A program made the translations under genes and the position numbers. Below are positions 1 through 64,000 of a stretch of 64,000 bases of DNA, one piece after another (within the stretch, counting starts at the first letter, position 1; each line of letters starts with the position of its first letter). The stretch covers positions 1 through 64,000 of the forward strand of contig JABHFS010000168.1 of assembly GCA_018672475.1 (NCBI GenBank), given 5' to 3'. Below the pieces are notes generated by a model that saw only the letters and a list, made by a program, of their open reading frames with translations, searched no databases and was not told where the DNA came from. The DNA is from Gemmatimonadota bacterium (GTDB taxonomy: Bacteria > Latescibacterota > UBA2968 > UBA8231).

Positions 1-1167
1 GAAGCGATCATCGACCAAGTGCAAACAGGCGCGCACCGTGCGTTGCACCTCCTCGCTCAGCTCCAGGTTTTTCATCTGGGCGGTGAGAAAAATCCCCAAT
101 AGGCGCACGGGGGTCTCCGCGAAATACTCTTCGCCGTCGGCGAGCAGGATCTCCCCGTCGACGGATGCTACACCGCGTTCGATATACATGCTGCGGCTGC
201 TATTGCGGGGTTTGCGTGTCAGCCGCTTGAAGGCCAGTTCGACTAAGTGGTAGACGGTGCTTGCATGCAGGTAGTAATCGCGCATAAAACGTTCAGCTGC
301 AAGCTCCGCCCCCGCGCCCTCGTATCCCAAATCCGTAGCAATCTGCGGTTTGATATCGTGGTCCAGAACATCGCGTTTGCGACCGACAGCAAAGTGCAGC
401 GCGTGCCGGATCCGCCAGAGAAAGGCGCGACTGCGCACCAGGCTCTCGATATCCGCCGGAGAGAGATACTCGCCCCAGAGTTCGTCGATCTCCGACGATT
501 TGGCCTTGGCCTTGAGCGCCCACTCAAAAATCTGCATTTCGCGCAGGCCCCCGGGGCTTTCCTTGACATTTGGATCCAATAGCTGAACCGACTGCCGCGC
601 CTCGATCCGCTGCCTGCGCCATGCGTCGAGTTGGCCTATGGTCCGCTTGGGCACCTTTTTGTAGAGTCGCTGCTGAAATTCCGCGAAAAGCGCCTCATCG
701 CCGGCAAGCAGGCGACCGTCCATCATCGCTGTACACGATTCCAAGTCTTCGCGCGCGAATTTGGCGACTTCGGCCAAAGTGCGACTGCTGTGCCCAACCT
801 CGAAGCCCATATCCCAAAGCGGGTTTAATACCCCGGAGACGAACTCAGGAACTTTGTCCTGGTCCTTCTTAAAGAGAAAGAGTAAATCGACATCCGAGTA
901 GGGCGCCATCTCGCTACGGCCATAACCGCCCAACGCCACCAGCGCATGAGCCCCTTGAGCTTGACCTACGGCGCGCTGATAGATCGCCAGCACCACCGCA
1001 TCCATCGCCACCGCAATATCCCGGGCCACATCGGCACCGCCCCGACCCACGCGGTGCTCGGCCTCGACCCGCGCGAGGGCCTCCTGCCATAGCGGCCGCA
1101 GTGTTTCGCCGAGCGGTCTAGCCGGGGCAGCCGCTAACTTCGCGGCGAAATCTTCCGATAAACCCAC
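1..1167 (-). CDS. glnD: [Protein-PII] uridylyltransferase (GlnD), N-terminal part, truncated by window edge
   Basis: Minus-strand translation reads GTG-start VGLSEDFAAKLAAAPARPLGE... then ALVALGGYGRSEMAPYSDVDLLFL (nucleotidyltransferase GGYGR...SDxD motif) and SVQLLDPNVKESPGGLREMQ, as in GlnD. Absent from the ORF track because it is open at the edge. Confidence 0.85.
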   Translation of the reverse strand, partial: MGLSEDFAAKLAAAPARPLGETLRPLWQEALARVEAEHRVGRGGADVARDIAVAMDAVVLAIYQRAVGQAQGAHALVALGGYGRSEMAPYSDVDLLFLFKKDQDKVPEFVSGVLNPLWDMGFEVGHSSRTLAEVAKFAREDLESCTAMMDGRLLAGDEALFAEFQQRLYKKVPKRTIGQLDAWRRQRIEARQSVQLLDPNVKESPGGLREMQIFEWALKAKAKSSEIDELWGEYLSPADIESLVRSRAFLWRIRHALHFAVGRKRDVLDHDIKPQIATDLGYEGAGAELAAERFMRDYYLHASTVYHLVELAFKRLTRKPRNSSRSMYIERGVASVDGEILLADGEEYFAETPVRLLGIFLTAQMKNLELSEEVQRTVRACLHLVDDRF

Positions 1168-1170
1168 AAC

Positions 1171-3774
1171 TCAGCTCGCACTCCGGCTACTGCGGCGGGC
1201 AAGTTTTTTTACCGTTGGTTTTTTCTTTTTCGCCACGGGCTTTATCCCTGCGGCCCGCTGCTTTGCCACCTTCTTTACAGCGACCTTCCTCGCCGCCGGC
1301 TTCTTCTTCGCGATCTTCTTTACGGCAACTTTCTTCGCCGACGGCTTCTTTACTGCAACCTTCTTCGCCGCTTTCTTCATCGCCTTCTTCGCCGTGCGCC
1401 CCGCCTCCTTTTTGCGCGGTATTTTCTTCTCCAGTACCGCCTGCAATACCTCGTCGATATGGTCGACCAGTACAAAGCGCAGACGACGACGAATCGGCGC
1501 GGGCACGTCGTCGAGGTCCGCGGCATTGCGCTTCGGCAATACCACGATGCGGATCCCTGCCCGCTGCGCCGCCAACACTTTGTCGCGTATACCACCGACC
1601 GGCAGCACCCTGCCGCGCAGTGTAATTTCCCCGGTCATCGCGACACCGGCTTTGACCGGCCGCCCCGTAAAGAGCGAGACCAGTGCCGTCGCCAGACCAA
1701 TACCGGCTGAAGGCCCTTCCTTCGGGGTCGCGCCCGCCGGCACATGCAAATGGATGTCGGACTCATCAAAGACCTGCAGTTTGATCTTTAACCTCTCGGC
1801 CTCGGACCGCAACCAGCTCAACGCCGCGCGCGCTGACTCTTGCATCACATCGCCCAATTGCCCGGTGAGGATCAAATTTTTGCGACCCGGCATCCTAGTC
1901 GCTTCAATAAAGAGAATCTCGCCACCGGCTGCCGTCGCGGCCAAGCCGGTGACCACCCCCACCTCGGCGTCTTTTTCGACCGACTCATGGAAAAAGGGCG
2001 CCGTGCCCAAAAAGGTCTCGAGGCCCTTCTCGTCCACGTTGATCCGGCGCTTGCGGCCCTCGACGAACTTGCGCGCCACCTTGCGGCTAATCGTTCCCAG
2101 CGTGCGCTCCAGGTTACGCAGACCCGCCTCCCGCGTATAGTCTTCAATCATGCGGCCGAGCGCTCCGTCGTCAATCTGTAAATGGCTCTCGTCAATCCCG
2201 TGCTCGGCGAGTTGCCGCGGCAGCAGATGACGACGGGCGATCAGCGCCTTCTCCTCCGGCGTATACCCCGACAGCGGAATTTCCTCCATGCGATCCCTGA
2301 GTGGACCAGGTATCGGACCGAGCAAATTGGCGGTGGCGATAAACATGACCTTCGACAGGTCGAAGGACACGTCGAGATAATGATCAGCGAAGGTGTTGTT
2401 CTGCTCGGGGTCCAACACTTCCAATAGCGCCGCAGCTGGATCTCCACGAAAATCCGTGCCGAGTTTGTCGATCTCATCGAGCATAAAAACGGGGTTAGAG
2501 GTGCCCGCCTTGCGCAAGCCCTGGATAATCCGCCCAGGCAGCGCCCCGACATAGGTGCGGCGATGACCGCGGATCTCGGACTCGTCGTGCACACCGCCCA
2601 ACGAGATGCGCACGAACTTACGGCCCAGGGCGCGGGCAATCGACTGGCCCAATGAGGTTTTGCCCACCCCGGGCGGCCCGACGAAACAGAGGATCGGCCC
2701 CTTCATCTCCTGGCGCAGCGTGCGCACAGCCAGGTATTCGAGTACCCGTTCCTTGATCTTGTCGAGACCGTAGTGGTCTTCGTCGAGGATCCTCGACGCA
2801 TCCGCGATATCGAGATCGTCCGACGCTGCAGCGCTCCAAGGCAATTCGATCATCCAATCGAGATAGGTCCGAATGACCGAATACTCGGGCGAGCTCTGCT
2901 GCATCTTCTCCATCCGGTCCAACTCGCGCAGAACGGCCTCTGACGCCTCTTTTGTCATGTCCACCGCCTCGATCTTACCGCGCAGCTCGTCTACCTCGGC
3001 CAACATCGGATCCGAACCGCTCAACTCCTTCTTGATCTGCCGCAGTTGCTCGCGCAGGAAATATTCGCGTTGCGACTTACCCAACTTCTCCTGTACCTGG
3101 GTCTGGATGCGATTGCCCAGTTCGAGGATTTCCAGCTCGCGCGCCAATAGCTCGGTCAGGTATTCGAGCCGCTCTTCAATTTCAAGCGCTTCCAACAAAC
3201 GCTGGTGCTCTTCGATCTGTAAGTCGAGATTCGAAGCGATAAAATCCGCAAGACGGCCGGGGTGGTCGATATTGACGACCATGATCTGTAACTCGTCAGG
3301 CAGATGCGGTAATATCTTGACCATCGACTGAAACTGCTGGTGCACCGAGCGGCACATCGCCTGTACCGCCATCGCATCGGCCTCGCCATGGTCTTCGAGC
3401 GGTTCGAGTACCGCCCTCAGATGGGGTTTGGCCTGCACGATTTTGCCCATCGTCGCCCGCCTCACCCCCTGGACGATCAGCCGCACCGACCCATCGGGTA
3501 AGCGCCACACTTTGTGGATCTTGGCGATCGCCCCAACGCCGTACATTGCCTCAGGCCCCGGCTCCTCGTCTTCTGGGTTCTTCTGCGCGAAAATTCCGAC
3601 CAGGTTATCATCCGCCTCGGCGGCCTCGATCACCGCGATCGATTGCGGCCTCGATGCAGTCAACTGCTGCGGCATAAAGGGATAAACGACGCTATTGCGC
3701 AACGGAAAAACACCCAACTGGGCGGGTATATCCTGATGCTGTTCTGGGCTTTCGCTCAAATCTCGCTCTCCCAT
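1171..3774 (-). CDS. lon: ATP-dependent Lon protease with lysine/alanine-rich C-terminal extension
   Basis: 867 aa; Walker A GPPGVGKTSLGQSIA, Lon catalytic PKEGPSAGIGLATAL, N-terminal LON domain; ~85-aa KKAAKKVAVKK tail. Confidence 0.97.
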   Translation of the reverse strand: MGERDLSESPEQHQDIPAQLGVFPLRNSVVYPFMPQQLTASRPQSIAVIEAAEADDNLVGIFAQKNPEDEEPGPEAMYGVGAIAKIHKVWRLPDGSVRLIVQGVRRATMGKIVQAKPHLRAVLEPLEDHGEADAMAVQAMCRSVHQQFQSMVKILPHLPDELQIMVVNIDHPGRLADFIASNLDLQIEEHQRLLEALEIEERLEYLTELLARELEILELGNRIQTQVQEKLGKSQREYFLREQLRQIKKELSGSDPMLAEVDELRGKIEAVDMTKEASEAVLRELDRMEKMQQSSPEYSVIRTYLDWMIELPWSAAASDDLDIADASRILDEDHYGLDKIKERVLEYLAVRTLRQEMKGPILCFVGPPGVGKTSLGQSIARALGRKFVRISLGGVHDESEIRGHRRTYVGALPGRIIQGLRKAGTSNPVFMLDEIDKLGTDFRGDPAAALLEVLDPEQNNTFADHYLDVSFDLSKVMFIATANLLGPIPGPLRDRMEEIPLSGYTPEEKALIARRHLLPRQLAEHGIDESHLQIDDGALGRMIEDYTREAGLRNLERTLGTISRKVARKFVEGRKRRINVDEKGLETFLGTAPFFHESVEKDAEVGVVTGLAATAAGGEILFIEATRMPGRKNLILTGQLGDVMQESARAALSWLRSEAERLKIKLQVFDESDIHLHVPAGATPKEGPSAGIGLATALVSLFTGRPVKAGVAMTGEITLRGRVLPVGGIRDKVLAAQRAGIRIVVLPKRNAADLDDVPAPIRRRLRFVLVDHIDEVLQAVLEKKIPRKKEAGRTAKKAMKKAAKKVAVKKPSAKKVAVKKIAKKKPAARKVAVKKVAKQRAAGIKPVAKKKKPTVKKLARRSSRSAS

Positions 3775-3857
3775 GCCTCGGCCTTGCGATAGACCGCCGC
3801 ATCTTCGCCTACGACGGCCTTCTATACCTAATTATATAGTGTGATTAAGATTAGAAG

Positions 3858-3876
3858 TTGACACGGAAAGTGTCAA
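3858..3876. promoter_or_regulatory. Inverted repeat TTGACAC-N5-GTGTCAA upstream of lon
   Basis: Perfect 7-bp arms; a TATAAT-like hexamer lies at 3831-3836 on the minus strand. Confidence 0.4.
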
Positions 3877-3968
3877 GAGTGCAAAGGGTCGATAGTTAAT
3901 GCATCCGGCTTACTCGTGACGATCGCAAACATCCGCCCGTTCGCGATGAACGCCAGGCGTTTATCAGC

Positions 3969-4823
3969 TTATAACGAGGCCGAATCCGTTTCCAGTTGAA
4001 TAGAGGCCTCCAGCTCGGCTTCTATATCTTCACCGCGAAAATAGCCCGTCAACGGTTGAGCGGCACCCGCCTCACCCCCCACCGCCACCGCAACATGCGC
4101 ATCGGCCACAGCCAGCCCAAGGCTCGGGTCCCAACCCCGCCAACCCGCCCCGGGCAAATACACCTCCGCCCAGGCGTGCATATAGCGCTCTTGCTGATTT
4201 TGCGCGCCGGCTTGATAACCGCTGACAAAGCGCGCCGCCAACCCCAAGGTGCGACAGATCGCGATAAAAAGCACCGCCAGATCACGGCAAGCCCCACAAC
4301 CGCGCGCAAGCGTCTCTGCCGCCGCCATAGGCCGCCCCTCTAAGCGCACTTCGGCCTTGAGCGATTGATATATATATCCGTTTAAAACGCGTAAAAACGG
4401 CAAGACCTCTCCTCCAGCCTGCCGCGACAATTCCTGCCCCAGTGCAGTCACCGAATGCTGCGGATCACCGACCTGCCTATAGGACGCCAACACCGCGGCT
4501 TCCGACTCCGCGTATGTTGCCGGCAAGGAAGAGAAATCCGACTTCAGTAGGAATTCGAATGGATTGGCACGCAAGGTCTCGACCGTGGCGCGCGTTACGA
4601 CGCAAAACTCGCTATGGACACCGGCGAACCAGGTGCGGGCCATCGCATTGCCCTCCGCGTCAAGATTGTGCGCCACACCAACCGGTTCGGGGCTTATGTC
4701 AAGGTGAAAATCGACTAGCCGCTGGCTCCCATCGCAACGAGGGCGCAGACGGATCTCGTGGGGGTCGAGATGCACGGGACGATTGTATCGATAACGCGTT
4801 CGATGAACGATCTGAAAAAGCAT
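3969..4823 (-). CDS. Transglutaminase-like family protein (Anbu cluster)
   Basis: Catalytic Cys/His/Asp context GCGACRDLAVLFIAICRTLGLAARFVSGYQ ... MHAWAEVYLPGAGWRGWDPSLG. Confidence 0.9.
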   Translation of the reverse strand: MLFQIVHRTRYRYNRPVHLDPHEIRLRPRCDGSQRLVDFHLDISPEPVGVAHNLDAEGNAMARTWFAGVHSEFCVVTRATVETLRANPFEFLLKSDFSSLPATYAESEAAVLASYRQVGDPQHSVTALGQELSRQAGGEVLPFLRVLNGYIYQSLKAEVRLEGRPMAAAETLARGCGACRDLAVLFIAICRTLGLAARFVSGYQAGAQNQQERYMHAWAEVYLPGAGWRGWDPSLGLAVADAHVAVAVGGEAGAAQPLTGYFRGEDIEAELEASIQLETDSASL

Positions 4824-4829
4824 GGTGCC

Positions 4830-5588
4830 TTAGGGCTGGGATGTTTTGAACACGATATTTTTTTCGCTAAACTTATTCAATACGTCGCCCATCCAATCGG
4901 CCGGGGCCCTGATCAGCGACTCCTCCATGTTGCGTTGCCACCACTCGGCCATCTCCGCCGTTTCGCTCTGCTCGTAGCGGTGCTCGACGATCTCGTGCGA
5001 ATCTCGGCGATAGAGCACCACGTCCAAGGGGTAAGAGACGTCTATCGCGCTATTGCGCGTTGCCTCGAACGCCAAACACCCTCCCTTGAGGGCCAGGTCA
5101 AGCGGCGAATCATAGCGCAGCACCCGATCCAATAGCGATTTGCCATAACCCGATTCGCCGATGATATAATAGGGGCTGCCCTGACTGACTTCGACCCAAT
5201 TGCCCTGCGGATAGAGCATATAGAGCTTGTGCTCCTCGTCGCGGGCCAACTGCCCCCCTACCAACGCGTGCAAGTTGAAGCGCAGCCCCGCTTCAGCCAA
5301 TGCTTTTTTATCTTCCTTGGCGACGCGGCGAATCTGTCGGGCGATCGAATTAACCGCCTTGTAGAGTTTGTCGAAAGGCTCTTCGTTCTCTTCCATCACC
5401 TCCTCGAAATAAGTCAGGGCCTTGTCGCGCACCGAGCGCAGTCCGGAGGTCATCACAAAAATTGGGTGCTCGCCGTATTCGTGGATCGACACCTTGCGCG
5501 CAGTAATGCGCTGGGTGCCGGTAGTGATGCGGGTATCGGCGATACCGACTAGGCCCTCTTCGACCTTCATGCCCAAACAAAACGTCAT
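4830..5588 (-). CDS. Proteasome-type protease, Anbu (ancestral beta subunit) family
   Basis: [23 protein letters not shown]-terminus with Thr2 as putative nucleophile; ...FVMTSGLRSVRDKAL...; gene context. Confidence 0.9.
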   Translation of the reverse strand: MTFCLGMKVEEGLVGIADTRITTGTQRITARKVSIHEYGEHPIFVMTSGLRSVRDKALTYFEEVMEENEEPFDKLYKAVNSIARQIRRVAKEDKKALAEAGLRFNLHALVGGQLARDEEHKLYMLYPQGNWVEVSQGSPYYIIGESGYGKSLLDRVLRYDSPLDLALKGGCLAFEATRNSAIDVSYPLDVVLYRRDSHEIVEHRYEQSETAEMAEWWQRNMEESLIRAPADWMGDVLNKFSEKNIVFKTSQP

Positions 5589-6553
5589 TCTTGGCCTTCC
5601 GTAGGCGCGAGTTGGAAAAACGTGCTGTTAATCGAGTTATTGACCTGGTTGAGTTCGAGCTGAAAACGGTCGAGAAATTCGTGTAAGCCCCGCTCGATAA
5701 TCTCGCCGATATCGCTATAGATCAGTTCCGCGCGCAGACGGCCCAAGCCGCGTTCGGCCGGGTTAGCGAAAGCATTGTCAGCCGAACCCGTGATCCGGTG
5801 CAACGAGCGTTCGGTCTCAATCAGACAGTAGTGGATCGAGCGCGGAAACTCCGGGTCGAGGATTAGAAATTCCGCTACATGCGACGGGCTGATAACGCCG
5901 AAGCGCTTGCGGTACATCTCAAAAGCGCTGGCCGAACGCAATAGCGCACCCCACTGCAAATTGTCGTACGGCGTGCCGACATCCTGCACCGTCGGCAACA
6001 AAATGAAGTATTTGACGTCAAGCACGCGCGAGGTCTTGTCGGCGCGCTCCAATAGCGTACCCATGCGCGCGAAATGCCAAGCCTCGCCATGCGACATCGT
6101 CGCCGACATAATGCCGGTGAAGGTGTGACTGGCCTGGGCGATGCGCTTGAAAAAATCATCCGGCACCTGCAGCGCCAGTCCCTTATGCACCCCCGTCATC
6201 ATTAGGTAAAAGGTGTTGATCTGCTCCCACATTTCCGAGGAGATGATCTGGCGCACCGAACGCGCATTTTCGCGGGCCCGAGATAAACAGGAGACGATCG
6301 AATGCGGATAGTCGCGGTCAAAGGCCAAAAACTCGATGACATTCTCCTGGCTTGGCTCGCCGTAGCGCTCGCGAAAAAGCCCGTAGTCACCCGTCACCTG
6401 GACCAATGGCGCCCACTGCTGGTCCATCTGCATCGCCAGGTCCAGGTTGAGATGCATATTCACCTGGATAAAACGGGCGATATTCTCTACCCGTTCCACA
6501 TAGCGGTTCATCCAATAGACAGCTTCGGCGGCCCGGCTAAGCATCTTGCACAA
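5585..6553 (-). CDS. Alpha-E domain-containing protein
   Basis: [29 protein letters not shown] is the characteristic alpha-E N-terminus; overlaps the Anbu gene by 4 nt. Confidence 0.9.
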
Positions 6554-7997
6554 CCTCCTCCCCCTCGGCGGCCAACACCCAGGTGTCCTTAGAGCCGCCG
6601 CCCTGCGAAGAATTAACCACCAGCGAATCCTTCTTAAATGCCACCCGCGTCAGCCCCCCCGGCACGATGTGTATATCCGCGCCGTAGAGCGCATAGGGGC
6701 GCAGGTCGACGTGCCGCCCTTCGAGATGATCGTCGACAATGGTCGGCACCCTCGACAGCGCGATGGTCGGTTGCGCGATATAATTACGCGGTTCGGCCTC
6801 GATCCGCCGAGTAAAATCTTCGCGCTGCTCGGCGGTAGAATGCGGCCCAATCAGCATCCCGTACCCACCCGATTCGCCGGCGGCCTTGACGACTAACTTG
6901 TCCAGGTTGGCCAACACGTGCGATCGCTGTTTCTCGTCCCAGCAGAGAAAGGTCTCCACATTGGGAATGATAATATCCTGATCCAGATAATATTTGACCA
7001 TCTGCGGCACATAACCGTAGACCACCTTGTCGTCAGCGATCCCCGTGCCGGGGGCGTTGCCGATGGCGACGCGACCCGCCTTATAGACCTCCATCAGCCC
7101 CGGCACGCCCAAGGTCGAGTCGGGGCGAAAGACCTGTGGGTCAAGAAAGTCGTCGTCGATGCGGCGGTAGATCACGTCGACGCGCTGCAAACCTCTGGTC
7201 GTGCGCATCATCACAAAGCCGTCAGAGATCATCAGATCGCGGCCTTCAACCAATTCGACGCCCATCTGTTGCGCGAGGAAGGCGTGCTCGAAATAGGCTG
7301 AATTATAGACGCCCGGCGTCAGCACCACCACCGTCGGGCTATCGATATGCCCGGGGGCCAGATAACTCAATGCGGCCAGTAGGCGATCGGGATAGTCGTC
7401 GACGGGGCGCACCGGCATCGCGCTGAAAATCTGCGGCAAGGTCCGCTTGAGAACCTGCCGATTCTCGAGCATATACGAGACACCGGACGGACAACGCAAA
7501 TTGTCTTCGAGCACATAAAACTGTCCGTCGCCGCCGCGGATCATATCCGTGCCGGTGATATGGCACCAGATGCCCTTGGGCGGGTCAAAGCCGCGGCAAG
7601 TGGGCATATACCCCTTTGACGACTCAATTACGAATTGGGGTATGACCCCATCCTTGACTATTTTTTGCTCGTGATAGATATCATCGAGAAATAAATTGAG
7701 CGCCTCGATGCGCTGTTTGAGCCCGCGCTCCAATAGCGCCCAATCGCCGCCGGCGACGATCCTTGGCACAATATCGAAAGGCATGATCTTTTCGGAACCG
7801 GCATCGTCGTGATAGACATTGAAGGTGATGCCCATATTGAGCAGGGCCAACTCAGCAGCCTGCTGGTGGCGTTGCAGTTCACCGCCCGAAAATTGGCCGA
7901 GCCTTTCGATCAACAGCGCCGCTTCGACTCTGGGCTGCCCTTCCGCGCCGAACAACTCGTCGTAAAATCCCTCAGTATCGTAATTGGCTAGATTCAT
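6537..7997 (-). CDS. Circularly permuted type 2 ATP-grasp protein
   Basis: [18 protein letters not shown]..., [41 protein letters not shown]; cluster context. Confidence 0.92.
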
Positions 7998-8003
7998 AGT
8001 TCC

Positions 8004-8852
8004 TCAACAGGTCGACAAGGCAGTATGTCCGTCGGATTCGGTCTCTTGCACTTCCTCGTGATAAAATACGCTCATCTCCATCATCTGCGCGGAACCGAAT
8101 ATCGTCGCAAAAGACGCGTCGGCCGCGTCCCGACCGGTACCGATCCTTGTGAGCGAGTCCAGCGGGGTCAACTTCGTCGGGTCGAAGAGAAACCAGCGCT
8201 GGCCCAAATAAGCTTCGAAGCAGGCGTGAAAATCTGGCGGCTGCAAACCCTGGACGTATCCGGTAACAAAACGCGCGGGAATATTTAGCGCACGGCACAA
8301 CGCGATACCCAAATGGGCAAAATCCCGGCAGACACCCCGCCGACTGAGCAATGTATCATTGGCCGTGGTATGCGTATCGCTCGCTCCGAAGGCATATTCG
8401 ACATTGGCGTAAATCCAGTCGCAAATCGCCTCTACCCGGACATATCCTGGTTCGACAGCGGCAAATTCACGTGCGGCGAAATTCAATAATTGATCCGAGG
8501 GGCAATAACGACTGGGGTAAACATAATGTACGATATCCAGCGGTAATTCGGCAGGAGACACCTCTGCAAGGCCCGCTGTCGGCACCCGCACCGGCGCCCG
8601 TGTTCCGCTGGCCCTATAATCCAGTGTGAATTCACTAGCCGGCGCGTGTAAACGCATATGCCGGCTTCCTGCGACGAGTTTTACCTCCTCAACCGCCAAG
8701 GCAGGATTGGTTTGCAGTTGTTCTTCGGTTATCTCTTGACAGGCACTGTCAGCGACGGCAACGTTAAAAACAAATGCAATGGGCGCTTTGACTTGATAGC
8801 GCAACCGACAACCGACCGCAAATCGCATGGGCTCCTCCATATTAATTGACAA
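8004..8852 (-). CDS. Transglutaminase family protein (second in cluster)
   Basis: SRRGVCRDFAHLGIALCRALNIPARFVTGY ... FHACFEAYLGQRWFLFDPTKL. Confidence 0.9.
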   Translation of the reverse strand: MSINMEEPMRFAVGCRLRYQVKAPIAFVFNVAVADSACQEITEEQLQTNPALAVEEVKLVAGSRHMRLHAPASEFTLDYRASGTRAPVRVPTAGLAEVSPAELPLDIVHYVYPSRYCPSDQLLNFAAREFAAVEPGYVRVEAICDWIYANVEYAFGASDTHTTANDTLLSRRGVCRDFAHLGIALCRALNIPARFVTGYVQGLQPPDFHACFEAYLGQRWFLFDPTKLTPLDSLTRIGTGRDAADASFATIFGSAQMMEMSVFYHEEVQETESDGHTALSTC

Positions 8853-8922
8853 GGTGATTCGCTTTGTGTTTTGTTAGCTATAATCTAAGCATTGACGAAC
8901 CATATTGCCGCAAAGGACCTAA

Positions 8923-10227
8923 ATGGGAGAAGACCTCACCCCCCGCAAAGAGCGCGCCATCTTAGTCGGCGTCACGCTCCCCGGCATGTCCGACTGGGAA
9001 GCCGAGGATTCGCTCGACGAACTCGGCCGCCTGATCGACACCGCTGGTCTCAAAGAGGTCGAGCGCGTACAACAAGCACGCGTCCGCATCGACTCGGCGC
9101 AATATATCGGCAAGGGCAAGGCCGAGGAGATAAAAGAGCTGGCCGAGGAACACCAGGCCGATATGATCGTCTTCGACAACGACCTTTCCCCCGCACAGAT
9201 GCGCAACCTCGAAAATACGATCAAATGCCGGATCCTCGACCGCAGCGCGGTGATCCTCGATATTTTTTCGCGCCACGCCCGTAGCCACACCGCGATGATC
9301 CAGGTCGAGTTGGCCCAGCTCAATTACCTGCTGCCGCGCCTGACCCGCTACTGGAACCATCTCTCGCGCCAGGCCGGCGGCGGCTCGATCAGCGGCATGG
9401 GGGCGGCCGGCGTGCGCGGCCCGGGCGAGACCCAGCTCGAAATCGATCGCCGCCTGATCCGCCGCCAGGTCAATATCCTCAGTGCCAAGCTCAAAAAAAT
9501 CGGCAAGCAGATGGCGACCAACCGCAAAAATCGCGCCGACGTCTTCAAGGTTGCCCTGGTGGGCTATACCAACGCCGGCAAATCCACCCTGATGCGCGCG
9601 CTTTCCGGCTCCGACGTGCTGGTCGAGGACCAACTTTTCGCCACCCTCGACTCGACCACCCGCGCCGTCGACCTCGACCACCGCCATAAAATCCTGCTCA
9701 CCGACACCGTCGGTTTTATCAAGCGCCTGCCACACCACCTCTTCGCCTCCTTCCGCGCCACCCTCGAAGAGACCATCGAGGCCGATCTGCTGTTGCACGT
9801 CGTCGACCTGAGCTTCCCCAACTACCAATCCCAGATCTACACCGTCGAAAACGTCCTGCTCGACCTCGGTCTCGAAGACCGGCCAACATTGACCGTCTAC
9901 AACAAAATAGACCAGGTCGCCCCCGGCGAAGAGGCGCGCACCATACAAGCCTACGCCGAGCACGAAGACGCCATCGCCGTGTCGGCCTTTGAAAATATCG
10001 GGCTCGACGCGCTGCGCGAAAAGATCATGTCCTATAGCGACAACGACGACATCACTCTTGAGCTGCAAGTCCCGCAAGCCGAAGGCCGGCTATTGGCCAA
10101 CTTGCACCAACAGGGCCAGGTGATCGAAGAAAGTTATGTCGACAACGACGTCTGCCTGCGCATACGCCTCGAAAAATCCTGGGCCAATCGCTGGCAGCTG
10201 CAACGTTTCTTACAGACCAACGCCTAA
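8923..10227 (+). CDS. hflX: GTPase HflX
   Basis: GMGAAGVRGPGETQLEIDRRLIRRQV; G1 GYTNAGKSTLMRALSGSDVLVEDQLFATLDSTTR. Confidence 0.97.
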   Translation: MGEDLTPRKERAILVGVTLPGMSDWEAEDSLDELGRLIDTAGLKEVERVQQARVRIDSAQYIGKGKAEEIKELAEEHQADMIVFDNDLSPAQMRNLENTIKCRILDRSAVILDIFSRHARSHTAMIQVELAQLNYLLPRLTRYWNHLSRQAGGGSISGMGAAGVRGPGETQLEIDRRLIRRQVNILSAKLKKIGKQMATNRKNRADVFKVALVGYTNAGKSTLMRALSGSDVLVEDQLFATLDSTTRAVDLDHRHKILLTDTVGFIKRLPHHLFASFRATLEETIEADLLLHVVDLSFPNYQSQIYTVENVLLDLGLEDRPTLTVYNKIDQVAPGEEARTIQAYAEHEDAIAVSAFENIGLDALREKIMSYSDNDDITLELQVPQAEGRLLANLHQQGQVIEESYVDNDVCLRIRLEKSWANRWQLQRFLQTNA

Positions 10228-10814
10228 GCTGCCAAATAACCCAACTCGACCGCCTCATCAATCATCCGGCGCGCATAGGCCCACAACGCCGGCGCGCCTT
10301 CGCCGATATGTTCGTTGCGCGCGATCACTTGGGCCTTTTTAACCCCGTGCCGCCGCCACGCGGCCCCCTCGCCATGAAAATTGAGTAATAGCGGCTGTAG
10401 TCGGTCGAGCGCAGCGGCATAACGAGCCTCGGGGCTCTGCCGCAACTCGAACTCATCCCACAATGCGCGCATAGCGCCGGCCTGGTCCGTCGGCAAGAGC
10501 CCAAAAAGCCGGTCGGCCGCCTTTTGTTCGCGTTCTTCCTTATCCAGGTTCGCCACCTCGTCGTAGGCGAAGGTGTCGCCCGCGTCGATCTCTACCACGT
10601 CGTGGATCAACAACATCTTGAGCACCTTGAGCAAATCGACCTTAGCACTGGCGTGCTCGACGAGCAAAACGGCCATCAGGCTCAAATGCCACGAATGCTC
10701 GGCGTCGTTTTCAGGGCGCCGGTCGCCGAGCAGTAAGGTCTGGCGAAAAACCTGCTTAAGTTTCTCAGTTTCAAGAATAAAAGCCAACTGTGTTTCGAGG
10801 CGATCAACTTCCAT
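10224..10814 (-). CDS. HD domain-containing hydrolase (YfbR/HDDC2-like)
   Basis: RPENDAEHSWHLSLMAVLL ... LLIHDVVEIDAGDTFAYD: HD-domain metal ligands. Confidence 0.88.
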   Translation of the reverse strand: MEVDRLETQLAFILETEKLKQVFRQTLLLGDRRPENDAEHSWHLSLMAVLLVEHASAKVDLLKVLKMLLIHDVVEIDAGDTFAYDEVANLDKEEREQKAADRLFGLLPTDQAGAMRALWDEFELRQSPEARYAAALDRLQPLLLNFHGEGAAWRRHGVKKAQVIARNEHIGEGAPALWAYARRMIDEAVELGYLAA

Positions 10815-10862
10815 CTATCGCTCCTGCAGATTTTTTGCTTAGTATTAAAAGAAACCTGAAAG

Positions 10863-11723
10863 ATGAAAATGAGACCAAAACCGCTCAAAGTCCAATCCGA
10901 AAACCAGTGGTTCCAACGCGCCGAGGTGTTGCAACGCAACCGCAAGAAGCGCAACCAGCACCGGCAATTCCTTGTCGAAGGCGTGCATTCGCTCAACGCC
11001 CTCGTCGCCAACAACGCCTGGGCCATCGAAGCCCTGCTCTACACCCCCGACCGGCGGCTCTCCGATTGGGCGAGCGCAATCCTCGAGACCGCACCCGCTC
11101 GCCATCACTTAGAGCTAAGTGCCCAACTCATGGACAAACTCAGCGATAAAGACGAGCCGTCAGAGCTTATCGCCATCGTCGATATGCCCACCGACGATCC
11201 CGCTCGCATCCCCATTAAGCGCGACGCCTTTATCGTGCTCGCCGACCGCCCGCAAAACCCCGGCAACCTCGGCACCCTGATCCGCTCCTGTGAGGCCTTC
11301 GGTGCACACGGTCTCATCGTCACCGGCCACGCCTGCGATCTCTACGACCCGCCCACTCTGCGCGCTGCAACCGGCGCACTTTTCGGACTAGCCACGACAC
11401 ATATCTTTTCTCAGGATGACCTCAATACGTGGTTAGAACAACTCCGCCAACAGGCCCCGGGCCTGCAAATGATCGGCACCAGCGCGCACGGCGAAACCAG
11501 GCTCGCCCACTGCCCCTTCACCGCACCGACCCTGCTGGTCATCGGCAACGAGGTCGTCGGCCTGAGTCGCCGTATACGCGAACTCTGCGACTGGGTCGGG
11601 TCGATCCCGATGTCGGGGCAGATTCCCTCGCTGAATATGGCCAGCGCCGCGACAGTGTGTCTCTATGAGGTTCAGCGGCAACGGATGGAGATTCCGGGTG
11701 TAATTCAAGCTACAGATCCGTAG
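10863..11723 (+). CDS. TrmH/SpoU-family RNA methyltransferase
   Basis: VLADRPQNPGNLGTLIRSCEAFGAHGLIVTG ... LLVIGNEVVGLS ... IPMSGQIPSLNMASAATVCLYE. Confidence 0.93.
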   Translation: MKMRPKPLKVQSENQWFQRAEVLQRNRKKRNQHRQFLVEGVHSLNALVANNAWAIEALLYTPDRRLSDWASAILETAPARHHLELSAQLMDKLSDKDEPSELIAIVDMPTDDPARIPIKRDAFIVLADRPQNPGNLGTLIRSCEAFGAHGLIVTGHACDLYDPPTLRAATGALFGLATTHIFSQDDLNTWLEQLRQQAPGLQMIGTSAHGETRLAHCPFTAPTLLVIGNEVVGLSRRIRELCDWVGSIPMSGQIPSLNMASAATVCLYEVQRQRMEIPGVIQATDP

Positions 11724-11812
11724 AGAAGTCTCTTTATATTCTGCTACGGGTAAATACCTAACGCACTTCAGGCATTCGTCTCATATCGTTTGGTTAGGCG
11801 ACGTACCATTGG

Positions 11813-12288
11813 GATGGGCATGACCTTTCGGCCTAGCTGAGAGATGAAAGCCCACGTGAAATACCTCGCCGCTTCTGGCAATGGAATTTCTTCTATCCCG
11901 ATATTGCAACCAATGCGGCTGTACGTAAAGAAGATTGAAAACTCGTGCGACCGATGATTTTGGGCACACGTTTTTATGCCAATGAAGATCTATATGTTTC
12001 ACAAGAGAGAGAACGCGGCGCGAGCGGCAGCTTTTATTGAAGCGGATATTAAACACAAAGAAAACCCCTCTTCTGTAGTGGATCTTCTTCCCATTTCCCG
12101 GCTCAAAGACTTCCCCCCAGAAAAGCCAGAGCTATATAATCTTTCTGCAGATCCGGGCGAAAAAAACAATCTGTGCAAGACAGCATCCGGACCGTGTCCA
12201 CAAGATGCTTCGCAATCTATACACTTGGTTTGAACGCGTTAAGACCGAGCGAAAGTCTATAGACGACCCTCTCTACTCCAGGTTTTGA
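11813..12288 (+). pseudogene. Decayed C-terminal fragment of a sulfatase (arylsulfatase-like)
   Basis: Frame a: FWQWNFFYPDIATNAAVRKED*KLVRPMILGTRFYANEDLYVSQERE; shift to frame b: ARAAAFIEADIKHKENPSSVVDLLPISRLKDFPPEKPELYNLSADPGEKNNL; shift to frame c: ARQHPDRVHKMLRNLYTWFERVKTERKSIDDPLYSRF*. ELYNLSADPGEKNNLA is typical of sulfatase C-termini. Confidence 0.75.
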
Positions 12289-12316
12289 CAATATCCTAAA
12301 TACGTCGGCTACCCCT

Positions 12317-15300
12317 CTACTTCACCAACGTCATCCGCCGAACCTGCAGCGACTCACCCACCTTTACCCGGTAGAAGTAGATGCCCGAACCGACCTGGCG
12401 GCCGGCTGCGTCGTCGCCAGTCCACACCGCGCGGTGATAACCCGGCTGCACCGATTCCTGTACCAGCACTTTCACCCGCTGCCCGATCGCGTTAAAAATC
12501 TCTACCGAGGTCGGCACCATGCCAGCGCCAAAGGCCGGCACGGAAAAGGGGATCGTCGTCGACGGGTTGAACGGGTTGGGATAGTTTTGCGATAGTGCGA
12601 AATCGTCCGGCACCGCCAATAGGCTCGGGTCGCGCAAAAACTCCAACGGCGCCGACTCGTAGGCCGAGCTAATCAATCGCCCATCTTGCAAGCTCAGTGA
12701 CTCGGGGAAACCGTCCTGGTGCAGACGCACCTTCACCCGCAACAGCTCACCGTCGCCCGCCGCCGACCAAACCTTGCCATAGCGCGCCCCGGCCACCCTG
12801 ATACGGCCCTCGTCTTCCTGCAAGCGCTGAAACGCCCCCTGCGGGTTGCCGGCGAAAACCGCGCCTGGCTCTACTTCGCCGACTACGCTCATATCAAAGG
12901 GATCATAGCTGAATTCCATCTCATAACCGGCCAGATCACCCAGGCCGCGCGCCATAAAGACCAGCTCGACCTCCTCGCCTGCGCGCCACTCGCCCGCGAA
13001 ATCCGGCGCAATCACTTCCAGCGCCGAGCCGGTGTTCGACGTTGCCACGGCCCGCTTGTAGACCGGCGGTGCGCCGAAACCGGTGCTATTGCTGATATTC
13101 GAAGCCACCATCGACAAATCCTCGATCCCCACGCGACCGTCGTTGGTCACATCCGCCTGCGCGAAGTTGGCCAAAGCCGTATTGGTGCCCCAGGCCGCGT
13201 CAATGGTATTGACGTCGTCCTCGTCTATCTCGTTGTCACCGGTCGCGTCGCCGCCCTTGAGTAGGCGGCCGCCCTGTTCGAGCAGGAAAGACTTGTCACC
13301 GCGTATGTCGGAGGAGAAAAAACCGCTACTGGCGCTCAGCGTGATCGTTTCGCCGTTGCGTATGGCCAGCGTATCCGTGCGCCCGCTCAGGTGACTGGAG
13401 TCCTTGACCGTCAGCACATAACGGCCAGCCGGAATGTACCCCAACATCAATCCCCCCGAGCTAGTCGTCAAAACTTCAACCGTATCCGTCGTCGAGGCCT
13501 GCGTGTCGTTCGCGCCGATAAAGGTCGCGTCCGTGATATCGATGGTACTGCCCGGCAGCCGCAAATGAACGTCGAGCAAGGTGCTGTGGTCGCCGTTGCC
13601 CTGCGTGCGTCCTTCTAAAAGCACGGTAGCCAAAAGTCGTCCCCTGGCCACCGATTGTACTTTAGCATTTTGCACCGAGAGTCCCGTGCTCTGCTTTAGC
13701 CCGTTCGACGAACCGGTCATGCTCAACGCCGCCTCCGATGCATCAAAAACTATATTGTGGACGCCGCTGAACCCGCTCTGCACCGCGACCTGGAACGAAG
13801 CCAGTCGTTTCTGGTCGCCACCAGAGCCGACGATCTCGCCGCCGGTCTTATTTTTGGTGAAACGCACCTTGGTGCCCGAGCTGGTATTCTCAACAATGAC
13901 GCCGCCGCTGAACACCTCGCCAAAATCAGTAAAAGGGCTGCCTGAATTGATCACCGAAAAATTACTCGAACCTAGGTCGATAATCGCGCTGATCGATTCG
14001 ATCGACTGGTTATTCGACTGCACCAGAATTTCGAAAGTCAACGTATCTCCTGATGAGGCTAATAATTTATTCGGGCTCAACGACAAGAGCGGCGTCGAAC
14101 CGGTTCCCGTGCCAACGACCAGCTCATTGGAGGACTTGCTCACCCGCCCGAGCGTATTATCCGAAAACGTCGCGTCGGCGCTAATGCCGGCATATACCGT
14201 ATAGACCCCTATAGGCATCGTGAAGGTGCTGGTCTTGGTGTCCCAATTCAGCGAGTCACCGCCGCTTTCGCGCAACGCGTTGATCGTGCCCGAGGCCGTG
14301 CCGTCGCTGCTATTGAGAATAAACGCGTTGCCACCGCCATTGTCGACATCGGCTTCTAGGCCCTGCAATGTAGTATAATTGCTATTGGCAGCCGCGTAGA
14401 TCCGGACATATGCATCGTCGGTACCCGAGGCATCGTCGACCATATAGTCGTCCCACTCGAAGCGCAGTATATCGCCCTGGCTGATACCCGGCAATCGCGT
14501 ATTGAGCTGAATGAAAGGATTGTGGGTGATCGTCAGCGAACCACCGCGCACCACATTGGTATTGCCCGATCCATCGGTCGTCACCGCGTAGAGCCAGACC
14601 TGGCGGTCGCTTTTGGGCACCGCGTTGGGCGGGTTGCGCAGGTCCCAGACATACATATCGGCTTTGCCGTCGCTATTTTCTGTCAAGCCGCTGATGATCA
14701 ACTGAGTATCGGTGTCACCGGTCAACGAGGTCGAGGAAGCCCCCGCCTCGGTCGAATGGTCAATCGTCGAGGGATTGTCAGTGGTAAAATACAGCACGAC
14801 GCTCGCGTCATGGTCCAGGTCCTTGTCGCCCGGCCCTTTTTGCCACTGGATCGTATAAACCGGCTGCGACCCGGAATCAATACTGCGCTGGGTATCCTTA
14901 GCCGGATCGTAGAAGGTGAAGGCCGGCGAGTGCTTGACCACCAGCGCCATACTGCTATTGTCAACGCTGACGCTGATCGAATCGGTGGCCACCGCGTAGA
15001 GGTAGTAGTTGCCTTCGGCCACCAGCGGCGAGCTGACATCCCAGGAGAATTCCTTGTCGTGGGTGCTCATCGTCGTCGCGTCGGTAATCGCCGTGCCCCG
15101 GGTCCCGGACAGGCTTTTGCCTAGGACGAATTCCTGCCGCGGATAATTGCCCGTTGCCGAAACCGTGGTAATGCCGCTAACTGAGGCGTAAAACAACTGC
15201 ACCCGCGCCTCGCTGTCGTAGTCGACGACGCTAAAATCGAGGTCGTAAGGGCTGGCCTTGATCCCGGTACGCACCCCAGTGTCGACGGTGTCGGCGACGA

Positions 15301-18001
15301 TCGGATCGATCTGTTGGATCACTGGCCTGTGGAGCAAAGTCAGCACACCGGAGCTAACGGCAAAAACCGGTGGATTTTTTTGGTCGTCACCGACGACATA
15401 TATATAATAGCTGCCACTGGGCACCCGCAGGATCGAAGCAAAGAGTGAGCTTTTGAGCGCCGTCGGCGGGTCGTCCCAGGTATAGGTCTGGCCGGCCCCC
15501 TCGGTCAGATCATTGGTCCCCGACGAGTTGACCGTACTAACATCATTTTCATCTACGATCAAAGTGCCGAAGATGCGGATATCCTGTACGGTCTTCAGGC
15601 CATTGGTCGGATAGGCATAGAGCGCCAGCTTGAGATTGCCGCCCAGACTGTCGTCGCCGTCCTCGGCGCTGTACTCAATAGAAAAAGAAGTGTTGGCCAA
15701 GTCACTGACACCGTCGGGCTGAGCCACCGAAACCGTCGGCGCGGAATTGGCAGTGACAATATTGATGTCGGCACCGAGCAAAAAGTAGCTGCCGGCCGCG
15801 ACAAACGATCCACTCGGATCCGTTCCCACCGTCACGGTGCGGGCGCCCAACCCAGTCCCCACAGCGCTGGCGGTCGAATTCGTCACGGCCTGGAGATTCG
15901 TCGATGAATCGCTGCCGAGCACATTGAGCTTGACTAACAGGCCGATCTTGTCATCGTCATCACCCCACTCGTTCAGCGAAGAAGTGTCTTCGTTGGTCAG
16001 CCCCTCGTAAAATTTGTCGTCGTCGGCCAGGCTGCTGCCGACGGTCTCCCAATCCCCGGCCAGAAAGCCGTCCGAAAGATTGGCCTGCGCGCCAAGCCCC
16101 GTGCCATTTTGCGAGTCGGCGACATGTACGTAGATCGGGTTGTCCGCCATCGGCGCGGAGATATTTTGGGCGTTAACCGGCGTATAAGATAGCGTGTACT
16201 GGTAGGCCCCGACCGGAATCGAGTCATCCTCATAAGTAGAAGTCTGGCCCAGCACTTTGAAGTAGGAGTGATGATTGACATCGGACACCGCGTTGATACC
16301 GAACCCCTCGCCGGTGCCCCCGGCAAAGGCCAGGTAGATATTACTCTCGTCCGGGTGCTGCGCCAGCGCAGGGCTCAACAGATGGATATCAGTAGTCGCA
16401 ATACCGTCCTCGGTGCCGGTGCCGTCCGAATCGTCGTCGGCAACCTTCTCGGGCAACGTCCAGCTGGTACCGTTATATCGCGCGTAATAGATGTCGTGCT
16501 CACCCGCCGATGCCGTGGCGTTCGCACCAACGAACGAAAAACCGGCGCTGAAGGCGATATGCAGATCACCACGGTCATCCTGACGATCATCAACGACCGC
16601 GGCGACACGTTCGGTTATCGTCCAATCTAGCTCGGCGTTATAGGCGGTGCCGTCGGCAAAAAGCGCCGGCGAAGCCGTCTTCCAGATCGACGCGGCCGTG
16701 CCCCAAGTCGCGTTGACACCCACCGCCCCGGAGTCGGAGTAGGTGTTGAACCAAACCCCTTCGAACGGAGTTCCGTTGGCGAACTTGAACACCGAATAGA
16801 CCTGGTCCGGCAGGCGCTTGCGGTCGACGACCAGCGCCGGAAAATAGAAATGTGCTGCTTCCTCGACGCCATTATTGACCTCGTCATCGAAGGTAGCGAT
16901 GGCCGATCCGTCGGCATTCTGGCTCCACCCCGCCGCACTCACGTCCAACCAAGTATTATCGGTGGCCAAGCGCTTGTGCTCAATCCGATCGTCGTTATCG
17001 TTGAAGTAGACCATGTGCAACGCGTCGCCGTCGCCCACCGCCAACTCTTGCCCGGTAGCCCGGTCGGCATCGATCGTTAACCGAATGCCCCCAGTGCCCG
17101 CGGTGCCCGACTCGCCGATCGGCAAGACGGAGAACGGCGAGGTGAAGGAATTGACCTTCGCCAGCATGATATCGTCGCCGCCCGTGCCCGCGCTTGACCC
17201 GCGCACATAGCTGATAAACATATTGTCGCGGTCGTCGACGACCATGCGCGGAAAAGCGCTATTGCGGCCTTCCACCGCGCCGGTCACTTTGGTGTCGTTG
17301 ACCTGGATCGGCGTCTCCCAAGTGCCACCGCCGTCGGTCGAATAGGCCAAGTAGATATTTTTCTGGCGCTCGTGGTCAGCGGTCGAGACAAAACTGTAGA
17401 CAATGCGTGGCTGACCGCCACTGTCGACCTCGAGATCGAGCGTCGAGAAGGAGGTGCCGGTGCCGGCGACATTGGTCGAAAGCAGGTGGTAGGTAATATT
17501 GCCGGTAACAGCCACCGCAGTATCGAAAGTACCGCCGCCGTCGAAGCTGCGCGCATACATCACCCGATAAAGAGGCGTAGCACCGCCCGTATAGGGCACT
17601 GACGAGCCCGTCGCCGTCGTGGTCTGCTCAATCCAGGCCATATGAATAGCCGGATGCGTGGCGGAACTGGTGAAACCCGGCGCCGGAGTGTTGTCGTTAA
17701 CGCCGAAGGGCACCACATCAACCATCGCGATATCCACTTGCATGCCGTCGGTGTCGGTCGAACCGACCTGGTCGCTCTTTTCGACGCCGTGGAAGTGGCC
17801 AACGACCGGATACTCATACGTCGCCGCCTGGTCTAAATCGACGCGCAAGCTAACCTGGCTGCCGACAACAAAGTCGGCCTTAGTCGTGCTGTCATGGGGC
17901 GAGAAACCCACCGGAGTCTTATTCTCGAAGACCGGTTTGGCCGCTTGCACCGCGCCGACCGCCACTAGCGCCAATAGGAGATGTAATAACCCGCGGCGCA
18001 T
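12317..18001 (-). CDS. Large secreted multidomain protein: BNR-like N-terminal region, Ig/cohesin-like segments, dockerin-like repeat, FlgD/T9SS-type C-terminal sorting domain
   Basis: Track ORF extends to 18109, but MRRGLLHLLLALVAVGAVQA is a signal peptide starting at 18001, in an ATGA overlap with the upstream stop. C-terminus LSQNYPNPFNPSTTIPFSV...GYHRAVWTGDDAAGRQVGSGIYFYRVKVGESLQVRRMTLVK. Confidence 0.85.
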   Translation of the reverse strand: MRRGLLHLLLALVAVGAVQAAKPVFENKTPVGFSPHDSTTKADFVVGSQVSLRVDLDQAATYEYPVVGHFHGVEKSDQVGSTDTDGMQVDIAMVDVVPFGVNDNTPAPGFTSSATHPAIHMAWIEQTTTATGSSVPYTGGATPLYRVMYARSFDGGGTFDTAVAVTGNITYHLLSTNVAGTGTSFSTLDLEVDSGGQPRIVYSFVSTADHERQKNIYLAYSTDGGGTWETPIQVNDTKVTGAVEGRNSAFPRMVVDDRDNMFISYVRGSSAGTGGDDIMLAKVNSFTSPFSVLPIGESGTAGTGGIRLTIDADRATGQELAVGDGDALHMVYFNDNDDRIEHKRLATDNTWLDVSAAGWSQNADGSAIATFDDEVNNGVEEAAHFYFPALVVDRKRLPDQVYSVFKFANGTPFEGVWFNTYSDSGAVGVNATWGTAASIWKTASPALFADGTAYNAELDWTITERVAAVVDDRQDDRGDLHIAFSAGFSFVGANATASAGEHDIYYARYNGTSWTLPEKVADDDSDGTGTEDGIATTDIHLLSPALAQHPDESNIYLAFAGGTGEGFGINAVSDVNHHSYFKVLGQTSTYEDDSIPVGAYQYTLSYTPVNAQNISAPMADNPIYVHVADSQNGTGLGAQANLSDGFLAGDWETVGSSLADDDKFYEGLTNEDTSSLNEWGDDDDKIGLLVKLNVLGSDSSTNLQAVTNSTASAVGTGLGARTVTVGTDPSGSFVAAGSYFLLGADINIVTANSAPTVSVAQPDGVSDLANTSFSIEYSAEDGDDSLGGNLKLALYAYPTNGLKTVQDIRIFGTLIVDENDVSTVNSSGTNDLTEGAGQTYTWDDPPTALKSSLFASILRVPSGSYYIYVVGDDQKNPPVFAVSSGVLTLLHRPVIQQIDPIVADTVDTGVRTGIKASPYDLDFSVVDYDSEARVQLFYASVSGITTVSATGNYPRQEFVLGKSLSGTRGTAITDATTMSTHDKEFSWDVSSPLVAEGNYYLYAVATDSISVSVDNSSMALVVKHSPAFTFYDPAKDTQRSIDSGSQPVYTIQWQKGPGDKDLDHDASVVLYFTTDNPSTIDHSTEAGASSTSLTGDTDTQLIISGLTENSDGKADMYVWDLRNPPNAVPKSDRQVWLYAVTTDGSGNTNVVRGGSLTITHNPFIQLNTRLPGISQGDILRFEWDDYMVDDASGTDDAYVRIYAAANSNYTTLQGLEADVDNGGGNAFILNSSDGTASGTINALRESGGDSLNWDTKTSTFTMPIGVYTVYAGISADATFSDNTLGRVSKSSNELVVGTGTGSTPLLSLSPNKLLASSGDTLTFEILVQSNNQSIESISAIIDLGSSNFSVINSGSPFTDFGEVFSGGVIVENTSSGTKVRFTKNKTGGEIVGSGGDQKRLASFQVAVQSGFSGVHNIVFDASEAALSMTGSSNGLKQSTGLSVQNAKVQSVARGRLLATVLLEGRTQGNGDHSTLLDVHLRLPGSTIDITDATFIGANDTQASTTDTVEVLTTSSGGLMLGYIPAGRYVLTVKDSSHLSGRTDTLAIRNGETITLSASSGFFSSDIRGDKSFLLEQGGRLLKGGDATGDNEIDEDDVNTIDAAWGTNTALANFAQADVTNDGRVGIEDLSMVASNISNSTGFGAPPVYKRAVATSNTGSALEVIAPDFAGEWRAGEEVELVFMARGLGDLAGYEMEFSYDPFDMSVVGEVEPGAVFAGNPQGAFQRLQEDEGRIRVAGARYGKVWSAAGDGELLRVKVRLHQDGFPESLSLQDGRLISSAYESAPLEFLRDPSLLAVPDDFALSQNYPNPFNPSTTIPFSVPAFGAGMVPTSVEIFNAIGQRVKVLVQESVQPGYHRAVWTGDDAAGRQVGSGIYFYRVKVGESLQVRRMTLVK
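13078..13262 (-). other. Dockerin-like duplicated calcium-loop segment
   Basis: GGDATGDNEIDEDDVNTIDAAWGTNTALANFAQADVTNDGRVGIEDLSMVASN. Confidence 0.75.
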
Positions 18002-21000
18002 CACTTGACCAGCGTCATTTTCCGGGTCTGGCGAAACTGACCACTTTCGAGCAGGTAGAAATACACCCCAGCTCCGGCCTGATAACCCTCGTCGTTGCGG
18101 CCATCCCACGCCAAGCGGTGATACCCGGCTTCAATCTGACTGTTCAGCAGAGTGCGCACCCGCTGGCCGAGAACATTGAAGACCGAGAGCCGCACCTGGG
18201 CCCTGCTCGGCAGCGCGAAGGGGATACTGGTACTGGGGTTAAAGGGGTTGGGGAAGTTCTGTTCCAGATCGGGCCTGAGCGGCAATAGCGCCTGCGCCAA
18301 ACTACCCTGCCAGCGCAGATCCTCGCGCTCATAGGTCGAACTCAATAACACACCCTGACCCGTCCGCACCGACTGCAACGCGTCCTCGCGCAGAATCTCG
18401 AAACGCAACCTCGCCAGTGCCCCACTGCCCGCCGCCGACCACTGCTTGCCATAACGCGAGCCGATCACCTCGATCTTGCCGTCAGCGTCGGTCCGGGTCT
18501 CAAAGACCGCACCCAACGGATTGGCGGCGAAAACATCGCCTTCTTTGCTGCCATCGGCAACCAGGCGCATCGCCTGCGGGTCGAAATGCAAGTCGAATTC
18601 ATAACCGGCCAAATCATCGAGGTCGCGCACCTGCACGGCGAGTTCAATCTCCCGCCCTACCCATAAAGGCTGGCGCACGTCAAAGAGCGGCAAGATCTCA
18701 ACCGCGGCGCCCTCATTGGCGTCGACCACCGCCCGTTTGTAGACCGGCGGCGCGCCGAACCCCCTGCTATTGCCAAAATTCGACGTCGTCGCGGTCAGAT
18801 CCGCAGCCCCGACCTGGTTGTCGTTATTGAGATCAGCCTGGTGAAAGCTCGGCACAGTCGTCGTAGTACCCCAAGCGGCAATGATAATATTGACATCGTC
18901 CTCGTTAATCTCATTGTCTTCGCTGGTGTCGCCGGCGATCAGGCGCCTACCCGAGTTGGCCAGGGCCGAGGTCGGATCACCGCGCAAATCGGAACCCAAT
19001 AGGGTCACCGCCACCGTCTGTCCATTCGTCACTGTAAAGGTATCGGTGCGCCCGCTGACGTGGCTGGTGTCCTTCACTGTCAAGATATAACGCCCCGGCG
19101 GCACGCTACTCAAACTCAACGCCCCGGTCGTCAGAGCAGACTGGACCTCGATGGTGTCGCTGGTCGCGGTGACCTCGTCGTTGGCGCTCTTGTAGATCGC
19201 GTCACTGATATCTATGGTGCTGCCCGGCTGACGCAAGTGCACGTCGAGAAAAGTCTGAAAATTACTGTCGCCCAGGGTACGGCCTTCAAGTTCAATCGTC
19301 GCGGTAACCGTCCCGCGGGCTACGCGAGCGAATGACGGATCTACTAGAGTCAGCCCCTCGCTGCTATCGAAGGGATCGAGCTTGCCTTCGACACCGAGTA
19401 CGGTGCCGGCCTCGCCGGTCGCGAAAGTCATGGACGGCGCCGCCACCAAGTTGCCGGTGGGCACCAATTGGAACCGGGCCAACCGCGCCGGTTGGGTCGT
19501 GCTACCAACGACCTGCCCGAGAAAGCTCGACTTGGTAAATTTTAATTTGTTGGTACCCGGGTCAAAGCTGTTCTCGATCGGCGTCGTACCGGAAAAGATC
19601 TCGTTGAGGTCAACGAAGGGCTGCGGTCCCGTTGCCGTGCTCTGGTCAACAATCGAAAAACTAGTGCTGCTGCTGAGATTGAGCACGATCTGCACTAGAT
19701 TGATCGGGCTGGAGTGCTGCACCATCACGTCCATCGTTATCGTATCGCCCACTGCGACGACCTGGTCGGTCGGGCTGAGGCTGATATTCGGCAATGAGCC
19801 GGTACCCGAAAGGGCAAGTGCGGCTGCTGAGCGGGGCACGGTATTGGTGCCATCGGAGAAAGTCGGGTCCGCATTGATCGCCGCGTAGACAAAATAGCTA
19901 CTGCCGGCAGCACCGAAAAGTTTGGTGTTCCAATCGAAGAAATCGAGACTGTCCTCGCGAATCGAGGTAATCGTACCCGTCAATAAGCCATTCGAACTAT
20001 TGAGCAGAAAACCGGTCGCGCCGATATCGTTCTCAAGCTGCTGGTTGGTGGTAAAATTCGAGGTCGTCGAGGCATACAGCCTGATATAGGCGTCGTCGGT
20101 ACCCGAACCGTCGTCGACCAAATAATCATCCCAGGCTACGCGCAACACATCGTTCTTCTGGAAGCTGCCGTAGTCGTCGAGCTTGGAACTGAGCAGTGTG
20201 ATGTGCGGATCGTGATCCATCGTCAGCGCCCCGCCTAGTGCCACATTACTATTGCCGTTCGCATCGCGAATCACGGCGTAGAGCCAGACCTTGCGCTTGA
20301 TGCGCGGTACGTCATTGGGCGGATTCCTCAGATCCCAGACGAACATGTCGGACTTGCCTTCGGCGTCCTCGGTTAGTCCCTTGACTACAATCTGGGTATC
20401 CGAATCCTTGAGCAACGAATCGGGGAAATTCTCGTAGTTGATCGCCGCTGGGTTGTCCGTGGTAAAGTAGAAATCAATCGTCGCGTTGTTGTCGAAATCC
20501 TGGTCGCCACGGCCTTTCTGCCATTGGATCGAATAGATCGGCTGCGAGCCGGTATTGATCTTGCGGTGCGTGTCCTTCGGCGGTTCGTAGAAGGTGAACG
20601 AGGGTGAATGCTTGACCGTCAGCGCCGCATCGGACTGACCGACCGCGATATTCAGTGAATCGCTGGCCACCAAATAGATGAAATACGCATTCTCGACCAC
20701 CGTCTGCGAATCGACGAGCGCCCCGACGCGGACGGCCACCGAATCGGTGATATCCCAGGAAAAATCGGTCGCGATGCTGGTCAAGGTGTCGGTGCCGGTA
20801 ATCGGAATCGCCCGGACCCCGGACACGCTCTTGCCCAAGGTGAATTGTTGGCTAGGAAAAGTGCCGATGGTAGACACCGAGCTAAGCCCGCTCACCGACG
20901 AGTAGAATAGTTGGATCTCGGCCGTACCCTGTAGATCGAAGTCCCGCACCGTGAAATCCAAATCGTAGGGATTTGCATTCTCGCCACTGCGCACGCCGGT

Positions 21001-23781
21001 GTCGACGGTATCGGACCCAGCCGGGTCGACATGCAGGATAATCGGCTTGTGCTTGATGGTCAACGCGCCCGGACTGCGGGCGAAAGTCGGCGGGTTCTTC
21101 TGGTCGTCGGCAACCAAATAGATATAGTACTGCCCACTAATGACCTGGGTGATCGCGGCGAAGAGTTTGGCCTTTAACGCAGCCGACGGCTCATCCCAGG
21201 TGTAGGATCCGTTCTGGCCCTCAATAAAGTCATCGGTGCCACTGGCAAAGACCGACGAAATGTCGTTCTCGTCGGCGATCAGTGTGCTAAAAATGCGAAC
21301 ATCCTGCACCGAGGCGAGCGAGCTGTCGGGCGAAAAATAAAGCGAAGCCAACAGGTCCCCCCTCGACATATAGTCATCAACGTCGCTAAGGCTATAAACG
21401 ATCGAATACGAGGTGCTGGCTTCGTCGCCGATGCCGTCGGGCTGAGAGATCGAGACCGATGGCGAAGTGTTGGAGGTAACGATATCAATGTCGGCACCGA
21501 GCATAAAGAAGTCTCCGGCAACTACGAAGGCAGCGCCTGTCGGGTCAGCTACCGGTGTCACCGTACCACCCACCGCGGGACTGGCCACCGTATTCGTAGC
21601 CGAACTCGTCTTCACCGCCTGGAGATTCGTCGACGAATCGCTGCCCAAGACATTGAGTTTGACTAATAGGCCCTTCTTGTCGTCGTCATCACCCCATTCG
21701 TTGGTGGTAGCGGTATCCTCGTTGAATTTGCCTTCGAAGAATTTGTCCGAATCGCGCAGGCTCGTACCGACGCTCTCCCAGTCACCGGCAAGAAAACCGT
21801 CGCTGGACTTACCCGTCGCTCCTAAGCCGCTACCGTCCGCGTTGTCGGCCACATGCACGTAGATCGCATTATTAGCAATAGTGGTGGAGAGATTCTGCGG
21901 GTTGATGGGCGTATAACTCAGGTCATACTGGAAAGCTCCCACCGGTACCGACTGGTCCTCGGAGGTGACGGCCCGGCCCAATACCTTAAAATAAGCGTGG
22001 TGGTTTACGTCGCTGATCCCGTGTACACCAAGCCCCTCGCCGGTGCCACCGGAAAAGACCAGATAGACACTGGCATCGCTCGCGGCCTTGGCCAGCACCG
22101 GAGACCCGAGGAAAATGTCGGTCGTGGCAATACCGTCCTCCGTCGCCAAGTCCGAATCGTCATCGGCCACCTTTTCGGGCAAAGTCCAACTCGTGCCATT
22201 GTAAAAACCATAATAGATATCGTGCTCACCCGCCCCCGTAGTGGCATTGCCGCCGACATACGAAAAGCCGGCGCTAAAGGCGATATGCAATTCGCCCTTG
22301 TCTGGCAGGCGTTCATCGACGACCGCCGCCACGCGGCCGGTCACCGTCCAGTCCAGATCTATATTGTAATTCGTCGCATCTTCGTAGACCGGCGAAGTCG
22401 CCGTGCTCCACACCGCGGCGGCCGAAGCCTTGTTCCAGCCCGCGCTCGCGCCGATCGCGTTGTCGTAGGTGTATTTATTAAAAAAGACGGTCTCAAAGTT
22501 GGCGTCGCCAAACTTGTAGACCGCGTAGATCTTGTCGGGTGAACTTTGTTTGTCGACCACCACGGTCGGGAAGAAGAAATGTGCATCTTCCTCAATCGCC
22601 GCCGCCCCGGCTTCGTCGGTAAAGTCGTCGATACCGGCCCCGTCGGCGTCCTGGTTCCAGCCCGTGCCGCCAACCGTCTTCCACGCATCAGCCAACAGTG
22701 TCTTATGCTCGACAGAGTTCCCCGTGTCATTGAAATAGGCAATATGCAGCACATCACCGGTGCCCATGTCGATATCCGGACCAGTATGGCGCCCGGCGTC
22801 AGGCGAGATCCGCACCCCACCACCGCTGCCGGTATTGGCCGTCGAACCAATCCCCACCATAGTGAAAGGTGTGGTTTCGCGGTCGACCTTCGCCAACATG
22901 ATGTCGTCGGCACCAGTACCTTGGGTAGAGCCGCGTACATAGCTAATGTAAATATTGTCGCGTTGGTCGATCGCCATGCGTGGGAAAGCCGTTGAACGAC
23001 TGCCTACGGTCAACGTATCGTTGATAACGATCGAATTGTCGCCCGGCAGCCACGAAGCGCCGCCGTTTTCCGAATAATTGAAATAGATATTGTCTGAGTC
23101 GCCGCTGGTAAGGCTAAAATTGTCCGTATGGCCATCCGCCGAGTGGTTCATCGCATAGACCACCCGCGGGTTACCGCGACTGTCCACTTCGATGTCCAAT
23201 GTCGAAAAACCGCTAGTGCTGCCCGCCACGTTTATAGTGATCAGATCGTAGCGCAGCGCACCCGAAACGCTGGCTGGCGAAGAAAAGGTCTTGCCCTTGT
23301 CCTCGCTGCGCGCGTAGCGAACATGGTAGATCGGCGTCGTCACCGGACTAGTCGTTTCCTGGGAGATCCAGGCCATATGGATCACCCCATCGGCGTCGAC
23401 GACTAGATCGGTCTGTAAGCCGTCGACGTCCGTGCTCTCGACCTGCTTACTCTGTTCTATATTATGGAAGTGGCCGTAGACCGGATGTGTTGGGGTAGCG
23501 GCTTGGCTGAGGTCGGCGCGCACAGTGACTTGGCGACCCAAAACAAAGTTCTGCTGGGTCGTGCTGTCCTGGCTTGAGAAACCCACCGGGGTGCGATTCT
23601 CAAAGGTCGGTGCCGCGCCGTAGATCTCGGGTGCTAGCCATAACAACAGCAGCAACCCGATCGCGATCCAGGGGACTGAGAATCGCCCCGTCTGGCCCGG
23701 CCGACGGCCGAAGATCAAATATGTATTGCTCTGAGCTGAGGGTCTCACAATTCCATTCCTTAGAATTATCGCTCCACCCAT
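18001..23781 (-). CDS. Large secreted multidomain protein, tandem paralog of 12317-18001
   Basis: Collinear with its neighbour: TFENRTPVGFSSQDSTTQQNFV vs VFENKTPVGFSPHDSTTKADFV; ...EHDIYYGFYNGTSWTLPEKVADDDSD...; LEQNFPNPFNPSTSIPFALPS...GAGVYFYLLESGQFRQTRKMTLVK. Confidence 0.88.
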   Translation of the reverse strand: MGGAIILRNGIVRPSAQSNTYLIFGRRPGQTGRFSVPWIAIGLLLLLWLAPEIYGAAPTFENRTPVGFSSQDSTTQQNFVLGRQVTVRADLSQAATPTHPVYGHFHNIEQSKQVESTDVDGLQTDLVVDADGVIHMAWISQETTSPVTTPIYHVRYARSEDKGKTFSSPASVSGALRYDLITINVAGSTSGFSTLDIEVDSRGNPRVVYAMNHSADGHTDNFSLTSGDSDNIYFNYSENGGASWLPGDNSIVINDTLTVGSRSTAFPRMAIDQRDNIYISYVRGSTQGTGADDIMLAKVDRETTPFTMVGIGSTANTGSGGGVRISPDAGRHTGPDIDMGTGDVLHIAYFNDTGNSVEHKTLLADAWKTVGGTGWNQDADGAGIDDFTDEAGAAAIEEDAHFFFPTVVVDKQSSPDKIYAVYKFGDANFETVFFNKYTYDNAIGASAGWNKASAAAVWSTATSPVYEDATNYNIDLDWTVTGRVAAVVDERLPDKGELHIAFSAGFSYVGGNATTGAGEHDIYYGFYNGTSWTLPEKVADDDSDLATEDGIATTDIFLGSPVLAKAASDASVYLVFSGGTGEGLGVHGISDVNHHAYFKVLGRAVTSEDQSVPVGAFQYDLSYTPINPQNLSTTIANNAIYVHVADNADGSGLGATGKSSDGFLAGDWESVGTSLRDSDKFFEGKFNEDTATTNEWGDDDDKKGLLVKLNVLGSDSSTNLQAVKTSSATNTVASPAVGGTVTPVADPTGAAFVVAGDFFMLGADIDIVTSNTSPSVSISQPDGIGDEASTSYSIVYSLSDVDDYMSRGDLLASLYFSPDSSLASVQDVRIFSTLIADENDISSVFASGTDDFIEGQNGSYTWDEPSAALKAKLFAAITQVISGQYYIYLVADDQKNPPTFARSPGALTIKHKPIILHVDPAGSDTVDTGVRSGENANPYDLDFTVRDFDLQGTAEIQLFYSSVSGLSSVSTIGTFPSQQFTLGKSVSGVRAIPITGTDTLTSIATDFSWDITDSVAVRVGALVDSQTVVENAYFIYLVASDSLNIAVGQSDAALTVKHSPSFTFYEPPKDTHRKINTGSQPIYSIQWQKGRGDQDFDNNATIDFYFTTDNPAAINYENFPDSLLKDSDTQIVVKGLTEDAEGKSDMFVWDLRNPPNDVPRIKRKVWLYAVIRDANGNSNVALGGALTMDHDPHITLLSSKLDDYGSFQKNDVLRVAWDDYLVDDGSGTDDAYIRLYASTTSNFTTNQQLENDIGATGFLLNSSNGLLTGTITSIREDSLDFFDWNTKLFGAAGSSYFVYAAINADPTFSDGTNTVPRSAAALALSGTGSLPNISLSPTDQVVAVGDTITMDVMVQHSSPINLVQIVLNLSSSTSFSIVDQSTATGPQPFVDLNEIFSGTTPIENSFDPGTNKLKFTKSSFLGQVVGSTTQPARLARFQLVPTGNLVAAPSMTFATGEAGTVLGVEGKLDPFDSSEGLTLVDPSFARVARGTVTATIELEGRTLGDSNFQTFLDVHLRQPGSTIDISDAIYKSANDEVTATSDTIEVQSALTTGALSLSSVPPGRYILTVKDTSHVSGRTDTFTVTNGQTVAVTLLGSDLRGDPTSALANSGRRLIAGDTSEDNEINEDDVNIIIAAWGTTTTVPSFHQADLNNDNQVGAADLTATTSNFGNSRGFGAPPVYKRAVVDANEGAAVEILPLFDVRQPLWVGREIELAVQVRDLDDLAGYEFDLHFDPQAMRLVADGSKEGDVFAANPLGAVFETRTDADGKIEVIGSRYGKQWSAAGSGALARLRFEILREDALQSVRTGQGVLLSSTYEREDLRWQGSLAQALLPLRPDLEQNFPNPFNPSTSIPFALPSRAQVRLSVFNVLGQRVRTLLNSQIEAGYHRLAWDGRNDEGYQAGAGVYFYLLESGQFRQTRKMTLVK
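18765..18945 (-). other. Dockerin-like duplicated calcium-loop segment
   Basis: AGDTSEDNEINEDDVNIIIAAWGTTTTVPSFHQADLNNDNQVGAADLTATTSNFG. Confidence 0.7.
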
Positions 23782-24040
23782 TCGGAGCGAACGAATCCCT
23801 TCAATTGCCTATATCTCAGCAAGAACAATGCCATACTATGTATAGAGTAGATTTCCAGTCCATACCCCCATGGAGAGCATATTACCCCCCTACCTTGGGA
23901 AATTTATTCCTCCTTATTGGGAACCAACTTCCCTTGCAATTCCCTTTTTTCCTCGACTACCCCCCTCATTTAGCCCGATTCCACCCTGGCATGGGATTTG
24001 CCCCCTTCCTGGTGCAGGTCCCACTCAGGGAGGAAGTGTT

Positions 24041-27000
24041 TTGCACAAACAGAATCTATTTAGCCTTATTCTTGTAGTTTTTAGCCTACCGGCGAATTTG
24101 CTTGCCGCTCGGCTGGAACTGCGCCATGCCGATACCGGGGCCACGGAAGCCTCCATCCTCGTCGGCCAAGAAATCGAAATCGAGGTCTGGATCGACTCGG
24201 AGAACGAAGCGATTTCTGGGGCGGCCATCTTTCTCAGTTTCGACGAGACGCGCTTTGCCCTAGTCGAAAACGACCGGGCCGAAGAGACGGGCTACCAGCC
24301 CTTCGCGCCCGGCGTATTTCTCGGCAATGGCGAGATCTACCGAAATTATATGCTCACCGAAGACGACCCGGCCGCCGACGCCCCCGGCACGCAACTCGAC
24401 TATAGCATCGTCCGCGCCGAGGACCAAGGAGAAGGTCCGGTCGCCTCGTTCCGCCTGCGCACTTTAGCACCGATCAGGGAAGGGACCATCCTCATCGACG
24501 AGAGCGGAGTGCGCGAAACGCGTTTCTTTTTGCCCGACGGCCGCCAGCGCTCCTTCCGCTTTATCACCCCGCTCAAGCTCACAGTACAGGGCATCTCGAT
24601 CAACGGCTTGCCCGAGCAATTGATATTGCCCCGCGGCAGTTCGCAAGCATTGCATTTGGACGACATGGTCTTTGACCCCCTTTACGGGCCGGACGAATTG
24701 ACCTGGACGGTCTCGGCAACTCCGTCATTAACTCCGGACCGCAACGGCAACGACCTGATTCTGCAAGCGCCAGCCGACGCTTCGCCCTGGGAGCGCCTAA
24801 TCGTCACCGTCACCAACCCGGACGGTCAGACCGCATCCGATACGGTCGATGTTTTTGTCAATGCGCCACCGGTCCTCAACTCACTCTCGACGTTGGTCTT
24901 CGCCGAGGACGAATCCTACGATATTCCCCTCGATGCACTGGTTGATGACCCCGATACGCAAGCCGATTTACTCATCTGGAGCGTTTTGAGCAGCCGGGAA
25001 ATTCAAGTGGAGATCGCCGGCCCACCCTATATCGCCCATCTCTCCGCCCTGCCCGAGTGGCACGGCCAGGGACAGATCGCGCTCGTCGTTGAGGACAACC
25101 ACGCCTTTGCCGACACCTTGCAGATCACCGTTGAAGTCAATCCGGTCAACGACGCCCCGCGCCTGCTCTCCTCGCCAAACGTGCGGCTGACCATGGGCAA
25201 ACAAGACAGCAGCCTGGTCTTGGCAAATCTAATCGCCGATATCGAAGACGCGACCGAAGACTTGGGGTTTTCTTGGAGCGGCAACGAGCACGTCGGACTC
25301 GAGCTTAGCGAGGGCCGTCTTATACTCGACGGCCCCGCCGATTGGGAGGGCACCGAGGAGATCACCCTGATCTTCGAGGATTCGGGCGGGCTGACCGCGA
25401 TCGGCCCGCTGACCGTGACGATCGCACCTTCCCTGCCACCGAATGTGGTCAACCCGCCGCAGCGCTTAGGCCTGACCGCCGGCGATCATCACTTATTGGC
25501 ACTCGACGATGTTGCCGTCGATCCAGATGACCCGGGCGAGAGCTTACTCTGGACCGTACAAGGCCAGAACCGACTGAACATTCAACTCAGCGGCGGACGC
25601 CTGGTCCGCATAGAAGCCCCGGCCGATTTTGTCGGCATCGAAACCCTGACCTTGACGGTCACCGACCCTTCGGGCGGCAATAGTTCTTTCGATCTAACCG
25701 TATTCGCCGCCTCGCCCGACGGCGGTCCCCTGCTCGCGGCACTGCCCGATATCAGCCTACCGCTAGCCGGCGTCGATACTTCGATCGATCTCGACGACTA
25801 TGTCTTCGACCTCGATCACAACAACGACGACTTAGTTTTCTTCTTACCCGAACGCGACGATGTCGCACTGCGCGTCGACCCATTGACTCACGTGCTGATC
25901 ATCGAAACCGGCCCCACCGCGCAACCCGGACAACTCGAACTCGAAGTGCGCGTCGTCGACCCCGACGGCCACGAGGCCGTCGCACTCTTACGACTCGAAC
26001 TGCTCGGCGAAAAGACCGACACAGGGCTGTCTTTTACCTTCAACCCCATCCCCAACTTCACCCTCATCAACGGTCAGATTCACTCTTTCGGCCTCGACGA
26101 CTTCGTCGCCGGCGACTATGCTCCGGAGACCGTCGTCTGGCAGGTCAGCGGCCAACAAAACTTGATGGTCATCGTCGATCCGACGACCCGCCAGGCCAGC
26201 GTGCGCGCAACCGGAGGCTGGACCGGCAGCGAAGAAATTACCTTTATCGCCGAAGTCCCCGAATTGCCGGCGCAAATACGGACTGTGCGCATTACCATCA
26301 TTACCGCTCCGGATGCCATACCGACGGTCGACCTGCCCGCGTTAAGCGCCTTACCGGCCCTACGACTCGAAGCCGGCGCCTTTGACCAAAGCCTCGATCT
26401 CGACGCCTTTATCACCGGCGCCGACGCGGCTGATTTCACCTGGGAGCTAAGTAGCGGCGAGCACGTCCGCGCATTAGTCGACGCGGAGACCCACCGCCTG
26501 CTGATTTTCACCGACGAGGGTTTCAACGGCGAGGAAATGCTGACGATAGTTGGTATCTTGAGCGATGGCACCCGCCTCGAAACCGCCCTGCATGTAGAAG
26601 TCCATTCCACCAACGCCTTGGTCTTTGCGCTCAACCCGCGCACGGAGGTGCCGCTCTTCGCCGGAGCCACGGCCCTGCGTTTACCATTTGACGAACTTAT
26701 TGAAGGCGAAGTCGACCCGGCCCTATTGCTGTGGGTCGCCAAAGGCCTACAACCAGTCGCGGTAAACTATGACCCGGCGGACCACAGCCTGGTTCTGACC
26801 CCCAATACGCCCTGGCAAACCAGCGAGATCATCGAACTTATCGCCGTTGACCCGCAAGGCAACGAATATTCAGGATTAGTGCTGGCGCAAGTCTTGCCCA
26901 CCGACGGTAGCCTCGGTCTCGAAAGCGAAGATTTCCAACTCGTGCTGCTGCCCAACCCCCTGCATCCCGCCTATCTCGATCTCTACGTGATCAGTCAACT

Positions 27001-27259
27001 CGGAGCGAGCGAAACGCCGATGCTGCGCATCTCGGACGGCCTATGGTCCGATCTCTTACTCTCCGAGCACAGCGCTGGGATCTGGCAAGCCAACCACACC
27101 TTTACCGCCAACCAACAGGGCCAATTCGAATTCCTCGCCCTAAGCATCGCACCCGACAGACAGCTCTTCAAATCCACACAAACGTTGAACTTGACCGTGC
27201 CCAACGCGAAAAAAGTAATCGCAATAACGGGCGGCTACGGATGGCCCAACGCCGAATGA
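24041..27259 (+). CDS. Secreted protein with cohesin-like N-terminus and repeated cadherin/Ig-like domains
   Basis: Track ORF starts at 23870 (1129 aa). A better start is TTG at 24041, preceded by GGGAGGA and followed by a signal peptide (M)HKQNLFSLILVVFSLPANLLAARLE. Repeats of the type DDxxFDxDxxxDDLxWTxSG/LTVTVTDPxG. Confidence 0.75.
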   Translation: MHKQNLFSLILVVFSLPANLLAARLELRHADTGATEASILVGQEIEIEVWIDSENEAISGAAIFLSFDETRFALVENDRAEETGYQPFAPGVFLGNGEIYRNYMLTEDDPAADAPGTQLDYSIVRAEDQGEGPVASFRLRTLAPIREGTILIDESGVRETRFFLPDGRQRSFRFITPLKLTVQGISINGLPEQLILPRGSSQALHLDDMVFDPLYGPDELTWTVSATPSLTPDRNGNDLILQAPADASPWERLIVTVTNPDGQTASDTVDVFVNAPPVLNSLSTLVFAEDESYDIPLDALVDDPDTQADLLIWSVLSSREIQVEIAGPPYIAHLSALPEWHGQGQIALVVEDNHAFADTLQITVEVNPVNDAPRLLSSPNVRLTMGKQDSSLVLANLIADIEDATEDLGFSWSGNEHVGLELSEGRLILDGPADWEGTEEITLIFEDSGGLTAIGPLTVTIAPSLPPNVVNPPQRLGLTAGDHHLLALDDVAVDPDDPGESLLWTVQGQNRLNIQLSGGRLVRIEAPADFVGIETLTLTVTDPSGGNSSFDLTVFAASPDGGPLLAALPDISLPLAGVDTSIDLDDYVFDLDHNNDDLVFFLPERDDVALRVDPLTHVLIIETGPTAQPGQLELEVRVVDPDGHEAVALLRLELLGEKTDTGLSFTFNPIPNFTLINGQIHSFGLDDFVAGDYAPETVVWQVSGQQNLMVIVDPTTRQASVRATGGWTGSEEITFIAEVPELPAQIRTVRITIITAPDAIPTVDLPALSALPALRLEAGAFDQSLDLDAFITGADAADFTWELSSGEHVRALVDAETHRLLIFTDEGFNGEEMLTIVGILSDGTRLETALHVEVHSTNALVFALNPRTEVPLFAGATALRLPFDELIEGEVDPALLLWVAKGLQPVAVNYDPADHSLVLTPNTPWQTSEIIELIAVDPQGNEYSGLVLAQVLPTDGSLGLESEDFQLVLLPNPLHPAYLDLYVISQLGASETPMLRISDGLWSDLLLSEHSAGIWQANHTFTANQQGQFEFLALSIAPDRQLFKSTQTLNLTVPNAKKVIAITGGYGWPNAE

Positions 27260-27304
27260 ACACCCTGCGCTGACTTCCTCCGCCGATCCTTCCAGCGCAA
27301 TAGA

Positions 27305-27341
27305 AAACGCCGCCGCCCCCACAACGAGGCCGGCGGCGTTT
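27305..27341. terminator. Bidirectional hairpin between convergent genes
   Basis: AAACGCCGCCG-N15-CGGCGGCGTTT, 11-bp perfect stem. Confidence 0.8.
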
Positions 27342-27385
27342 CTGTTATATGCGGCTCATCACACCATCACCGCCCGTCCACCCAT

Positions 27386-28684
27386 CTACTCCGTCAACGT
27401 CGCATCCGCCTTTTGCTGCAAATCCGCCAGCGCCGCATCCATATCCTCCCCCTCGAGAACCGCCGTCATCGCCTCGGCAATCAGCCGCCGCACCCGCGTA
27501 TAGCCGCGCACCCCCGGTTCACCGCGGCCGGCATCAAGCCAAGCAAAGGCCCGCTCATAACGCGGATGTTCGGCAAAATACGCTTGCAAATGCTCCGCCG
27601 CCCCCTTGCGTGCCGGAAAATACCCGCTGGCCTCCACCCACCGCGCCTGCTGCTCCGGCTCGGTAAACCACTTGAGGAAGAGCCAGGCGGCCAGCTGCTT
27701 GGCCGGTGTCGTGCGACACACCGCGACGCTGGCGCCGTAAACATTGAGCACCGGCTCGGGCGTGGAGTGCGGCAAAGGCGCCACCTGCCAGTTGAAACCA
27801 AGTCCTGCCGCCACCGCGCTCTCGACATGCGGGATACCCGTGGAAGACCCGAGAAAAAACAACACTTCTCCGGTGAGAAAATCGCGCAAACCCTCATCGC
27901 TCTCAAACGCCAGCTCCAACGCCCCATCGACGACCAATTCCCGCAACATCAAGAGCGCCTCGCGCACCTCGGGCGAGTCCAGCGTGTATGCCCGCTGCTG
28001 TTCGTCCATAAAGTCCCCGCCCAACCCGAAGACCATCGACGCCAGACGGCTGGCATCCGCGGGCAACACCCACCCCAAGCTGCGGCCACTCCCATTTTTG
28101 CTAAAAGGGACGACTTTGGCCCGACGGCACAACGCGACAAAAGTCGCCCAATCCTCCGGTGGTTGGTGATGGCCCAATTCGCGCAACCAATCGGCATTGT
28201 AATAAAGCAACTCCAACGAGCGATTCGGCGGCAGGGCGATCTGCACTCCGTCAAAACGATCCTGCGCCAAAAAATCGCTATAATAATCCTGCAGCGCCTC
28301 TGCCGTTAGCCCCCACCGAACCGAGGACATATAGGGCGCCAAATCCACCGCGCCCTCATTGGCGAAATAAGCGTTGGCCTGATTGTTATAGGCGACCACC
28401 AGTGCCGGCAATATCCCCCCCTGAATCCCCACGACCATCTTGTTGAAAATGTCTTTGTAACCGCCGGCGTATTCTCCCCGCACGGAAATCCCATATACAT
28501 TGCCCGCATTGAACTCAGCCAATAAATCATTGAGCCGGTCTTCGCGTTTAAGCGTGTGCTGGTACCAGAAGACCAGTTCCTGCCCCGAGGGATCCACCTG
28601 TTCGATATCCACTACGACGGGCGGATCCACCTCGCCCCGACAGGCGGCAAAAATCCATACCATTCCCCATATGTACTTGTTCAT
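27386..28684 (-). CDS. Extracellular solute-binding lipoprotein, family 1 (sugar ABC transporter type)
   Basis: MNKYIWGMVWIFAACRGEV lipobox; ...DVEQ/ELVFWYQHTLKREDRLNDLLAEFN; FFLGSSTGIPHVE; AAWLFLKWFTEPEQQARW. Start set to 28684 rather than 28747. Confidence 0.9.
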   Translation of the reverse strand: MNKYIWGMVWIFAACRGEVDPPVVVDIEQVDPSGQELVFWYQHTLKREDRLNDLLAEFNAGNVYGISVRGEYAGGYKDIFNKMVVGIQGGILPALVVAYNNQANAYFANEGAVDLAPYMSSVRWGLTAEALQDYYSDFLAQDRFDGVQIALPPNRSLELLYYNADWLRELGHHQPPEDWATFVALCRRAKVVPFSKNGSGRSLGWVLPADASRLASMVFGLGGDFMDEQQRAYTLDSPEVREALLMLRELVVDGALELAFESDEGLRDFLTGEVLFFLGSSTGIPHVESAVAAGLGFNWQVAPLPHSTPEPVLNVYGASVAVCRTTPAKQLAAWLFLKWFTEPEQQARWVEASGYFPARKGAAEHLQAYFAEHPRYERAFAWLDAGRGEPGVRGYTRVRRLIAEAMTAVLEGEDMDAALADLQQKADATLTE

Positions 28685-28839
28685 AGAACCTTTCAGCAAA
28701 CTTTGTCGAACAACAAAAGACCATTGCACATCCATAGTATACCGCACAAGCTTTCCCGCACCATTGCCTCCATCGCCCCTCTTATCTTACTTTGGTATCT
28801 TAATCTTCTTTTGATCCGCCTTAAAATAACACATCCCCT

Positions 28840-29733
28840 ATGACAAAAACCGAAACAGACACTCGGCGCACAGAAGCCAACAGACGGCTCCCGGCAACGC
28901 CCGGTGACAAAGGCGCTGTGCAGCCTACACCACCGACAAAAGTACAACCAGATCTCAATCTAGCCATAACCACTATCGCGCACCCCCGTGCCCAGGAATG
29001 CGAGACCGCGCACGCCATCGCGGCCGAACTCAACGCCCCCTTTATTCCCCGTATCAATGGCCGACCCGGCAAAACTGCCGAGCATAGCGATCGCGAAGGC
29101 CTGCTCATTGTCGAGCGCGAAGAGCTCGCCCTCTGGGTCGCCGGCCAAACCTTTCGCTACCACCCCAATATGGCCACAATGCGAGTGCGCGCCCTCAGCC
29201 AAAAGAAAAACGATGGTCTAGTCGATGCGTTGCAACTGAAGACGGGGGCAAGCCTGCTGGACTGCACCTGCGGGCTCGGAGCCGACGCCATCGTCGCCGC
29301 CCACGCCGTTGGCCCCACCGGCCGGGTCCGCGCCCTCGAATCCTCGACGCTATTGGCTTTACTCGTCATCCGCGGCATGGCCCGCTATAGCCTCGTCTCT
29401 CCGCCGGAACTGATTCCGGCGATGCGCCGCGTCGAAGTGCACCACACGGATTTCACCGATTACCTACGCCGAGAAAGCGATAATGCCTGGGATATCGTCT
29501 ACTTCGACCCGATGTTCTCCGAGACTATCGACATATCCCAAGGCCTCGATATTGTTCGCCGCCTGGCCTATCCGGACGGCCCTTCTCTGCACGACGTACA
29601 AGAGGCAAGACGCGTCGCCCGACACCGGGTGGCCATGAAAGACCGCCAGCCCGGCCAAAACCTCGCGCGACTTGGCTTCACTACTATAAAAAAGAGCCGG
29701 CGCATCTGCTACGGCACCATCGACGCCCTTTAG
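28840..29733 (+). CDS. Class I SAM-dependent methyltransferase (YpiP/RsmJ-like)
   Basis: TGASLLDCTCGLGADAIVAAHAVGPTGRVRALESSTLLALLV motif I; DIVYFDPMF motif IV. Confidence 0.85.
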   Translation: MTKTETDTRRTEANRRLPATPGDKGAVQPTPPTKVQPDLNLAITTIAHPRAQECETAHAIAAELNAPFIPRINGRPGKTAEHSDREGLLIVEREELALWVAGQTFRYHPNMATMRVRALSQKKNDGLVDALQLKTGASLLDCTCGLGADAIVAAHAVGPTGRVRALESSTLLALLVIRGMARYSLVSPPELIPAMRRVEVHHTDFTDYLRRESDNAWDIVYFDPMFSETIDISQGLDIVRRLAYPDGPSLHDVQEARRVARHRVAMKDRQPGQNLARLGFTTIKKSRRICYGTIDAL

Positions 29734-29747
29734 AAAGGACTCGCCCC

Positions 29748-30512
29748 GTGGAATTATCCTGCTGCGCTTGGGCCCTTACAGGCCGCGAAAAAGACACCCT
29801 CAACACCTTGGCCGATATCGGGTTCAACTCGATCGACATACAGGCCAAGACCTTCCAAAACCCCGATGCGCAATCACAGATCAAGGATCTCGGCCTGGCG
29901 CTCTCCTGCCTCGCGATGTCCTTCAACATGGATGACGGAGCCGCCCTCGACAGCACAAGCCCCACCGGTCGCCAAACCGCCCTCGACCACTGCCGGGCGG
30001 CGCTAGACCAAGCGGCCGGCCTGAACATCAAGACCACCTATGTCGTCCCCGGCGAGGACCCCGCGGGGTTGCCGCATTTTAGCGAAACGATGCTGCAAGT
30101 CGCCGACTACGCCGCCGAACGAGGCATCCGTGTCGGCATCGAACACTTCCCCGGCAAAGCCTTGCCAACCGCCGCTGGCACGCTCGAATACCTGGCGGAT
30201 CTCGGCCACGACAATCTCTACCTGCTGCTCGACACTGGACACCTGCAGATGTCAAAAGAAGACCCCGCCGCGATCATCGCCGCGGCCGGCGACCGCCTCA
30301 CCTACGTGCACCTAGACGACAACGACGGCGATGGCGATTTGCATTGGTCCTTGCTCGATGGCGTGCTCACGGAAGCAGCGCTCAGCGCGATTTTCTCCGC
30401 CCTCGGCCCAAGCCCCTATAGCGGCCCGGCCAGCCTTGAGCTCAACCCCAACCTACCCGACCCGACAGCCGCGTTGGCCGAGAGCCGCGATATTACCCTG
30501 AAATACCTGTAG
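29748..30512 (+). CDS. Sugar phosphate isomerase/epimerase (xylose isomerase-like TIM barrel)
   Basis: GIRVGIEHFPGKALPTAAGTLEYLADLGHDNLYLLLDTGHLQMSKEDP ... YVHLDDNDGDGDLHWSLLDG. Confidence 0.9.
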   Translation: MELSCCAWALTGREKDTLNTLADIGFNSIDIQAKTFQNPDAQSQIKDLGLALSCLAMSFNMDDGAALDSTSPTGRQTALDHCRAALDQAAGLNIKTTYVVPGEDPAGLPHFSETMLQVADYAAERGIRVGIEHFPGKALPTAAGTLEYLADLGHDNLYLLLDTGHLQMSKEDPAAIIAAAGDRLTYVHLDDNDGDGDLHWSLLDGVLTEAALSAIFSALGPSPYSGPASLELNPNLPDPTAALAESRDITLKYL

Positions 30513-30523
30513 AAAGGAATCTG

Positions 30524-32266
30524 ATGCGCATCGCCTATACCCTGATCCTAGCCTGCCTGCCTCTTATCGCCTGTGGTAGCGGCGAAGGCGGCCCGGGGCG
30601 CACCCTAAAAAATATCCCGCGCAACCGCACCTTGATCATGGACTGCGCCGAGGGCAATACCTGCGCCGGCCAGATTCAGGACTACAACACCTTCAATCCC
30701 TTTATCCCGGGTGGCATTTCGCGTATCGGTTATAACTTTCTCTACGAGCCTCTCTACTTTTTCAATGCGTATAAAGAAGACTCCGAACTGATCCCCTGGA
30801 TCGCGGAAAGCCACACCTTCAACGACGACAATACCGAAATCATCATTAAAATACGCCCCGGCGTCGAGTGGAGCGACGGCCATCCCTGGTCAGCGCACGA
30901 CTTCGCCTTCACCGTCAATATGCTCAAGGACAACGCCCCGCAATTGATGCACTCGACGGATATGGAAGCCTGGGTCAAAGAAGCCGTCGCCCTCGACAGC
31001 CTGACCGCGAAGATCACCCTTAAGACCCCCAACCCGCGCTTTCTCTTCAGCTATTTCGTACACAGCGGCGACCAAGGCGTGCCCATCGTGCCCAAGCACA
31101 TCTGGGAAGGGCAGAACCCGATGGAATTCTCCAACTACGATCTGCAAAAAGGCTGGCCCGTCTTGACCGGCCCCTATGAGATCGCAGCCTCCGAGCCAGC
31201 CCAACGGATCTGGGATTTGCGTCCAAATTGGTGGGCGAAGAAACTCGGTTTCCAGGAATTGCCCAAAGTCGAGCGGCTGATCTACCTGACCTATATGGAA
31301 GAAAACAAGCGCGTACAGAATTTGATCGCCAACAATATCGATACCTGCCTCGAACTACGCCCCGCCAATATCGTCTCGCTATTGGACGCCAATCCCAATA
31401 TCACCACCTGGACCGGCCGCGAACCGCCCTATAGCTATATCACTTGGTGGCCGATCTCGTTAGGCTTCAACGGCCTCGAAGCACCGTGGTCCGACTCCGA
31501 GATGCGCCGCGCGGTAAACTACGCAATCAATCGCGAACAGTTGGTCGAAATCGGTTGGCAAAACTCCGGCGACTGGACCCATCTACCCCTGCCCGATCTA
31601 CCGCAGATGCGCAAATATTTCACCTGGGCCGAAGACTTGGTCGCCAAACACCAGGTCGGCGTCTTTGACTTGGAGAAGAGCGCCGCGATATTGAGCAGCA
31701 AGGGCTACTCGCGCACGGGAGAGTTCTGGGAAAAGGATGGCCAGACGCTGAGCATGGTCATCGATATCTTCTCCCACTTCCAGGACCTGACGCCGGTGCT
31801 TATCGCCCAGCTCAAAAAGGCCGGCATCGACGCCACCTTCCGCATGACCTCCGATTTCAACAGCCGCCTGCGCCAAGGCACCGCCCGCGCCTATATGATC
31901 GGCAACTTCAGCTCGATGAAGGATCCCTATTTCGTGCTGCGCCAATACCAGAGCCGCTTCGTACAACCCACCGGCCAGGCGGCCGATATGCCCTGGCGCT
32001 GGAAAAATGCGGCCTACGACGAGTTGATCGATCAGATGGGCCAGACCCCGACCGACGATCCGGCGATGGAGACGCTCTATCGCCAGGCAATGGACATCTG
32101 GCTTGCAGAGTTGCCCTCAATCCCCATCGTGCAGTGGCCACACCGCATCCCGCACAACGAGACCTATTGGACCAACTGGCCCTCGGAGGATAATCCCTAT
32201 ATCAACAGCGCCTATTGGAGCCGCACCTGGCTGTTGGTATTGCTCAATTTGCAGCCGAAGTCGTGA
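30524..32266 (+). CDS. ABC transporter substrate-binding lipoprotein, family 5 (peptide/oligosaccharide)
   Basis: MRIAYTLILACLPLIACGSGEGG lipobox; IIIKIRPGVEWSDGHPWSAHDFAFTVNMLKD; MRRAVNYAINREQLVEIGW. Confidence 0.93.
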   Translation: MRIAYTLILACLPLIACGSGEGGPGRTLKNIPRNRTLIMDCAEGNTCAGQIQDYNTFNPFIPGGISRIGYNFLYEPLYFFNAYKEDSELIPWIAESHTFNDDNTEIIIKIRPGVEWSDGHPWSAHDFAFTVNMLKDNAPQLMHSTDMEAWVKEAVALDSLTAKITLKTPNPRFLFSYFVHSGDQGVPIVPKHIWEGQNPMEFSNYDLQKGWPVLTGPYEIAASEPAQRIWDLRPNWWAKKLGFQELPKVERLIYLTYMEENKRVQNLIANNIDTCLELRPANIVSLLDANPNITTWTGREPPYSYITWWPISLGFNGLEAPWSDSEMRRAVNYAINREQLVEIGWQNSGDWTHLPLPDLPQMRKYFTWAEDLVAKHQVGVFDLEKSAAILSSKGYSRTGEFWEKDGQTLSMVIDIFSHFQDLTPVLIAQLKKAGIDATFRMTSDFNSRLRQGTARAYMIGNFSSMKDPYFVLRQYQSRFVQPTGQAADMPWRWKNAAYDELIDQMGQTPTDDPAMETLYRQAMDIWLAELPSIPIVQWPHRIPHNETYWTNWPSEDNPYINSAYWSRTWLLVLLNLQPKS

Positions 32267-32413
32267 TAAACTTGTGCTGTAGACAAAAAGGGAATATAGA
32301 TGGGCGTCATATAATGCCTTAATCGTTTAGCTACTTAAATAGAGGCAAAATCAGGCACAAAAAAACCGGCCAACATACAGGACACCGGCCAACATAGACT
32401 CTATATCATTTTC

Positions 32414-32560
32414 TTAGAAGACCCTACGGCTCTTCTCGATCTCGGCGTCCATTTTCAGCAAGGCTCGCTCAACCACATCACCCGAATGCCGGCCACTGAC
32501 CATCCGGCATGTCACGAACTCCGCTTTACGTGAAATTCAAGTAATTTCGGTCACGTGAGA
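32414..32560 (-). pseudogene. Possible decayed ParD/CopG-like antitoxin remnant
   Basis: Minus-strand reading VTEIT*ISRKAEFVTCRMVSGRHSGDVVERALLKMDAEIEKSRRVF*; the VxSGRxxxxxxVVxxAL pattern resembles ParD; in-frame stop near the N-terminus. Confidence 0.35.
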
Positions 32561-32577
32561 TGAAATTTATCTAAAGC

Positions 32578-33870
32578 CTATAATAAACCTTCCTTCTGTA
32601 GAATATCGCCAGAAATAGCATAAGTCGTTCCATGCATTGAAATCACAACAAGTCCTATGCCCGCTGCCAGATAGCCGCCAATATATAAATTGTCGATATC
32701 GAGTGACTCGTAATTGTGCGCATGCGTCCTTACCTGATTCACCTGGAAACGATAATTATCGCGCATCGGCGTCAGTTGCAAAGCATCGAATCCCTGCAAA
32801 ATAGAATAATCGGCTACTCCGCCGATCTCCTTGATCACGTGGTCGACCTCGATTATCCGCGCCCCATCCGGCGTCTCTAACTCAACCTGCCCTCCCTCGC
32901 CGATCTTAGTAACCTGCGTATGATACATCGAATCCAGTCGGGGCGAACGACTCTCCAAGATCTCAGCGATGCGTTTGTAATAGGGTAAGCCTTGTCGGCT
33001 GTCGTTGATCAATTGCCAGTGCACGGCTGGATCCTGGCGCATCGCATAGTAGACCTGTTTGCCCGCATCGTGCAACTCGACCGCCGCCCAATCGCCCGAA
33101 CGCCCGCCCCCGACGACAACGACCCGCTCACCGGGAAAATCCTCGGGTTTATCGTAACGCCCGGTGACAAAGGGCAAATCCTCGCCCGACACCTGCAAAT
33201 CCCGCAGCTGCCCGCGCTGGCCGGTGGCCAATACCAGATACTTACAGGTATAAAGCCGTTCTTCTCCCGAAACCACATCCCGACTGCTAAGCTGGAACCC
33301 CTGTTCATGCGGTTCGATCCGCAGCACGTCCTCGCTGTTACGGATATTTTTTGCGACCTCAAAACGCTCGGGAATGCTATGGTAATAATCGATCAGGTCG
33401 GTTTTGACGATCAACTCGTTGACATCGAGATCAAGCCCGATTTCATCCGCGTACTGCGCCAGTGGGTGAAAGGCAAATTCCATCCACTGGCCCGGCGACA
33501 AGGTCAGCAAATTTTTCGGCGCGTTATTCCACAAACCACCGACCGGCTCGCGACTAATAAGCAAGGTATCGAGCGGCGCGGCGCGCCTAAACTCCATCGC
33601 AACCTGGTCCAAGCCCTCAAAGAGTTGGCGCGGATGGTGCAGCGAGCGAAACAAATCCACCGGCTTGAGCCCGCTCCGCACCAAGGCCTGCATATCTAAG
33701 CCGAGCAAGTTATCATCGAATTGCTGCAAATACCCGGCTATGGGCGCATAACGCGATTCGAAAATCCGACTGTCGCGATAAAAGGGGTGCCATCCCCCCA
33801 AAACCACGGCCAAAGGCAAACCCGCCGGGCCGCCGCCAACAATTATAACTGTATGATGTTCTGCATTCAT
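32578..33870 (-). CDS. FAD/NAD(P)-binding oxidoreductase (OSGIN/flavin monooxygenase-like)
   Basis: TVIIVGGGPAGLPLAVVLGG and second GxGxxG ERVVVVGGGRSGDWAAVEL; LATGQRG. Confidence 0.85.
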   Translation of the reverse strand: MNAEHHTVIIVGGGPAGLPLAVVLGGWHPFYRDSRIFESRYAPIAGYLQQFDDNLLGLDMQALVRSGLKPVDLFRSLHHPRQLFEGLDQVAMEFRRAAPLDTLLISREPVGGLWNNAPKNLLTLSPGQWMEFAFHPLAQYADEIGLDLDVNELIVKTDLIDYYHSIPERFEVAKNIRNSEDVLRIEPHEQGFQLSSRDVVSGEERLYTCKYLVLATGQRGQLRDLQVSGEDLPFVTGRYDKPEDFPGERVVVVGGGRSGDWAAVELHDAGKQVYYAMRQDPAVHWQLINDSRQGLPYYKRIAEILESRSPRLDSMYHTQVTKIGEGGQVELETPDGARIIEVDHVIKEIGGVADYSILQGFDALQLTPMRDNYRFQVNQVRTHAHNYESLDIDNLYIGGYLAAGIGLVVISMHGTTYAISGDILQKEGLL

Positions 33871-33879
33871 AATTTATAG

Positions 33880-34233
33880 CCCGGACGACCCGCCCCCGCC
33901 GCCGGCCCGCACCTGCTTCTGCTCGTGTGAATATTCGGGGATATGGGCCGCCGCCGATGCGCGCATTGCGCTCGACCCGGTGGCCCATCCGCTGTAATTC
34001 ATCAACTAACGCGTCGTCCATACTCGACGACACCTCAATCGGCTCCTCGACTACAACGTGTAAACGTGGCGCTTTGGCCGCCTCTTGCGCCCCGGCGGCA
34101 ACGGCACCCAGACCCTGATGATGATCGGCGCGACGGAATTGATACCGCCCGGCCGCGGATTCCCCAATAACGCAAGCGCAGCAGAGAACCGATTGGGAAT
34201 AAGGAAATATCCAAAAGCGGCCCGCCGCACCAC
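33880..34233 (-). pseudogene. Degraded C-terminal remnant of gamma-glutamyltransferase
   Basis: Frame a ...GNPRPGGINSVAP...; shifted frame AQEAAKAPRLHVVVEEPIEVSSSMDDALVDELQRMGHRVERNARIGGGPYPRI: resembles GGT C-terminal (EAxxAPRLH ... LRxxGHxVER). Confidence 0.45.
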
Positions 34234-34240
34234 TCTAAGC

Positions 34241-35329
34241 CTACGGCAAAAATTCCTGCGCCCGCGCCAACTTCTCTGGCAAATACGTATCCATCACATG
34301 ATTCAGGTCATGCACCGCAAAGGCCTGCTGTTCTGCCCTGACCCCCGCCTTCTTCAACTGCAATAACGCGTCCTGCCACTTCTTGAAGTGCTGCACGAAC
34401 GGGTCGTTTTTCAGCGCGTCGTCGATGCGCTTAATATCGATATCGGTCATCTTGTGCGTGGGCAAATCATAGTCGGCGATATCGTCTGGTGTCACGCCGA
34501 GAAAATGCGCCTTCGGCACGCAGAAAGCCTCGTTGATATGCGCGGCATTGCCCGAGCCGACCTTTAATGTCCGATAAATATTGCAAATTCCGTATGGATC
34601 GCAGTCGACAAAGGCATACACTGGGATATCCAGATCCTCCGACATCCGGCGGATAAAACGCCGGGTCGCCCTCGTCGGCACGCCCCCCATCGACACTAAA
34701 ATACAATCGGACCGCCGCCAGTAATTGTGCTTGACCAGCCGCTGGAACATACCCGCCGTCTCGATCGCCAACACGAATTTGGCGTCCGACTCAAAACGTA
34801 GATGCTCGACAGAGATCGGAATCGAATAGGCCCCCGAGCCGAACTTGGTGCAATCGATGGCCAACTCCTCGCCGCTGTCGCGGTCCTCGTCAAAGACCAC
34901 TAAATTGCCCGCCACTTCACCGCCCTTTTCCTCCGGCACAAAACCCAATTGTTCGCGATTTACCGAGAAGAACGCCTCGACATCGTCGAGCACCGCATCC
35001 GACTCTGTTTGCTCGGCGAAACGCACCTCCTCCGCCCACCCCTTGGCCACATAGTAGGCCTCGCGCTTCGTCGCTATATCGTCGGTTTCGATTAGTTTTT
35101 TCGATAGCGCGATCATCTTCAACGACTGGGCGAAGGTCTTTACCGTCGACACCGCCAAAGTCCGCTCCTTGGTCTTGCTCCCGATCTGAAAATAACCGGC
35201 CTTCGGATCGAACTTAACATTGCTCAGATTGCGCAGCGGAAACTTCATCGACGGCTTCTGTTTCTTCAAAATCTTGTCGCGAATCCCCTTGGCCTCCTTG
35301 GCGATCTGTTTGAGCAGCGCCTGGTTCAT
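34241..35329 (-). CDS. top6A: DNA topoisomerase VI subunit A (Spo11-like)
   Basis: IETAGMFQRLVKHNYWRRSDCILVSMGGVPTRATRRFIRRMSEDLDIPVYAFVDCDPYGICNIYRTLKVGS: Toprim DxD and Topo VI-A motifs. Confidence 0.95.
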   Translation of the reverse strand: MNQALLKQIAKEAKGIRDKILKKQKPSMKFPLRNLSNVKFDPKAGYFQIGSKTKERTLAVSTVKTFAQSLKMIALSKKLIETDDIATKREAYYVAKGWAEEVRFAEQTESDAVLDDVEAFFSVNREQLGFVPEEKGGEVAGNLVVFDEDRDSGEELAIDCTKFGSGAYSIPISVEHLRFESDAKFVLAIETAGMFQRLVKHNYWRRSDCILVSMGGVPTRATRRFIRRMSEDLDIPVYAFVDCDPYGICNIYRTLKVGSGNAAHINEAFCVPKAHFLGVTPDDIADYDLPTHKMTDIDIKRIDDALKNDPFVQHFKKWQDALLQLKKAGVRAEQQAFAVHDLNHVMDTYLPEKLARAQEFLP

Positions 35330-36951
35330 GACCGACTCCTCTCCAACATGCCTTTGAGATTGGACTGTACGTCCTTGGTCTTCTTGTCGCTGTCGCTCAA
35401 GATCTCTTGCAACGCCTCGGCAATATGGCCGATATACTGGCCAATATAATCCTTCTTGCGTGCCGCCTCAGCCTCGCGCTTAACCCGCCCGACATGTTCG
35501 CCAACCCGGCGACCGCACTCCTGCAACGCCAGGCGGATCTCCTTGGTGATCTCGTCGTAATTGGCCACCGCGTCCTTGCTCTCAGAGGTAAACGGCACCC
35601 AGACCGAAGCCATGTGCACCATCGCGATCAAAGGTCCTGAAGGCAGCGAGTTTGAGCTTTGGCTCATCTTGTAGTTGCGCCAGTCGGTGTCGATCACGCT
35701 CCTGGTGATCGCGCAGGCCGAGGGCTGATAGAGCAGCGGCACCCGATTGGCGAATCGCATCAGCCCAATCGACCCGTTCGGATCAATATCGCCGCCGTAG
35801 GCGATCGCCACTTCGATCTGGAAGGGATTGCCGCGATAGACCGCCGGCGGCCTCGTCGTCGAGGTGTAAAACTCCGCGGTGACACTCTGCTGTAGACTCT
35901 GCAGCAGCAACTCTTCGCCAATCGGCACGATGCAATCGGTCGGCGGCCGCATCAACTTGGTGGCATTGATCGCCTTGAAGAGCCGGTCGCTCTCCTCGCG
36001 GGCGATGCTCTTGGGCCGGCCGTTGGGTTTGAGGTCGGCCTTCTCGCAGATCTCCTTCGCCACCCGCACCGATACGCGCGAAAACTCCGTCGTCATAAAA
36101 CCCTGCAAGGTGCGGTGCGGAGTAGCCTGCAGCATCTTCATCAACATGCCCAGTTCGACCCCGTAGGGATGCGGCTTGATCTCCTGCGCCTCGGGCGGCA
36201 GCTCTTTGGTGCTGCGTTCGTAGACGACGGACTTGCCATCGGGCGGCGTATAGTGCAAGGTCAGGTGTGGGTTAGCGACTGCCGTCTGCCGCACGTATTC
36301 ATCGACCGACTGTTTGCCGCGTTGGTAACGCGCCTCCATCTCGATCTCGACCTGGGTGCCCTTGCCGTGGTCCCACTCGATCTGCTCTTCGCGGATGACC
36401 TGTGGTTTGTTGTGGGCGGTGTCGATTTGGATTTCGTAATAGTGCGCTGGCCGTTTCGGCCCGGTGCGCGAAATAATCCGCGGGGCCTTGCCCGTCGTCA
36501 ATTGTCCGTACATGCTCGCCGCCGAAATACCGATACCCTGCTGCCCGCGCGACATGCGCAAACGGTGGAACTTCGATCCATAGAGTAGCTTGCCGAAAAT
36601 ATTAGGAATCTGGCCCTTGACGATGCCCGGCCCGTTGTCGACGACCCGCATCAGATAGCGATCGTCGGCGAGTTGCTCCAGGGCCACCTCGATCTCGGGC
36701 AGAATACCCGCTTCTTCGCAGGCGTCGAGACTATTGTCGACAGCCTCTTTGACCCCGGTCAAAAGCGCCCGGCGCGGATTGTCGAAACCGAGCAGATGGC
36801 GGTTGCGGCTAAAAAACTCGGAGACCGAAATCTCGCGCTGCCGGGTGGCCATCGACTGCGCCGTGGCCTTGCCATTGTGCGCAGGTTTCGCCTTCGCATT
36901 CGCCGGTGCCGAAAGCAGATCGATCTGATCGGCTATTTTTTGCTTAGCCAT
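35326..36951 (-). CDS. top6B: DNA topoisomerase VI subunit B
   Basis: GHKL ATPase: GVKEAVDNSLDACEEAGILPEI, RVVDNGPGIVKGQIPNIFGKLLYGSKFHRLRMSRGQQGIGISAA; 4-nt overlap with top6A. Confidence 0.96.
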   Translation of the reverse strand: MAKQKIADQIDLLSAPANAKAKPAHNGKATAQSMATRQREISVSEFFSRNRHLLGFDNPRRALLTGVKEAVDNSLDACEEAGILPEIEVALEQLADDRYLMRVVDNGPGIVKGQIPNIFGKLLYGSKFHRLRMSRGQQGIGISAASMYGQLTTGKAPRIISRTGPKRPAHYYEIQIDTAHNKPQVIREEQIEWDHGKGTQVEIEMEARYQRGKQSVDEYVRQTAVANPHLTLHYTPPDGKSVVYERSTKELPPEAQEIKPHPYGVELGMLMKMLQATPHRTLQGFMTTEFSRVSVRVAKEICEKADLKPNGRPKSIAREESDRLFKAINATKLMRPPTDCIVPIGEELLLQSLQQSVTAEFYTSTTRPPAVYRGNPFQIEVAIAYGGDIDPNGSIGLMRFANRVPLLYQPSACAITRSVIDTDWRNYKMSQSSNSLPSGPLIAMVHMASVWVPFTSESKDAVANYDEITKEIRLALQECGRRVGEHVGRVKREAEAARKKDYIGQYIGHIAEALQEILSDSDKKTKDVQSNLKGMLERSRS

Positions 36952-37204
36952 GTATAATCCTTGCCAAATTGATGCAGAATGCCCCTTGTAAAAGGTCTAA
37001 CTAAAATATCTGGGAAGTCTTAAAAAAGGGGAGAAATAACAAGCTAAATTTAAGGATTGGCGATCACCGCTGCAATGCCGACGAGATATTGACACTGGGC
37101 ACCGAGCCGGTGCAAAACCCGCGCCGTCCTAATCCTGCAAACCGACCTGCTCAACCAAATCGGCCATTCTCCTACTTTAGTACTGCCATTAACCAACAAA
37201 ATTC

Positions 37205-39280
37205 TCAAGAGGGTGTCTCGGCTTGACCCAAGAACAATAATGCAAAAATCGCCCGATGAGCTTCAGGCACCTCACCACCTCGCGCCTTGATCCCCCGCAG
37301 CACATCACCCTTATTCTTGCCCTCCTGCCGTACATACCAATACAAGGCCTGATCTCGGTGTCCCATAAACTCGACGCCCAGCACAGTATACAGACTCTGC
37401 ACCAGCGACGGCCATTGCCATTCCTTCTCGCTCGCGTCGCGCGCCCCCGACCGTTCGCGATCCTGTAGCAGCCCACGCGCTGCGCGCAAAATATCGCCCC
37501 GCGCCCTATCCTTCTCCCCGACCTGCTTGACGATCTCGGCGCACACCGGCCAGGCGTACTCTGCAAGCCCCTTCACCTTGCCCACCAACTGATCGTAGTT
37601 GTCGCTGCGATCCAAGCGCAAAAAAATCCCCGCCAACAACCCCAACAACTCCGTGCTATTGGGATTTTCCTCGCACAGTTGCTCAAAGCGGTGCAGCCGT
37701 GCCCTGAGCCGCTGCGGGTCAAAAGACAGTCTGAGCGGCTTGTCCGGAATCAGCTTCGCCAAGGCCTCTATCTGCGGGCGAATATCCTCTCCCAACACCA
37801 ATTGCTCGCCGCCGGTCAATTGCTCGTATTGCAGCACGTAGACTTCGCGGTAGCGCGGATGGCGGTCCAATTTCTTAAGGAGCTGCCCCATCAGATAGCT
37901 CTCAATATCCGCCTGGTCCCGATCGATCTGCAAATAGTGGTCGTAAATGACATCGGCTAAGCCCTTCAGCAAGGCCTCATCTTCGTTGGTGTAGAGCGTC
38001 GCGTTGCCGATCTCGAAGCTAAACTGATGGATATCGGAAGTCCCCGCCAAATCTGCCAGCTTCAAAACCAGAAAGCGCTTCTGGCGAAAGGGAATCCGCG
38101 CAAAATCGAGATACCAACCGTGCAGTTGCTCCCCTTCGTGTTTGGCCAACAACCGGGTGAAATCCTGGCTGATGCTACCCGTCTGCCCCCCCGGCGGCGA
38201 GGTCGAAAAATCCTGTAGTTTCTTCTTCAACGCCACCGCCGGATAATAACCTGTGCCGAAATACTCTCCTTCGTTCCAACCAAGGCTCAAAAAACCGCGT
38301 ATCCCCGGCTCGCCGAGTTCGACCAGCAGATCCAATAGCTTATCGGTCTTGCTCTGCACGCTCACCTTAAAACGCACCGCATCCTCCATATCGTGCAGGA
38401 TCTCGTCGACCGTCTCCGGCTCGATCGAAATTCCGCGTTTCTCGGCGATGCCAAAGGCCGTCGGATGCACGATATCGCGGTCGATATTGTAGTAGGTGGG
38501 ATACTGCAGATCAATGCTGATTTCGAAGCGCTTGTTGCTGGCCCACTTCCGTTCCAACGCCTCATCGAAAAAACCGTCGACGAGAACAAAGGGATCGGCC
38601 TCGATCGCCGCATCGCGGTCTAGTTCGTAAAATCGCTCGGCATAATGGGCAAAAAATGTGTTGAACTCGTTGTCTGGTTCGACGTCAGAGAATTTGCGGT
38701 GTTTGTTCAGCGCCATCAGCTGGTCGCGTACGAAGGCGCGACCGAGCGTATAGTGCTGCTGAAAATGCTGCTGCGCCCGCCGCATCAATTCGATCAGCAG
38801 ATGATAATCCAATAGCGGCCACGACTCCTGGATCATCACCTCGCTGATAGCCCAGTAATCGTAGCCCTTTTCAGCGGCTGCTTCGATGGCCTTTTCAGGC
38901 ATATAGATGGTCTTGCGGGTACGGCCAGTGTGGAAGGACTGGTGCTCGCGCACATGGCGAAAGACCAGTAGATCGTCGCTTTTGACCAGGGTCACGTTGA
39001 TACCCCAATCCAATAACGCGTCGAGCAGGTATTCGGGCAGTTGCCGCACACCGCCATAGAAGAATTTGACCAGATCGTGGCCGGCGTGAAAACGTTCGAG
39101 CTTCTCGTCGTCGAGCAGCACTCCCGCCCTGAGTCTGGTCTGCTGCCCGAAGATCACCGTCTTGTGGTGGCCACGCAGCGCGACATTGACGTCCGCGTGG
39201 GTAATAACTCCCTCACGCAAGCCGCTATTAGGCCGCTCATCATCGGCTCGCGGCGCCTCCGGATCAACATCTGCGCTCAT
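37205..39280 (-). CDS. Uncharacterised 691-aa protein (weak ATLF-like impression at N-terminus)
   Basis: Long ORF on the same strand as and upstream of top6BA; segments LPEYLLDALLDWGINVTLV, DYWAISEVMIQESWPLLDYHLLIEL, NEFNTFFAHYAERF. No family assigned with confidence. Confidence 0.75.
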   Translation of the reverse strand: MSADVDPEAPRADDERPNSGLREGVITHADVNVALRGHHKTVIFGQQTRLRAGVLLDDEKLERFHAGHDLVKFFYGGVRQLPEYLLDALLDWGINVTLVKSDDLLVFRHVREHQSFHTGRTRKTIYMPEKAIEAAAEKGYDYWAISEVMIQESWPLLDYHLLIELMRRAQQHFQQHYTLGRAFVRDQLMALNKHRKFSDVEPDNEFNTFFAHYAERFYELDRDAAIEADPFVLVDGFFDEALERKWASNKRFEISIDLQYPTYYNIDRDIVHPTAFGIAEKRGISIEPETVDEILHDMEDAVRFKVSVQSKTDKLLDLLVELGEPGIRGFLSLGWNEGEYFGTGYYPAVALKKKLQDFSTSPPGGQTGSISQDFTRLLAKHEGEQLHGWYLDFARIPFRQKRFLVLKLADLAGTSDIHQFSFEIGNATLYTNEDEALLKGLADVIYDHYLQIDRDQADIESYLMGQLLKKLDRHPRYREVYVLQYEQLTGGEQLVLGEDIRPQIEALAKLIPDKPLRLSFDPQRLRARLHRFEQLCEENPNSTELLGLLAGIFLRLDRSDNYDQLVGKVKGLAEYAWPVCAEIVKQVGEKDRARGDILRAARGLLQDRERSGARDASEKEWQWPSLVQSLYTVLGVEFMGHRDQALYWYVRQEGKNKGDVLRGIKARGGEVPEAHRAIFALLFLGQAETPS

Positions 39281-39376
39281 ACGCTCAAGTATTTAGACGC
39301 GATAAAAAACAAAAATATTTCGCCAAAAATTTATCCGACAGGACTGGCAATAAAATGCACCAGATGCCGTGCCAGT

Positions 39377-40882
39377 TTACTCAAAACGCAATAGGCGAAA
39401 ATCGCCCGGCTGCAATTCTATCTCCAGCTTTCGCTCCACTCGAGATTTGCGTTCAGAGACATCCACAACGAGCAATTGCTCACCCGTCGACACATCGACC
39501 ACCCGTTCCTGTGTTATGGATAGTTCAACAACCTGCGCCCTCTCGGTCCGCCGATTGACCACCAATAAATGCGTTTCGCGTATGCCATCGCCAAAAAAAC
39601 CGAATTCCAACTCGCTGCCACCAACGCCGCGCAACAGTCCATTCTCGGGCATGCTCGCCGGCCAACTCATCGCCCTGTGAAAATGCAAATCCGCCAATTC
39701 CTCGACGATGTCGTGCAAATATTGATTAATCGCCTTTACCGCCTGGTAGCGCTGGCCCCTTACCCCTTGCCGATCGACTAGCCCGCTATAACTCCAGATC
39801 GTTCCATCGCCGAAAACCTCGTCGCCCGATCCGTAGACGAAATACACGATGCCCGAAGCCCCACGCGACAACGCCAGGCCGACCTGAACGCGAATTTCAG
39901 CTGGCTTGGGTTCGCGATAATGAACGCGACCGTCGCGGACTTCACCGTGCACCTGAACGATCGCGTGCCAACGGCCAGCACGCGACAGGACCAACCGGCA
40001 TACCCGATCATAGCCCGCCAGCAAAAGATCTAATTGCCGCGCGACCTTTCGACGCCCCCCTTGCCCCTCAGACCCTTCCACCGCGACATCGCTGCGAAAC
40101 ACATAGTGCTCGTGTTGGAAAATATTCGGCGGATCGTATCCTTGAAAAAAAGCATCCATAAAACCTTCGGCCGAACCACCCTTGCGTCTAAAGTCATCCA
40201 CCGCAGCAACGGCCAGCGCCGGACGCAAAGGATCTTCCGCCCGAATTGCGCGAATCGCTGCAGCCATTGCCGGATAGAAATCCGGAGTATAATCTGGGTT
40301 GTCGATCTCATTTAATAGCAAGTAGCCCTGGACCGCTGCCAGATCACCATTTAATGCTTCATATTGCGCCCGCAACGCCCGGACGATGCCTTGCACCGTA
40401 TCGACGAATGCCGAATCCTGTTCGCAAGCGCGCACAAAGGCATCGGGGAAATTACAAGTGGCCCAATTCGACAGCTTGTCGTGGTCACTAAAACCCTGGG
40501 GTTCATAAAAAAGCGGTAGTTGCAACGCCAGCCCATTGCGTTGGATAAAAGCGGCCGCCAACTCCTCAATAGAAAATTCATCGCGATTCGAATCGGCGAG
40601 CCAATCGACCGCACCGGGATCGATCGACTCCCGTGGGAAAAATTCGATCTGATTGAGCCCGAGGTCGCTTTCGAGATCGGTGGTCATCAGTGCTAAATCG
40701 CTGCGCCCGACCCCGAAGGGCAACCAAGCGCCGATCGTCAACGGCCCGACGGTGACCCCGCTGAGCTGGTGCGCTGCTGGACCGACAACGCGCTCGCTAC
40801 AACTCAACGGCCAATAGACGAAAAGTAGGATGAGCAAGCGCCCCTCGATCGCCCACCATCGACGGCTCAGCCCCATCGTCAA
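39377..40882 (-). CDS. Predicted lipoprotein, TIM-barrel/glycoside-hydrolase-like, copy 1
   Basis: Lipobox ...YWPLSCSE; NIFQHEHYVFRSDV, GRWHAIVQVHGEVR, QVGLALSRGASGIVYFVYGSG shared with the next gene. Confidence 0.75.
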   Translation of the reverse strand: MTMGLSRRWWAIEGRLLILLFVYWPLSCSERVVGPAAHQLSGVTVGPLTIGAWLPFGVGRSDLALMTTDLESDLGLNQIEFFPRESIDPGAVDWLADSNRDEFSIEELAAAFIQRNGLALQLPLFYEPQGFSDHDKLSNWATCNFPDAFVRACEQDSAFVDTVQGIVRALRAQYEALNGDLAAVQGYLLLNEIDNPDYTPDFYPAMAAAIRAIRAEDPLRPALAVAAVDDFRRKGGSAEGFMDAFFQGYDPPNIFQHEHYVFRSDVAVEGSEGQGGRRKVARQLDLLLAGYDRVCRLVLSRAGRWHAIVQVHGEVRDGRVHYREPKPAEIRVQVGLALSRGASGIVYFVYGSGDEVFGDGTIWSYSGLVDRQGVRGQRYQAVKAINQYLHDIVEELADLHFHRAMSWPASMPENGLLRGVGGSELEFGFFGDGIRETHLLVVNRRTERAQVVELSITQERVVDVSTGEQLLVVDVSERKSRVERKLEIELQPGDFRLLRFE

Positions 40883-42237
40883 TTATCCCGCGCAACGGCC
40901 AATAGACGAAAACCACCGGCAGCCAATGCAACCTGCACCTGGTCATTCACCATCGGCAAAATCTCTCCTGTCGCCACATCGACAACGGCTTGCCCCTTCA
41001 CCGCGAAGGCCACCGTGCGCTTTTGCCAGGTCCGCCGATTAACCACCAATACATGGGTCTGCCTTTCGCGATTGCCGAAGAGCCCGAATGCTAGATCTTC
41101 ATCCGTCCCGAACAGCAACTCGTTTTCTAGAGCACCCGCTCCATAGAAATACAATTGGGCAAGCACTGGACTCAGAGCCTGCAATTGCCGATTGAGCGCC
41201 TGCACCGCCCCATAGCTCTTAGTCGGCATCCCGTCTCGCCCCACCAAGCCTTCGTAATAACGGGTCTGCACCCACTCGCCCTTAGCATTGCGAAACTCTT
41301 CCACCCCCGAACTATACAAAAAGTAAATTATACCCGACGCCCCCCGCGACAGCGCCAATCCGGCCTGCACTGAAATTTCCGCGGCCGAAGGCTTGCGATA
41401 ATAAACCTTATCTACCCGCTTCTCGCTCTGCACTTGCACGACAGCGTGCCAGCGGCCCCACCGACCTTGCAGATATTCAGCGACTTGACCATAACCGGCA
41501 AGCAAGAAACTCAGCTTGCTCTGCAAGCCACTGCCCTCGGTCGGCACATTGCCGCGAAAGACATAGTGCTCGTGCTGGAAGATATTCGGCTGACCGCCCT
41601 CACGGAAGAAGGCGGCGGCGAAGGCCTCGCCATCTACATAGTGGTCAATGCGCCCGACCGTTAACACCGGCCGCAGCGAATCGACTCGCCCGATCGCATC
41701 GACCACCCCCGCCAAGGCCTCGTAATATTCAGCAGCATAATCCTCGTGCCCAACGAGATAACCCTGAAATCCCTCGGCGCCCGCCCACCGCGTCTTGAGC
41801 GCCTGCACCCTCAAGCCCACCGAATCGGCGAATCCCGCGCCCAAAAAAGAACGCGTCGCCCAGTTTTGCAATTTGTCGTGGGGAGTAAAGCCAGGTGGCT
41901 CGTAAAAGACGGGCATTTGCAGGCCGTGCGCACGACAAAAGTCCATCGCCCGCGCCTCGGCCGTTTCCCCATCGAATTCGCCGCGCTGCAACCACTCGAT
42001 CTGATTGAGCCCTAACCCGGCTAAGAGCACCTGGTCTTGCGCGCTAAAACGATAGCGGTCTAGCCCCGCCGGCAACCACGTGCCAAGAACCAACTCGCCG
42101 ACCGGCACCCGCCCGTGACGCGCAGGTTGCGGATCAACTGCGCTACCGGATGCAGTCTGTCCCCCGTCCGTCTCTGCGCCCGGCCCACATCCCAACCCGA
42201 CCAACAACACCAGCAACCAGGGACCATACGATTTCAC
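40879..42237 (-). CDS. Predicted lipoprotein, TIM-barrel/glycoside-hydrolase-like, copy 2
   Basis: GTG start at 42237 (VKSYGPWLLVLLVGLGCGPG, lipobox) rather than 42348; NIFQHEHYVFRGNV, GRWHAVVQVQSEKR, QAGLALSRGASGIIYFLYSSG. Overlaps neighbours at both ends. Confidence 0.78.
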   Translation of the reverse strand: MKSYGPWLLVLLVGLGCGPGAETDGGQTASGSAVDPQPARHGRVPVGELVLGTWLPAGLDRYRFSAQDQVLLAGLGLNQIEWLQRGEFDGETAEARAMDFCRAHGLQMPVFYEPPGFTPHDKLQNWATRSFLGAGFADSVGLRVQALKTRWAGAEGFQGYLVGHEDYAAEYYEALAGVVDAIGRVDSLRPVLTVGRIDHYVDGEAFAAAFFREGGQPNIFQHEHYVFRGNVPTEGSGLQSKLSFLLAGYGQVAEYLQGRWGRWHAVVQVQSEKRVDKVYYRKPSAAEISVQAGLALSRGASGIIYFLYSSGVEEFRNAKGEWVQTRYYEGLVGRDGMPTKSYGAVQALNRQLQALSPVLAQLYFYGAGALENELLFGTDEDLAFGLFGNRERQTHVLVVNRRTWQKRTVAFAVKGQAVVDVATGEILPMVNDQVQVALAAGGFRLLAVARDN

Positions 42238-42569
42238 GATTTTAGCTTCGGGTTTTCCACGTGGCGAAGGCGATCGCGCTTGGTCTTCTTGTCCATCGCC
42301 CGCTCGAAGGATTCCTGCAAATCGACCCCGGTCTGGTTGGCGAGGCAAACGAGCACGAAGAGCACGTCCGCCATTTCCATCCCGAGATCATTCTCCTCCC
42401 CGTCCTTAAAACTCTGTTCGCCGTAAGTCCGCGCCATCAAGCGCGCCAACTCGCCGACTTCTTCCATCAGCACCGCGGTATTGGTCAGCTCGGAGAAGTA
42501 GCGCACCCCGATGGTCTTGATCCACTCGTCGACCTCTCGCTGACAGCCGCGCAGCGTCTGATCAGGCAT
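42234..42569 (-). CDS. MazG-like nucleotide pyrophosphohydrolase
   Basis: LMEEVGELARLMARTYGEQSFKDGEENDLGMEMADVLFVLVCLANQTGVDL (EExxE...ExxD). Confidence 0.88.
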   Translation of the reverse strand: MPDQTLRGCQREVDEWIKTIGVRYFSELTNTAVLMEEVGELARLMARTYGEQSFKDGEENDLGMEMADVLFVLVCLANQTGVDLQESFERAMDKKTKRDRLRHVENPKLKS

Positions 42570-43717
42570 CGACCAACTCGTAGGAAATCGGTTCCAGCCC
42601 GTCGGCCCGGCGTTGATCGTTGACCTTGTCGAGTTGCCAGGGCACTGCCGAACCGTCCGCGCGGAAGCGCTTGTAATAGCCGGCCTGCCCGTCTTTCTGC
42701 CTGAGTCGGGCGACAGGCATCAACACCTCGGCCGGCCGCAGTTGCGCCAATGCGTCTGCGGCCAATGTCGCGCTATTGGCCAAATCGACGACCTCGATCT
42801 CATGGATATCAATGGTGCCCAATCCGCGATCGCGGGCAAATTGCAGATAGGGCGTCTCCAGCGGGTCGAGTCCCATCAGATAGGTGGCCACCGCATCTAC
42901 ATGCACTTCGTTGACCCCGGCGACGGACCAGCCGAGCGGATAATTGTCCCCCTCGTTAAAGGCAGTGCCATCGCGGCCAATCAGCCCGTCGACAACGCTG
43001 ATCCGCGGGATCTGCAGACCGCGCAGCGCCACCAGCAGATCGCAGAGCTTGTGGTAGAAACGATCCTCGAAGAGACTGTAGCCGGTCTCGGTGACCCGAT
43101 AGAGCTCTTCTTCGCTAAAGCCTTTGTCCACCTCCTGCACCGCGCACAAATGCCTCTCCGGCTTGGCGATAATGCCCATCAGATTCTTGATCGACAAGGT
43201 CGTGCAACCCAGGTTGTGGCATTTGGCCAGCGGAGCGTTTAAAAAGAAAGCGCAATCGGTTACCTCGCGGTAAATCGGATAACGCTCAAAGACTTGTCCA
43301 TCCGCAACTTCGACGATGCGGGAATCCTCGTCGGTATTAAGCTCCTCGAGCCGGACGCCCCGCTCGTCAACCATCGCGCGATAACCGCATTTTTCCCAGG
43401 AGTGCCCCGCTTCCTCGTTTTCACCGGACTGCCCATCGGCGACCACCAGGCTCGACGCATCGACGCCGTGCTCGATCAATGCGTCGAGCAAGCCGCCGAC
43501 AAAACCAGGATGGGTGATCACGCGTTTTTCGGGCGGATAGAGCACCGTGGCATTCGGTTTCACCAGTACGGTACCTTCAGCGGGCAATTCCACCTCCAGC
43601 GCAGCAAGCGTGCGATACGCCAACTCGCGATAGGTCTCAAAGGGCGCTTCGGCGCGATCTATCGGAGTGCGGGCCAGATAGACTTTATCGGGATCTATTT
43701 GCATCGGGATCTCCATT
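42562..43717 (-). CDS. DUF362 domain-containing protein
   Basis: VLVKPNATVLYPPEKRVITHPGFVGGLLDALIEHG ... LAKCHNLGCTTLSIKNLMGIIAKPERH. Start probably at the internal Met (MEIPMQIDPDKVYLAR), not 43752. Confidence 0.85.
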
Positions 43718-43811
43718 TCATTTTTATTACCGAAATAATCGCCAGCAAACAAAAAGCGGTCAAGGATGCTAGAAACCCTCGACCGCCTTATTCACTATAA
43801 CCTACCCACTT

Positions 43812-45083
43812 TTAAAGTCTTTCGAGATCCGCTCCCAAGCCCCGTAAACGACGCTCGATATGGGCATGGCCCCTGTCGAGTTGATAGAGATTGTGGACCC
43901 CGGTCCGCCCTTCAGCGGCCAAGCCGGCCAATACACAGGCCGCACCAGCGCGAATATCCATCGCTTTGACCTTGGCCCCCTTGAGTTGAGCCGGACCGCG
44001 CACCAACACCAAGCGATCCTTCTCCGGCAGAATATGGGCGCCAAAGGCGCGTAGATTCTTGACATGGCCCAAGCGATCCTCGAATACCGTCTCGCGAATA
44101 TAGCTATCGCCCTTCGCCGCGCAGGCCAAGGCCATCATCCCGGGCTGCAGATCGGTCGGAAACCCGGGATAAAAGGTCGTGACCACATTGATCGGCGAAA
44201 GCTCGGTCGGTCCGCGCACCCGCAGCCACTCGCCTTCTTCGATCGTTTCGACCCCCATCTGCTGCAACTTGGCTTCAAAGACATACAGATGCTCACGCAC
44301 TACACCTTTGAGGATTATATCACCGCCGGTAATCGCGCCGGCCATCATCAACAACCCGGCGTCCAAACGATCGTGCATCACCGTATGCTCGGCGCCAACA
44401 AGCCCTTCAACGCCCGTGATGCACACCTTCCGCGTCCCGGCCCCCTCGATCTTAGCACCCATTTTTTGCAATAGCGCCACAAAATCGACAATTTCCGGAT
44501 CGGAAGCCGCATTTTCGATGATCGATTCGCCACGGGCCAGGCACGAGGCCATAACCAAGTTTTCCACACCCGTATGACTGGGCAAATCGCAATACATAAA
44601 GGAACCGGCCAACTCTTCGGCCACCACGTCAATACCACCGCCGGCCACGCCTTCGACCTTCGCGCCGAGTCGGGCAAAGCCGCGATAGTGATAATCAGTA
44701 GGCCGCGAACCAATCGTACAGCCCCCCACCTCGCTGATCCAAGCGCGACGAAAACGGGCCAATAAAGGCCCGAGAAAAAGTAACGAGGCACGAAAACGGC
44801 TGGTCAATTCCTCGGGCAGCCGCGTCTCGGTCACATCCCGCGTATCGATGACCGCGATTTCTTCGCTCAAATCGTAGTCGATCTTCGCGCCCAACCGGCG
44901 CAAGACCTCCATGGCCACCAATACGTCTTTGACCGGAGGCACCCTGTGTAGAACGGTCTTTCCCTCGGTCGCCAATAGAGAAGCCGCCAACATCGGCAAT
45001 GCCGCGTTCTTAGAACCTTGCACCACGGCCTCGCCCTCGAGCTTGCGGCCGCCTTGCACAAATAGGACTTCTGCAGAAGCCAT
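43812..45083 (-). CDS. murA: UDP-N-acetylglucosamine 1-carboxyvinyltransferase
   Basis: GSKNAALPMLAASLLA, ... TTFYPGFPTDLQPGMMALACAAKGDSYIRETVFEDR. Confidence 0.97.
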   Translation of the reverse strand: MASAEVLFVQGGRKLEGEAVVQGSKNAALPMLAASLLATEGKTVLHRVPPVKDVLVAMEVLRRLGAKIDYDLSEEIAVIDTRDVTETRLPEELTSRFRASLLFLGPLLARFRRAWISEVGGCTIGSRPTDYHYRGFARLGAKVEGVAGGGIDVVAEELAGSFMYCDLPSHTGVENLVMASCLARGESIIENAASDPEIVDFVALLQKMGAKIEGAGTRKVCITGVEGLVGAEHTVMHDRLDAGLLMMAGAITGGDIILKGVVREHLYVFEAKLQQMGVETIEEGEWLRVRGPTELSPINVVTTFYPGFPTDLQPGMMALACAAKGDSYIRETVFEDRLGHVKNLRAFGAHILPEKDRLVLVRGPAQLKGAKVKAMDIRAGAACVLAGLAAEGRTGVHNLYQLDRGHAHIERRLRGLGADLERL

Positions 45084-45191
45084 TGTCTATCCTGATTTTA
45101 TGACTGAGAGTAAAACGGGTGGGAATTTGTTGCCAATATAGAGGCAGGCGCAATTCTCGTCAATCAGCATTGCACATAAACGCTTGTCGGC

Positions 45192-45219
45192 TTGACAGAT
45201 AGACCCGCCTTCCTATATT
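45192..45219 (+). promoter_or_regulatory. Sigma70-like promoter for glutaredoxin
   Basis: TTGACA (45192-45197), 16-nt spacer, TATATT (45214-45219). Confidence 0.6.
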
Positions 45220-45291
45220 CGACCATATTACAACCAGCGATTTCACCCAGAGTGAATTCGACGTCCATCACGCCAGAAAGGAAACCCCATC

Positions 45292-45561
45292 ATGGCTGAA
45301 ACCCCCAATATTGTCGCCTATTTGAAACCCGTCTGCGGCTGGAGCAATAGCGTGCGTGAGACCTTCTCCAAGTACGATCTCCAGTACGAGGACAAGGACA
45401 TCATTAACAATCCAGAAATTTACGCCGAAATGGTGCAGAAAAGCGGTCAACCCCTCTCGCCCTGCGTCGAGATCAACGGTCAGATGCTGGCCGACGTCGA
45501 CGGCAACGAGGTCGAGACTTGGCTGGTCGAAAACGGGGTAGTTGAAGCCGCTACCGCCTAA
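45292..45561 (+). CDS. Glutaredoxin-like protein with CGWS motif
   Basis: NIVAYLKPVCGWSNSVRETFSKYDLQYEDKDIINNPE ... GQPLSPCVEINGQML. Confidence 0.9.
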   Translation: MAETPNIVAYLKPVCGWSNSVRETFSKYDLQYEDKDIINNPEIYAEMVQKSGQPLSPCVEINGQMLADVDGNEVETWLVENGVVEAATA

Positions 45562-45588
45562 TAACCGCACCGGCCCACAAATATATTT

Positions 45589-45627
45589 AGCGCTGCCGCT
45601 CCCCTTTGAGCGGCAGCGCTTTTTTTA
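45589..45627 (+). terminator. Intrinsic terminator
   Basis: AGCGCTGCCGCT-N8-AGCGGCAGCGCT followed by TTTTTTT. Confidence 0.93.
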
Positions 45628-46161
45628 TCCCGCCACGATCTGGCTCAACTCGCGACGCAACGCCTCGCAAATATTCGGCTGTTCGTGATTGAGCGGTCCG
45701 CTCGCCGCCCGGCGAATCAGGGTCAACGCACCCAATAGCCGTCCCTCGTCCTGTTTGAGCGGCAATACATAATTAAAACCGAGCATCCCGCTCGCCGCCC
45801 CTTCCAACATAAAGGGTACCGCCCCTTGGGGCAGCGAACTTTCTTCATCGGCGCTGGCCTGTCCCATAATCAGCAGCGCCGAAGCCCCGGCGCCCTCCTG
45901 TCCGGCAAAAGAGCGCTCGTCATCCTGCTTTAGCGCACCACGCAAAATATCGGCTCCCGCTCCGGCGACATGGCCCAATTCAGGCGCACCTCCTGCGCCG
46001 ATACGCTCATAGACAATGGTGTCCGCCGCTTCAATCTGCAGCAGCAACTCCATTCCCTTGGCCACCGCCTCATCCGGCGGCATGCTCTGGAGCGACTCGA
46101 TAATATGGGGCGGAATTTCAGCAGGGTCGGGCATATTAAACGGTATGATCGATACGGGCAT
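45625..46161 (-). CDS. GAF-like domain protein
   Basis: MELLLQIEAADTIVYERIG ... GMLGFNYVLPLKQDEGRLLGALTLIRRAASGPLNHEQ: GAF-like pattern. Confidence 0.6.
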   Translation of the reverse strand: MPVSIIPFNMPDPAEIPPHIIESLQSMPPDEAVAKGMELLLQIEAADTIVYERIGAGGAPELGHVAGAGADILRGALKQDDERSFAGQEGAGASALLIMGQASADEESSLPQGAVPFMLEGAASGMLGFNYVLPLKQDEGRLLGALTLIRRAASGPLNHEQPNICEALRRELSQIVAG

Positions 46162-46217
46162 GAGATATCCTTGACAAGATTAATGAAGGGAGCTTATTTT
46201 TACACCTGTTATTGGCT

Positions 46218-46293
46218 GGCTCTTTAGCTCAGTAGGTAGAGCAGGGGACTGAAAATCCCTGTGTCCCCAGTTCGATTCTGGGAGGAGCCACCA
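46218..46293 (+). tRNA. tRNA-Phe (GAA), CCA encoded
   Basis: GGCTCTTTAGCTCAGTAGGTAGAGCAGGGGACTGAAAATCCCTGTGTCCCCAGTTCGATTCTGGGAGGAGCCACCA; complete cloverleaf, anticodon GAA. Confidence 0.97.
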
Positions 46294-46303
46294 TTATTAT
46301 AAA

Positions 46304-46339
46304 CAGCCCTCCAGCTTCTGCAAGCTGGGGGGCTGTTTT
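46304..46339 (+). terminator. Terminator downstream of tRNA-Phe
   Basis: CAGCCCTCCAGCTT / AAGCTGGGGGGCTG stem (one wobble) then TTTT. Confidence 0.75.
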
Positions 46340-46437
46340 GTATTTATAGGCCACATAAAAGTTAACTTGACTTTCGGTCAATTTTAAAGCTATATAATAA
46401 CAAGACCTTATAGCCACATTAGCCGGAGTCCTACCCC

Positions 46438-46752
46438 ATGTTACGCCCGATGGACCTCCAGGACAACTTCTCCAAGGCCCCGTTAGTGGCCCGCGAGCAG
46501 AACATACAACAGCTCCGCCCCACCATCACTCAGCACAACCTCGCCCAGCAAGCCGACCAGGAGCATATCCACGACCACAGCCGCGTCCGCGAGTCCGCCG
46601 GGGCCGACGAGGCGCAAAATCGAGTCGACGACCACGATCGCCCACCCGGACAGCAACAACAAAAAAAACGCCAACAACCCGACCCAGTTGAAGCAAAAGA
46701 AACCCCGCGTCCTCGCATCGTCGGCGACGGGCATATAGACATCACTGTCTAA
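46438..46752 (+). CDS. Small hydrophilic Gln-rich protein of unknown function
   Basis: MLRPMDLQDNFSKAPLVAREQNIQQLRPTITQHNLAQQADQEHIHDHSRVRES...GDGHIDITV. Confidence 0.6.
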   Translation: MLRPMDLQDNFSKAPLVAREQNIQQLRPTITQHNLAQQADQEHIHDHSRVRESAGADEAQNRVDDHDRPPGQQQQKKRQQPDPVEAKETPRPRIVGDGHIDITV

Positions 46753-46829
46753 AAAAAGGCCCCTCAATCGCTGGAACCCCGATCGTCCCCTGTTACAAAT
46801 AATATCCTCTATACAGCACGAGTTATTTT

Positions 46830-47390
46830 TTACTCGTCTTCATCCCCCGAATATTCGTCAAATTCACTCGCCATGTCGCCGCCAACACCACCCGTTTGTT
46901 CGTAATCGTCTTCATCCTCCTGCTCCAATTGCATAATCTGTTTTCGCAGCTTGTCGTTTTGCAAATTAGTCGCCGAGAGACGCTCGCTCATAATCTCGAC
47001 GATATTGTCTAAAATGCGAACATGAATGATTTGGTTTGAGGCCAAAACGGACAATAATGCATTTCGCGCGATAACTACCGCGACCGAACGATCGACGGAC
47101 GATATATTCGCCGAACGCGGCTGGTTGGTAAAAACACCCATTTCCCCCGTAAGCATACCCGGCCCGAGATCCCCCAACTCTTCGCCCCCAGCGCTGGTGA
47201 CTACCATCTTACCCTGCAAAAGCACCAGCATCTCATCGCTGGGCTCGCCGATGCTATAGACTTGCTCGCCAATCCCGTACGTCTGCGAGGTCCCCACTCG
47301 CAACAAGCGCTGGATATGCTCTAACTCTAAACCTTTGAATACCGAGATCTTCTGTAATACCTGCATCAAGCGATGTTGCTGTTGGTTCAT
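46830..47390 (-). CDS. Cyclic nucleotide-binding domain protein
   Basis: ISVFKGLELEHIQRLLRVG...YSIGEPSDEMLVLLQGKMVVTSAGGEELGDLGPGMLTGEMGVFTNQPRSANISS; no HTH seen. Confidence 0.85.
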   Translation of the reverse strand: MNQQQHRLMQVLQKISVFKGLELEHIQRLLRVGTSQTYGIGEQVYSIGEPSDEMLVLLQGKMVVTSAGGEELGDLGPGMLTGEMGVFTNQPRSANISSVDRSVAVVIARNALLSVLASNQIIHVRILDNIVEIMSERLSATNLQNDKLRKQIMQLEQEDEDDYEQTGGVGGDMASEFDEYSGDEDE

Positions 47391-47496
47391 CGAGACCTTC
47401 CCTTCGCCTCTACCGCGTTGCCTTTTTGTATCGCGAGCCGTTAATTTACCTTCCTATACATAATCAACTAGTCACGATCCGTCAAAGAAATATACC

Positions 47497-48753
47497 TTGC
47501 TATCAACCCACCGCGAGGCGCTATCGCTGTTCAACCGCGACGTGCGGCTGGTCCTCCTTAGTCAGGCCCTGATCGGCTTTACGATCTTTGGCGGAGTGTA
47601 TACGGTCCTGCTCAACCTCTATTTACTACGACTGGACTACAACCCGCTATTGATCGGACAGATCAACGCCGTCGGCGCGCTGTCTTTCGCGCTATTTAGC
47701 ATACCCGCCGGGCTCTTGGGCGATCGCTGGGGCTCGCGCCTCACCATGATCGTCGGCATGCTACTTTCAGCGCTAGGTTTTGGCTTATTGCCGCTGGGTG
47801 AGTTCGTGCCGCCCGCCTCGCAAACGACTTATATTATGAGCACCTATGCGCTCGGCGTGCTCGGCAATACCCTCTTCCTCTGTAACGCCATCCCCTTTCT
47901 AACCTTGATCAGCCCACCGCAACTGCGCAACCACGTGTTCTCAACGCAAGTCGCCCTATGGCCATTGGCCGGTTTTGCCGGCAGTCTCTGTGGCGGCCTG
48001 TTGCCCCGCCTCTTCTCCTCGCTGCTCGATTTGCCCGACAGCCATCCGGCCCCCTACCGCTACCCGCTGCTTTTGTCAGCCGCCGTATTGTTAGTCAGCG
48101 CTGCTGCCATCGCGGCGACCCGTCCGCAGAAAGTAAAAAAGGCGCAGCGCACACACCGCCAGCAATCGCCTTTTCCCTTCGCCGTCATCCTAGTATTGGG
48201 CATCACTACGCTCTTGCAAATGGCCGCCGAGAACAGCATCCGCATATTTTTCAATGTCTATATGGACGACGGTCTCGGCGCTTCGACCACGATGATCGGG
48301 GGCCTGACAGCCGCAGGCCAACTACTAGCCGCCTTCACCGCATTAGCCGGACCGGCGCTTAGCCAACGCTTCGGCCGGGTCCCGGTCATCACCTTTGGCG
48401 CGGCGGCGATGGCGCTGTGCCTTATACCATTGGCGATGGTTGGCCATTGGGCGATGGCCGGCGCGACAAGTATGGCGCTGATCGCGCTCAGTTCCATCCG
48501 CCGTTCGGTCTATATCGTCTTCCAGCAGGAAATGGTCGCCGAACGCTGGCGGGTAACCATGAGTTCGGCGCTGACGATGGCCTATGGCATCAGTATTGCC
48601 GGAATCTCGCTGGGCGGCGGCTGGCTGATCGAAACATCGGGCTATCCGGCGCTATTTGGAGGTTCGACACTGATAACCTTACTCGGTGTGCTTTGTTTTC
48701 ATATCTATTTTCGCACGCCTCGTGGCCAGTACGCAAATAGCCCGCCAGAATAA
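47497..48753 (+). CDS. Major facilitator superfamily transporter
   Basis: ~12 hydrophobic segments; AGLLGDRWGSRLTMIVGMLLSALGFGLLPL MFS loop motif. N-terminus uncertain. Confidence 0.88.
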   Translation: MLSTHREALSLFNRDVRLVLLSQALIGFTIFGGVYTVLLNLYLLRLDYNPLLIGQINAVGALSFALFSIPAGLLGDRWGSRLTMIVGMLLSALGFGLLPLGEFVPPASQTTYIMSTYALGVLGNTLFLCNAIPFLTLISPPQLRNHVFSTQVALWPLAGFAGSLCGGLLPRLFSSLLDLPDSHPAPYRYPLLLSAAVLLVSAAAIAATRPQKVKKAQRTHRQQSPFPFAVILVLGITTLLQMAAENSIRIFFNVYMDDGLGASTTMIGGLTAAGQLLAAFTALAGPALSQRFGRVPVITFGAAAMALCLIPLAMVGHWAMAGATSMALIALSSIRRSVYIVFQQEMVAERWRVTMSSALTMAYGISIAGISLGGGWLIETSGYPALFGGSTLITLLGVLCFHIYFRTPRGQYANSPPE

Positions 48754-48768
48754 CTTCCGGCGGGCTAT
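48737..48768. terminator. Hairpin between convergent genes
   Basis: ATAGCCCGCC-N12-GGCGGGCTAT, overlapping the MFS stop codon. Confidence 0.65.
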
Positions 48769-48786
48769 ATACAAATGCAACGAGAT

Positions 48787-51684
48787 CTATAACACTTTGA
48801 TCAGCGTCAACCCCTCAACCGACGCAACCGCCTCCGTCGACCCAAATACCGCGACCCGCCCGGCCTTGGCAACCTCATCCAATACTCGCGCAAAGTTCGC
48901 AAAGCCCTCGGCATCGGTCGCCAGCACCTCGTCGCGCATTTTTTGGCGATAACTGTCGTCGATCCCGGTCAAGTGACGAACCATCGAGGTATAGCCCTTT
49001 GCGTCGGGCAACTGATAGGAATCGAAATCGCCGATCGTACCGATAATCGCCTTCGTCAGCTCGTCCTCGCTGATCGGATGCTCGCGCAAAAAAGTGCCGC
49101 TCTGGTCGTAAACTGCCAGCGTCTCCCGCACATTGGGGTCGCGGTAGGAAACATAGGATAGCACCCCGGAAAACGGATCGAAAGAGCAGAAAGCCCCATA
49201 AGCCCCGCCCTGGACCCGCACCCGGTCCCAGAGCCAAGTCGTAGCCAAATAGCGGGTAATCACCGACGACGACCCGTCGAGCTCATAACCCAATTCAAAA
49301 AGATTGGCCGCCTTGCCCACATAGTTGACCTGCGCCGGAGCCGTCAAACCCTCATCGACCGCGATCAGATTCGGCGACCAGGTCTCAAGTGCACGCTCAG
49401 CAACCGGCAGCTCCTGTAAAAACGAGGCCAGCCGATCTTCGAAACCCGCCCGATCGGCCCCGGACAACGTCGCATTGCACAACATGCCCTGTCGGTTGAG
49501 CAAAAGCGTGCGGATTCGCTCTAAGCGCGCCTGCACCGCCGGCCAATCACTTTCGATCTCTTCGACCAACTCGCGCAAAAAGAACAAATAGCTCAAACCG
49601 CGCATCTGCTCGGAGATCCACCCCGTTTCGTCGAATTGCGCCCTGAGTCGCATCGACACCACCCGGTGACCGCCGGGCACCATTGACGACTCCTCACCGG
49701 CCCGCTCCTCCAAGGCCATCTGCAACAAGCGCTGCTTATCGTCAAAACGCCCTTCGAGCAATACATCCCGCATAATCGCCATCAAGTTATCGGCCCGACC
49801 GACCATCGACTTACCGCGCAAAAAGAGCCAGGTCGCCGCCGGCCCACCGCCGAGCCTGCTGCCCACTAGCGATTGCGCCCAAACTCCGCCGGTTTCTGCG
49901 CCGATCCGCTGCTGCAACTCGACAAAGTTCTCGCGCTGAGTCCCCATCTCCAATAACGCCCGTCCAAAAAGCGAAATATAGGGCAACAATTCCTGCGGCA
50001 AGACCCGCAGGTCAAAGCCGACGTCGAGATAGACGATGCCATTAGTAAATAGATCGTGGTGCAGCACCGGCACGTCGGCGACCTTCGTCTCCTCAATCGG
50101 CAAGACCTTGACTTCGCGTTCCAGGTCGCTCAACTGCAACCGCGGCAACTTGGCCAGATCCTCGGGCGCATCAGGTTCTTCCTGAGCGCGTTTCAACTCG
50201 GCCGTCGCCCGCACTAAGCCTTCCAGATCCTCGCGGCTCATCTGCGCGCGTGCTTCGGCCAGACGCCGTTCTTCTTCTTGCTCCTGCTCAGCCGCCAACC
50301 CGGCATCCGGCGCGAGCACTACGGTCGTGCGGTGGGTATTGTCGATCAAGTGGCGCTGGATCAAGTTTTCCAGGTAGCGATCATCCGCCGCCAGCTTCGC
50401 CCTTAGTGCGACGAACGAATCCTCGAAGCGCAACGGCACGAAGGGATCGCGGTCGTATAACCAATCCGTCAACATCTTGAGCATCATCACCAAGCCGCGC
50501 GGATAACCGCCCGTATTGTTTTCCCGCAACCGGAACTCGGCAGTGTGCAGCGAGGCCTCGACCATACCGCGGTCAATGCCATCGCGCGCCAAATCCGCCA
50601 AGAGTTGTAATATCAGCGTCTCGACCGCATCAACATCCTCGGCTTTGACCCCCTTCAACCCCGCGCCATACACGTATTGCGCCAGATCGGTCTCTATCCC
50701 GCTGCCGGTCAAGTCCTCGCCCAACCCCGAATCGATCAACGCCTTGCGCAAGGGCGAACCCGGCGTGCCGATCAGCGCGTGGTCGAGAATCTGCAAGGCT
50801 CGACGCTCATCGGCGTCGATGTCATCGGTCAACAGCCAGTTGACCGTGACAAAACATTTGCTCTCCGCGCCTTCATCCCCGCCCTCGTCAACAGCGTAGG
50901 GGAAACTCAGCTTCTGCGGCTCAGTAAAACGCGGTTGCGGCTTGACCGTGGAGTCAATGACATGCGGCTCGTAGTCCGCCAAATATTCATCTAATAGCAC
51001 GAGCCGGCGCTCCGGGTCATCGTCGCCGTAGAAGAACACTCGGGCGTTGGACGGGTGATAAAAATCTTCGTGAAAGCGCTTGAACTGCTCAAAGGTCAGA
51101 TCTGGGATATGGCGCGGGTGTCCACCCGAATCGACCCCGTAGGTGCTGTCGGGAAAGATCGAATGCTGCGCGTGCTCGGCCAGGACCCGCTCCGGATCCG
51201 AATACGCACCTTTCATTTCATTGAAGACCACGCCCTTATAGCTGAGCGGGTCATCGACGTTTTCCAGTTCGTAATGCCAACCCTCCTGTTCGAGGACCTG
51301 GGGCGTAATGCGCGGATAGAACACAGCATCGAGATAGACGTCGACTAAATTATAGAAGTCCTGCAGATTGGTGCTGGCGACGGGATAACAGGTCTTGTCG
51401 GGGTAGGTAAAGGCGTTGAGGAAGGTGTTGAGCGATCCTTTAACCAATTCTATAAACGGTTCTTTGACCGGGTATTTGCGCGAACCGCACAGCACCGAAT
51501 GCTCAAGGATATGGGCGATGCCGGTCGAGTCGGTGGGCGGCGTGCGGAAGTTGATCCCGAAGACCTTGTTCTCGTCTTCATTGATCAGCGAAACCACTTC
51601 ACAACCAGTGCGGTGGCGATAAAACAAACCACGCATATTGAGTTCGGAAATTTCTTCATCGCGCAGAAGTTCGAAATCGTGCAT
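48787..51684 (-). CDS. M16C (PreP/insulinase-type) metalloprotease
   Basis: GIAHILEHSVLCGSRKYPVKEPFIELVKGSLNTFLNAFTYPDKTCYPVASTN (HxxEH). Confidence 0.95.
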   Translation of the reverse strand: MHDFELLRDEEISELNMRGLFYRHRTGCEVVSLINEDENKVFGINFRTPPTDSTGIAHILEHSVLCGSRKYPVKEPFIELVKGSLNTFLNAFTYPDKTCYPVASTNLQDFYNLVDVYLDAVFYPRITPQVLEQEGWHYELENVDDPLSYKGVVFNEMKGAYSDPERVLAEHAQHSIFPDSTYGVDSGGHPRHIPDLTFEQFKRFHEDFYHPSNARVFFYGDDDPERRLVLLDEYLADYEPHVIDSTVKPQPRFTEPQKLSFPYAVDEGGDEGAESKCFVTVNWLLTDDIDADERRALQILDHALIGTPGSPLRKALIDSGLGEDLTGSGIETDLAQYVYGAGLKGVKAEDVDAVETLILQLLADLARDGIDRGMVEASLHTAEFRLRENNTGGYPRGLVMMLKMLTDWLYDRDPFVPLRFEDSFVALRAKLAADDRYLENLIQRHLIDNTHRTTVVLAPDAGLAAEQEQEEERRLAEARAQMSREDLEGLVRATAELKRAQEEPDAPEDLAKLPRLQLSDLEREVKVLPIEETKVADVPVLHHDLFTNGIVYLDVGFDLRVLPQELLPYISLFGRALLEMGTQRENFVELQQRIGAETGGVWAQSLVGSRLGGGPAATWLFLRGKSMVGRADNLMAIMRDVLLEGRFDDKQRLLQMALEERAGEESSMVPGGHRVVSMRLRAQFDETGWISEQMRGLSYLFFLRELVEEIESDWPAVQARLERIRTLLLNRQGMLCNATLSGADRAGFEDRLASFLQELPVAERALETWSPNLIAVDEGLTAPAQVNYVGKAANLFELGYELDGSSSVITRYLATTWLWDRVRVQGGAYGAFCSFDPFSGVLSYVSYRDPNVRETLAVYDQSGTFLREHPISEDELTKAIIGTIGDFDSYQLPDAKGYTSMVRHLTGIDDSYRQKMRDEVLATDAEGFANFARVLDEVAKAGRVAVFGSTEAVASVEGLTLIKVL

Positions 51685-51705
51685 AAAGTCCTCTTGAAGA
51701 GTAAG

Positions 51706-51741
51706 ATACCTGAGAGTGGCGCTAGCGCCGCTCTCAGGTAT
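51706..51741. repeat. 36-nt near-perfect palindrome
   Basis: ATACCTGAGAGTGGCGCTAGCGCCGCTCTCAGGTAT; single non-complementary pair (T/G). Confidence 0.9.
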
Positions 51742-51865
51742 GGGGATAACGCCTATGAATTAACAATTGCCCGACCTCGGCAACAAGCCACGAGGTAGCC
51801 GATTAAAATTCAGCCACGGCAAACTGCGGGAATTCAGATCTAAATGGAAAATAAAAATCCGCACA

Positions 51866-52708
51866 TCAAACCAACCCCCAGACTCGGGCGGCCGTGCCAC
51901 CGAGAACCCATTCGCACTGGTCTGCGCTAAGGAAAGAAAAGCCCTCCCTGACCAGCCGTAGTTCATCGGCCAAACTCAGCCAATTGTGCTTGGTGCGGTG
52001 GTGCCCAGGATAACCGGTGCCCCACAACGAACGCTCCGCACCAAAGGCATCGACTAGCTGTCGAATAAAGGGATGGATATCGGCGAAGGGGAAATCCTGT
52101 TCAGACCGGCCTTTGACATCCGAAATTTTCACGTGGATATTTTCAAAACGCGCCAGTTCGACGATCGGCGCGAAGGCCTGCTCGCCCTCTTTCAGATCGG
52201 GATAGCCCATATGGTCTATCAGCAACTTCATCTGCGGGAAACGCCGGGCGATCTCGGCCACCTGCACCGCATCATTCGAATTCATATGGAACTGCACCAC
52301 CGCGCCCAACGCGGCCAACTCTTCCCACATCGGGCCATTCTGCTCGGTCAGCAGGATCTGTTCTTCCGGATAATACATCGGATGAAAACGGAAACCCACC
52401 AACCCGCGCTTCTGCATCCAGTAGCGCACTAGGCCGGCATTGTTCGGATCCTGCGGGTCGATCATTCCATGGCCGATCAAACGGTCGGGGAAGCGCACTA
52501 CCGAATCGGCCATATAGCCATTGTCCCAAGTCGACCAACTGGTCTGCACAATAACCGAATGATCAACCCCGTTGGCATCCATATCTTCGATCAGTTCGTC
52601 GGCGGTGGCCCGTTCGTCCGGTTCACTCTTCCAACCGGGAGCCGTCGGCCCAACGGGATAACGCGGTGGATCAATTTCCCAGATGTGCACGTGCGTATCG
52701 ACAATCAT
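51866..52708 (-). CDS. Amidohydrolase family 2 (metal-dependent TIM-barrel hydrolase)
   Basis: MIVDTHVHIWEIDPPRYP ... KLLIDHMGYPDLKEG ... SLWGTGYPGHH. Start set at MIVDTHVH (52708). Confidence 0.9.
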   Translation of the reverse strand: MIVDTHVHIWEIDPPRYPVGPTAPGWKSEPDERATADELIEDMDANGVDHSVIVQTSWSTWDNGYMADSVVRFPDRLIGHGMIDPQDPNNAGLVRYWMQKRGLVGFRFHPMYYPEEQILLTEQNGPMWEELAALGAVVQFHMNSNDAVQVAEIARRFPQMKLLIDHMGYPDLKEGEQAFAPIVELARFENIHVKISDVKGRSEQDFPFADIHPFIRQLVDAFGAERSLWGTGYPGHHRTKHNWLSLADELRLVREGFSFLSADQCEWVLGGTAARVWGLV

Positions 52709-52734
52709 GCGCGCATTCCTCCTTATTGAAGTTG

Positions 52735-53889
52735 TCACGGTAGGGCGATTTTGCCCAAAACAGCCGGGCGCCTAGCCCCGGTAGCGGCTGGCACATTCCC
52801 GGGCTGCCCCATTAAGGTCTCATTGGCCAGCACTGCAAAGGTCAACGCCTCCCGCGCGTCCGGATCCACGCCCAACTCAGCAAGCGAAGCGATCGCCAAA
52901 CCCGGCAGGGCTTGCTGCAAACCCGCCATCATCCGTGGATTGTGCACCCCTCCGCCGGCGACCCATAAACCAGCACAACCCGCCGGGCAAAAGCGCGTAA
53001 CCCCCTCGGCGATGGACCGCACCGTAAATGCCGTCAAGGTCGCGACCAGATCGTCCTCGTCCCATTGCCCGCGCGCCAAGATTTCCGCGAGCATCTCCCC
53101 CCCGAACTGCTCGCGCCCCGTCGATTTGGGTGGTTCGCGATGCAGAAACGCGTGTTGCAGCAATTCGGCGAGCAAGCCCTCGTCGATCCAACCCCGTCCG
53201 GCCCTTTCCCCATCGCGGTCAAAACGCTCCCGCCCTCCGCTAAAATGCGCAACGGCCGCATCGGCCAGCATATTGCCCGGCCCCAGATCAAAGGCCAACC
53301 CCGCACTAGGCCCAGCCGACAACACCGTGACATTGGCGATTCCGCCGATATTAAGCAAGAGTCGGTCTTCTGTCGGGTGGGTAAAGAGCCAAGCATCGAC
53401 CAGGGGTACCAAGGGCGCGCCTTGGCCACCTACCGCCATATCGGCCGGGCGAAAATCCGCGACGGTCACCACGCCGGTTCGCGCGGCGATAATCGCCGGT
53501 TCGCCGATTTGCAGCGTCGCCCCGTCGGCCGGCAAGTGCCGCACAGTCTGCCCATGCGACCCGACCAGGTCGATCTCGGCGGGTTGCAGCCCCGCCTGTT
53601 TTATTATCACTAGCGCCGCCTCGGCAAAAGCTTCGCCCATCGCGACATTAGCCCGACACAGCGCATCGAGTGAAGCCCCTGCGTCAAAAAGCGAAAAAAC
53701 CTCGTGGCGCAATCCGTCGGGCAATGCAACCGTATCAAAAGCCAGGATCTCTTGGCGCGTATCGACCCCGCTTCCGGTCAACTCCACAACTACCGCGTCA
53801 ATGCCGTCGACCGACGTGCCCGACATCAATCCAACTACACGCCGCCGTTTTTTCGCCGCCAGTTCAATCAGTCTGCGCATCATCCGCAT
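52735..53889 (-). CDS. anmK: Anhydro-N-acetylmuramic acid kinase
   Basis: VVGLMSGTSVDGIDAVVVELTG; GSHGQTVRHLPADGATLQIGEPAIIAARTGV; LLNIGGIANVT. Confidence 0.95.
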   Translation of the reverse strand: MRMMRRLIELAAKKRRRVVGLMSGTSVDGIDAVVVELTGSGVDTRQEILAFDTVALPDGLRHEVFSLFDAGASLDALCRANVAMGEAFAEAALVIIKQAGLQPAEIDLVGSHGQTVRHLPADGATLQIGEPAIIAARTGVVTVADFRPADMAVGGQGAPLVPLVDAWLFTHPTEDRLLLNIGGIANVTVLSAGPSAGLAFDLGPGNMLADAAVAHFSGGRERFDRDGERAGRGWIDEGLLAELLQHAFLHREPPKSTGREQFGGEMLAEILARGQWDEDDLVATLTAFTVRSIAEGVTRFCPAGCAGLWVAGGGVHNPRMMAGLQQALPGLAIASLAELGVDPDAREALTFAVLANETLMGQPGNVPAATGARRPAVLGKIALP

Positions 53890-55279
53890 CCGTAGCGACG
53901 ACTACCATCGCGAAAAAAACGGCGAACACCAGAGCGAAGCGGCCGGAAACCATCGACGCGTCACTCAGCCCCAGCACGGCCATGCCCGACATTACCGCTA
54001 CCGCACCCGCAGAAAAAACCTGCACCTGCGAATCCCGCGTATTTTTGAACGCCCGCCAGGCGCGTTGAAAAACCCGCCAATAGAACCAGGTGAAAGCCAA
54101 TAGCCCGGCCAGCCCCATCTTCCACCACAGTGCCAAGTACAAATTGTCAACCGTCCCGGCCATGATCATCTCGGGCTCAAGGGTCTCCGGATCGATGCTC
54201 AGAATATTGAGCATTGCCCCTTGGCCGTGGCCCAAGAGCGGATGCGCACCGATCGCCTCCAGCGTCGTCGCATAGGAGAGCAGTCGCGCCAGGATCGGCG
54301 CGTCGCGCTCGTAGTCGATAAAGGTCAGCGAACGCTGGAAGGCATGGGCTCCGATCGCCGCTCCGGTAAAACGCTGAAACAAGGCCGTCACCCCCACCAC
54401 CACCACCAGTAATCCCACCACTAGCAACGCCGGTTTCCAGGCGCTGCGCTCGGCGCGCGGAAGGCTAAAATGGCGCAGCAGCGCCGAACACAAGATGCCC
54501 ACCCCGACCGCCACCCACATCCCACGACCCACCGTCAGCACAAAAGCAAGGCCAATAGGCAACATCACCACCACCAATAAAGGACGGCCATAGCGTCCGG
54601 GGTTGTGGATAAACTGATTGGCCACCAATAAAATTGCCAACGGCAACACCATCCCCTGCAAACGCACGACCCGCACAAAGCGCGTACCCACCGACAAGTC
54701 AATCGCCCCCAAAAATTCGAGGATATATTCGCCTCCGACCACCACGCCGCAAAGCACTAAGGCCGGCGCGAAAAGCTCGAGTACCGCTCGGCGATCGACA
54801 AAGTTGGTGACGAGGAAAAAAACCGCATAATAAAAGGGATAGCGCACATCGCGCAGAATCTGCGAACCCGAATGGCCGTGCGCGACCCCGACCGCCACCG
54901 ACAGCAAGGTCGCCGCCAGCAAGCAGAGCACCGGCAAATCAATCGCGGTCACCCGCAGCCGCAAACCCCGCTTATACACTAGGTCGATCAAGGCGAAGAG
55001 ACAGGCGGCCAACAAAATGCCCTCTTGCAAACGCAAACCGCCGGGCAAGGCGAGCGAGAACAGTAATTTGACCGGCAAAACGATATTGAGCACAAGGGCA
55101 ACCAACAAGGTGCGCCGCGGCGAAAAAAACGTATACCCTGCCAGCAACAGACCGCCGCTTAGCGTCAGAGCCAGCGCCATCGACCACAGATTGGGGATTG
55201 CGATGCAGAGGATCTGTACCACAACGACACCGGCAATAAGCCCCGGCGTGGGGCTGGCAAAGCGCTCGTGTAGTTGCAT
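53864..55279 (-). CDS. O-antigen ligase-like multi-pass membrane protein
   Basis: Many TM segments; ATTLEAIGAHPLLGHGQGAMLNI typical of Wzy_C/WaaL. Start MQLHERFASPTPG at 55279 (ATGA overlap) rather than 55354. Confidence 0.82.
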   Translation of the reverse strand: MQLHERFASPTPGLIAGVVVVQILCIAIPNLWSMALALTLSGGLLLAGYTFFSPRRTLLVALVLNIVLPVKLLFSLALPGGLRLQEGILLAACLFALIDLVYKRGLRLRVTAIDLPVLCLLAATLLSVAVGVAHGHSGSQILRDVRYPFYYAVFFLVTNFVDRRAVLELFAPALVLCGVVVGGEYILEFLGAIDLSVGTRFVRVVRLQGMVLPLAILLVANQFIHNPGRYGRPLLVVVMLPIGLAFVLTVGRGMWVAVGVGILCSALLRHFSLPRAERSAWKPALLVVGLLVVVVGVTALFQRFTGAAIGAHAFQRSLTFIDYERDAPILARLLSYATTLEAIGAHPLLGHGQGAMLNILSIDPETLEPEMIMAGTVDNLYLALWWKMGLAGLLAFTWFYWRVFQRAWRAFKNTRDSQVQVFSAGAVAVMSGMAVLGLSDASMVSGRFALVFAVFFAMVVVATDADDAQTD

Positions 55280-55923
55280 CAGACCGGTCTCCTGGCGACC
55301 AGCAGATAATTCCAGGCGTCGCTTTCGACTCGGTGCAACCGATCCAAACCCCATGCCAACAACTGAATCAACGCGAACATCGCCCGAACAACGGGTTTTA
55401 ACGGTCCTCGCTCAAAACGCCGCAGATAATAACAGAATCGCACTCCAGCCGTCACCCAGTAACCGGCCATCGGGCGCACTTCAACAGGCTGTAAACCTAC
55501 GCGACGAGCTAGGTGTTCTAAACCATAGCAAGTAAAACGAAAATAGTCGTGTGGCGCTTCGTGCAGACCCCAGATATGGGGAGCGGTTAGGATCAGGTGG
55601 CCGCCGGGTTCAAGAACTCTCGCCATCTCCGCAACCATCCGCCAAGGCTCGGGCACATGTTCGAGGACCTGTGAAGAGAAGACTGTGGCGAAAGCTTTAT
55701 CGCGGAAGGGCAACTCCATACCGCTGCCCCATACGTCGGCCGGAGCATCGGCATAGCGCACTCGATCGAATTCGAGCCCGGTATAATCAGAGAAAAACTC
55801 CGCATAGGGCCGACGGCCGCAGCCCGCATCGAGCACCCGACCGCGACCATAGCGACCGGCGGCCTCCTGCACATAAGCGCGGTTGATCCGCTCTACCAGC
55901 CAGTTTGCAGCAAAGGGCCCCAT
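55279..55923 (-). CDS. Class I SAM-dependent methyltransferase
   Basis: GRVLDAGCGRRPYAEFF; ATVFSSQVLEHVPEPWRMVAEMARVLEPGGHLILTAPH. Confidence 0.92.
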   Translation of the reverse strand: MGPFAANWLVERINRAYVQEAAGRYGRGRVLDAGCGRRPYAEFFSDYTGLEFDRVRYADAPADVWGSGMELPFRDKAFATVFSSQVLEHVPEPWRMVAEMARVLEPGGHLILTAPHIWGLHEAPHDYFRFTCYGLEHLARRVGLQPVEVRPMAGYWVTAGVRFCYYLRRFERGPLKPVVRAMFALIQLLAWGLDRLHRVESDAWNYLLVARRPV

Positions 55924-55929
55924 TCAGGT

Positions 55930-57042
55930 TTAGTGCCGGTCACGCGCCGTATGCGGGTAGTAGTCGGCGATCTGTCCCTCGGCGTCGATCACATAAGAGC
56001 CCGGATAGCGAATCGTCGTTGGACATACGTGCCCAGGCACCGCGAATAGATAACTGCCGATCTCGGGTTGTGGGTCGGGCCAGCGAAAAATGCCGTGTTC
56101 TTCGTTTTGGCCGATAAACTCGGCATGCGGGTTTTGCAGCAATGTAGCCCGGCGCGGCAGCGGGCCGTCATCGCTGATCGCCTTGAGCCCCAAATCAGTG
56201 GTAATAGTCTGCTCTCCATGGTGCCGGTCGACCACCTGCGTCAAAACCAGCGCAGCCCACTTAAAAGGCATATCCGGCAACAAACCACCATAACCGGTGT
56301 CCCAATAGATGCAAGTGCCGGGCGAACCATGCATGCCTTCGGCCCGGCTATAATAAGCGAAAGTAAACGTGCTGCCCCCGACAATGCGCGGCACGGCGAA
56401 TCCTTCGGCCTCCAGCGCCTGCTTCAATTGATTGGCGTCGTCGATATGCCGCTGTGCCGCCGCCTGGCGTTCATCTAGGTCGGTGAGATGTTCGTGTCCA
56501 TCGTAGATATGCAGGCCGCTCGGTTCCAGATGTGGATGCTCGGCGATTTGGCGATAGAGACCCCGCGCGTCGGCGAGGGACACGCCTGTCCGGTGCATGC
56601 CCGCGTCGACATCAATCATCACCCGTAAGGTCTGTTGCCGCTCGCTCGCCACTTCCCCCAGAATCCGCACATGCTGCGAGGCGCTCGCGATCGCGCTGAC
56701 CACCGCCTCGCCCTGTGCCAATTCGGCAAAGCGCTGCACTTTGATCTTTTGCGCCATTGGATAGGCGAGGATCGCCTCCTTGGCCCCCGCGCCGAGCGCA
56801 AGTTCGATTTCCTTCAGGGTCGCGCATTTAAAGCCCGCGACGCCCGATGCGAGTTGTTTGCGGGCGACGGCTTCGGATTTGTGCGTCTTGACGTGCACGA
56901 TCAAATGCTCGCCGCCACCGGCCAACTCACTTACGACCCGGATATTATTGTCCAGCTGATCGGCAAAAATTAACATGGCCGGCGTTTCTATCTCGTCTGG
57001 TTCGGCGACCTTGTACTCCCCTACTTCAATCATTCGCAACAT
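55930..57042 (-). CDS. D-threonine aldolase / alanine racemase-fold PLP enzyme
   Basis: ETPAMLIFADQLDNNIRVV ... VHVKTHKSEAVARKQLASGVAGFKCATLKEIELA; VMIDVDAGMHRTGV; AVPGHVCPTTIRYP. Confidence 0.9.
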   Translation of the reverse strand: MLRMIEVGEYKVAEPDEIETPAMLIFADQLDNNIRVVSELAGGGEHLIVHVKTHKSEAVARKQLASGVAGFKCATLKEIELALGAGAKEAILAYPMAQKIKVQRFAELAQGEAVVSAIASASQHVRILGEVASERQQTLRVMIDVDAGMHRTGVSLADARGLYRQIAEHPHLEPSGLHIYDGHEHLTDLDERQAAAQRHIDDANQLKQALEAEGFAVPRIVGGSTFTFAYYSRAEGMHGSPGTCIYWDTGYGGLLPDMPFKWAALVLTQVVDRHHGEQTITTDLGLKAISDDGPLPRRATLLQNPHAEFIGQNEEHGIFRWPDPQPEIGSYLFAVPGHVCPTTIRYPGSYVIDAEGQIADYYPHTARDRH

Positions 57043-57162
57043 ACCTTATACTTTAGGTTTAGGCTATTATAGATAGCGGAAAAATAGCACAAATCACCAC
57101 CTCGAGCAAACCTTGGCGACACCACCTATCGGCCGCGCCACCAAGGTCTTATTATTTATCCC

Positions 57163-58296
57163 ATGCCCATCTTCTTACGCACCCATCCCCGCCTTGTATT
57201 ACTCTGCCTTTATCTGGTCTTCCTGCTCTTGGTCGAGCTTGTACTCAGACTCGGCTGGGGCGACGAACTCATCCCAGACGCTGCACCCGCCATAATAGCC
57301 AACCCGCAAGTCCACCACGACTACCGACCCGGCGCCCGCTTTACAACCCGCCCCTTCCCCGGCGACACCTTCACTCCGGTGGAGAACCAAATAAACGCCT
57401 TCGGCATCCGCGGCCCCGAACCACAGCCCAAAGACCACCCGCGCATCTTGCTACTGGGCGACTCCTTCGTGCAAGCCGATGAGGTCGCCTACCAACAGAG
57501 TTTCACACATCTGCTCAACCTGCACTTTACCGACCATCTGGACTTCGTCTCGCACGGCATGGTCAGTTGGTCGCCGACCCCCGAATTCTCCTGGCTCCAC
57601 CACAAAGGCCTCTCCCTCACCCCCGACGCTGTCGTACTATTTCTGTGCCTCAACGACTTCTACCGCCGCCAAGTATTCCACCAAACCGACGCCGTCTACC
57701 GCGCGCAAGCCGTCTATCAGGACCGCATCCCTGTAACTTACGAACTGCCCCAACAATCGCGGTCGAAAGTCTTGTTAGAAAACATCGCCCTAGCTCGACT
57801 GCTATACCGCGGCTACCGCACCCTGCAATTGCAATTCTCTCCACCGAGCCGACAAAGCGCCACCATTCCCAACGAAATAATCCACCTATCGCACCCCAAC
57901 ACCGACTGGCCCAGCGACCTGCGCGCCAATGTCGATTCGACCCTGCAAGTCGTACTCGATATCGCCGCCCACCTCGACAAAAGGGACATCGCCCTACACG
58001 TCACACTCGTCCCCTCGGGCTTCACCTGGCCCGACGAAATCCTCTTGGGAAAACAACACCCCCTTTACGGCTGGCCCGCCAATTTCTCAGTTGGCCAGCA
58101 GGGTTTGCACCGCCACATACAAAAATTTCTCGCGGAAAAAAGTATCCCTTTTATCGACCTGCATGCTCCGTTCGACACGAAGAAAAACCAGGAAGACATC
58201 TTGCTCTTTAACGAAGTCGACGGCCACTGGAAAGAATCTGGTCATAGGATTGTCTTCGAAACACTACGGGATTATTTCCGGACAGATCAGGATTAA
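57163..58296 (+). CDS. SGNH/GDSL hydrolase family protein, membrane-anchored
   Basis: N-terminal TM; INAFGIRGPEPQPKDHPRILLLGDSFVQADEV; NEVDGHWKESGHRIV. Confidence 0.85.
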   Translation: MPIFLRTHPRLVLLCLYLVFLLLVELVLRLGWGDELIPDAAPAIIANPQVHHDYRPGARFTTRPFPGDTFTPVENQINAFGIRGPEPQPKDHPRILLLGDSFVQADEVAYQQSFTHLLNLHFTDHLDFVSHGMVSWSPTPEFSWLHHKGLSLTPDAVVLFLCLNDFYRRQVFHQTDAVYRAQAVYQDRIPVTYELPQQSRSKVLLENIALARLLYRGYRTLQLQFSPPSRQSATIPNEIIHLSHPNTDWPSDLRANVDSTLQVVLDIAAHLDKRDIALHVTLVPSGFTWPDEILLGKQHPLYGWPANFSVGQQGLHRHIQKFLAEKSIPFIDLHAPFDTKKNQEDILLFNEVDGHWKESGHRIVFETLRDYFRTDQD

Positions 58297-58463
58297 GTAC
58301 TATCCCGTCAATTTTATTTTTATCGTTCTATCGCGAGGATATGAGGCGCCTAGAAGCACCCGAGACGCCCCCTTGGCTTCTCCAGCTCATTTCCTTATCT
58401 TGTCCCGCACCAATTTACAGCCTCAGACCCAACCCACTGCAAGACCGCAAAGGAGCCTTGTCT

Positions 58464-59300
58464 ATGCTCAAGTTAGGCTGCATGTCCCTAAGCTATAAGG
58501 ACGAATTCGGCGCCGGCAAACTCGATTTAGAACAATTTATAGAACGCGCTTATCAGCTGCGTTTAGACGGCATCGACCTGCACACCCGCGCCTTCGCTTC
58601 CTTAGAGCCAGATTACCTACGCCAAATCCGTATGCAGGCCCTCAAACGCGGCATCGCGCTTTCTTATATCGGTGTCAGCTCCAACTTCGGCAAACCCTTG
58701 GCAGAGCTCGAAAACGAAGTCTCCACCGCCAAAGAGTGGATTGATGTCGCCGCCTTTATGGGCATCCCCCTCGTGCGAGTCTTCGCCGCCTGGATACCCG
58801 AAGGCGACAGCGAAGAAGATGTCTTAGCGCGGATGACGCCCTGCCTCAAAGAAGTCGCCGCCTATGGTGAAGAAAAAGGCGTCGTCGTTGGCTTGCACAA
58901 CCACAACCATGGCTGCGTCACCCGCACCGGCAAAGACGTGCGTCGCATCATCGAAGAAGTCGGCAACCCCTACTTCTCGCATATCTTGGATACCGGCCAA
59001 TACGTCGGCTCGCCCGGCGCCTCAGGCCAACGCGGCCACGAAGACCCCGCCCTCAACTTCTACGGCAGCATCGAAGAAACCGCCCCCCTTGCCGTACACG
59101 TGCGCTGCAAGATCTACCGCATCCAAAACGGCACCGAAGAATGGCTCAACTACCCGCGTATCTTCGAAATCCTAAAAGGCGTAAACTACAATGGCTGGCT
59201 CTCAATAGTCTATGAAGGCCAAGACGTCGAAGAAGAAGCCACCGCCGTACCCAAAGCCGTAAAATATCTACGCGGCCTGATGGCCGAATACGAAGCCTAA
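58464..59300 (+). CDS. Sugar phosphate isomerase/epimerase
   Basis: MLKLGCMSLSYKDEFGAGKLDLEQFIERAYQLRLDGIDLHTRAF; ATG with upstream AAGGAG; GVVVGLHNHNHGCV ... SHILDTGQYVGSPG. Confidence 0.9.
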   Translation: MLKLGCMSLSYKDEFGAGKLDLEQFIERAYQLRLDGIDLHTRAFASLEPDYLRQIRMQALKRGIALSYIGVSSNFGKPLAELENEVSTAKEWIDVAAFMGIPLVRVFAAWIPEGDSEEDVLARMTPCLKEVAAYGEEKGVVVGLHNHNHGCVTRTGKDVRRIIEEVGNPYFSHILDTGQYVGSPGASGQRGHEDPALNFYGSIEETAPLAVHVRCKIYRIQNGTEEWLNYPRIFEILKGVNYNGWLSIVYEGQDVEEEATAVPKAVKYLRGLMAEYEA

Positions 59301-59321
59301 GCTCCGCAATTATCAATCACC

Positions 59322-59370
59322 AATACAAAACCCCCGCCGGGCACTCAAAAACTGGCGGGGGTTTTGTATT
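59322..59370 (+). terminator. Terminator-like hairpin, 17-bp perfect stem
   Basis: AATACAAAACCCCCGCC / GGCGGGGGTTTTGTATT. Confidence 0.9.
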
Positions 59371-59433
59371 AAGACGCCCTTATCCCTTCTATTACCACCA
59401 TTCTCCGATTGCTGATTTTTCTCTCCCGACCAC

Positions 59434-59850
59434 CTAGGGAATTCCCAACTCGCGTCGATACCCCTCATCCCCGTTGCCATGTAACTCCCTATAAGGCACG
59501 CGAATAGTCCGCATCAACTCCCCACGCGCCCCGTCGCCATCCCGCCAATGCAAAACCTTCCGCCTGGCTGAAAACCGAAGTCATCACCGAATAGTCATAG
59601 CGTCCCGTCGTGATCTCGCTTTGACCGAACAAGAACAGAGCCTGGCGATTAACGCCTCCACCGACACAATGCTCTTCGCCATCGAGACACCTGCCCCGGG
59701 TTCCGTATCAGACCGATCCGGCGTCTCGACATTAAGACAGTGATAGAGGACGGGCAGGGTAGCGCCCTCCGGAAAATCACAGCACGGTCCGCTCGCCGTC
59801 TGCAGGGGGCAGACGACCTCACCCCAGACTTACTCGGGTGGGTATGGAGT
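59434..59850 (-). pseudogene. Decayed coding remnant (family not identified)
   Basis: Protein-like segments in different minus frames: CCDFPEGATLPVLYHCLNVETPDRSDTEPGAGVSMAKSIVSVEALI / LFLFGQSEITTGRYDYSVMTSVFSQAEG / KVLHWRDGDGARGELMRTIRVPYRELHGNGDEGYRRELGIP*. Confidence 0.5.
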
Positions 59851-60001
59851 CATAAACATCGCGCGGGGCCTAAACGGGGGGTAACTTTCCCTGCGCGCGT
59901 TACCTCTGCCCTAAGTCCGCTTAGGAGGGGAAATCTTGGTAGGAAAGTGTCGAGGATTGCTTGCGAGCACCGGTGACATTATCGATCCGCTAGGCTTCTA
60001 C

Positions 60002-60514
60002 TCAAGAAATAGGCGGCACTTCCCGCCGCTCTTCCTGCAAAAACCACATCTCATAGATCGGCACCAGAATGCACAGCAACATCGTCAGCCCCAATAGCGC
60101 CGAATTCACCGGTGCCAACGCCCCCCAGCCTGCACCGACATAACGCACCAGCCACGGCTTGGCCACATCCAGCGCGATATAAACGAAACACGAGGAAATG
60201 ACAAAGGTCTTCCAGCGGCGGCTCCAGGCGCTGAGCAAAAAAAGATGCCCGGTCGTCAAAAAGACCATGGGCATGATGAACAAGTGAAAATGGGAAGTCT
60301 CGATCAGTTCCGCTTCTTCCTTGGGGAAACTCATCCCCTGCTCGCTGCCGCGATAATATTCCGCTGCACCCCGGGCCGAGAGTTGCGTCTTTTGGTAGGA
60401 CATGTAGATGGATAGCCCCGCCGCCGCCAGCATAAAGACCAGGAAATAGGTCATGATCAGCCGAGTATTGAAATCCATCCGCGCGAGTTGCGAACGACCG
60501 TTAAAATACCTCAT
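60002..60514 (-). CDS. Multi-pass membrane protein with His-rich TM segment
   Basis: ~4 hydrophobic segments; IETSHFHLFIMPMVFLTTGHLFLLSAW; stop/start adjacent to the FMN-binding gene. Confidence 0.75.
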   Translation of the reverse strand: MRYFNGRSQLARMDFNTRLIMTYFLVFMLAAAGLSIYMSYQKTQLSARGAAEYYRGSEQGMSFPKEEAELIETSHFHLFIMPMVFLTTGHLFLLSAWSRRWKTFVISSCFVYIALDVAKPWLVRYVGAGWGALAPVNSALLGLTMLLCILVPIYEMWFLQEERREVPPIS

Positions 60515-61152
60515 TACTGCATGACACTCTGTCGAGGTTGGTAGAAGTGTTCGGTCAATGCCAATAGTTTGCGCACCCCGAAGTTGAGCGAGCGTACGGA
60601 GAGCGTCGCCCCGGTAATATTGACGATATCGCGATTGATACGAACGGGATCCTTGAGGCTTTTACCACGGTACTGGCGCAAAAAACGCGGTTGCCGTACT
60701 TGTCCGCCGCGGCTTTCGCGATACACCAGCACCGACGCGCCCAATACCGTAAAACGCGAATCGATGCCAACCATAAAAGTGATCGGGCGAAATTTGCCGA
60801 TCTCCTCCGAGACGATCGCATAGCCCTGGAAGGCATGCCCTTTGCCATAGGCCAGATAGACTTCAAGGCTGTCGTCGGCGAAGGCGCGTCCCAAGTCGGC
60901 GGCCAGTCGTCGCTTGACCACGACGTCGAGGTGTTGCACCTCGCGCACAAACTCCACAGCATCGGGGAAGAGCTTATCTCGTCCCTCATCCGGCGTCAGG
61001 AAAACCTGGACGGAGCCGATCTCGTCGGCAACGGCGGCGCCCGTTAGGAACGCGAACGCAATAAATGAAATATATCTAATCATGATAACTCGTAGAAAGA
61101 TAACCTTATCGCTTATTTTGCAGTAGAGTTTATCGCAATAAACACCCATCAC
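60514..61152 (-). CDS. FMN-binding domain protein (RnfG/NqrC-like flavinylated domain), exported
   Basis: SFIAFAFLTGAAVADE signal; VLVYRESRGGQVRQPRFLRQYRGKSLKDPVRINRDIVNITGATLSVRSLNFGVRKLLAL: FMN_bind (S/T)GAT motif. Start probably internal (MIRYISFIAFAF). Confidence 0.85.
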   Translation of the reverse strand: MMGVYCDKLYCKISDKVIFLRVIMIRYISFIAFAFLTGAAVADEIGSVQVFLTPDEGRDKLFPDAVEFVREVQHLDVVVKRRLAADLGRAFADDSLEVYLAYGKGHAFQGYAIVSEEIGKFRPITFMVGIDSRFTVLGASVLVYRESRGGQVRQPRFLRQYRGKSLKDPVRINRDIVNITGATLSVRSLNFGVRKLLALTEHFYQPRQSVMQ

Positions 61153-61211
61153 CCCGATCGATACGCGAACAAGCCGATGGTTTTTTTCATGCGCCCCAAC
61201 TCGGTCTCGGC

Positions 61212-62318
61212 TTAAAAATAGGAAGCCACCGAAAAGATCAAGCCATTACTGTCCTCGTCCCGATCGTAGATCTCGTAATCAAGCTTCATCACGGTCTCTT
61301 CTTCTGGGCGAAAATTCAACCCGAAGGTCAAGCGCGTTTCCTCGCTTGAACCCAAATCGATACTGTCATAGCGAAACGAAGCCGTACACACCGAATTCGG
61401 AAATTGGGACAACACCCCGGGCAAAAAGTGATAAGCCGTCTGGGCATAATAGCCAGAGCGAGCATCTTCAACAGCCCCGTCAATTGAAGCACCGGCAAAC
61501 TCGCCTTTGAAATCGAACGGGCCGCGGTTATAACTGATATCGGCGGCATAGATGGCCAAGTTGTGCTCCCCTTTGTCGTCATAGGCGCCCCGGTGAAACG
61601 AGCCACCTAAGTCCAAGCCTAAAAAAGGACTGTAATTCAAACGACCGACCAGCGATTTTTCCTCGTTATTGTCGGCCTTATGGCTACCCCGCCCCGAACG
61701 GATCCGTGCGCCGGCGGCTTCGTTGAAACCATTGACCAGGTATAACTCGTAACCAAGCACAGACTCGTCGCCGGGATAGACCGTACCGAAAAACCCCATG
61801 CCCGCCTCACTTAGCGTCGTCGGCACGATCTCGCGTGCGACCAACGGTCGATTGCTAAGATCATTGAGTGGACTGTCGTGGTTGAGGTTGAATTTGCCTA
61901 AGGGCGAAAGAATGACGCCGCCGCGATAACTGAACGACTCGGCAAAGCTGATATCGAGGGTGGCGAATTCGAGTTTGATTTCCCCGTCGCTATCGCCCGA
62001 GCCCTTGAGCAAACCGCCGTGCTCAAATTCGAGTTCGGCCATCACGTGGATGCGATCGCTAACTTCACCGTGGATAAAAGGAATAAAACGATGCTGGTCA
62101 AACGTCTTCTTCTTCTTATTCCAAAATAATTCGTGATCGATATAACCGCCCAGAGAAGTTCCGCGGCCTGCCGTGCGCACATGTGGTTTGTCGGAGGGGC
62201 CATCGGCGACCGCAGGTCGCCGATCTTCTGCCGCCAACGGCAGAGCCAGTAAACCACTAAAGAACACGGCCTGCAAAGTGTTGCAGAGCAAACGATCACA
62301 GCGCAAAATAATGCTCAT
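61212..62318 (-). CDS. Outer-membrane porin-like beta-barrel protein
   Basis: Signal peptide; alternating amphipathic strands; C-terminal aromatic FSVASYF. Confidence 0.8.
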   Translation of the reverse strand: MSIILRCDRLLCNTLQAVFFSGLLALPLAAEDRRPAVADGPSDKPHVRTAGRGTSLGGYIDHELFWNKKKKTFDQHRFIPFIHGEVSDRIHVMAELEFEHGGLLKGSGDSDGEIKLEFATLDISFAESFSYRGGVILSPLGKFNLNHDSPLNDLSNRPLVAREIVPTTLSEAGMGFFGTVYPGDESVLGYELYLVNGFNEAAGARIRSGRGSHKADNNEEKSLVGRLNYSPFLGLDLGGSFHRGAYDDKGEHNLAIYAADISYNRGPFDFKGEFAGASIDGAVEDARSGYYAQTAYHFLPGVLSQFPNSVCTASFRYDSIDLGSSEETRLTFGLNFRPEEETVMKLDYEIYDRDEDSNGLIFSVASYF

Positions 62319-62370
62319 TCTTTCCCATACTCCCGGTTGGAGTTAACGGCGCACAACAAGAAGACATTAA

Positions 62371-62408
62371 GCCAATCAATTGTTTGACATATCAAACAAT
62401 TGATTGGC
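62371..62408. promoter_or_regulatory. 38-nt perfect inverted repeat (candidate metalloregulator operator)
   Basis: GCCAATCAATTGTTTGA-CATA-TCAAACAATTGATTGGC in the porin/feoA divergent intergenic region. Confidence 0.7.
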
Positions 62409-62532
62409 AATATATATTCGCAATATCTATGTGTCAACTATTTTTTGATATTTTTGTTATAACTTTTTTCGCTCTATCAGCTAATACTAAAAACACATTG
62501 ACTTAGCACTTGCACTGATTATATTTACAATG

Positions 62533-62550
62533 TGTTTGGCATGCCAAACA
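62533..62550. promoter_or_regulatory. 18-nt perfect palindrome (candidate DtxR/MntR-like operator)
   Basis: TGTTTGGCATGCCAAACA; shares the TGTTTGRCAT half with 62371-62408. Confidence 0.7.
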
Positions 62551-62621
62551 ATCTATTGGCAACCTAAACATCTATTTCCATTGCCAATCTTATTTTTCGC
62601 CTAATTAGCTGGATAAATAGC

Positions 62622-62873
62622 GTGGAACTTCGCAAAACGCCGCAGTCCGCAACGCCCAGTCTCGATTTATCGCAACTTCCCTTGAATTGCGAAGCAGTAA
62701 TCGCCTCAATAGCAGCAGCACCGCGTTTGGCTTCGCGCCTGCGCGAGCTCGGTTTTTTGCGCGGCCAGCCACTGCGCGTATTGCGCGCTGGTTCGGCGCT
62801 CATCGTGCAAATCGGCGAAACCCGCCTGGCTATCAGACGACGCGACGCCACCTCCATTCGCCTCGTCTCATAG
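62622..62873 (+). CDS. feoA: Ferrous iron transport protein A
   Basis: 83 aa: ASRLRELGFLRGQPLRVLRAGSALIVQIGETRLAIRRRDATSIRL, followed by feoB. Confidence 0.9.
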   Translation: MELRKTPQSATPSLDLSQLPLNCEAVIASIAAAPRLASRLRELGFLRGQPLRVLRAGSALIVQIGETRLAIRRRDATSIRLVS

Positions 62874-62898
62874 CGCTTTTCCCAATAGCAGGTCCGTT

Positions 62899-64000
62899 GT
62901 GCAAACGCCGTCTCGCGTGCAAACCCTGGCGCTCATCGGCAATCCTAATACCGGCAAAACGACGCTCTTCAACGCCCTGACCGGGCTTTCCCAACAGGCC
63001 GGTAATTATCCAGGCGTTACCGTCGAGCACAAAGTCGGTACCCTGACCTTGGCCACGGGTACTACCATTGAACTCGTCGACCTGCCCGGCACCTACAGTC
63101 TCGCCGCGCACTCGCCCGACGAAATGCTCGCCGTTGACGTGCTCTTGAGCCAACAGCAAGATGCCCCGCCCATCGACGGCATCCTCGCCATCGTCGACGC
63201 CAGCAACCTACGGCGCAACCTCTATCTCGTCTCCCAGCTCGCCGAAACTGATTTGCCAATGGTCATCGTGCTCAATATGACCGATATCGCACTCAAGAGG
63301 GAAATCATCATCGATGCCGAGGCCCTATCACAAAAGATCGGTGCCCCCGTCGTGCCGCTTTGTGCGCATCGACGCGAAGACCTCGACGAATTGCGCCGTG
63401 CATTGGCCGTACTCAGCAACAAAGACCCGGGCGTATCGGACGCACCCGTAGCGCATCAGCACCGGGTCACACTGCCCGATGCCCTCTTACAAGGCATTGG
63501 CGAATTACAGGCGCTGGCCACCCGTCCACTTTCCGCGGTCGAAGCCCTGCGCGCACTCGTAGACGAAGACAGCTACGCGGAAAACCGCTTCCTCGCGCAA
63601 GCACCCAAAGACGCCCCGGACAAATTAGCTATCTTGCGCGCCGCCGATCCCGAATACACCCTCTCCGAACTAGAGAGCAATGCGCGCTACACCTGGATCG
63701 ACCACCTACTCACCGACGCGCTGTCCCAACCCACCCAATCCAAGCCCAACCACTCAGACCGGGCCGATCAGATTCTCACCCACCGCTTTTTCGGCACCCT
63801 GGCTTTCTTACTGATTAACGCCCTCGTCTTCCAGGCCATCTACGCCTGGTCCGGCCCCTTGATGGATGGTGTCGACGCGCTATTCGCCGCCGTCGGCAGC
63901 AGCGTTTCGGCCCAGATCCCCCCGGGGCCGCTGCAAAGCCTAATCGTCGACGGCCTAATCGCCGGTGTCGGCGGAGTACTTATCTTCCTACCACAGATTG
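62899..64000 (+). CDS. feoB: Ferrous iron transport protein B, N-terminal part (truncated at edge)
   Basis: GTG start; LALIGNPNTGKTTLFNALTGLSQQAGNYPGVTVEHKVG, VDLPGTYSLAAHSPDE, LNMTD; not in ORF track because open at edge. Confidence 0.96.
   Translation, partial: MQTPSRVQTLALIGNPNTGKTTLFNALTGLSQQAGNYPGVTVEHKVGTLTLATGTTIELVDLPGTYSLAAHSPDEMLAVDVLLSQQQDAPPIDGILAIVDASNLRRNLYLVSQLAETDLPMVIVLNMTDIALKREIIIDAEALSQKIGAPVVPLCAHRREDLDELRRALAVLSNKDPGVSDAPVAHQHRVTLPDALLQGIGELQALATRPLSAVEALRALVDEDSYAENRFLAQAPKDAPDKLAILRAADPEYTLSELESNARYTWIDHLLTDALSQPTQSKPNHSDRADQILTHRFFGTLAFLLINALVFQAIYAWSGPLMDGVDALFAAVGSSVSAQIPPGPLQSLIVDGLIAGVGGVLIFLPQI

Follow-up and report, generated by a model that had tools for sequence, protein, structure and literature searches.

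Our results support, at a probability of roughly 60%, a model in which a porin, an FMN_bind protein and a small membrane protein (mem) form an iron-repressed, flavin-based ferric reductase that feeds FeoAB, with mem replacing PepSY_TM as the electron carrier. FeoB imports Fe(II), and the source of periplasmic Fe(II) is often unclear in many oxic or mixed habitats. The locus lies in the window, the 64,000-nucleotide stretch of DNA that was analyzed, which belongs to a 6.6-Mb Candidatus Latescibacterota MAG; the relatives compared were Latescibacterota genomes. As the initial annotation had described, a minus-strand operon encoding an outer-membrane barrel, an exported FMN_bind protein and a small membrane protein (porin–FMN_bind–mem) is divergent from feoA-feoB, with open reading frames and strands as claimed:

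59437–59653, minus strand: decayed remnant of dfy, a gene that in relatives flanks the trio, or feoA where the trio is absent
60002–60514, minus strand: mem, 170 aa, four predicted transmembrane (TM) helices, Pfam-less
60514–61083, minus strand: FMN_bind protein, with a Sec signal peptide, a TGAT flavinylation motif and a Pfam match
61212–62318, minus strand: porin, 368 aa with a signal peptide, predicted 16-strand general-porin-like barrel
62371–62408, no strand: porin-side putative operator, a 38-nt inverted repeat GCCAATCAATTGTTTGA-CATA-TCAAACAATTGATTGGC with 17-nt perfect arms
62409–62437, minus strand: putative porin-operon promoter, TTGACA-17-TATATT, 11/12, consensus match only
62498–62525, plus strand: putative feoA promoter, TTGACT-16-TATATT, 10/12, consensus match only
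62533–62550, no strand: feoA-side putative operator, an 18-nt perfect palindrome TGTTTGGCATGCCAAACA that begins 8 nt past the -10 box
62622–62873, plus strand: feoA (Pfam FeoA, 7e-14)
62899–64000 (window end; the gene continues to 65070 on contig C101), plus strand: feoB, 723 aa (Pfam FeoB_N, 5e-56)

Both FeoA and FeoB domains are present at the locus, which identifies FeoAB, and the FeoB_C domain was found on the contig that carries feoB. The mem and FMN_bind genes overlap at TAATG. An AlphaFold model of the porin matched 16-strand porins in Foldseek (E 1e-13). The FMN_bind open reading frame extends to 61152, but its true ATG is likely at 61083, giving the signal peptide MIRYISFIAFAFLTGAAVA. 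Its FMN_bind domain scores 29.8 bits (Pfam cut-off 22), and a profile search matched the RnfG structures 7zc6_G and 9eri_G with E values of about 1e-11.

Common control is indicated by the intergenic region, where two near-identical palindromes each lie directly downstream of the -10 box in one of two opposed predicted promoters. The two palindromes reported earlier are thus real, one with 17-nt perfect arms within the 38-nt repeat and the other a perfect 18-nt palindrome, although the picture of one palindromic region acting as a shared site gives way to two promoters with an operator each. Both sit within two 30-nt copies that are 83% alike, and since this block recurs at the feoA promoter, a terminator-like reading of 62371–62408 was set aside. 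The porin-side repeat contains TGTTTGACATATCAAACA at 62381–62398. The sequence TTTGRYATRYCAAA was found twice without mismatch, whereas none of 500 shuffles matched either site, and across the 6.6-Mb genome the 18-mer TGTTTGRYATRYCAAACA occurs with zero or one mismatch only at these two intergenic sites. This promoter–operator symmetry and the genome-wide uniqueness of the operator argue for an iron-regulated reductase. The operator is also found with up to two mismatches in 7 of 9 loci of family f1. A DtxR-family regulator accompanies feoAB in relatives, and the window's genome encodes, on contig C126 and away from the trio-feoAB locus, a DtxR orthologous to the feoAB-associated DtxR of sister family f3 (E 2e-48). 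Judging from these sequences, a DtxR-type repressor would act on the palindromes.

Gene order around feoB is in general well conserved in f1, and linkage persists for dfy and for the DprA-like, CoaD-like and Obg-like genes too. Thus, although the trio adjoins feoAB in 9/9 intact f1 contigs, adjacency alone proves little. This bears on the most skeptical explanation, in which an unrelated operon beside feoAB has simply been kept through high synteny within the family, as the conservation of the dfy, DprA-like and CoaD-like neighbors would allow. That explanation is largely refuted and very improbable, given that the paired predicted promoters bear the same operator, that unlinked loci in f3 have an operator in common, that the joint arrangement in a third family, f4, is independent, and that exactly these three genes are lost as a block. 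Indeed, of 25 f1 genomes 12 have the whole trio and 13 have none of it, and the genes on either side are the same whether it is there or not. The many feoAB-bearing relatives without it (13/25) also indicate that the trio is not needed for FeoAB.

Comparison with relatives decides most of the interpretation, and the other families support the reductase model. In f3, the porin and FMN_bind genes are followed by PepSY_TM (once also by ApbE), apart from feoAB, yet the perfect 18-bp palindrome TGTTTTAYTARYAAAACA precedes both the porin-FMN_bind-PepSY_TM operon (6/6 genomes) and dtxR-feoA-feoB (5/6). Each 5–6 Mb genome has zero or one other perfect site; the reversed pattern, used as a control, gave 1–7 matches per strand at up to two mismatches. 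Neighbors in f3 include ferritins, imelysin, DHOR, a TonB receptor, PepSY_TM and ApbE, and the porin–FMN pair can sit in an imelysin/TonB/DHOR operon; imelysin has been implicated in iron uptake (PMC3143127). The f4 locus brings together DtxR, porin, ApbE, FMN_bind, FeoA, PepSY_TM and FeoB. The reductase model draws on all three observations: the operator common to the unlinked porin operon and dtxR-feoA-feoB, the iron-gene neighbors in f3 and the joint f4 locus. The initial annotation had said that trio homologues found consistently away from iron genes would count against it; the nine intact f1 loci beside feoAB show otherwise, and the porin–FMN pair, when unlinked from feoAB, still has the near-unique operator of dtxR-feoAB and can lie in an imelysin/TonB/DHOR operon. 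In a more distant family, f6, mem adjoins the porin in 3/3 loci, with FMN_bind in the two intact ones and ApbE in one. That mem stays beside the porin there, and that the trio is kept or lost as a unit in f1, are further support.

The f6 loci are not beside feo, and the trio relatives there lie near hemA, a polyprenyl synthase and a multiheme cytochrome. This setting is consistent with a rival model in which the trio is iron-regulated but is no reductase for FeoAB: the porin would admit Fe(II) or small solutes, and the flavoprotein and mem would serve as an iron-sparing carrier at times when few heme and Fe-S carriers are available. A survey of flavinylation suggests that flavin carriers may take over from iron-based ones where iron is limiting (PMC8238504), and the operators argue for iron regulation rather than for reductase chemistry. 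We nonetheless consider this model unlikely, though the most serious of the rivals, because the grouping of the porin–FMN pair in f3 and f4 with PepSY_TM, ferritin, imelysin, TonB or Feo is a pattern of uptake and reduction.

The acceptor motif of ApbE-flavinylated proteins, [S/T]GA[T/S], is present in the FMN_bind protein as TGAT, with T183 (numbered from the longer start at 61152) as its threonine. The GAT is invariant in the FMN_bind alignment (A2) and in a wider alignment, and the preceding residue is S or T in f1, f3 and f6 and replaced in f4. ApbE is single-copy in the window's genome (G000) and encoded in 14 of 15 mem-positive genomes, the exception (G016) being 73% complete. Covalent flavinylation of the FMN_bind protein by ApbE is therefore what we infer. 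No PepSY_TM was found in the window's genome, where mem occupies the PepSY_TM slot directly after FMN_bind; the single ApbE, the lack of PepSY_TM and the f3-orthologous DtxR all favor the reductase model.

None of the 14 mem family members matched a Pfam or NCBIfam family, neither profile nor fold searches gave a relative in the PDB (best Foldseek E about 1), and no relatives were found in plasmids by tblastn or in a scan of viral contigs. Membership in PepSY or DUF4405 was rejected for want of a Pfam match. Residues Y54, E66, E69, E72, H75 and H77 are conserved where TM2 is predicted to begin on the periplasmic side, as are H90 lower in TM2 and D116 in TM3. The initial annotation had placed histidines in several TM segments and proposed a bis-His heme within the membrane. 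The histidines are there and are conserved in 12/12 f1 members, but H75, H77 and H90 are all on one predicted helix, TM2, and remote f6 homologues keep only H75. With the conserved histidines on one helix and only H75 common to f6, f1 mem gives no indication of a bis-His heme within a single protein. The f6 proteins have an extra conserved histidine where TM1 ends, on the membrane side that also holds the TM2 pair. A b-heme in mem is possible and might sit between the two protomers of a homodimer, an arrangement proposed for FezC.

Alternatively, the flavoprotein might be fed by another membrane system such as NQR, with mem, as a metal-binding or accessory component, delivering iron to FeoB. 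The window's genome does contain an NQR operon with NqrC, and the cluster at the start of TM2, which includes an E-x-x-H, is a plausible metal site. We regard this as improbable, more so than an iron-sparing carrier, in that mem takes the place of PepSY_TM and the f6 TM1 histidine fits a heme as well.

Under the reductase model, an Fe(II)-loaded DtxR-type repressor would bind both palindromes and silence both operons when iron is plentiful. Upon iron limitation, the porin, judging from its fold and position, would admit small ferric complexes to the periplasm, where the FMN_bind protein, flavinylated by the single ApbE, would carry electrons. Taking the position held by PepSY_TM in sister lineages, mem would pass inner-membrane electrons, probably from the quinol pool, to flavin or iron, and Fe(II) would then enter via FeoAB, the established function of FeoB. 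The module proposed by the initial annotation thus holds up as iron-linked, flavin-based, co-regulated with feoAB and equipped with a porin, but its bis-His heme is doubtful; reductase activity, heme and a metal response of the trio are likewise what we infer.

The trio resembles several described systems. A role in iron reduction has been suggested for flavinylation-associated systems of the PepSY-like and MsrQ-like kinds (Meheust et al. 2021, PMC8238504). They share a flavinylated periplasmic protein, a transmembrane electron carrier, ApbE, a nearby ferrous transporter and inferred Fe(III) reduction for assimilation. However, their transporters are VIT1 and FTR1/P19 rather than FeoAB (FeoB is not mentioned in the main text), the porin belongs to the unit here, and mem falls outside their five membrane-component classes by Pfam. 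The PepSY_TM that accompanies the FMN protein in PepSY-like systems is absent here, where the third gene is Pfam-less, and present in the f3 and f4 relatives. FezC, of the DUF4405 cytochromes, was proposed to form heme sites by homodimerization (Huang et al. 2024, PMC11334425). Like FezC, mem is a small membrane protein linked to flavinylation and iron, but it has four predicted TM helices and no Pfam match to DUF4405; against four central heme histidines, or two per protomer, it offers three on one helix in f1 and H75 plus the TM1 histidine in f6. In Geobacter and Desulfuromonas, Fur-regulated porins next to or co-regulated with feoAB were proposed for iron entry (Rodionov et al. 2004, PMC545781); the sites are Fur boxes rather than DtxR-type palindromes, and no FMN_bind or mem partner is reported in the portion of that study drawn on here. 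Both that precedent and the clusters of flavinylation and iron-transporter genes (PMC8238504) support the reductase model. Finally, the FMN_bind domain and flavinylation site align with those of RnfG and NqrC, but the trio is outside any Rnf or Nqr operon (the genome's NqrC is elsewhere, on contig C123), with a predicted cleavable signal peptide in place of a complex-bound anchor.

In summary, the trio is a new form of flavinylation-linked iron assimilation, with a membrane component that has no Pfam or NCBIfam family. More tentatively, and at somewhat less than even odds, mem may be the first of a new class of membrane-spanning electron carriers for flavinylation systems; possibly a homodimeric b-type cytochrome, it would have replaced PepSY_TM in DtxR-controlled ferric reduction and uptake by porin, flavoprotein and FeoAB. 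The common operator connects FeoAB with a full candidate chain, which runs from outer-membrane entry through a covalent-flavin carrier to a membrane electron donor. Our work offers a testable function for a membrane protein family missing from Pfam and NCBIfam, and would add FeoAB to VIT1 and FTR1/P19, the transporters with which flavinylation-linked iron assimilation has been described.

The window lies within the 66,182-base contig C101, part of a Candidatus Latescibacterota MAG whose closest public relative is isolate SZUA-1027. The gene calls of the initial annotation, a minus-strand trio of porin, FMN_bind protein and membrane protein (mem) divergent from plus-strand feoA-feoB, proved correct, and the FMN_bind and mem genes overlap at TAATG. 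The features of the locus, including two promoter-like sites from a consensus scan, are as follows.

60514-60002, minus strand: mem, encoding a 170-aa membrane protein
61083-60514, minus strand: FMN_bind gene, start most likely ATG 61083
61212-62318, minus strand: porin gene
62437-62409, minus strand: promoter-like site, TTGACA-17-TATATT
62498-62525, plus strand: promoter-like site, TTGACT-16-TATATT
62622-62873, plus strand: feoA
62899 to 65070 on contig C101, plus strand: feoB

Between porin and feoA are two 30-nt copies, 83% identical and separated by 152 bp, each containing the 18-bp palindrome TGTTTGRYATRYCAAACA. Because one palindrome follows each opposed -10 box by about 7–10 nt, the region is laid out as a pair of predicted opposed promoters, with one operator apiece at a nearly equal position. 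A scan of the whole 6.6-Mb genome for the 18-mer at 0–1 mismatch returned only these two sites, and none of 500 shuffled intergenic sequences matched the score of either one. In the window's family (f1), the best operator site has ≤2 mismatches in seven of nine loci (G000, the window's genome, and G005, G018, G017, G012, G019 and G015); no convincing site was found in the remaining two (G020, G014).

The sister family f3 links such operators to iron genes. There, a PepSY_TM protein gene follows the porin and FMN_bind genes, with ApbE as well at locus L053 and two ferritins nearby at L055; the operon is unlinked to feoAB, which is preceded by a DtxR-family gene (L117, L142). We searched for TGTTTTAYTARYAAAACA in six f3 genomes with the porin-FMN operon. 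All six have a perfect copy upstream of that operon, and five (G036, G028, G037, G034, G032) have one upstream of dtxR-feoAB as well. In the sixth, G042, no perfect operator site was found at dtxR-feoAB, and the second perfect copy precedes another gene, which is oxidoreductase-like (L143:327-1385). The only additional perfect sites in these genomes, one each in G034 and G032, lie upstream of a nitroreductase-family gene (L058:5615-6181; L059:12469-13035), possibly a further member of the f3 iron regulon. In the same two genomes the porin-FMN-PepSY operon extends to a second porin, imelysin, a di-haem oxidoreductase, a TonB receptor and a second PepSY_TM; imelysin-like proteins have been implicated in iron uptake (PMC3143127). 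Two genomes without the porin-FMN pair, G027 and G030, carry perfect sites ahead of the second-porin operon, the other site being on dtxR-feoAB in G030 and, with 1 mismatch, on feoAB in G027. A single f4 locus (L063) holds DtxR, porin, ApbE, FMN_bind, FeoA, PepSY_TM and FeoB, and the window's genome encodes a clear orthologue of the f3 feoAB-associated DtxR on contig C126 (phmmer 1.6e-48). Judged from sequence, the trio very probably belongs, together with feoAB, to a DtxR-type iron regulon. Two further observations concern these families: the f3 PepSY_TM protein encoded in the porin-FMN operon (L055:8652-9437) has a YCF48/BNR-like insert where the PepSY domain is expected, and a second DtxR-family regulator in G000, with a C-terminal FeoA domain (L128:5175-5840, contig C144), has neighbours resembling metal ABC transporter genes.

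Our in-depth search for mem and the trio covered Latescibacterota. In f1, the FMN_bind protein and mem occur in the same 12 of 25 genomes and both are missing from the other 13. A neighbourhood survey, which the initial annotation had proposed, placed the divergent trio beside feoAB in 9/9 f1 genomes with a sufficiently long contig. Adjacency alone is weak evidence, since synteny around feoB is generally high; FeoB occurs almost throughout the phylum (57/64 genomes). A neighbouring gene, dfy, provides an empty-site test: the order is dfy-mem-fmn-porin|feoA-feoB in G014, G017, G018 and G020, and dfy|feoA-feoB in G003, G004, G007 and G010 (genus g1), G022 and G024 (g5) and G023 (g6). The flanks are the same with or without all three genes, and the trio was therefore gained or lost as one unit. 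Intact dfy encodes a Pfam-less exported protein of ~292 aa in relatives; a decayed remnant lies at 59437-59653 of the window.

The trio FMN_bind protein scores above the Pfam cut-off and, in a profile alignment with RnfG of solved structures, has its flavinylation site in register. GAT is kept in all aligned relatives, and the preceding S/T outside f4. The window's genome has exactly one ApbE and one other FMN_bind protein, within an NQR-like operon; ApbE occurs in 14 of 15 mem-positive genomes, the remaining genome being 73% complete. A polyprenyl synthase gene adjoins the sole ApbE gene (L071:9616-11601, contig C30) and, in family f6, the FMN_bind gene (L062:1296-2806), possibly reflecting a quinone link. 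The AlphaFold2 model of the porin (mean pLDDT 73, pTM 0.73) matches OmpU, OmpC and OprP-type porins in Foldseek (E 1e-13 to 1e-10), a predicted general-porin-like barrel.

For mem, no Pfam or NCBIfam family was found in 14 members, nor any PDB relative by profile or significant fold match. Its model has four TM helices (pLDDT 78, pTM 0.67), and charges weakly suggest an N-in orientation. Remote f6 homologues (20–22% identity) share with f1 residues including Y54, E66, E69, L70, H75, K102, D116, Y125, Y154 and W157. The suggested intramembrane bis-His heme is weakly supported: H75 is conserved in both families, whereas H77 and H90 are retained in f1 only, and the f6 proteins instead carry an additional His where TM1 ends and an HAH offset by two residues. 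This makes a site for metal or heme close to the periplasmic face plausible. A classical bis-His pair inside a single f1 protomer is not indicated; by analogy with the proposal for FezC (PMC11334425), a homodimer could supply one. In f6, mem adjoins porin in all three loci, and FMN_bind is within the operon in both loci not cut by a contig end, with ApbE in one of the two. The slot after FMN_bind is filled by mem in f1 and by PepSY_TM in f3, and this substitution is our main argument for assigning mem, by inference, the role of transmembrane electron carrier.

Under the full reading, iron-dependent repression would control both the trio and feoAB operons, the FMN_bind protein would carry covalent FMN, electrons would pass from quinol through mem to flavin, and the trio would reduce Fe(III) for delivery to FeoB. 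The sequence itself shows the operon, the paired promoter-like sites and operators, the flavinylation motif, ApbE, the DtxR orthologue, the block gain or loss and the alternative PepSY_TM arrangement. To the full reading, a reductase serving FeoAB, we assign a probability of 0.62.

Flavinylation-associated clusters with the iron transporters VIT1 and FTR1/P19 have been described, along with five classes of membrane carrier (PMC8238504), with FeoB not mentioned in the main text of that survey; DUF4405/FezC is a later addition to such systems (PMC11334425), and Fur-boxed porins have been noted next to feoAB in Geobacter (PMC545781). Our literature search found no published account that brings a porin, an FMN_bind protein, FeoAB and a four-TM protein together. 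The kind of system is already known; the membrane component, the partnership with FeoAB and the operator layout are what make this variant of it new.
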